The notes beneath the pieces were generated by a model, which had not been told where the DNA came from, ran no database searches, and worked only from the letters and a program-made list of their open reading frames with translations. Positions 1 through 25,139 of a stretch of 25,139 nt of DNA are shown here, in pieces. The stretch covers positions 1 through 25,139 of the IMG/VR virus record IMGVR_UViG_3300027777_000018; one strand, 5' to 3'. The DNA is from a virus. Position 1 is the first letter of the stretch. Each line of letters begins with the position of its first letter. The position numbers were made by a program, and so were the translations under genes.

Positions 1-99
1 ACATTCCTTGCGATTGGCGAGCAAATCGGAAACATGGTTTTTGGAGTTGACAAAGCCAATGAATCCATCAAGTTAATGAATGAACAGATGGCTCGGACA
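1..99. repeat. Terminal direct repeat, left copy (circular closure)
   Basis: These 99 bases are identical to the last 99 bases of the window. The tape-measure frame that starts at 24714 continues in phase through the repeat into 1-1059, so the overlap marks a circular or circularly permuted molecule. An odd length of 99 is what a k-mer overlap from a short-read assembler gives, so it is probably an assembly signature of circularity and not a biological terminal repeat. Confidence 0.95.
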
Positions 100-1059
100 G
101 ATGAAATTTCCAAACTTCTATTTGCTTCAAAGGCAAATACAGAATCCGACATGGCCGCGCTTCAAAAGAAGAATGACGACTATGGAAAGAGTTCAGATCA
201 AATTGCATCGGAACTCTTTGTTGCAAATAGAAAAAAAGAAATTGAAGGCATCAGATTAAAAATGAATGCAGAAGTTGCGGCTAAAGCCGTTGCAATGGGG
301 AAAGAAGAAAATGCAGATGGCCCGGTGCTTTATGAAACGCGAACATTGCAATCAGATGGAACATCAATACTTATAAAGCAACATAGGGAACTGCTTCACA
401 CACAAGAACAAATCGATAAAGAAACCGAGCGCGGCTATAATTTTGCAAAGAGTGCTGCTGCTTCTGCTATTGCTAATATTTCTTCCGAAACTCAGGCATA
501 TAATGATCTACAAAAAATAAACCAAGATAATTTGTTGGCGACACAACAATTTAACTCCGAACGAGATGCAATCTTAAATTCTTACGATGCTGAAGAATCG
601 GCTCAAGAGCAGATAAATAAACTCACGGACAAAGCAAATGAATCGTTAATGACCGCCCGCGATGCGGAATTAGAAAGACTAAGTAATTTAGATGGAATTA
701 CAGCTTCAATGCTTAGTCAAGGCATTGCCGCGTGGGATCTTGAAGCAGCGGGTAAAGCAAACGCAAAAATAATTGAAGAACAATTAAGCGCCCAAGAAGA
801 ACTCTCCAAGGCCAACATGGGAGTGAACGAAGCGGGCGCAAACTTAGACGCGGCACAATCCAACCGAACCGCCAGCGCGACCAGCGTCGACACCGCGCTC
901 GGGTCGATCAAGATTCAAGGCGTAACTGACTTCTCGAAATCGAAAGAGATTGAGAAAGCGCAGCAGGCTCTTGCGGCTGCGCAGACCACAGTGACAAATA
1001 CCAAAGCCATCGCAGACGGAATTGCGAAACTCGTTCAAATTAACGGAGGCACGCCATGA
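1..1059 (+). CDS. Tape measure protein, 3' part (starts at 24714)
   Basis: Continuation of the gene that begins at 24714 on the circle; base 1 is the first base of codon 110. The rest of the protein is polar, alanine-, glutamate-, lysine- and asparagine-rich and almost certainly long alpha-helix or coiled coil, with heptad-like runs from about residue 129 to 450, typical of tape measures. Codon use is AT-rich in the first 700 bases and more GC-rich near the 3' end, so the gene may be a mosaic. The stop TGA overlaps the ATG of the next gene (ATGA at 1056-1059). Function rests on gene order and composition, since no catalytic domain (for example a lytic transglycosylase) is visible. Confidence 0.75.
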   Translation, partial: TFLAIGEQIGNMVFGVDKANESIKLMNEQMARTDEISKLLFASKANTESDMAALQKKNDDYGKSSDQIASELFVANRKKEIEGIRLKMNAEVAAKAVAMGKEENADGPVLYETRTLQSDGTSILIKQHRELLHTQEQIDKETERGYNFAKSAAASAIANISSETQAYNDLQKINQDNLLATQQFNSERDAILNSYDAEESAQEQINKLTDKANESLMTARDAELERLSNLDGITASMLSQGIAAWDLEAAGKANAKIIEEQLSAQEELSKANMGVNEAGANLDAAQSNRTASATSVDTALGSIKIQGVTDFSKSKEIEKAQQALAAAQTTVTNTKAIADGIAKLVQINGGTP

Positions 1060-1934
1060 GTATTACTTGGGAACAGAAAAGCAGGACGGCAACTTATGAT
1101 CGAGGGCGATGGACTGGTTCCACAACTTTTCTATGTTATAACGCAGATGCTTCAATAACAATAAATGAACTTAGAAATAGTGCTGTTTTGTCTTTTGGCG
1201 GTGGTGCGGATGGAACAATGGCAAATCTTATGTCTTTTACAGGGGCATCATTTACGCCATTAGATGGCTCAGATAAGTTTTGGAGTGCAACTCTTAATTT
1301 TGAATCTTCTCTGTCCATCGATGGAGCGTCCGCAGAAACACAAGATGTCTTGCAAGAAAAACAAATCGGATTCACTTCCATCGAAGTCAACGCGCAATCA
1401 AATATTAAAGAGGTCTGGAGGACGGGAGCGACTCTTCCATCAACTGATGCCTACAAATCTGCTCCAGAGTTAAAAAACATTTTAGGCGAGAAAGTCGACA
1501 GCGCAGGCGATCCGATTTCGCATGTTCAAGGCGTTTTGAATATCAGCGTGCGCAATGTCCGAATTGGGCGACCGAATTATCTTGCGTATGCAAACACAAT
1601 TGGAAAAAGGAACAGCTCGGCATATACTTTTTATGGAAATTTTGGTGGTTCATCAAATCTTGTTTGCCCGTCGGGTTCACTTTTATTCGACGGCGCAACC
1701 TCGAGCCGCATTGGCCCGAATCAATACGAAGTCAATTTCTCGTTCACGCTTGATACACAGACTTTTCATTTAGTGCAGGTTCCGCTACGCAACGGCGACG
1801 GCACTTGCGTGGGCGCACCAAAAACTTCAGGCACTGCTCTTTCTGAATCTAATCCTTGGCATGCCACCGTCGTTTACTGGAAGCAACCATTTCCTAACAC
1901 TGATTCATTTTCAGGACTTGGCGTAGTAACTTAA
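1056..1934 (+). CDS. Putative tail protein downstream of tape measure
   Basis: A 292-residue protein beginning MSITWEQ, with no signal peptide or membrane segment. It is rich in Ser, Thr, Asn and Gly with many beta-type stretches, as in distal tail or baseplate proteins. Its position directly after the tape measure is where lambda-like phages keep minor tail and distal tail proteins, so a tail-tip role is inferred. The start overlaps the previous stop as ATGA and has a good Shine-Dalgarno (GGAGG at 1045-1049, six bases before ATG). Codon use is AT-rich compared with the replication genes. I do not recognise the family. Confidence 0.65.
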   Translation: MSITWEQKSRTATYDRGRWTGSTTFLCYNADASITINELRNSAVLSFGGGADGTMANLMSFTGASFTPLDGSDKFWSATLNFESSLSIDGASAETQDVLQEKQIGFTSIEVNAQSNIKEVWRTGATLPSTDAYKSAPELKNILGEKVDSAGDPISHVQGVLNISVRNVRIGRPNYLAYANTIGKRNSSAYTFYGNFGGSSNLVCPSGSLLFDGATSSRIGPNQYEVNFSFTLDTQTFHLVQVPLRNGDGTCVGAPKTSGTALSESNPWHATVVYWKQPFPNTDSFSGLGVVT

Positions 1935-2422
1935 TGAATATTAAGCCGAACATTGATGGTTCATTTGGCCCATTCTCTCAACGAGGATTTAAGAAACTTA
2001 CGGACAAAGTCAACGAGAAAAAACAGAACGATTTGCGCAAAAATGCGCCGCAAGTATTCAATGTATTTCTTGCAATGATCACAGCGAACACGGTCATCAT
2101 CACTGGTCGCCGCTGGCGTTACGCATGGGAACAAGCGGAGCAATACACCGACACGATTCAAAAGTTTCAGACCAGGGCTGGTAGCACAATCAATAGCGCG
2201 AATACGCTTATCTATGCATACAACACGGTCGAGGCATTGCAGCAGACAAGCGGAACAAAGGACGGCCCGGGGCTAACGCACGCAAGCATCCCGAGCGGCT
2301 TCACATTGCAGCCGATTGCCACTGGCACTGTCGTGCTGATGCACGCTTCGATCAATGCGACAGACGGATCGCAAGCGTTCTCATTCTGCGTCTCCAACGC
2401 CATTGATGGTACATGTACATAA
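1934..2422 (+). CDS. Putative minor tail protein with RWRYAWE motif
   Basis: A 162-residue protein coupled to the previous gene by TAATG. The middle carries a TGRRWRYAWEQAE segment, and the C-terminal half a small Gly/Pro/Ser-rich, probably beta-structured part (SGFTLQPIATGTVVLMHAS, then ...AIDGTC at the end). From memory, short proteins combining an RW(K/R)YAW segment with an SGF..QPI..G..VV.MH segment are frequent among tail genes of planctomycete prophages and uncultured aquatic phages; a profile search would be needed to confirm. No enzymatic motif is visible. The role is inferred from position in the tail operon. Confidence 0.6.
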   Translation: MNIKPNIDGSFGPFSQRGFKKLTDKVNEKKQNDLRKNAPQVFNVFLAMITANTVIITGRRWRYAWEQAEQYTDTIQKFQTRAGSTINSANTLIYAYNTVEALQQTSGTKDGPGLTHASIPSGFTLQPIATGTVVLMHASINATDGSQAFSFCVSNAIDGTCT

Positions 2423-2694
2423 TGGCTCCTCCAAAGAAGCCATCTCTGACACCGCTGCAAACGACTGTGCTTTGCGGGCAACTGATCAGCATCCTGATCG
2501 CCTTGGGTCTTTATGTGTCGTCGCTCGGCGAGAAGAACGCAGTGCTGACACGCATCGCAGAGGACACAAAACAACTGACCGTGACGGCAGCGGAACTAAC
2601 CAAGGCCGTCATACACGGTCAAGCAATAGATGAAAAGCACACTGAAGCCATCGCCGCGTTGGCGTTGAAAATTGATCGGATGAACTCGAAATAA
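2422..2694 (+). CDS. Small single-pass membrane protein, holin-like candidate
   Basis: A 90-residue protein (MAPPKKPSLTPLQ...) with one predicted transmembrane helix at about residues 13-34 and a polar, probably coiled-coil tail of about 55 residues (ending KIDRMNSK). The start shares bases with the preceding stop (TAATG at 2420-2424); an in-frame ATG nine bases earlier (2413) would add only three residues. Together with the next two small membrane ORFs it forms a cluster in the usual place for lysis genes, after the tail genes. A holin, pinholin or i-spanin-type role is plausible, but size and topology are the only evidence. Confidence 0.6.
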   Translation: MAPPKKPSLTPLQTTVLCGQLISILIALGLYVSSLGEKNAVLTRIAEDTKQLTVTAAELTKAVIHGQAIDEKHTEAIAALALKIDRMNSK

Positions 2695-2704
2695 TGGAGG
2701 ACTT

Positions 2705-2830
2705 ATGGAATTTCTTTCTCACGCTCTCGGTACTACTTTCTTTGGCTGCCTGCTACTTTTGGTGGGTTGGCTTGCGGGTTCGATCTTCGGATTCAACGAG
2801 GTCAAAGCCAAGTGGTTCGACAAGCGATAA
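2705..2830 (+). CDS. 41-residue membrane miniprotein, holin-like candidate
   Basis: A 41-codon ORF (MEFLSHALGTTFFG..., ending AKWFDKR) with one hydrophobic helix at about residues 8-29 and a short basic tail. It has the strongest Shine-Dalgarno of this cluster, GGAGG at 2696-2700, four bases before ATG. A competing ORF in another frame, 2694-2921 (75 residues), starts by TAATG overlap with the previous gene and also has an N-terminal hydrophobic stretch, but runs on through the start of the next, well supported gene. I prefer the 41-residue frame because of its ribosome site and compact end. A role in lysis is inferred only from size and neighbours. Confidence 0.5.
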   Translation: MEFLSHALGTTFFGCLLLLVGWLAGSIFGFNEVKAKWFDKR

Positions 2831-3318
2831 TCCTCGTCGCCCTCACAGCGGGCTGCTCGGCGAGCAGGGAGATTGCCTCCAGCAGCGCAAACGCCGCAAA
2901 CGCAGCACACTCAATCTCTGAGCGGAGTGCGTTCATCATTACGCACTCCGCTCAACCCGAGATTGTGGCCGCAGCCGTCACCATTAAAGCAGACGCGGCT
3001 GTCGTCTTGCATGAAACAAACCAAATTTCTGTGGCCGTCTCAGGCGTGAAAGACATCGTGCCGTATTGGGCGACGCTATTGCAGTGGGGTCTAGGAGCCG
3101 TCGTGGCGGTCGCGCTGGTGGTGCTGCTGTGGCAGACAGGCATCGGGACTGCTATTCGTGTCGCCATCGGGTGGATCCCGCGCCGCGTGCAGAACGAAGC
3201 TGACCTAGCGCGGCAAGCGATGTCGAGTGAAGACCCGACAACTGTCCGCGAACTCATCGCCGCCAAGCGGGCGGCGTCTCCGTTGTTCAACGCCGCATTC
3301 AAGGAGTCGGCGAAATGA
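2812..3318 (+). CDS. Lipoprotein with internal TM helix, possible unimolecular spanin
   Basis: A 168-residue protein read from GTG at 2812; an upstream in-frame ATG at 2767 would give 183 residues but leaves the signal sequence internal. From the GTG start the N-terminus is a short basic, hydrophobic signal ending in a lipobox-like L-T-A-G-C with Cys15. An Ala/Ser/Asn-rich stretch and a polar region follow, then a strong transmembrane helix at about residues 87-107, and a 60-residue polar tail. A lipid anchor in the outer membrane plus one inner-membrane helix is the layout of unimolecular spanins, which fuse the two membranes in the last step of lysis of diderm hosts. The long cytoplasmic tail is unusual for that family, so the function is a hypothesis. 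The start overlaps the 3' end of the 41-residue ORF by 19 bases. Confidence 0.6.
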   Translation: MVRQAIILVALTAGCSASREIASSSANAANAAHSISERSAFIITHSAQPEIVAAAVTIKADAAVVLHETNQISVAVSGVKDIVPYWATLLQWGLGAVVAVALVVLLWQTGIGTAIRVAIGWIPRRVQNEADLARQAMSSEDPTTVRELIAAKRAASPLFNAAFKESAK

Positions 3319-4250
3319 GTCTGATGCTTGCGGGATGTTGCCTATCAAATACATGTTGTGTTTGCTCTTCCGTAAACACAGCCTATGACGATTCATTGCC
3401 GTCGACTATTAGTTGCGCGGTCGCTGGCAATATAGGCGTGAATGGATTTAGTTATGTCGGAATGACATTATATAAAACTGGTTTGTGTACTTACGAAACA
3501 TACATAGGCGACTTAACTGATTGCGATCAATATCCGTTTTATATGCAATACAATTTTGCCGCAGCGGGATTAAATGTAGATTTTAGAAATGATATTTATG
3601 ATACAACTTGTAATGGAGATTCATGCGGCCTCAGCAATTCAGGACCTACTCCACATCCAGGTGTTGGTTCTTGCGTTGGAACTGAAGTCATTGCTGTATT
3701 TGTTAAAGTGACGAAGACATATAATCCGTGCGCGTGTTGGCAAGCACAAGTAATATTTGAACATAAATTCACAAATAGATGCGGCGATGATTGCACTTGG
3801 ACTACGCGCACCGATTGCACTAATTACCCATACACGCGCAGCGGGTACACCAACCATATTGCAACTGATAAAAATATGTTGGTCTTAAAAAAAACTAACG
3901 ATTCAATAGGTTATCTTGCAATTAGCAATGTAAACGCACAAGAAATATTTGTTGGTGGAGATGCGACACATTGCCCTAGTAGTTCCGACATAAATAATTT
4001 ATGCGGAGAATCGGACGCTGGAGCATTAACAACATTGGCAGGCAGCGGGATATTGGTTGCAAATTCTCCGTCCGTTTTGCTTGGAAATTATACGATGGGA
4101 AATATCACTCCAGCGTGTACTTCGTATTCAACTAGTGCGACATCATTAACACGATCGGCAATCGGAAGTAGTGACTATAAAAATTGCACTACGGCAGGCG
4201 ATACTATTCCTGCTCTTGTAGTCAACATCACAAATTTGACCATCTCATGA
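3315..4250 (+). CDS. Cysteine-rich protein, possible tail-tip or receptor-binding protein
   Basis: A 311-residue protein starting by ATGA overlap. It has 20 cysteines, five of them within the first 17 residues (CC, CC, C), and is otherwise rich in Thr, Asn, Tyr, Ser and Gly, with aromatic-polar beta-type composition. Base composition is clearly more AT-rich than the flanking genes, which often marks rapidly exchanged host-recognition genes. No domain is recognised. It may be a disulfide- or metal-stabilised tail-tip protein; the neighbouring gene is also cysteine-rich and the pair may act together. The first residues (LAGC) resemble a lipobox but the preceding segment is too short to be a signal peptide. 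Confidence 0.6.
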   Translation: MSLMLAGCCLSNTCCVCSSVNTAYDDSLPSTISCAVAGNIGVNGFSYVGMTLYKTGLCTYETYIGDLTDCDQYPFYMQYNFAAAGLNVDFRNDIYDTTCNGDSCGLSNSGPTPHPGVGSCVGTEVIAVFVKVTKTYNPCACWQAQVIFEHKFTNRCGDDCTWTTRTDCTNYPYTRSGYTNHIATDKNMLVLKKTNDSIGYLAISNVNAQEIFVGGDATHCPSSSDINNLCGESDAGALTTLAGSGILVANSPSVLLGNYTMGNITPACTSYSTSATSLTRSAIGSSDYKNCTTAGDTIPALVVNITNLTIS

Positions 4251-4762
4251 AAATCTGCGACCACTGGCAGGATTGCGGCGTGCAGGGCGGTGGATGTTGC
4301 GCCGCTAAACATTACGAAAAGCCGTCTATCGGGATGTGCACTACAAATTGCAAGCACCGAGTGATAGACGGAGTTGCGCAAGCGATGATGAAAAGCGAAC
4401 CGCAAGCGCGGACACAGATTGAACTTGCTAGGCAATACGCCCGCGCCGAACTGACGCACGCAACGCAAGGCCCAGCGAGCGAAGCGGACGCGGCGGCGCG
4501 ACTTGCGATCTGCATGGCGTGCGAGCATCGAGCCGTCGAATACAAGGGCATGACCGATGCAGGCGGCGTTGGGTGGTGCACCAAGTGCGGCTGCGGAAAC
4601 AACCCGCGTGCGATGCTTACGGTGAAGGTCACACTAGCGGGCGTTGAATGCCCGCTCGCCAAGTGGGGCAAGGTCGACGGCACTGGCGCAACGGTCGCCA
4701 GCGCGGTGGACGCGGTGGCGGGCGTGGCGCGCTCAATTATTTTTAAAGCCACAGGGTTATAG
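4247..4762 (+). CDS. Zinc-ribbon-like protein with CPLAKW motif
   Basis: A 171-residue protein starting by ATGA overlap with the previous gene (an in-frame ATG at 4184 lies inside that gene and is not needed). It has two cysteine clusters: an N-terminal one (Cys4, 10, 17, 18, 31, 35) and a C-terminal one with the order CMAC (89-92), CTKCGC (111-116) and ECPLAKW (134-140). The C-terminal spacing matches a small family of phage and bacterial proteins with CxxC...CxxCGC...CPxxKW, probably a zinc-binding fold. It is the last gene of the structural operon, followed by a terminator-like hairpin. Biochemical role unknown. Confidence 0.65.
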   Translation: MKICDHWQDCGVQGGGCCAAKHYEKPSIGMCTTNCKHRVIDGVAQAMMKSEPQARTQIELARQYARAELTHATQGPASEADAAARLAICMACEHRAVEYKGMTDAGGVGWCTKCGCGNNPRAMLTVKVTLAGVECPLAKWGKVDGTGATVASAVDAVAGVARSIIFKATGL

Positions 4763-4787
4763 AGCACACTAGATGTTGTGGTTTTTT
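4749..4787 (+). terminator. Putative rho-independent terminator after structural operon
   Basis: A CCACA arm (4749-4753) can pair with TGTGG (4777-4781), directly followed by six T residues (4782-4787). The stem is only five base pairs with a 23-base loop, so it is a weak terminator by energy, but it sits exactly at the junction between the long structural operon and the integrase gene. Confidence 0.4.
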
Positions 4788-4807
4788 CTTATCCACACAC
4801 AGCCTGA

Positions 4808-4855
4808 TCTATTTAATTAAAAATAGAATTTCGGTAGTTGCCTATAATTCAAAGA
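4808..4855 (+). promoter_or_regulatory. Putative integrase promoter and operator
   Basis: The 93-base gap before int is AT-rich and contains a perfect inverted repeat, TCTATTT / AAATAGA (4808-4814 and 4821-4827, spacer AATTAA), and a perfect -10 hexamer TATAAT at 4843-4848. No good -35 is present at 17 bases, and the repeat lies where a repressor or activator would bind. The first base of the int ATG (4855) is seven bases after the -10 element, so a leaderless transcript is possible. A TTATCCACA (DnaA-box consensus) lies nearby at 4789-4797. Confidence 0.45.
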
Positions 4856-6264
4856 TGCCGAGGGTTGCATTGAAACTTCATAATTTTGTGCGCAATGTAT
4901 GGTTCAACCGCTTGCGTCCTGCGTATCGTAGACCGCCAATTATGGTGTTAACTTTTACCGATGAAATCCTTGCTTGGCAAATGTGGCTTGTAGACCAGCA
5001 ATCTTATGAGCCAGCGCACGCCAAACTCGCTGCCCGATGGGCAGGCAGGTGGGTTGAACATGCGAACAATGAACTCACTCCCGCGAGTTGCGTCGCGTGG
5101 CTTTCGGACATGTGCCGCGAAACCAAACTAGCACCGCAGACTATTAGAAATCGCATGAGTTTATGCAGGCAGTTCAGTGGTTGGTTGGTTGTTCAGGGTC
5201 GTTTAAATACAAATCCTTGGTTGTCGATAAGCGCTCCGCGTGGTCGCGCTGGCGTTGGCGCAGACGCAATGACGCAAGACGATGTGAACAGACTGATCGC
5301 CGCCGCAGAGCGGGCTGCACTGAGTAACGATGGTCGACAGCGCAACAACTCTAAAACCCGAGCAACGCTTTATAGACTTTTAAACGGAACAGGAATGAGA
5401 TACGGAGAATGGAAATCGCAGCAGTGGGTAGACATCGATCTCAACAAACAACAGTTGACGGTGACTAAAGACAAGTCCCGGCGCCGAGACTCGATCCCGA
5501 TTTCCGAAAGCGTCGTGCGCACATTGCGAGCGTGGCGCAAAACATCCAAGGGCGAACTGGTCTTTGAAAAGTATCCGACAATGAAGGGACTTGAGACCGA
5601 TCTCAAATCTTGCGGAATCACAGGCCGCGGAAAGTTTCATCGGCTACGCGTTGGGTTTATTACAAGCGCGTATGACCAAGGAATTCGACCAGAACTAATT
5701 TCGCGGCTGGCGCGACACAAAGATATCTCTCAAACCAACCGCTATTTCCGTGCGAAAGATGATCATTTGAAAAGCAGCATCGAAACTATTTCACAAATCG
5801 GGATGGAATTATCCCCTGAGCCTATTGACACGCGAGAAAAATCCTGCTCTAGTCGGAGTGTGTTCAAGCCCTCTACTAAAAATGCAGCGAATGATCGTGG
5901 TTCTGAGGGCAATGGGCTTGAACACTCTTACCTTCGGAATCACGATCATCCACTGCAATCAGATTTTGTAAATGGGCGGTGGGGGACTCGAACCCTCACC
6001 CCGATTGACAGTCTGATCCAAACGCTTGGCAATCTAGCCGAGCAGCTAAGGATTCAGAATGAGCAGCAAGGACGCATCGTGGCAGAACAGAGCAGAGGAC
6101 ATCGTGTTGGCAATGGATCGCCTGAGCGGGTTGGCCGCACGGATCGAGGCGACCAAACCCGAGCAGGCAAGGCAGTTGAGAATGGGAGCGATGGCGATCC
6201 GATTGGTCATCGCCTGTCGGCTCGGAGATGTAATCCGTCTCCTAGATCCAGTCGCAGAGGCTGA
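4855..6264 (+). CDS. int: Tyrosine recombinase (phage integrase)
   Basis: Site-specific recombinase that joins attP to attB. The SAM-like core-binding domain spans about residues 32-125 and the catalytic domain about 138-312. All active-site residues are visible: Arg182 (in MRYGEW), Lys205, His262 and Arg265 (HRLR), His288 (ARHKD) and the nucleophile Tyr297 (NRYF). The start is uncertain: ATG 4855 would be leaderless, ATG 4942 (residue 30) also gives a normal N-terminus; neither has a Shine-Dalgarno. The recombinase fold ends near residue 315. The remaining 150 or so codons run through repeats, through a tRNA-like sequence (giving the tell-tale peptide WGTRTLTP) and 206 bases into the next gene, so this tail is probably not a conserved domain. 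If attP is where I place it, the true C-terminus after integration is set by host DNA. Confidence 0.9.
   Translation: MPRVALKLHNFVRNVWFNRLRPAYRRPPIMVLTFTDEILAWQMWLVDQQSYEPAHAKLAARWAGRWVEHANNELTPASCVAWLSDMCRETKLAPQTIRNRMSLCRQFSGWLVVQGRLNTNPWLSISAPRGRAGVGADAMTQDDVNRLIAAAERAALSNDGRQRNNSKTRATLYRLLNGTGMRYGEWKSQQWVDIDLNKQQLTVTKDKSRRRDSIPISESVVRTLRAWRKTSKGELVFEKYPTMKGLETDLKSCGITGRGKFHRLRVGFITSAYDQGIRPELISRLARHKDISQTNRYFRAKDDHLKSSIETISQIGMELSPEPIDTREKSCSSRSVFKPSTKNAANDRGSEGNGLEHSYLRNHDHPLQSDFVNGRWGTRTLTPIDSLIQTLGNLAEQLRIQNEQQGRIVAEQSRGHRVGNGSPERVGRTDRGDQTRAGKAVENGSDGDPIGHRLSARRCNPSPRSSRRG
5860..5949. repeat. Interleaved inverted repeats at the 3' end of int (pseudoknot-like)
   Basis: Repeat A: GTGTTCAAGCCC (5860-5871) is perfectly complementary to GGGCTTGAACAC (5914-5925). 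Repeat B: the 19 bases at 5891-5909 pair with 5931-5949 over their full length, with 16 Watson-Crick and three G-T pairs; the outer nine (ATGATCGTG/CACGATCAT) are perfect. The order is A, B, A', B', so they interleave: in RNA this is an H-type pseudoknot topology; in DNA it gives two symmetric sites typical of recombinase arm sites. The element lies between the recombinase domain and the candidate attP core. Confidence 0.75.
5973..5997 (-). other. tRNA 3'-end-like sequence, candidate attP core
   Basis: Read on the minus strand this is a T-arm and 3' acceptor strand: stem GAGGG, loop TTCGAGT, stem CCCCC, acceptor strand ACCGCCC and discriminator A. No 5' acceptor half (GGGCGGT) or complete cloverleaf can be made with the upstream minus-strand sequence, so it is not a functional tRNA gene. 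A partial tRNA 3' end next to an integrase is the classic attP signature; crossover with a host tRNA gene would restore the tRNA. The identity block may extend to about 6010 (towards an anticodon-loop-like CTGTCAA on the minus strand), but which tRNA is targeted cannot be told. Confidence 0.65.
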
Positions 6265-6463
6265 TCCCTCGAGCGTGATGGCTGCCTGTGAAGCCATCCT
6301 CCAAGGCGATCGACCCAAGACAAAGGAGATCCCGCTGGTCTCGCTTGGGCAGGGCGACATGGTGCGCGAGATCCTTGAGCGTGACCTTGTGAGCGAAGTG
6401 CAGAAGTCGTCGTTGATGCAGCGTGCTGTGTTGGCGTGGCGACAGATGCGAGGTGCAGCATGA
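6059..6463 (+). CDS. Hypothetical protein after integrase
   Basis: A 134-residue, mainly alpha-helical protein (MSSKDASWQNRAEDI..., ending RQMRGAA) with no recognised domain, signal or membrane segment. The start has a well-placed Shine-Dalgarno, AAGGA at 6048-6052 with six bases to ATG, the same spacing as three other block-leading genes in this genome. It overlaps the out-of-frame 3' tail of int by 206 bases, which argues that the int tail is the non-essential one. It heads the recombination module, with ATGA overlap to the RecE-like gene, so an accessory role in recombination or its regulation is possible. Confidence 0.65.
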   Translation: MSSKDASWQNRAEDIVLAMDRLSGLAARIEATKPEQARQLRMGAMAIRLVIACRLGDVIRLLDPVAEADPSSVMAACEAILQGDRPKTKEIPLVSLGQGDMVREILERDLVSEVQKSSLMQRAVLAWRQMRGAA

Positions 6464-7311
6464 GTCTGCGTCTACACGATTGCATTATTGAGAACCTTCC
6501 CGCCGAGGCGTACCACTCGGACGAGTCAGTCGGGTCTTCGCTGATCCGCAAGTTGCAGACCAGTACACCGATGCATGCTAAGGCGATGATGGAGACTCCG
6601 ATGTCTTCGCCCGCGCTGGCGTTGGGTACTGCTCTGCATGCGGCAATGCTCGAGCCTGAAAATGATTTAGCGCAGGCTGTCGTGAGTCCTGATGTGGACA
6701 AGCGAACGAAAGCAGGCAAGGAAATACACGCCGAATTTGAATTGGCTTATCAAAGTCAAGGTCGTTGCATAATTAATCAAGAGCAAGCCGAGCAACTCGA
6801 CGGCATGGTGATTGCGTGCCTAAAAGATTGGCGCATAAAGCACTCGCTGTCAGCCTGTAAAAAACGCGAGGTTTCCGTTTTTGGATCGGTGGGTGGTCAC
6901 AAAGCCAAAGCCCGGCTAGATGCTTGGAATGGTCACGGCATGGTGCTCGATCTAAAGACCACACGCGACCTTGCGTGCGACTTCGAGAAGTCAATCGCCA
7001 ACTTTGGATACGGCCTGCAAGCGGCTTGGTATCGAGAGGTTCTGCGCAGCGTGTTTGCGACCGAAGGTCGTCTAATGCCTGACGACTTCTCCTTTGTGTT
7101 CCTTGTTGTTGAGACCACATATCCGCACGGCACTGCGGTTTATCGCATGAGCGACGAGGTGATGGACTGCTACAGCGATCGACTTGTCGAGTTGCAGAAG
7201 CAGTGGTGGGAGTGCGTGTTGAAGAATGAATACAAAGGTTGGCCGCAGACAGATGTCGTCGACATCTCGTTGCCAGCGTGGGCTATGAAAAAATTACAGG
7301 AGCAGAGATGA
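6460..7311 (+). CDS. RecE / exonuclease VIII-like 5'-3' exonuclease (PD-(D/E)XK)
   Basis: A 283-residue protein from the ATG coupled by ATGA overlap (an upstream in-frame ATG at 6436 is inside the previous gene). Family features: LGTALHAAMLEP at about 55-66 with His60, Glu137 in KREVSV, Asp154 in KARLDAW, the core DLKTT at 164-168 (Asp164, Lys166), and the GYGLQAAWY motif at 183-191 with Gln187. This is the exonuclease VIII/RecE and Cas4-like nuclease fold, which resects dsDNA ends to give 3' single strands. The next genes encode a probable annealing protein and an SSB-like protein, forming a complete recombination set. Confidence 0.85.
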   Translation: MSLRLHDCIIENLPAEAYHSDESVGSSLIRKLQTSTPMHAKAMMETPMSSPALALGTALHAAMLEPENDLAQAVVSPDVDKRTKAGKEIHAEFELAYQSQGRCIINQEQAEQLDGMVIACLKDWRIKHSLSACKKREVSVFGSVGGHKAKARLDAWNGHGMVLDLKTTRDLACDFEKSIANFGYGLQAAWYREVLRSVFATEGRLMPDDFSFVFLVVETTYPHGTAVYRMSDEVMDCYSDRLVELQKQWWECVLKNEYKGWPQTDVVDISLPAWAMKKLQEQR

Positions 7312-8048
7312 CAAACGAAATCATGTCAACAGATCAGCCGACACCGCTTGCGCAGATGCAGCGGGCGAAGGCAATCGCCAAGGAGATTGCGTCGACCGTC
7401 GGGCATCTCATTGTGAACATCCAAGGCCGTCAGTATCCGACCGTCGCTTGGTGGCAAGCGGTGGGATGGGCATTTAATGTGACATCAACAGAAGTAGAGG
7501 TAGTAAAGCAGGTAACAGAGGATGGCTCGACGGAGTACATGGCGGTCGTTGCCATCGTGCGCATCGACACAGGCGAGACCGTCAGCCGTGGCTCGGCGAT
7601 TGCATCGAGCGCGGAGCGTGCGCCGTGGGGACGCTCGGCATTCTCGGTGCGATCAATGGCGATCACGCGAGCGACTGGTCGAGCCTATCGACACGGATGC
7701 GCAATCATCCCGCATCTATTAAAGATTGAAAGCACGCCTGCGGAGGAGATGCCGATCGAGTCGGCGCAGCCCGAGGCGCGGGCGTTGCCACCAGCTGCTG
7801 CATCAAGCAGCGGGTCGAGCAGCGTGATGGCGATGTTGAAGCAGTCTGTTCTTGAGGAGCAGATCGAAGGTCTAGCGGGTCAAGTCAGCGAGATCGCCAA
7901 GGAATTGGGACACAAAATTTCAGCCGCGTCGGCGCAAGCCGCAGCGGAAAAGGGAAGCACATCGCGTGAAGATGTTCGGGATCGACTCGTCGCCAAGGTG
8001 GCGACTGGTCACAGCAAAATTTCAGAAAAGAAAGCGAGTAAGAAATGA
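7308..8048 (+). CDS. Probable single-strand DNA annealing protein (recombinase)
   Basis: A 246-residue protein starting by ATGA overlap. The conserved-looking core is at about residues 20-140: YPTVAWWQAVG (43-53), a beta-rich middle, and SMAITRATGRAYRH (116-129), an Ala/Thr/Arg helix like those near the end of the annealing core in Rad52/Sak- and Erf-type proteins. The C-terminal 100 residues are a low-complexity Ala/Ser/Glu/Lys linker and helix. The family is assigned mostly from position between the RecE-like exonuclease and the SSB-like gene, the usual order exonuclease-annealase-SSB; sequence similarity alone is suggestive only. Confidence 0.6.
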   Translation: MTNEIMSTDQPTPLAQMQRAKAIAKEIASTVGHLIVNIQGRQYPTVAWWQAVGWAFNVTSTEVEVVKQVTEDGSTEYMAVVAIVRIDTGETVSRGSAIASSAERAPWGRSAFSVRSMAITRATGRAYRHGCAIIPHLLKIESTPAEEMPIESAQPEARALPPAAASSSGSSSVMAMLKQSVLEEQIEGLAGQVSEIAKELGHKISAASAQAAAEKGSTSREDVRDRLVAKVATGHSKISEKKASKK

Positions 8049-8506
8049 AACTGATATGGGATGCACCGCAGGAACTAAAGACCGACCGCAAATTTGAGGA
8101 GATCATTCTGCCCAAGGGCGTGTACACATTCACGATCACCAAGGCAGAGTTCGCGCCTGACAAGTACAAGGTCAACGAGCACAACAAAGATGGGATGTCG
8201 CTCAAGTTGTGGCTCGACACTGAGTTTCAAGGCAACAACAAACGCATCTTTGCGACGATTGGCGTGCATGAGCCGCACATCATTAACACGGTGGTGATCG
8301 CCTGCAATCTCCCGCCGTTAAAGCGTGGCGGCTCTTTGAACGAGCAGAGCCTGATGGATGTCAGGGTCATGGCATCGATTGAGCAGTACACAAGCAAGGT
8401 CGGCAAGGTCTCCAACATCGTCAAGGCGTATCTGCCTGCGCATCCTGCGGCGGTGACAAAGCATGCAGATCCAGTGCCAGTCGACGATACCGAGATTCCG
8501 TTTTGA
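8045..8506 (+). CDS. Phage ssDNA-binding protein with SSB-type acidic tail
   Basis: A 153-residue protein coupled by ATGA overlap. The body is a beta-rich, lysine-containing small domain (GVYTFTITKAEF..., SLKLWLDTEF, NTVVIACNLP), resembling phage-encoded OB-fold-like ssDNA-binding proteins. The decisive feature is the very C-terminus, PVDDTEIPF, which copies the DDDIPF tip of bacterial SSB, the docking site for replication and repair proteins. It probably protects ssDNA made by the exonuclease and the primase-helicase and recruits host partners. It ends the recombination operon. Confidence 0.7.
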   Translation: MKLIWDAPQELKTDRKFEEIILPKGVYTFTITKAEFAPDKYKVNEHNKDGMSLKLWLDTEFQGNNKRIFATIGVHEPHIINTVVIACNLPPLKRGGSLNEQSLMDVRVMASIEQYTSKVGKVSNIVKAYLPAHPAAVTKHADPVPVDDTEIPF

Positions 8507-8578
8507 GATAAGCCCCGGACGGCGGGCGGCGGTGACATTGGTTGCCGTTGCTCGCTTTAACAAACGCAAGGAATCAAC

Positions 8579-8773
8579 ATGTATTTAATGTCATACATAA
8601 AAGATAAAGATGTTTATGCAGCCGTAATGTTTGCATGCAAAATGATTAGAGGTAGACAGCAAGCGGGTCTTTCAATTCATAAAGCCGCAGAATATTACAA
8701 AGTAGATCGCAGTGAAGTTGCAAAATATGTAAGTCAGCGATCTGCCTCAGTTAAAAAATTAAACTCTAAATAA
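8579..8773 (+). CDS. Small helix-turn-helix-like protein
   Basis: A 64-residue basic protein with a central segment SIHKAAEYYKVDRSEVAKYV (about residues 32-51) whose helix-turn-helix pattern resembles Psq/transposase-type HTH motifs. It could be an excisionase, a Cro-like regulator or an early activator; it is the only candidate DNA-binding regulator I can see. Strong ribosome site: ACGCAAGGA at 8564-8572, six bases before ATG. Codon use is AT-rich relative to the surrounding genes. The gap before it, 8507-8578, holds only this ribosome site and a GC-rich run. Confidence 0.6.
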   Translation: MYLMSYIKDKDVYAAVMFACKMIRGRQQAGLSIHKAAEYYKVDRSEVAKYVSQRSASVKKLNSK

Positions 8774-8796
8774 AAATTTACACGCAAGGATGCGAC

Positions 8797-8910
8797 ATGA
8801 AACTCAAACGAATGCATGACAGCGTCGAGTCGTTTTATCTCGGGCTGCTCTGCGGCTTGATCGGGATGTGGTGGATTCTCTATTCGTGGGGGGTGAACTA
8901 TGGAAACTGA
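8797..8910 (+). CDS. 37-residue membrane miniprotein
   Basis: MKLKRMHDSVESFYLG... followed by a hydrophobic helix (about residues 14-31, LLCGLIGMWWILYSW) and a short polar end. It has the same ribosome site as its neighbour, ACGCAAGGA (8782-8790) with six bases to ATG, which makes translation likely despite the small size. It overlaps the start of the primase-helicase gene by 11 bases, so the two are translationally coupled. Function unknown; small early membrane proteins often serve in superinfection exclusion or membrane anchoring. Confidence 0.6.
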   Translation: MKLKRMHDSVESFYLGLLCGLIGMWWILYSWGVNYGN

Positions 8911-10771
8911 AGTCATTAGCCACGCATATCGCTTGCTGCCGTACATCTTCGCAGAGGACGACATCATTGAGATCCGCACTCTCGGCGCGATGCGCGTGCA
9001 GAAGTGGACGACGCTCAAGGACGCGCCTGACATCATCGCCGACCTTGACAAACTTGGCGGCAGCGCGACCGACATGTACTTCGGAGCCAACCCGAGGGCG
9101 AACAAGAAGGGCGGCACGGCGAAAGATGTGAGCATGGCTCGATGCCTGTACGCAGACTTCGACGGCGGCACGACCATCGAGCAAGCCAAGATGCGCATCG
9201 AAGAATCATTGATCCCTGAGCCGACCGCGATTGTTGCCACTGGTGGAGGCGTGCATGCTTGGTGGCGGCTGTCGGAGCCGTGCCTCGACATGGATATTCA
9301 CTGCGCTTATCAGAAGGCACTTGCGGCTCGGCTTGGCTCTGACAAGTGCATTCACGACGCTCCGCGCTTGATGCGCTTGCCGGGCTTTGTGAATACCAAG
9401 TACGACCATCGACCGCTCTGCTATGTGGCCGCAGTCGACACGGACAACACTTACTCGCTTGCGGACTTCCCTGACCCGACGGATGAGAAGTCGGAGCGAG
9501 TGAGTGTTGTTGTGCCGCCAGTGCCGAAGAGCATGAGCAATCTGTCGCACCGATTCCTTAACGAAGGCTATGTGATGCCAGCGGGTCGCCGACAAACCAT
9601 CTTTACCGTTGCGTGCGATCTCGCGGCTCGGTCGTGGGACGAAGGCGAAGCAATGAAGGTGATCACGGAACGATCCGACACGCTCGGGCTGTCGCCGATT
9701 GATCTGCTTGACATACCAAGGCAGATCGCAAACGCATACAAGTTCCCGCGCTTGCCGTGCGTGGGAGATGCCGAGGCGGCTACGCCGACAGCGGCGGACT
9801 CGGCTCTTGTGATCACACCGATCTGCAAACTAGTTGCCGCTCACAAGGAACTGCGCCGACCGATCATTCACGGACTGCTGCGCTCGGGCGAGACCATGAA
9901 CATCATCAGTGCCCCAAAGATGGGCAAGTCGTGGCTGGTCAACGCACTTGCCATTCACGCATCGCTCGGGCGACCGTGGCTCGGCTTCCACTGCGCCAAG
10001 AGCCGCGTGCTGCTGATCGACAACGAGCTGCACAGCGAGACGACGGCGAGGCGCATACCCGCGCTATGCAAGGCACTTGGCATCGACATCGCCGAACTCG
10101 CAGACCTCGACACTCTGAACTTGCGCGGCAACCTGATTGACTTCAGCAAACTCGGGCCAGTCTTGTTCGACAAGATCGAGAAGGGTCGCTACGACATCGT
10201 GATCCTCGATGCCTTCTATCGCTTCCTTGTCGCCGGCATGGCTGAGAATGACAACGGCGCAATGGCAGCGGTCTACAACATGATTGATCAATGGGCGCAG
10301 AAGTTGGGCTGTTGCTTCATCATGATCCACCACACATCAAAGGGCAATCAGTCGGACAAGGATGTCACGGATGTCGGCTCGGGCGCAGGCAGCATGAGCC
10401 GCGCCGCAGACACGCATCTCATTCTCAGGCATCACGAAGACGAGCATCATTTGGTGCTTGACGCTGCCGTGCGGTCGTTCGAGCCAGTGCTGCCAAAGGT
10501 TCTGCATTGGTCGTTCCCGCTGTTCACGACGGCGAACAACAAGGATGCGGCACGACTCAAGCGCAAAGGCCCGATCTATGACGGCTGGACTACCGAGCGA
10601 TTCGTCGACGAGGTCTTTGGTATCAAGACTTTGACCACAGGTCAGGCTTTGCCCATCGCCCTCAAGTTGAAACTGAGTGCCAACAGGTTTAAGACCCTCC
10701 GTCAAGCCTCGGTCGGCGAAGGTTTGCTTGTCGCCGAGAGCGACCGTGGGCCATATCGAAAGGCGATGTAA
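8900..10771 (+). CDS. Primase-helicase (RepB-like primase fused to RecA-like ATPase)
   Basis: A 623-residue two-domain replication protein. Residues about 1-200 look like a RepB/prim-pol type primase: YADFDGG with Asp86 and Asp88, TGGGVHAWWRL (114-123) and MRLPGFVNTK (158-167). Residues about 300-545 are a RepA/RecA-like hexameric helicase: Walker A SAPKMGKSW (337-345, Lys343), Walker B DIVILDAF (432-439, Asp437), and IMIHHTSKG (474-482) in the position of the glutamine/histidine switch. Such proteins unwind and prime at a phage or plasmid origin. The start has a GGGGGGTGA ribosome-site-like sequence just upstream. Directly downstream lies a cluster of TCGGAGG boxes, a natural origin candidate for it. 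Confidence 0.85.
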   Translation: METEVISHAYRLLPYIFAEDDIIEIRTLGAMRVQKWTTLKDAPDIIADLDKLGGSATDMYFGANPRANKKGGTAKDVSMARCLYADFDGGTTIEQAKMRIEESLIPEPTAIVATGGGVHAWWRLSEPCLDMDIHCAYQKALAARLGSDKCIHDAPRLMRLPGFVNTKYDHRPLCYVAAVDTDNTYSLADFPDPTDEKSERVSVVVPPVPKSMSNLSHRFLNEGYVMPAGRRQTIFTVACDLAARSWDEGEAMKVITERSDTLGLSPIDLLDIPRQIANAYKFPRLPCVGDAEAATPTAADSALVITPICKLVAAHKELRRPIIHGLLRSGETMNIISAPKMGKSWLVNALAIHASLGRPWLGFHCAKSRVLLIDNELHSETTARRIPALCKALGIDIAELADLDTLNLRGNLIDFSKLGPVLFDKIEKGRYDIVILDAFYRFLVAGMAENDNGAMAAVYNMIDQWAQKLGCCFIMIHHTSKGNQSDKDVTDVGSGAGSMSRAADTHLILRHHEDEHHLVLDAAVRSFEPVLPKVLHWSFPLFTTANNKDAARLKRKGPIYDGWTTERFVDEVFGIKTLTTGQALPIALKLKLSANRFKTLRQASVGEGLLVAESDRGPYRKAM

Positions 10772-10974
10772 TGCATCTATATATAGTCCCTATAACTTTA
10801 TCGGAGGGCATCATCGGAGGGTCGGCGATTCATTTATCCTCCGATCTTTCGGGCGTGAAAAGATCGGAGGGACGACCCCTAGAGGGTGTCGTCCCTCCGA
10901 TGTTTTCTACGCCGCTTGGGTGCGCCTCTCAAAACATCGGAGGCGGTGGCAGACCCTCCGATGTTTTGACATGA
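10771..10974 (+). CDS. Doubtful small ORF running through the TCGGAGG repeat cluster
   Basis: A 67-codon frame (MHLYIVPITL..., ending RPSDVLT). Its composition is what inverted repeats produce by chance and it resembles no protein. However, its ATG overlaps the primase-helicase stop (TAATG) and its TGA overlaps the ATG of the next gene (ATGA), exactly as in truly coupled genes here. It may be translated just to carry ribosomes across the repeat region to 10971, or it may be chance. Confidence 0.3.
   Translation: MHLYIVPITLSEGIIGGSAIHLSSDLSGVKRSEGRPLEGVVPPMFSTPLGCASQNIGGGGRPSDVLT
10800..10967. repeat. Cluster of seven TCGGAGG boxes in three hairpins, candidate replication origin
   Basis: TCGGAGG occurs four times on + (10801, 10814, 10864, 10937) and three times on - (10838, 10894, 10955). 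They form nested symmetric structures: ATCGGAGG 10813-10820 with 10838-10845 (8 bp); a perfect 14 bp arm at 10863-10876 with 10888-10901, with an inner CCCT/AGGG stem; and a perfect 13 bp arm AAAACATCGGAGG 10931-10943 with 10955-10967. An AT-rich stretch with TATAG/CTATA lies just upstream (10778-10800). Iteron-like boxes, strong hairpins and AT-rich DNA next to the primase-helicase gene suggest the phage origin or its primase recognition sites. Hairpins could alternatively act as RNA controls of the following gene. Confidence 0.7.
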
Positions 10975-11222
10975 CCCACGCCGACACCATCCTGAGGATT
11001 GCCGTCCGAGTAGCCGCGCTCGGGTCGGAACGAGATGCAGCGCGGCTTCGGGAGGTGGTCGTTTGGATTGTGGAGTGGGAGGTGAAGGTGCGTGAGTTCG
11101 AGGCAGTCGAAGCGAGGCTGCGCCAGTGCGAAGGCGAGCGGGATCACATACGGCATCTTGAGTTCTGCTTGCGGCCGCGACTCACTCGCAACCAAGACCC
11201 GAAGGAACGGAAATTGAAATGA
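10971..11222 (+). CDS. Hypothetical coiled-coil protein
   Basis: An 83-residue charged protein (MTHADTILRIAVRVAALG...) predicted to be almost all alpha-helical, with a coiled-coil-like Glu/Arg-rich stretch around residues 24-62. It begins three bases after the last hairpin of the TCGGAGG cluster and has no Shine-Dalgarno, so its translation likely depends on coupling or on the hairpin region. A much longer frame starting at 10677 inside the primase-helicase gene is not credible before 10971. Function unknown. Confidence 0.55.
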   Translation: MTHADTILRIAVRVAALGSERDAARLREVVVWIVEWEVKVREFEAVEARLRQCEGERDHIRHLEFCLRPRLTRNQDPKERKLK

Positions 11223-11419
11223 CAACTGAAGACGAGAGCCAGCGCACGATCGCACAGACGCGGAACTTTCTTTTCTTCCTGCTGCACTGCAAGACCGACG
11301 AAATCAAGTTCATCCGCACGGAGTCGCATCGACTGCTCAAGCATTACCCGATATTGCCACTCTTGCGAGCGGGCGATTCGATGAGAAAATGCAACGGTGG
11401 AAAGCGAACCCGAGAATGA
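11219..11419 (+). CDS. Hypothetical small protein
   Basis: A 66-residue protein (MTTEDESQRTIAQTRNFLFFLLHC...) starting by ATGA overlap with the previous gene. It has a short aromatic-hydrophobic segment at about 17-24 and a basic C-terminus. The coupled start and its place in a tight gene string support translation, but I recognise no family. It overlaps the next gene by 23 bases. Confidence 0.5.
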   Translation: MTTEDESQRTIAQTRNFLFFLLHCKTDEIKFIRTESHRLLKHYPILPLLRAGDSMRKCNGGKRTRE

Positions 11420-11657
11420 CGACATCACCTATGTGCTCATCGGCGGGCCGTGCTGCGGCGACACGATACAGCCTGACAAAAGCGACACGCATATTCGGCT
11501 CGGGGTTGTGCGCGGAGAGTGCCTCGACCGTGAGGTTCCGCTGCATCTCAAGGGAGAATATACGGAGGCTTTATACACGCGCATGCCCGACGGCAAATGG
11601 GTCTACATCGGTCGCTATCGGTGGGACAAGGATCGTGCATACTTTTCGGAGAGTTGA
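11397..11657 (+). CDS. Hypothetical small protein with GGPCCGD segment
   Basis: An 86-residue protein read from GTG at 11397 (MESEPENDDITYVLIGGPCCGD...). It has a beta-rich pattern with a C-terminal W-x-Y-I-G-R-Y-R-W segment. Small phage proteins with an early GGP(C/A).G segment followed by beta strands are common in early regions, but no function is known to me. It is followed by a 67-base gap that contains a promoter-like element. Confidence 0.55.
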   Translation: MESEPENDDITYVLIGGPCCGDTIQPDKSDTHIRLGVVRGECLDREVPLHLKGEYTEALYTRMPDGKWVYIGRYRWDKDRAYFSES

Positions 11658-11722
11658 TATGCATGTTGTGTTCAATATGCATAACCCTCTTGCGAGCGAA
11701 AATAAACAAGGGACGATATAAG
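11657..11722 (+). promoter_or_regulatory. Promoter/operator-like element, copy C
   Basis: CTTGCGAGCGAAAAT at 11689-11703 is one of three copies in this genome (others at 13796 and 18669). Downstream is TATAAG at 11717-11722, but the spacing from TTGCGA is 21 and it abuts the next ATG, so this copy is not a textbook promoter. Upstream are two direct ATATGCAT boxes (11657-11664 and 11675-11682), 18 bp apart. A 20-codon ORF (11659-11721) spans the region but is probably incidental. Confidence 0.55.
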
Positions 11723-11724
11723 CA

Positions 11725-12069
11725 ATGGGATCGCACTCACGAACCAAAGGAAAAGTCGGCGAGCGCGAGTGCGCTGCTGAACTTGCAAAGCACTGGAACT
11801 GCACGGAGGCACGACGCTCCGTTCAATTCTGCGGAGCAGATCACGACGCAGATCTAAAAGGCACGGGTAATTTGCATGTCGAGTGCAAGCGATACTGTCG
11901 TGTAGCCGTGACCGATTGGGTTGAGCAGGCAGAGATGGACGCGGCTCCCGGTCAAACGCCAGTCGTTGTCTTCAGACAAGACGGCGAGAACAACTGGATC
12001 GTGATGATGCGCGTGAGCGACGCTCCACAGTTTGCGAGAGAGTTGCTGAACTTAATCGGGGAGAAGTAA
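11725..12069 (+). CDS. PD-(D/E)XK nuclease, Holliday-junction-resolvase-like
   Basis: A 114-residue protein matching the short phage resolvase-like nucleases: N-terminal SRTKGKVGERE (5-15, Glu14), an RRSVQFCGADHDADL segment with Asp43, and the VECKRYCR motif (52-59) with Glu53 and Lys55, giving E...D...ExK. Beta strand TPVVVFRQD and a C-terminal helix follow. The family resolves branched DNA or trims ends during recombination and packaging. It starts the block of DNA-processing genes leading to the terminase. Ribosome site is weak (AAGGGA 11 bases upstream). Confidence 0.75.
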   Translation: MGSHSRTKGKVGERECAAELAKHWNCTEARRSVQFCGADHDADLKGTGNLHVECKRYCRVAVTDWVEQAEMDAAPGQTPVVVFRQDGENNWIVMMRVSDAPQFARELLNLIGEK

Positions 12070-12989
12070 TGGCTAAGAGCGTGAAGCCAAGTTGGATAGT
12101 CACGCATCACGGTCGCAACATCCACATCGTAAAAGATACAGCCTCGCAACTAAAGAATTGGGAGCGATGGATTCTTGTGTTGAGCGATGTGCATTTTGAT
12201 GGCGATTGCGATCGACCAGTGCTCAAGCGATTGCTACAGACCGCAGTCAAGCGTGACGCAATGATCATTTCAAATGGAGATTGGTACGACCTCTGCCAAG
12301 GTCGCACCGACGCAAGACAAGACAAGGCGCGGCTGCGATCTAACCTTGCGGCGACCGCATACTTCGACGAGTGCATTGATGAGACGGCATCGTTCTTGTG
12401 CGATGAAGTGCCAGGTGCTGCGGAGCGTTGGGTGTTCTTTGGGGCTGGCAATCATGAGACATCATGGACTAGGCATCACGAGACCTGTCCAGTTTCTCAC
12501 ACGGTGCGCGCTCTCAAAAGCAAGTGCAAAAATACACAGGTTGGAGCGGGTGGATACGGTGGATGGATGAAGGTGCAACTCGAAGCAGGTGGCAATCACT
12601 TGACATTCACGATGAAATACTTTCACGGCGCAGGCGGTGGATTTAGCGCGGCAAAGAATATGTTCAGTTGGATCGAGTCATGCGACGCAATCGTTTGCGG
12701 GCATGATCACAATTCAAACATCATCGGCGTGCAGCGCGAGTACCTATCAAGTCAGAACGGCGCGTACCGCGTGCACAATCGCTTCTGCTCGTTTATTCGT
12801 GTGGGCACATTGGCAAAGGGATACAAGGACGGAGCGCAAGGATACGAGGCGCAACTTGGTAGTGGCCCGAAGCCGTGCCGGCAAAAGTGGATTCGATTAT
12901 TTGTCGACTATGAATTGCAGAAGGCAACCACATCGAATCGCAGCGTGATGCGACCTCGCATGAATTGGGAGGTGCTCGATGCCCAATGA
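12069..12989 (+). CDS. Calcineurin-like metallophosphoesterase
   Basis: A 306-residue enzyme with the full dinuclear metal site set: SDVHFD (39-44; Asp40, His42), NGDWYD (69-74; Asp71), GAGNHE (125-130; Asn128, His129), His186 in YFHGAGGG and GHDH (211-214). These coordinate two metal ions for hydrolysis of phosphomono- or diesters. In phages such enzymes occur near recombination or nucleotide genes and may act on DNA ends, RNA ends or cyclic nucleotide signals; the substrate cannot be told. It is coupled to the nuclease gene by TAATG and overlaps the next gene by 11 bases. Confidence 0.85.
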   Translation: MAKSVKPSWIVTHHGRNIHIVKDTASQLKNWERWILVLSDVHFDGDCDRPVLKRLLQTAVKRDAMIISNGDWYDLCQGRTDARQDKARLRSNLAATAYFDECIDETASFLCDEVPGAAERWVFFGAGNHETSWTRHHETCPVSHTVRALKSKCKNTQVGAGGYGGWMKVQLEAGGNHLTFTMKYFHGAGGGFSAAKNMFSWIESCDAIVCGHDHNSNIIGVQREYLSSQNGAYRVHNRFCSFIRVGTLAKGYKDGAQGYEAQLGSGPKPCRQKWIRLFVDYELQKATTSNRSVMRPRMNWEVLDAQ

Positions 12990-13263
12990 CTTCACATGCA
13001 AGATCGGCGGCATCATGTGGCGCGTGAAGTTTGTTAAGAGCAGCGAGATCAGCCGCACGGCGTGGGGAACATGCGACCATCCACCGGGCAGACGGCCAAC
13101 GATCTGCATCCGAGCATCGATGACACCAGCGCAACGCATCGACACCATCATTCACGAGACACTGCATGCCGCGCTGCCACTGCTCGATGAAGCAGCAGTG
13201 CGATCGACTGCGACAGACATTGCGAGAGTGCTGACTAAGTCGGGCTATCGTCATGCCGAATAG
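12979..13263 (+). CDS. Minimal HExxH zinc metalloprotease-like protein
   Basis: A 94-residue protein with IIHETLHAAL at 57-66: an HExxH zinc site (His59, Glu60, His63) in a predicted helix, preceded by beta strands (TCKIGGIMWRVKFV, TICIRAS). This is the layout of very small SprT/ImmA-like metallopeptidase domains carried by phages. A protease substrate is unknown; ImmA-type enzymes cleave phage repressors, SprT-type act on DNA-protein crosslinks. The start lies within the end of the phosphoesterase gene (11-base overlap). Confidence 0.7.
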   Translation: MPNDFTCKIGGIMWRVKFVKSSEISRTAWGTCDHPPGRRPTICIRASMTPAQRIDTIIHETLHAALPLLDEAAVRSTATDIARVLTKSGYRHAE

Positions 13264-13561
13264 ACCGCCGCGTTTAGGTCAGCGTGCGCCGCAAGCAAAG
13301 CAGCCGCGACTGCCTGATCACAGAGAAGGATCACACAAGCGCGGGTATGACGCGACATGGCATAAACTTTCTCGGATGGTTCGCTTGGAAGAAGGTCTAT
13401 GCCGTGCGTGTCTCTTCATTGGTCGGCTGACCGCAGCCACACTCGTCGACCACATTGTCCCTATCTCACAGGCTCCCGACCTACGGCTTGTCAGATCGAA
13501 TCTGCAAGCGTTGTGCGCCTCATGCCACGCACGAAAGACGCAAGCCGACCTAAAAAAATAG
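13253..13561 (+). CDS. HNH endonuclease adjacent to terminase
   Basis: A 102-residue HNH nuclease with zinc-holding CRAC (50-53) and CASCH (88-92), the catalytic DH (66-67) in LVDHIVP, and Asn83 in RSNLQALC. The N-terminal 45 residues are basic. In HK97-type phages an HNH nuclease immediately before the terminase genes works with the terminase in cos cleavage, and the position here is exactly that. It overlaps the preceding gene by 11 bases and is followed by a 269-base non-coding region that likely contains cos. Confidence 0.85.
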   Translation: MPNRPPRLGQRAPQAKQPRLPDHREGSHKRGYDATWHKLSRMVRLEEGLCRACLFIGRLTAATLVDHIVPISQAPDLRLVRSNLQALCASCHARKTQADLKK

Positions 13562-13795
13562 TGGCGTTTCTAGCGTGAGAATGGCATGGCGTTTCTATCC
13601 AACCATTGGCATGCCATTATTTCATCAGAAACAGGGGGGGGTCGCCGAAATCGGTGTCCGCCGTTTATTACCGCGATTGTCCATGTTTACGCGCGTGTCC
13701 GAGTTGTTTGGAGGTCGAAAGTGCCAATATTTGACACTTTGCGTGTGCGTGGTCGCTGGCATCGCATGCGGAGTGTAACAAAATTCCACGCGTCA
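13562..13795. other. Non-coding region before terminase, candidate cos site
   Basis: No credible gene is present between the HNH and TerS genes (two small frames lack support). It holds a direct repeat TGGCGTTTCTA (13562-13572 and 13587-13597, 25-bp period), a 9-bp inverted repeat AATGGCATG/CATGCCATT (13580-13588 and 13610-13618), a run of eight or so G at about 13630, and a near-perfect 21-bp palindrome AAGTGCCAATATTTGACACTT-like (13719-13739, one mismatched pair and a 3-base centre). Repeats between an HNH gene and TerS are what terminase-binding (cosB/cosN) regions look like. Confidence 0.5.
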
Positions 13796-13824
13796 CTTGC
13801 GAGCGAAAATAAAATTGCGAAACT
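13796..13824 (+). promoter_or_regulatory. Promoter/operator-like element, copy B
   Basis: CTTGCGAGCGAAAAT at 13796-13810, followed by a second TTGCGA (13815-13820), 18 bases after the first, as in copy A. TTGCGA could serve as -35, with GAAACT 16 bases later as a poor -10. A start seven bases after this hexamer would coincide with the TerS ATG at 13831, which has no Shine-Dalgarno, so a leaderless message is possible. Confidence 0.55.
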
Positions 13825-13830
13825 GCACGC

Positions 13831-14316
13831 ATGGGAACACGCGGCCCCGCTCCGACACCAACATCAATACTAAATCTAAGAGGATCGCGACGCGGGGCGC
13901 GTCGACTCAAGGGCGAAGTTGTCGGCACTGACGGCACACCGCTGATGTTGCCGTGCATTACTGAGAACATCGAGAGCAAAAGAATCTTTGATCTTGTCGT
14001 GTCACAGATTACTAAGTTAGGCGTTATGAAAGAGCAGGACGGCATCAGCGTCAGCATGCTTGCAAATGAACTCGCTCTCGGGGAGCACGCCGCACACATG
14101 GCTGTCAAGTCAGGTGGCGATGTGATCGAGGGCAAAGGCGGGATACCGATGATGAATCCTTGGGCACGAGCGCGTCGGGAGTCGCGCGACGCGGCGTGGC
14201 GGATCATCACTCACTTCGGTTTGACTGCTTCGAGTCGGGTTGCTTTACAAGGTCAGAAAGCCAGCGGCGATAGCAAAGAAGACACGATCAAAAACTTGTT
14301 CAAGTTCGGATCCTAA
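13831..14316 (+). CDS. terS: Terminase small subunit, P27 family
   Basis: A 161-residue DNA-recognition subunit of the packaging motor. The N-terminus MGTRGPAPTPTSILNLRGS is the characteristic P27-family start (RGPxPxPTxLxxLRG), which fixes the start codon. A helical DNA-binding core follows, with the usual C-terminal segment that contacts the large subunit (ends NLFKFGS). It probably binds the repeats just upstream. The gene overlaps the large subunit frame. Confidence 0.85.
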   Translation: MGTRGPAPTPTSILNLRGSRRGARRLKGEVVGTDGTPLMLPCITENIESKRIFDLVVSQITKLGVMKEQDGISVSMLANELALGEHAAHMAVKSGGDVIEGKGGIPMMNPWARARRESRDAAWRIITHFGLTASSRVALQGQKASGDSKEDTIKNLFKFGS

Positions 14317-15913
14317 GCGATACGACTTGCCCGGCTACGACGCAGTCGCAACTGCGGGCGACGGCGATCACTTCGTGCAATCAAAAGCCGACGCTGCTTT
14401 CGCATTCTTTGCGCAGGCGTTGCAACACAGCAAAGGCAAGTGGGCTGGTCAGCCATTTGAATTGCAGCCGTGGCAAAAGGCAATCGTCGGCAACCTGATC
14501 GGCTGGCAACGCGCCGACGGCACACGCCGCTATCGCTCGGCATACATTGAAGTGGCAAGAAAGCAGGGGAAAAGTCAACTCTGCGCAGGGCTTGCTCTGT
14601 GGTCGCTGCTCGCCAGCGGAGAGAACAGTCCCGAAGTTTACTGCTGTGCATCGAGTCGAGATCAAGCGGCGATCGTCGGCGACGCATGCAAGGCGATGAT
14701 CAGAGCGTGTCCAGCGTTGTCGAGCGTGCTCGAGATCTATCGCAACACGATCACATGCGCAAAGAACAACGGCAAGATCGAAATTTTGTCTAGCGAGTCG
14801 GGGACAAAGCACGGGCGATCTGCCTCAACCCTAATTTTCGATGAGCTTCATACAGCACCAAATCGAGATCTGTGGGATGCAATGCAAACTTCTGTCGGTG
14901 CTCGACAAGAACCACTATCAATCACAATTACAACTGCGGGTCATGACAAACATTCATTGTGCTACGAGCAGCATCAGTACAGTCAGAAAGTCCGTTCGGG
15001 CACTGTCGTCGATCGCTCGCATCTTCCTGTTTTGTTCGGCGCGGACAAAGATGCGGACTGGAAGTCGCCAGCGGTGTGGAAAGCATCTAATCCCAACTTG
15101 GGTGTCAGTGTTGATGAAGCGTTCTTGCAGAGCGAATGTCTTAAGGCGCAAGAGTTGCCCGGTCACGAGATCGCATTCCGACAGTTGTATTTGTGCCAAT
15201 GGACAGAAACAAAGAAGCGATGGATCTCGCTTGAGTCGTGGGCCGCGTGCGCCGCGCCCGAGATCGACGAGCAATACTTTGCGGGCAAGGACATCATAAT
15301 TGCATGCGACTTGTCCACCACGACGGACTTGACTTCCGTGGCTGTGATCAATGTCGACGAAGATGAGAATGTCGCATTTCTTTCATACGCATTCTGTCCC
15401 GAGAACGGCATCCGCAGACGAGCGCGGGTCGATCGAGTTCCCTACGACACTTGGGCATCGCAAGGCTCACTGATCGCCACGCCGGGCGATGTCGTCGATT
15501 ACGAATATGTGGCGCAGAAGATCCGCGACATCTCCAAGATCGCTCGCTCGGTCAAGGCTGTCGGCTACGACCCTTGGAACGCAACGCAGTTTGCAGTCGG
15601 GTTGCAACAAGAAGGTCTGCCAATGCTTGAAGTGCGACAAGGTTATCGCAGTCTCTCAGAAGGTTCTAAAGCACTTGAGGCACTCGTCCTCGGCAAGAAG
15701 TTAAAGCACGCCGCGCATCCAGTCGCCGACTGGTGCATGGCCAACACGATGATCGACACCGATCCCGCAGGCAATATCAAACCATCGAAAAGCAGTTCGA
15801 CGGAGCGCATCGATTGCATCGCCGCGCTCGTCACGGCGCTCGCGTGCATGGTGCACAAAGACGCAGACAACAAAACATCAATCTACGAAGAAGGAAACAT
15901 GCAATGGGTCTAA
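14240..15913 (+). CDS. terL: Terminase large subunit (ATPase and nuclease)
   Basis: Motor that cuts and packages phage DNA. Numbered from TTG 14240 (557 residues): family N-terminus RYDLPGYDAVATAGDGD (27-43), WAGQPFELQPWQ (68-79), Walker A VARKQGKS (105-112), Walker B LIFDE (198-202), coupling motif TTAG (231-234), and nuclease metal ligands Asp357 in IACDLSTTTDLTSV and Asp444 in YDPWNA. The exact start is uncertain. No ATG exists before the conserved N-terminus, TTG 14240 overlaps TerS by 77 bases, and TTG 14327 would cut into the conserved RYDLPGYD segment. No Shine-Dalgarno supports either. The Walker A has Gln in place of the usual Asn (RKNGK to RKQGK). Confidence 0.92.
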   Translation: MLYKVRKPAAIAKKTRSKTCSSSDPKRYDLPGYDAVATAGDGDHFVQSKADAAFAFFAQALQHSKGKWAGQPFELQPWQKAIVGNLIGWQRADGTRRYRSAYIEVARKQGKSQLCAGLALWSLLASGENSPEVYCCASSRDQAAIVGDACKAMIRACPALSSVLEIYRNTITCAKNNGKIEILSSESGTKHGRSASTLIFDELHTAPNRDLWDAMQTSVGARQEPLSITITTAGHDKHSLCYEQHQYSQKVRSGTVVDRSHLPVLFGADKDADWKSPAVWKASNPNLGVSVDEAFLQSECLKAQELPGHEIAFRQLYLCQWTETKKRWISLESWAACAAPEIDEQYFAGKDIIIACDLSTTTDLTSVAVINVDEDENVAFLSYAFCPENGIRRRARVDRVPYDTWASQGSLIATPGDVVDYEYVAQKIRDISKIARSVKAVGYDPWNATQFAVGLQQEGLPMLEVRQGYRSLSEGSKALEALVLGKKLKHAAHPVADWCMANTMIDTDPAGNIKPSKSSSTERIDCIAALVTALACMVHKDADNKTSIYEEGNMQWV

Positions 15914-18099
15914 TCGATCTCATCACACGCGCACTCGGCAAAACTCCGCCACGATCTTTATTCGAGGATTCAACGCCAATCGGACAGCCGATGAGTGGCG
16001 GAATCCAGTCGTATGTTTCATCGTGGGCGTGGACTGGTAAAACGATTTCACCCGACAACGCAATGGAGGCTCCGACGGTTTACGCGTGCGTGCGATTGAT
16101 CTCGCAGACTCTCGCTCGAATGCCGTGGCAAGTTCTGCGCAACAGCGCGGACGGCGCGAGCAATGATGTTACGCATCCTGTGTACCAGCTGCTCAACGGC
16201 GAAGCCAACGAGGACATGACATCGTTTGTGTTTCGTGAGGCGCAGATTTCAGATTGTTTGTTGTACGGCAATTCGTTTGCATTCATCAATCGCAATCCCG
16301 CAGGCACGCCGATCGGACTTGAGCGACTGCGACCCGACCTGATGTACATGATGCGCGACCAAGCCAACCAACCCTATTACCAATACTGGACAGGCAAAGC
16401 AGACGAGAAAGCATCCGAGGAAATTAAGCAACGCAAGTTCAGACCATACGACATTCTCCATGTCGTCGGGCCGGGCGCAGACGGCTTGCTCGGCGAAGCG
16501 GCAATCCATCGCATGCGCGACCTGATCGGCATGGAGTTGGAGTTGCAAGAGTTCACATCTCGATTCTTTGCCAACAACTGTCGCCCCGCAGGCGTGCTCT
16601 CGATGCCGGGCAGACTGAGCGCGGAAGGTGCAAACAGATTGCGCGAGGCATTTGCTCGAGTGCACTCGGGAGCGCAAGGCGCGGGCAAGGTTGCGATTCT
16701 TGAGGAAGGTCTCAAGTACGACGCAATTAGCACCAACGCCAAAGACAGCGACCTCGACAGCATGAAGAAGTTTTGTCGGCAGCAGATCGCCGCTGCATTC
16801 AATGTGCCGTCGCATCGCGTCGGCGACAACGACGGCGTGAGTTACTCGTCAGCCGAACAAGCCAATGCAGTGTTCGTGCAGAGCACGCTTGCGGGTTGGG
16901 CGGCTCGACTCGAGCAAGAAGTCAATCGCAAGTTGATTAAGCGTGGCGACGATGTCACGACCCGCATCTCATTCGATGATCTATTGCGCGGCGACATGTC
17001 GACCCGCTTCAGCGCGTATGCGGTCGCTGTCACAAACGGCATCTTGACACCTAACGAAATCAGATCGCGTGAAGGATTGCCAGCCGTCGAAGGCGGCGAG
17101 TCGATCCGCTTGCCTCTGAACACAAGCACTCCGACTGCGGCTGCACCTGTTTCGCCGAATGTAACCACTGAAACCGAAACACAGATTGAGCCGCCGCAGT
17201 CGGATGTTGTGCCAGCGTCGGTCGACATCGACCCGACTGAGTTGAAGTCGATCCGCGAATGCGGAACAGGCGCAGGCGGATTCCAAGCGGGCAACGACTG
17301 CGCAAAAGGTGGCGGCGAAGGTGGCGAAGGTGGATCAGATAAACCAAAGGGCGACAAGCCTGCCGCAAAGGGAGACAAGCCCTCAAAAGCATTAAGTCCC
17401 AAGGGAAGACCAGCAGGCCCTAATGGAGGCAAGCCGCCAGCAGAAGGTCTTGAGCCACCAAAGCCGCACGATGGATATTTGCCAAAAAATCCAAAGGCGT
17501 TGAATATTGGAGATTCAGATTTCAACGCCAAACAAATGGGATACAAAGTAGAAAAGGTTCCTGCGTCTCTTGCAGATCAATTAGCCAAAAAAACTTTTGT
17601 GAAAATAACTGATTCAAAAGGGAATAGTGCTGTTGTTTCAAATCATGAGTGGACGCAAAGCATGTACGACAATGCAACTGACACTAATGTCAATGAAATA
17701 AAAGTTCCAAAGAGCCGACCAAAACGAGACTCTGAAGAAACACTTGAGTATGCAGTTGATCTTTTTTATCCAACTGCACTGGCGGCGATGACGCGATGCT
17801 GTGAGTCGGAAGCAAAGTACCGCCGAGGCTGTCGATCTGCTGAACGATTGCAGGCTTGGACACCCGATGTCGCACGCATCGCAAGCGAGATCGCCCCGAT
17901 CATGCGCGGGCTATTGGTTTTGCAAGGTCACAGCGACCGCGCAAGCGACGGCATTGCCATCGCCAACGCATTCGCAGAGTCGATCAAGACCGAGGCACGC
18001 AATGCAGACTGGCACAACACAGGACACACCGAGACGGCCGTGGCACTCGCCACGCGCCTGATTCAAGAACTCATTCAAACTAACAAGGAGCAACTATGA
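15904..18099 (+). CDS. HK97-type portal protein with large C-terminal extension
   Basis: Dodecameric channel at the capsid vertex. Start ATG 15904 lies in the end of terL (10-base overlap); the same frame open further upstream is spurious. Of 731 residues, 1 to about 405 match an HK97 portal: TVYACVRLISQTLARMPWQV (58-77), LYGNSFAFINR, DILHVVG, the crown and stem helices up to NEIRSREGLP (384-393). The family normally ends near 400-450. Here follow CGTGAGGFQAGNDCAKGG (453-470), a Gly/Lys/Pro low-complexity linker (470-525), an AT-rich segment of about 80 residues with different codon use (525-607), and a helical C-terminal part (610-731). The extra part may be a virion cargo or internal head protein. 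ATGA overlap couples it to the protease gene. Confidence 0.92.
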   Translation: MGLIDLITRALGKTPPRSLFEDSTPIGQPMSGGIQSYVSSWAWTGKTISPDNAMEAPTVYACVRLISQTLARMPWQVLRNSADGASNDVTHPVYQLLNGEANEDMTSFVFREAQISDCLLYGNSFAFINRNPAGTPIGLERLRPDLMYMMRDQANQPYYQYWTGKADEKASEEIKQRKFRPYDILHVVGPGADGLLGEAAIHRMRDLIGMELELQEFTSRFFANNCRPAGVLSMPGRLSAEGANRLREAFARVHSGAQGAGKVAILEEGLKYDAISTNAKDSDLDSMKKFCRQQIAAAFNVPSHRVGDNDGVSYSSAEQANAVFVQSTLAGWAARLEQEVNRKLIKRGDDVTTRISFDDLLRGDMSTRFSAYAVAVTNGILTPNEIRSREGLPAVEGGESIRLPLNTSTPTAAAPVSPNVTTETETQIEPPQSDVVPASVDIDPTELKSIRECGTGAGGFQAGNDCAKGGGEGGEGGSDKPKGDKPAAKGDKPSKALSPKGRPAGPNGGKPPAEGLEPPKPHDGYLPKNPKALNIGDSDFNAKQMGYKVEKVPASLADQLAKKTFVKITDSKGNSAVVSNHEWTQSMYDNATDTNVNEIKVPKSRPKRDSEETLEYAVDLFYPTALAAMTRCCESEAKYRRGCRSAERLQAWTPDVARIASEIAPIMRGLLVLQGHSDRASDGIAIANAFAESIKTEARNADWHNTGHTETAVALATRLIQELIQTNKEQL

Positions 18100-18659
18100 G
18101 CAACATCGAAACCCGCAAGGCTGGCGCAGTAAAAGTAACCAAGCGAGAAGGCAAACTCGTCCCGGGCGAGCCGCTGGTGCTCGCAGGCGTTGCGGCGAAT
18201 TGGAACCGCTACGACATGGGAACCACATACGAGCGTCTTGAGCCGACTTGCTTTGACGAGTCGATCGCAGCCGACGGCGAGAAGATTGTGCTGCTGTGGA
18301 ACCACGACACCGCCAAGCCGATGGGTCGAGTCAGCGCAGGCAATCTAGATGTGTTTGCTGATGCGGACGGCCTCGGATTCGAGTGCTCGCTTCCCGAGAC
18401 GGATACGAGTGAAGAAGCGCATGCCTTGGTCAGTTCGGGCATTGTGACGCAATGCTCGTTCGGGTTTATCTCGCTTGCCGAAAAGTACGAACCGCCTGCC
18501 AAAGGCGAGACCAAGGGGACGAGAGTGATTCAAAAGGCTCGCCTTTTGGAAATCTCCGTCGTCACCTTTCCCGCAAACGAAGAAGGCACATATGTCGAAG
18601 CCCGAGCCGAGCAACCAAAAGCCAAGAAGCGAAAGATCTATCTGCCTCCACAATTTTGA
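18096..18659 (+). CDS. HK97-type prohead protease
   Basis: A 187-residue serine protease of the HK97/herpesvirus assemblin fold. Catalytic His70 sits in LLWNHD and Ser121 in TQCSFGF, and the conserved LLEISVVTFPAN (150-161, Glu152) follows. It cuts the scaffold-like delta region off the major capsid protein during head maturation; only the second capsid gene (20104) has an obvious delta region. The end is followed by a promoter-like element and a 199-base leader. Confidence 0.9.
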   Translation: MSNIETRKAGAVKVTKREGKLVPGEPLVLAGVAANWNRYDMGTTYERLEPTCFDESIAADGEKIVLLWNHDTAKPMGRVSAGNLDVFADADGLGFECSLPETDTSEEAHALVSSGIVTQCSFGFISLAEKYEPPAKGETKGTRVIQKARLLEISVVTFPANEEGTYVEARAEQPKAKKRKIYLPPQF

Positions 18660-18668
18660 GATTGCCCA

Positions 18669-18697
18669 CTTGCGAGCGAAAATCCGTTTGCGATAAT
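18669..18697 (+). promoter_or_regulatory. Promoter-like element, copy A, upstream of capsid genes
   Basis: CTTGCGAGCGAAAAT at 18669-18683 followed by a second TTGCGA at 18688-18693. Read as a sigma70-type promoter it has TTGCGA (18670-18675), a 16-base spacer and GATAAT (18692-18697), the best promoter match of the three copies. The start would be near 18704, giving a leader of about 155 bases before the first capsid gene. It fits a separate strong promoter for capsid production. Confidence 0.6.
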
Positions 18698-18858
18698 GGG
18701 CTGCATAACTGAATACATCCTCGACCGACGGCGCCAGACGCTGATCGATCACGAGAGTGGACTTCCGCGAACTCCCCGAGAGCACGCAGGTTCAAAAGCG
18801 TACTTAGACCTTCCGCATTTTGACCGCGTGTTTTCTTTTATACACGCAAGGAGTTTGA
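18698..18858 (+). promoter_or_regulatory. Leader of the first capsid gene with hairpin and strong ribosome site
   Basis: No convincing gene is present; an 80-codon frame at 18696-18938 starts on the -10 element and overlaps the capsid gene, so I reject it. At the 3' end are the inverted repeat GCGTGT/ACACGC (18826-18831 and 18842-18847), and within its right arm begins the ribosome site ACGCAAGGAG (18844-18853), with AAGGA ending six bases before ATG. Confidence 0.5.
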
Positions 18859-20004
18859 ATGAACGACAAGAACCAACTCGATCGTGGCGGCGAAGAATAC
18901 GGCCACCTTTTCAAGAATTATTTATTGCGTGGCGCTAAGGGCATGACCGACTCTGAGTTGCGTGCTCTCAGCGAGACCAGCGGCGGCACTGTCCTATTCC
19001 CGACAATTTACTCAAACAAGTTTATGGAAGCGTTGGGCGACGACCAAATCCTTGGTCAAGTGCAAAAGATGGTGATCAATTCGTCCACCTTCTCAATCCC
19101 AATCCTGACTCCAGTAGCTTTGCAGGGCGGTTTCAGTCTGCAAAAGAACCCTGGCGAAGCGGGCACGATCATCGATGCCACAGCAGGATCGCAGACCACA
19201 GTGACCGTTCCAACGATTGCGCTGCCGGGCACGACGACAACAGGCTCGGCAACATCCACGCTGGCGCTCAAGCGCATCAGCGTGATGGTGAAAGTATCGA
19301 ACGAGTTGCTCGAGGATTCGGTCGGTCAAGGCGACGCAAGCGTCGAAAGTTTCATTGTGCGCCAAGCGGCCGCAGATATTTCAACTCAAATTGTCAAGCA
19401 GATTCTCGTTGGCAATGCGACTGGAACACAGACCGCAGGAACGGCAAGCACAGTCGGATCTGATTCGTGCCACGGAATCTACTCAACATGCAGGCGATAC
19501 AGTCGGCAATACCCGACAAGTGATTGGGGTGGCGGCATTAGCAGCACAGCGGTGCGTGACAGCATTCAGTCAATTCTGTTTGGAAACACAAACGCGCAAA
19601 CATTCCCGACTCAGTATTTTAACCGAGCGACACTGATTCTTAATTCCCAACTTGGTCGAACCACGGCTACTACTGGAGTTCAAGGAACACAGATCGTCTC
19701 AGCCGCAAATGCACAAGCGGCATTTGCATACGGCAGCGAACGCAAGATATTTGGCGTGCCGTGGTGCTTGCAAGACATGAGCATCTCAAACACTGGCAAT
19801 GCAGTAATTGCCAGCGGTCAGGAGCCGATGGCAATCCTTGCGGATCTCACACGATATCTATTTGTTTCAAGCAGCGAAGGCGCAACAGTCACAAAACTAA
19901 GCGAAACATTTGCAGAAAATAATCAGACGGCTCTGATTGTTTCCATGCGCTGCGCTGGCGTTCTCGCAGATGTAAAGGCTGCAATGGCTTACGGACTCTC
20001 TTAA
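18859..20004 (+). CDS. HK97-fold capsid protein 1 (no delta region)
   Basis: A 381-residue HK97-fold protein. The start of the mature-type domain, ALSETSGGTVLFPTI (36-50), and the P-domain strand and helix KVSNELLEDS (145-154) match positions AISEASGGTVL and QVSNELVDDA of the second capsid gene at 20104. The C-terminal half (FGVPWCLQDMS, then ILADLTRYLFV) also follows the family plan. It has only about 35 residues before the capsid domain, so it lacks a scaffold region, and it has about 24 more residues between the two shared motifs. It may be the main shell protein using scaffold supplied in trans, or a minor (vertex or decoration-like) capsid subunit. Very strong Shine-Dalgarno. Confidence 0.85.
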   Translation: MNDKNQLDRGGEEYGHLFKNYLLRGAKGMTDSELRALSETSGGTVLFPTIYSNKFMEALGDDQILGQVQKMVINSSTFSIPILTPVALQGGFSLQKNPGEAGTIIDATAGSQTTVTVPTIALPGTTTTGSATSTLALKRISVMVKVSNELLEDSVGQGDASVESFIVRQAAADISTQIVKQILVGNATGTQTAGTASTVGSDSCHGIYSTCRRYSRQYPTSDWGGGISSTAVRDSIQSILFGNTNAQTFPTQYFNRATLILNSQLGRTTATTGVQGTQIVSAANAQAAFAYGSERKIFGVPWCLQDMSISNTGNAVIASGQEPMAILADLTRYLFVSSSEGATVTKLSETFAENNQTALIVSMRCAGVLADVKAAMAYGLS

Positions 20005-20016
20005 TGAATTATTTCA

Positions 20017-20095
20017 CAGACATTCACCGTCGAGCGTGCGTGTCTGTTGCCTCAGCGTTGAGGTAATCGACTCTCGCTCGACACAACAAGAAGGA
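20017..20095 (+). promoter_or_regulatory. Structured leader between the two capsid genes
   Basis: The 99-base gap contains nested inverted repeats: GTCGAGCG (20029-20036) with CGCTCGAC (20075-20082), 8 bp perfect; inside it CCTCA-GCGT-TGAGG (20050-20063), a 4-base-loop hairpin; and an alternative CAGACA/TGTCTG pair (20017-20022, 20041-20046). The two folds compete for the same bases. There is no T-tract, so it is not a classical terminator. The ribosome site AAGGA (20091-20095) for capsid 2 follows directly. It may set the ratio of the two capsid proteins or protect a processed mRNA end. Confidence 0.5.
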
Positions 20096-20103
20096 ATTTT
20101 ATC

Positions 20104-21369
20104 ATGGCAAACGATAGTGGATACAAGGCACTAGTAGAAAAGATGGGCGCTGTGTACGCCGAAATGAAGAAGATGTGCGACGACGCAAACGATAGCGGCG
20201 AAGGCATGTCCGACGCTCTCGAAGCGAAGTACAGCGCGTTGAAGATGCAATACGCATCACTCACAGCGCAACGACAACGCAGTGACGAACTGATGAATGT
20301 TGGCGCGGGTTTCAAGGCTGAGGCTCCCGAGGCCGCGAAACAAATTCGCAATCTTCCCGGTGCTGAGAATGCAAGCAACAAGTCGGGTCGCAACACGGAG
20401 ACCGACGAGTATCGCAACGCTTGGGGCTCATACATTCGCTCAGGTGAATACACCAACCCAATGGAGATCCGCGCAATCAGCGAGGCTTCAGGCGGCACAG
20501 TGTTGCCACCACTTGAGTTTCATAACGCCATAACGACACGACTGAAGACGATGACTGCTATTCGTCAACTTGCCAAGGTGATTTCTATCGGCAGTTATGC
20601 GCGTGAGTTTGCCACCGATAACGCGGCTGGTACTGCGACCTTTGCAACAGAAGGTGGCACAATCACGGAGACTGGTCAAACTTTCCAAAAGGTGACATTG
20701 ACACCAAAGAAGTTGACCGCTCTTTTGCAAGTCTCAAATGAACTTGTCGACGATGCTCCAGCGCGTGGCGCAGGATTCAGCATCGAGTCAATCCTCACCG
20801 AGTCTTTTGCTCGTCTGTTTGCTCAAGCGGAAGAAGCCGCGTTTGTTGGACCAACAGCCGTAACTAACGGTCCTTCAAATCCTTTGTTGGGCGCATCCGT
20901 TGCAAATGTCACGATTGCCACCGGCAAGACCACTGCGACTGCTGGCGGAACAACATTGCTTGCTTCGGAAGTAATTGATTGGGTGTACTCACTTGCTCGT
21001 CAGTACCGCACAAATGCCAGCATCTTGGTTCACGATGCGACACTCGGAAAGTTGCGTCAACTTGGCTCACTCAATGGCTCTGTGAATTACTTCTGGCAAA
21101 ACTCAGGCGCACTCGGCGAGCCTGATCGATTGATGGGTATTCCTGTTTACACATCAGCCGCAATGCCAGTGATGGCTTCTGCTACCAAGATCGGCGTGAT
21201 CGGCGACTTCGGAAACTATTCCGTTCTCGCAGAGCGCGGAACTTACAGCATGCGCGTGTTGAAAGAATTGTACGCGGGCACGGGACAGACTGGATATTTA
21301 GCCACGAATCGTGTGGATTTTTCCATCACGCTCAAAGACGCGTTCAGCGTTCTTGCTACCGCTACCTAA
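20104..21369 (+). CDS. HK97-type major capsid protein 2 (with delta/scaffold region)
   Basis: A 421-residue canonical HK97 major capsid precursor. Residues 1 to about 100 are a charged, coiled-coil delta region (VEKMGAVYAEMKKMCDD..., LEAKYSALKMQYASLTAQR) expected to serve as internal scaffold and be removed by the prohead protease. The shell domain starts around ISEASGGTVLPP (125-136), with the E-loop region near 155-195, QVSNELVDDAPA (209-220) in the P domain, and the closing GIPVYTS / VIGDFGNYSVLAERG / RVDFSITLKDAF pattern near the end. A good ribosome site (AAGGA, eight bases before ATG) supports high expression. This is the best candidate for the main shell subunit. Confidence 0.9.
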   Translation: MANDSGYKALVEKMGAVYAEMKKMCDDANDSGEGMSDALEAKYSALKMQYASLTAQRQRSDELMNVGAGFKAEAPEAAKQIRNLPGAENASNKSGRNTETDEYRNAWGSYIRSGEYTNPMEIRAISEASGGTVLPPLEFHNAITTRLKTMTAIRQLAKVISIGSYAREFATDNAAGTATFATEGGTITETGQTFQKVTLTPKKLTALLQVSNELVDDAPARGAGFSIESILTESFARLFAQAEEAAFVGPTAVTNGPSNPLLGASVANVTIATGKTTATAGGTTLLASEVIDWVYSLARQYRTNASILVHDATLGKLRQLGSLNGSVNYFWQNSGALGEPDRLMGIPVYTSAAMPVMASATKIGVIGDFGNYSVLAERGTYSMRVLKELYAGTGQTGYLATNRVDFSITLKDAFSVLATAT

Positions 21370-21393
21370 TCACTGAACTGAATTGAAACCAAC

Positions 21394-21421
21394 CCTCGGC
21401 TCGCAGAAATGCGTGCCGAGG
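21394..21421 (+). promoter_or_regulatory. GNRA-tetraloop hairpin after capsid genes, hiding the next ribosome site
   Basis: CCTCGGC (21394-21400) pairs with GCCGAGG (21415-21421); inside, after a T-T mismatch, CGCA pairs with TGCG around a GAAA tetraloop (21406-21409). The stem has 11 pairs. Its 3' arm ends in GAGGA, the Shine-Dalgarno of the gene at 21426, so the fold would block that start. No strong T-tract follows, so it may be an attenuator or mRNA-stability element rather than a full terminator. Confidence 0.6.
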
Positions 21422-21425
21422 ATTT

Positions 21426-21626
21426 ATGCCGAATGTAAAGATGATCCAAGGAGTCGTGACAGCGACTGGCGCACACGCGCCGGGCGAAGTCATCTCTGTC
21501 GACGAGCGCACCGCAATCGAGTGGATGGCACTCGGTTACGCCGAGCGCGCAGACTCCGACGATGTGCAGTGCTGTTCGCGGGCCGTGCCATGCAAGGCAG
21601 TCAAGAAGGGAGCAACACCGCGATGA
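21426..21626 (+). CDS. Small head-region protein
   Basis: A 66-residue protein (MPNVKMIQGVVTATGAHAPGEVISVDERTA...) ending with a cysteine-containing basic tail. The first 45 residues resemble the small beta-barrel-like proteins (KxxGxxxPGxxxxVDxxTAxxxxxxGxAE) that many HK97 phages encode between capsid and connector; their role in the head is unclear. The ribosome site GAGGA lies in the preceding hairpin. It is coupled to the connector gene by ATGA. Confidence 0.65.
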   Translation: MPNVKMIQGVVTATGAHAPGEVISVDERTAIEWMALGYAERADSDDVQCCSRAVPCKAVKKGATPR

Positions 21627-22279
21627 GAGTCAACACCAAGATCACAACCGAACCAAGTTTCGAGCCAGTGTCGACTGCGCAAACCAAGGCGCATCTGCGC
21701 ATATTCCACTCGCTTGACGACACCTACATTGCCGCAAGCAGCGGCGGGTCGACATCAATCATCACGACAGCCCGACAGATGATCGAGAACTATTGCGGCA
21801 TCGCAATCCCAAACACGACATTCACATCGGTCTACGATTCGTTCCCACAGAACACGCCGCTGCAAGGCTCGAGCAACGAGGTCTACAACGGCTCGGGATT
21901 TGAGATCGCATTGCCGCGCTCGCCGCTAGTCAGCGTGACGAGCGTGCAATATGTCGACGCGGCTGGCACGACGCAGACGCTGTCAGCGTCAACCGACTAC
22001 ACGGTGAAGTCATACAACGGAATTGGACGCATTCAATTACTTGACGGCAAAACATGGCCGTCACTCGTCAGCGGCGGCGCAGGAGTCGTCACAGTTGTCT
22101 ATGTAGCGGGTTGGGGTTCCAGCGCAACTGCAATCCCCATCGCACTCAAGCACGCAATCTTGATGCAATGCTCGACGCTGTACGACTACAGATCCACACT
22201 CGCTCCGGGTCAACAGTACGAAGTGCCCGGCACGATCAAGGCTCTCATCGCTCAATACAAGTCGGGTGAATACCAATGA
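21623..22279 (+). CDS. Head-tail connector (adaptor) protein, gp6-like
   Basis: A 218-residue adaptor that docks below the portal. Start ATG overlaps the previous stop; a longer frame from 21383 is spurious. The family pattern is visible: an N-terminal helical part with AKAHLRI-type and DDTYI...ITTARQMIENYCG segments (about 20-60), then EIALPRSPLVSVTSVQYVDAAGTTQTL (beta part, about 93-119) and a C-terminal helix, ALKHAILMQCSTLYDYR. This is the HK97 gp6 / SPP1 gp15 type with a beta insertion. Next genes encode closure, neck and terminator proteins in canonical order. Confidence 0.8.
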   Translation: MRVNTKITTEPSFEPVSTAQTKAHLRIFHSLDDTYIAASSGGSTSIITTARQMIENYCGIAIPNTTFTSVYDSFPQNTPLQGSSNEVYNGSGFEIALPRSPLVSVTSVQYVDAAGTTQTLSASTDYTVKSYNGIGRIQLLDGKTWPSLVSGGAGVVTVVYVAGWGSSATAIPIALKHAILMQCSTLYDYRSTLAPGQQYEVPGTIKALIAQYKSGEYQ

Positions 22280-22623
22280 ACAGCGGGATGATGCGAACTC
22301 CGATGATCATCGGCGCACGCACGCAGACGCTGACTTCGTTCGGCACACCGACCTACACCTACACCGCTGGCGACACGATCTTCGGCGAGATCAAGGACTC
22401 GAGCGCGGTGGAGAAGACAAACCACATGGCTCTAAGCCAAGTCGTCACGCATCAGATCACAACCAACTTCTACCCGGGCATCAAGCCATTCGACCGCTTC
22501 ACAGCGAGTTTGAGTCGCGGCACTAGCGGCACGACGATCAGCACCACATTCGAGATCGTCTCCATCGTCGACTACAAGTCGGCGGGTCACACACTCACCA
22601 TGCAGTGCAGAGAGGTGCAGTGA
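22276..22623 (+). CDS. Head closure (stopper) protein
   Basis: A 115-residue beta-rich protein coupled by ATGA. The pattern RTQTLTSFGTPTYTYTAGDTIFGEIKDSS, ...VTHQITTNFYPGIKPFDRFTASL... and the closing FEIVSIVDYKSAGHTLTMQCREV matches the SPP1 gp16 / HK97 gp7 family of joining proteins (small beta-barrel that plugs the channel after packaging). Position after the connector supports it. Confidence 0.75.
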   Translation: MNSGMMRTPMIIGARTQTLTSFGTPTYTYTAGDTIFGEIKDSSAVEKTNHMALSQVVTHQITTNFYPGIKPFDRFTASLSRGTSGTTISTTFEIVSIVDYKSAGHTLTMQCREVQ

Positions 22624-23162
22624 TGGCGAGCAACGGCAAGATCATCAAAGGCTTGGATCAGTTCCTTGATCAGATGAAGACCATGCGCACCGACGACATC
22701 TACAAGGTCTTGCGCAAAGCCGAGGTCAAAGCGTTGACTAGACCGCGAGACAAACTTGCAAGCCTGTACGGCACACACAGCGCAAAGAACGATCTCAATC
22801 AGACCGAGGCGCAGAAGTCATGGCGTTGGCGGGCAAAGAAGCATCAACCAATCCATCCGATTAAAGAAAGCCGATTGCGAATTGCGCACAACATCTATCA
22901 CCACCAAATCATTCCATACGAAATTGGCAAGAACAAAGCCAGTGTGTGGAGCCGCATTTGGGGATACACACAAAACTCCTGGCTCATCGAGCACGGCCGC
23001 TATAAAGATCCCGCACGCGCATACACAGGCTGGAAAATATTCGAATATTTTTTCAAGACCAACGGCGCGACCATCAACGCAAAATTCACTGAGGATGTTG
23101 GATACGGACTTGAAAAAGTATTCAAGCGCATCGCAAACGAAATGAATAAGGCGGCACGATGA
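22623..23162 (+). CDS. Neck / tail completion protein, HK97 gp10-like
   Basis: A 179-residue basic protein; the ATG shares bases with the preceding TGA (TGATG), and an earlier in-frame ATG at 22605 adds six residues only. An N-terminal helix (MASNGKIIKGLDQFLDQMKTM...VLRKAEVKAL) precedes a mixed alpha-beta core, including WLIEHGRY near residues 121-128, which is the family-typical position (FxExGT) before the C-terminal helices. Slot between head closure and tail terminator is the gp10 slot of HK97. Confidence 0.7.
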   Translation: MASNGKIIKGLDQFLDQMKTMRTDDIYKVLRKAEVKALTRPRDKLASLYGTHSAKNDLNQTEAQKSWRWRAKKHQPIHPIKESRLRIAHNIYHHQIIPYEIGKNKASVWSRIWGYTQNSWLIEHGRYKDPARAYTGWKIFEYFFKTNGATINAKFTEDVGYGLEKVFKRIANEMNKAAR

Positions 23163-23629
23163 AATTCGTCGAAGCCATCCATCTCGCTTTGCAGCAGGCT
23201 CCAACCGTGATTACGGCTCTCGGGTCTTCGACCAAGATCTTCCAGTCGTTTGTCACGCCAGCAACCCCAATGCCGTTCATCGTCGTGAGTTCGCAAAGCG
23301 ATGACGGAGCCAGTCCAACACTTGCAGGAGCCGACCGCCTGCGGGTCGCCACAGTGACTGTCGACTGCGTGCACTCATCGCTCGTCTCTGCGGCCAACAT
23401 TGCAGATCATGTGCGGGTCGATCTCTACGCAGCAAAGGGAACACTGGCAACCTCAACAAACAGCCCGATGACGATTCAAAGCATTCGCATCGATGGCACA
23501 AACATGAACTACGACCTTGGCGGCGAAGGCACTGAACTCGGTGCGTTCGTTTGCAGCGTGACTCTAAAAATTTATTACTTGGCTTCGGCTCCTTCTCCAG
23601 TCGCGTTGACTGACGGATCGCAGCCATAA
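23159..23629 (+). CDS. Tail terminator protein, gp17-like
   Basis: A 156-residue protein coupled by ATGA. An N-terminal helix with ALQQAPTVITAL is followed by strands MPFIVVSSQS, RLRVATVTVDCV, the helix SAANIADHVRVDL and strands SIRIDG and CSVTLKIYY, the alpha-beta plan of lambda gpU/HK97 gp17-type terminators (DUF3168-like). The protein caps the tail tube and connects it to the head. Gene order immediately before the tail tube gene supports the call. Confidence 0.75.
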   Translation: MKFVEAIHLALQQAPTVITALGSSTKIFQSFVTPATPMPFIVVSSQSDDGASPTLAGADRLRVATVTVDCVHSSLVSAANIADHVRVDLYAAKGTLATSTNSPMTIQSIRIDGTNMNYDLGGEGTELGAFVCSVTLKIYYLASAPSPVALTDGSQP

Positions 23630-23647
23630 CAACAAAGGAATACTCAC

Positions 23648-24043
23648 ATGGCAATTTCAGTAGCAAACGGTGGAACAACTCTATCATTGGGATCCTCGCC
23701 AACACTCATCGGAGAATTAACTTCGCTCAATTTTTCTGGGTTTGGTTTGTCAGCCGTTGAATCGACAAATCTTGCGGCAACCACAAAGACATTCTTGCCG
23801 GGCATTATCTCGCCGGGAACAATTTCCTGCGATTTTAATTCTGACGGTGCGAATACTGGTCAAGACTTGATCAAGTCCACAGTCACATCACGCACTGCTA
23901 TTGCGTTTGTAATCGCAAGCGCAGACGGTTCTACATTTTCTGGCTCCTCAATCATCACAGGCTACGACTACAAAGCCGCTGTTGATGGAGTCATCACAGG
24001 ATCCGTGTCTTTGCAAGTTACAGGCACACTCACCATCACCTAA
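23648..24043 (+). CDS. Major tail (tube) protein
   Basis: A 131-residue beta-rich, Ser/Thr/Gly-rich protein with its own good ribosome site (AAGGA at 23635-23639), as expected for an abundantly made tube subunit. Segments such as SLNFSGFGLSAVESTNLAAT and PGIISPGTISCDFNSDG, and a closing VSLQVTGTLTIT strand, fit the tube fold of lambda gpV/HK97 gp6-type proteins in which loops stack as rings. It is at the short end for the family. Identification is by composition and slot between terminator and chaperones. Confidence 0.75.
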   Translation: MAISVANGGTTLSLGSSPTLIGELTSLNFSGFGLSAVESTNLAATTKTFLPGIISPGTISCDFNSDGANTGQDLIKSTVTSRTAIAFVIASADGSTFSGSSIITGYDYKAAVDGVITGSVSLQVTGTLTIT

Positions 24044-24055
24044 TCGAGACCACAC

Positions 24056-24400
24056 ATGTCAATCAGAGAACAACTACTTGCGCTCAAGATCCCGACCGCC
24101 ACCGTCAAGGTTGCGGGCATCGACGGACTCGTTTCGCTTCGCGGCCTCACAGCTGGCGAGCGTGATCAATGGGAGCAATATGTTTACTCGGAGCGTGACA
24201 TTAAGAAGGGCGTGAAGAACATCCGCGCCAGTCTCGTCGTGAGGTGTATTACCGACGAGGCTGGCGTGCGACTGTTCACGGATGCAGAGGTCGCAGAAGT
24301 GGGCGCAATGCCCGCAAGCGTGATCGACAAACTCTATGAGCACTGCCAGCGTCTCTCGGGTCTCGGCGCAAAGGACGCAGAGGAACTCGAAAAAAACTGA
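24056..24400 (+). CDS. Tail assembly chaperone, short form (gpG-like)
   Basis: A 114-residue helical protein that assists tape measure folding and tube polymerisation. SIREQLLALKIP, then VSLRGLTAGERDQWEQYV and an all-helical C-terminal half are usual for this family. It ends ...EELEKN at TGA 24398-24400. The last codons contain a canonical -1 slippery heptamer, and the -1 frame stays open through the next gene, so a minority product of 219 residues (gpGT-like) should be made. Position directly before the tape measure gene supports the role. Confidence 0.8.
   Translation: MSIREQLLALKIPTATVKVAGIDGLVSLRGLTAGERDQWEQYVYSERDIKKGVKNIRASLVVRCITDEAGVRLFTDAEVAEVGAMPASVIDKLYEHCQRLSGLGAKDAEELEKN
24391..24397 (+). 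promoter_or_regulatory. Programmed -1 ribosomal frameshift site A AAA AAC
   Basis: In-frame codons are GAA AAA AAC TGA, giving the slippery heptamer A AAA AAC in the correct phase one codon before the stop. After slipping, translation continues CTG AGA AGC ... into 24418-24714 with no stop. Seven A residues (24390-24396) precede the C. Confidence 0.85.
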
Positions 24401-24714
24401 GAAGCCGCAGCCTGAGGATGTTCATGTTCACGCTTGCGGCTGAATTGAAAATGACTGTTGCTGAACTAGGAAATCGAATGTCATCAATAGAACTTCAAGA
24501 ATGGATCGCATATCAGAGCATCACAGGATGCTTGGACTCACGCCAGCGCGGCGACCTCGGCGCGGGCATTGTCGCGTCGACCGTTGCCAACTCGCATCGA
24601 TCAAGCAATTCAAAGTCGTTCAGCCCGCAGGACTTTATGCCGTACTTTGAAAAGCCAAAGCAGACACCGCAACAAGCACTTGAAAAACTTAAACGACAGA
24701 TGGGAGTTAAGTAA
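24397..24714 (+). CDS. Tail assembly chaperone extension (gpT-like, made by -1 frameshift)
   Basis: The -1 frame after the slippery site encodes 105 residues that extend the short chaperone to 219 residues. An internal ATG exists at 24418 (98 residues, MFMFTLAAELKMTVAELGNRM...), but it has no clear Shine-Dalgarno, and in lambda the T part is made only as a fusion. The segment TVAELGNRMSSIELQEWIAYQSI is the typical T-domain pattern (helix followed by EWxAY). A Ser-rich linker and a Lys/Gln-rich helix close the protein. The stop overlaps the tape measure ATG (TAATG). Confidence 0.8.
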   Translation: MRSRSLRMFMFTLAAELKMTVAELGNRMSSIELQEWIAYQSITGCLDSRQRGDLGAGIVASTVANSHRSSNSKSFSPQDFMPYFEKPKQTPQQALEKLKRQMGVK

Positions 24715-25139
24715 TGGCAGTCACAGGCAAGATGACAGTCGATCTGTACGCGAATCCAGATCCGTTCATTCAGGGTATGAAAGCGGCTGAAAATTCCGCA
24801 AAGAAAAGCGGTGAAGGGATTGCCGGGCATATTTCAAAAATCAATGCGAAGCAATTAAAGGGACTGACTCACGAAGTGCTTGGAGGTTTGGGAACGATTG
24901 GTTTAATTGATGAAGGCGCAAAGATGGCTTTAGAACTTGTAAAAGGTTTTAAAGAAGGCAGCGTCAAAAACTTTTCGGATGCCGTATCCGTGGTTGGCAA
25001 CACACTTGTCACAGGTTTAAAAGCAATACCTATTGCTGGCACATTCCTTGCGATTGGCGAGCAAATCGGAAACATGGTTTTTGGAGTTGACAAAGCCAAT
25101 GAATCCATCAAGTTAATGAATGAACAGATGGCTCGGACA
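24714..25139 (+). CDS. Tape measure protein, 5' part (continues at base 1)
   Basis: First part of the tail tape measure protein, which fills the tail tube, sets its length and is ejected ahead of the DNA. The start ATG shares its A with the stop of the preceding chaperone gene (TAATG). Up to the repeat, 109 codons are read (24714-25040); with 1-1059 the whole protein is 461 residues. The N-terminus (MAVTGKMTVDLYANPDPFIQ) resembles tape-measure starts, and glycine-rich hydrophobic stretches follow at about residues 54-77 and 91-124, as expected for segments that enter the host membrane. Position directly after the frameshifting chaperone pair is diagnostic of tape measures in siphophages. It is short for the family, so a tail of very roughly 70 nm would be expected by the usual length rule (inference). 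Confidence 0.8.
   Translation, partial: MAVTGKMTVDLYANPDPFIQGMKAAENSAKKSGEGIAGHISKINAKQLKGLTHEVLGGLGTIGLIDEGAKMALELVKGFKEGSVKNFSDAVSVVGNTLVTGLKAIPIAGTFLAIGEQIGNMVFGVDKANESIKLMNEQMART
25041..25139. repeat. Terminal direct repeat, right copy (circular closure)
   Basis: This is the second copy of the sequence at the window start, with no mismatch. It lies inside the tape-measure gene, an unlikely place for a true packaging end. Removing one copy gives a 25,040 bp circle. Confidence 0.95.

Follow-up and report, generated by a model that had tools for sequence, protein, structure and literature searches.

The window analyzed here is the whole linear IMG/VR virus contig IMGVR_UViG_3300027777_000018, with a length of 25,139 bases. 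Two genes for capsid proteins, named M1 and M2, are located in tandem between the genes for the S78 prohead protease and the head-tail connector, and the terminase and portal genes are found upstream (Table 1). The gene order around M2 is that of an HK97-type head module: portal, S78 protease, capsid protein with an N-terminal delta of ~100 aa, and connector. The portal gene encodes a protein of 732 aa, in which the match to PF04860 is limited to aa 58-392; the linker starting from ~aa 450 is variable or missing among the relatives, and the last 118 residues are conserved. Outside the head operon, a gene at positions 8900-10771 encodes one 623-aa fusion of a RepB-type primase domain with an AAA_25 (RepA-like) ATPase, and a tyrosine integrase gene was found at 4855-6264 (PF00589, E 8e-17), suggesting that the phage is probably temperate. 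No prophage with the M1-M2 pair was found in one search of genome contigs using M1; the sole product of this search was a distant M2-like prophage (L098) having no M1. The initial annotation described a 25 kb siphophage; the value of 25 kb is the length of the linear contig rather than a demonstrated genome size, and the tail genes suggest the siphophage type.

Table 1. Features of the head region in the window and examples of the fibre-like gene in related contigs (coordinates of the latter are those of the contig named)
Feature	Coordinates	Strand	Evidence
Portal protein with long C-terminal extension	15901..18099	+	PF04860 8.2e-92
S78-type prohead protease	18096..18659	+	PF04586 4.5e-32; TIGR01543
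Conserved structured element 5' of M1	18660..18858	+	Hairpins at ~18720-18755, 18757-18768, 18778-18835
M1 (381 aa), second capsid gene of the HK97 fold, with short prepeptide	18859..20004	+	PF05065, TIGR01554, hhalign, Foldseek
M1 prepeptide, aa 1-35	18859..18963	+	hhalign columns; length constant in relatives
M1 hypervariable A-domain region, aa 221-320	19519..19818	+	Within-class identity
Conserved RNA hairpin between M1 and M2 (99-nt gap, 20005-20103)	20029..20082	+	Pairing, covariation
M2, HK97-type major capsid gene, 421 aa, long N-terminal delta (scaffold-type)	20104..21369	+	PF05065; phmmer
M2 delta region, aa 1-123	20104..20472	+	AF2 helices; DNA identity among relatives
Head-tail connector, conserved flank 3' of M2	21617..22279	+	TIGR02215 2.5e-23; phrog_442
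Fibre-like gene examples	L094 7297-8535; L038 7259-8560; L072 7194-8348; L080 7329-8237

Both capsid reading frames are open over the lengths given, and both products match TIGR01554 and exceed the PF05065 cutoff of 24.2 bits, in agreement with the tandem HK97-fold genes proposed in the initial annotation. M2 scores 156.6 bits against PF05065 (E 1.1e-45), matches the GTA capsid 6tb9 by phmmer (4e-30), and has 297 matching phage records. The AlphaFold2 (AF2) model of M2, built with a supplied alignment that was too uniform, is weak (pLDDT 37.9), reaching ~70 only in two helices predicted in the delta region, at aa 4-31 and 37-63. Among relatives with the same M2 type, DNA identity is 90-94% in the delta region versus 74-84% in the M2 core.

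For M1, the PF05065 score is 51.7 bits (E 1.1e-13, curated cutoff), and the same family was matched by all 25 of 25 diverse M1 proteins. Comparison of the M1 and M2 profiles by hhalign aligned 309 columns with a probability of 99.8 (E 2.5e-28). Searched against PDB sequences, the profile of diverse M1 proteins detected HK97 gp5 (3e8k, E 1.1e-5), the GTA capsid (6tba, E 9e-8), and the 1ohg sequence. The AF2 model of M1 has low confidence (pLDDT 51.6, pTM 0.50); nevertheless, the top Foldseek matches of this model are HK97-fold shells, with 188 matches at E<=1e-3, and the profiles agree with this assignment. Thus, on profile evidence and a predicted structure, M1 has the HK97 fold. A search of 50,697 phage records at the DNA and protein levels, including tblastn, found nothing that matches M1.

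The absence of a scaffold region from M1, previously proposed from the window sequence, was found in all the relatives. In the hhalign comparison, the counterpart of the M1 prepeptide is limited to the C-terminal portion of the M2 delta, ending at the R-A-L-S junction. The junction Arg is preceded by 30-35 residues in 74 M1 proteins and by 120-129 residues in 60 M2 proteins; in the window, these numbers are 34 and ~122, respectively. Both proteins contain the junction motif E-x-R-[AV]-[LI]-[SN], and the junction tetrapeptides largely agree between M1 and M2 partners. Thus, in class D, RVLN in M1 is paired with RVLN or RVLS in M2; being confined to one lineage, this joint change counts as a single event. 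The shared motif suggests cleavage of M1 but falls short of proof.

Contigs with these genes were gathered via M1 and, independently, via M2. Among 80 contigs found by the M2 profile alone, M1 is located directly upstream of M2 in 74; the remaining six begin within M2 or a short distance ahead of it, so that M1 is out of view. The pair is therefore obligate, being present in 74 of 74 testable contigs, and it is not unique to the present assembly. All 11 long contigs searched as a whole have two PF05065 genes each, counting L066, in which M2 (5935-7240) is split across three frames next to an intact M1 by frameshifts that are real or come from sequencing, and L035, in which M1 is represented by sub-cutoff pieces only. 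Portal identity to the window drops to ~50% across the contig set, which indicates that the two-gene arrangement is old. Six single-capsid relatives were checked; these have the same module with no M1 between the protease and the capsid gene. The M1-M2 pair characterizes a large family of uncultured phages, in which M1 changes faster than M2, the ordinary shell protein.

In the maximum-likelihood tree, M1 proteins form one clade (100/100) and M2 proteins form another (99/93). Single-capsid phages join the M2 side of the tree, in which the long branches leave the exact root unsure. The separate clades, together with this placement of the single-capsid phages, point to M1 as a derived extra subunit and not a recent copy. 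Median dN/dS values are 0.06-0.27 within M1 classes and 0.13-0.31 within M2, indicating at the codon level that purifying selection is acting on both genes and that neither of them is decaying. It is extremely improbable that M1 is a recent duplicate, is a second copy in decay, or results from faulty assembly. The interrupted M2 of L066 is in line with such decay, as is a frameshift near the C-terminus of M1 in L031 (2343-3392), which alters the last residues and runs on into the M1-M2 gap, but the M1-M2 identity of ~18-29%, the old separate clades, the 74 linked contigs, and the low dN/dS all disagree with it, and the survey of relatives led to rejection of the decaying duplicate.

M1 is an exchangeable cassette. 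On backbones having M2 proteins 92-99% identical, M1 alleles are just 33-39% identical to each other. For instance, contig L030 and the window share DNA identity of 90% in the portal gene, 93% in the upstream gap, 99% in the M1-M2 gap, 92% in the M2 delta, and 89% in the connector, while past its first codons the M1 gene of L030 could not be aligned to that of the window by blastn. Two contigs from one metagenome, L003 and L031, share 99% identity in M2 but 37% in M1 by global alignment, and a similar contrast was found in the pairs L012/L030, L011/L025, and L004/L023, with identity falling at the M1 borders. Chimeras of coexisting strains might arise where short reads were assembled over the conserved flanks of 99 nt and 199 nt; they could affect the pair from a single sample but would not account for the deep disagreement of the M1 tree with the M2 tree. 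In five further contigs (L091, L092, L093, L094, and L097), M1 and M2 were swapped jointly on a backbone otherwise close to that of the window, with portal identity of 93-99% where the portal is present.

Allelic diversity of this kind, with alleles swapping between nearly identical backbones, would also be accounted for if M1 were no lasting part of the virion and interfered with capsids of foreign phages, as a dominant-negative factor in superinfection or satellite control; interference by capsid homologues is known from PICIs. Such a role is nonetheless quite improbable for a gene that lies inside the head operon, is never lost, is under strong purifying selection, and moves together with M2 in the class swaps.

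The differences between M1 alleles are concentrated in one block. In class B, which has a long M1, within-class identity is 0.52-0.68 at positions 221-320 versus ~0.80-1.0 elsewhere; in class F, the corresponding values are 0.26-0.52 and 0.68-0.90. M2 proteins of the same genomes have no comparable variable block. Alignment to the HK97 and GTA capsids places this block after the spine helix and before the C-terminal strands, i.e., in the A-domain, which in the HK97 fold packs around the capsomer centre. Divergence of the M1 A-domain alongside a near-constant M2 fits homomeric M1 capsomers rather than capsomers shared with M2. It is possible, at clearly lower probability than a pentamer subunit, that M1 co-assembles with M2 outside the pentamers, taking some hexamer positions or forming mixed hexamers, a ring near the portal, or a prolate end cap. 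The evidence for co-assembly applies equally to these arrangements, and the HK97 fold is conserved throughout M1. However, mixing should constrain the M1 A-domain against that of M2, yet M1 A-domains differ widely; moreover, both known two-protein HK97 shells of such kind segregate by capsomer.

The length of M1 coincides with another difference between the contigs. A gene for a fibre-like protein of 300-430 aa (phrog_5939 'tail protein' or glycine-rich phrog_2295), accompanied by a small gene, is located between M2 and the connector in 17 of 23 contigs with a short M1 and in 0 of 28 with a long M1, L006, in which a class A gene is truncated, being counted as long. The product of this gene may be a head fibre that takes over a function of the long M1.

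Conserved RNA elements were found on both sides of M1; like the cassette exchange and the hypervariable A-domain, these were absent from the initial annotation. The 199-nt element before M1 is 87-96% identical to that of the relatives, including those with M1 unalignable by blastn. Its helices 3-7 are paired in 100% of alignment cells. Three pairs are changed on both sides in the whole structure, two of them in helix 4; covariation is less here because the sequence hardly varies. The promoter-like element proposed before M1 (18670-18697) amounts to a match at 9 of 12 consensus positions.

The hairpin in the M1-M2 gap is paired in 98.4% of cells in 22 sequences. Of its 20 pairs, 9 show compensatory changes on both sides, as compared with 0-2 when the partner was shifted by 1-3 columns as a control. 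Its pattern was found in 37 viral contigs, nearly all of them already known members of the M1-M2 family. An Rfam search returned no match for either M1-flanking element. A standard terminator was considered for the hairpin and rejected, as no U-tract follows it; terminator-like matches in the region are no more frequent than by chance. In a distant clade (L043 and its kin), the M1-M2 gaps are mostly 15-30 nt and have no hairpin, so the hairpin is not essential to a two-protein shell as such. We propose that the flanking RNAs may set the M1:M2 ratio via processing, stability, or translation.

M1 is preceded by a conserved leader element and a ribosome site of its own, as would be expected if it served conditionally as an alternate shell protein or a determinant of shell size, giving two kinds of particles. 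The Ccm protein of the satellite SaPIbov5 redirects shell size through occupation of pentamers (PMC8569155). M1, having no delta, is unlikely to make a shell alone, and its persistence throughout the family speaks for an essential gene rather than a conditional one. Conditional use is accordingly improbable, though less so than interference with foreign capsids.

Two known systems can be compared with the M1-M2 pair, an arrangement met with mainly in T4, a phage of much larger size. In T4, gp24 has a prepeptide of 10 residues versus 65 in gp23, is ~20% identical to it, and forms the pentamers (PMC9958956). The M1-M2 pair resembles gp23/gp24 in being two HK97-fold paralogues of low identity, with a much shorter prepeptide in the putative minor one and a viral prohead protease. 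As with gp24, M1 is an HK97-fold protein paralogous to the major capsid protein and has the shorter prepeptide of the two. T4 differs in being a myophage of large size whose core scaffold is a separate component; in the M1-M2 phages, the operon is of the HK97 type, delta is fused to M2, and the protease belongs to the S78 type. Additionally, the M1 gene precedes that of M2, undergoes cassette exchange, and has conserved RNA elements on either side, and pentamer placement of M1 would rest on analogy. In a tree that did not include gp24, M1 groups apart from M2 and from the single-capsid phages, and the PDB profile search with M1 retrieved the GTA, EcCI2, and HK97 capsids, but not gp24. The gp23/gp24 parallel drawn in the initial annotation stands as the best-supported working analogy, in which the capsomer assigned to each protein is conjectural; membership of M1 in the gp24 family is not claimed.

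The second system is Ccm, which occurs in pentamers only and is compared with the capsid protein of phage phi12 (prepeptides of 87 vs. 128 residues, 24% identity; PMC8569155). Like M1, Ccm is a second HK97-fold homologue with a delta shorter than that of its HK97-type partner, and it forms no shell alone. Ccm is satellite-encoded and acts against its helper, whereas M1 is a resident gene of the head operon that is never lost. A satellite gene of the PICI Ccm type was rejected for M1, which is part of the head operon of the phage in all relatives. Finally, M2 with its portal, S78 protease, and connector resembles the modules of HK97 and the Rhodobacter GTA (PF05065, TIGR01554), and its closest solved sequence is the GTA protein Rcc01687; these modules, unlike those of the M1-M2 phages, have one capsid gene.

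Linkage, separate clades, purifying selection, matching junctions, A-domain variation, and joint replacement of M1 and M2 all point to one shell, and co-assembly of the two proteins is well supported by this indirect evidence. Our main reading, with a probability of about 55%, is that M1 is the vertex (pentamer) subunit co-assembled with M2 hexamers. The short M1 prepeptide in all relatives matches the two solved precedents, in which the paralogue with the shorter prepeptide is in the pentamers; homomeric pentamers would be natural for M1, as T4 gp24 and SaPIbov5 Ccm sit there. Nothing in the sequence tells pentamers from homomeric hexamers, and the choice of pentamers would follow from these analogies. 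In ordinary phages, a single protein forms both pentamers and hexamers, which counts against dedicated M1 pentamers.

Under the pentamer reading, the portal, the protease, and M2 with its delta would start the prohead as in HK97. M2, keeping the long delta, would form the hexamers and scaffold the prohead; M1, keeping only ~34 residues before the junction, would be unable to scaffold alone and would be drawn into the M2 prohead via shared N-arm and P-domain contacts. There, it would build homomeric capsomers and close the fivefold positions, most likely as the eleven pentamers away from the portal vertex. The S78 protease would probably trim both proteins at the matching R-[AV]-[LI]-[SN] junction, and the shell would then expand and be filled. 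Since M1 capsomers would touch M2 at the rim only, the M1 A-domain would be free to diverge. Whole M1 alleles would be swapped by recombination within the conserved flanks, and the RNA elements before and after M1 would probably set the M1:M2 dose.

A recent review presented T4 as the example of a phage whose HK97-fold shell has distinct genes for pentons and hexons, suggesting that the arrangement is affordable owing to its large genome (PMC13185644, 2026). The obligate pair in a contig-rich family with an ordinary HK97-type operon makes genome size an unlikely reason. A literature search, conducted mostly outside subscription papers, found no account of siphophages with two HK97 capsid genes; within this partial coverage, the obligate pair in HK97-type siphophage modules may be so far undescribed.

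More tentatively, and at somewhat less than even odds, the pentamer subunit in this widespread family would be a rapidly exchanged cassette with a hypervariable centre, located between RNAs that both fix its dose and anchor its recombination. If this is true, the shell would present a changeable surface at its corners and a constant one in the hexamer lattice. The covarying hairpin located between the shell genes is a candidate regulator of the subunit ratio. The natural allele series, in which the same M2 is accompanied by many M1 proteins, would allow a test of what determines pentamer versus hexamer subunits, of whether hexamers alone require delta, and of why the corner protein diversifies.
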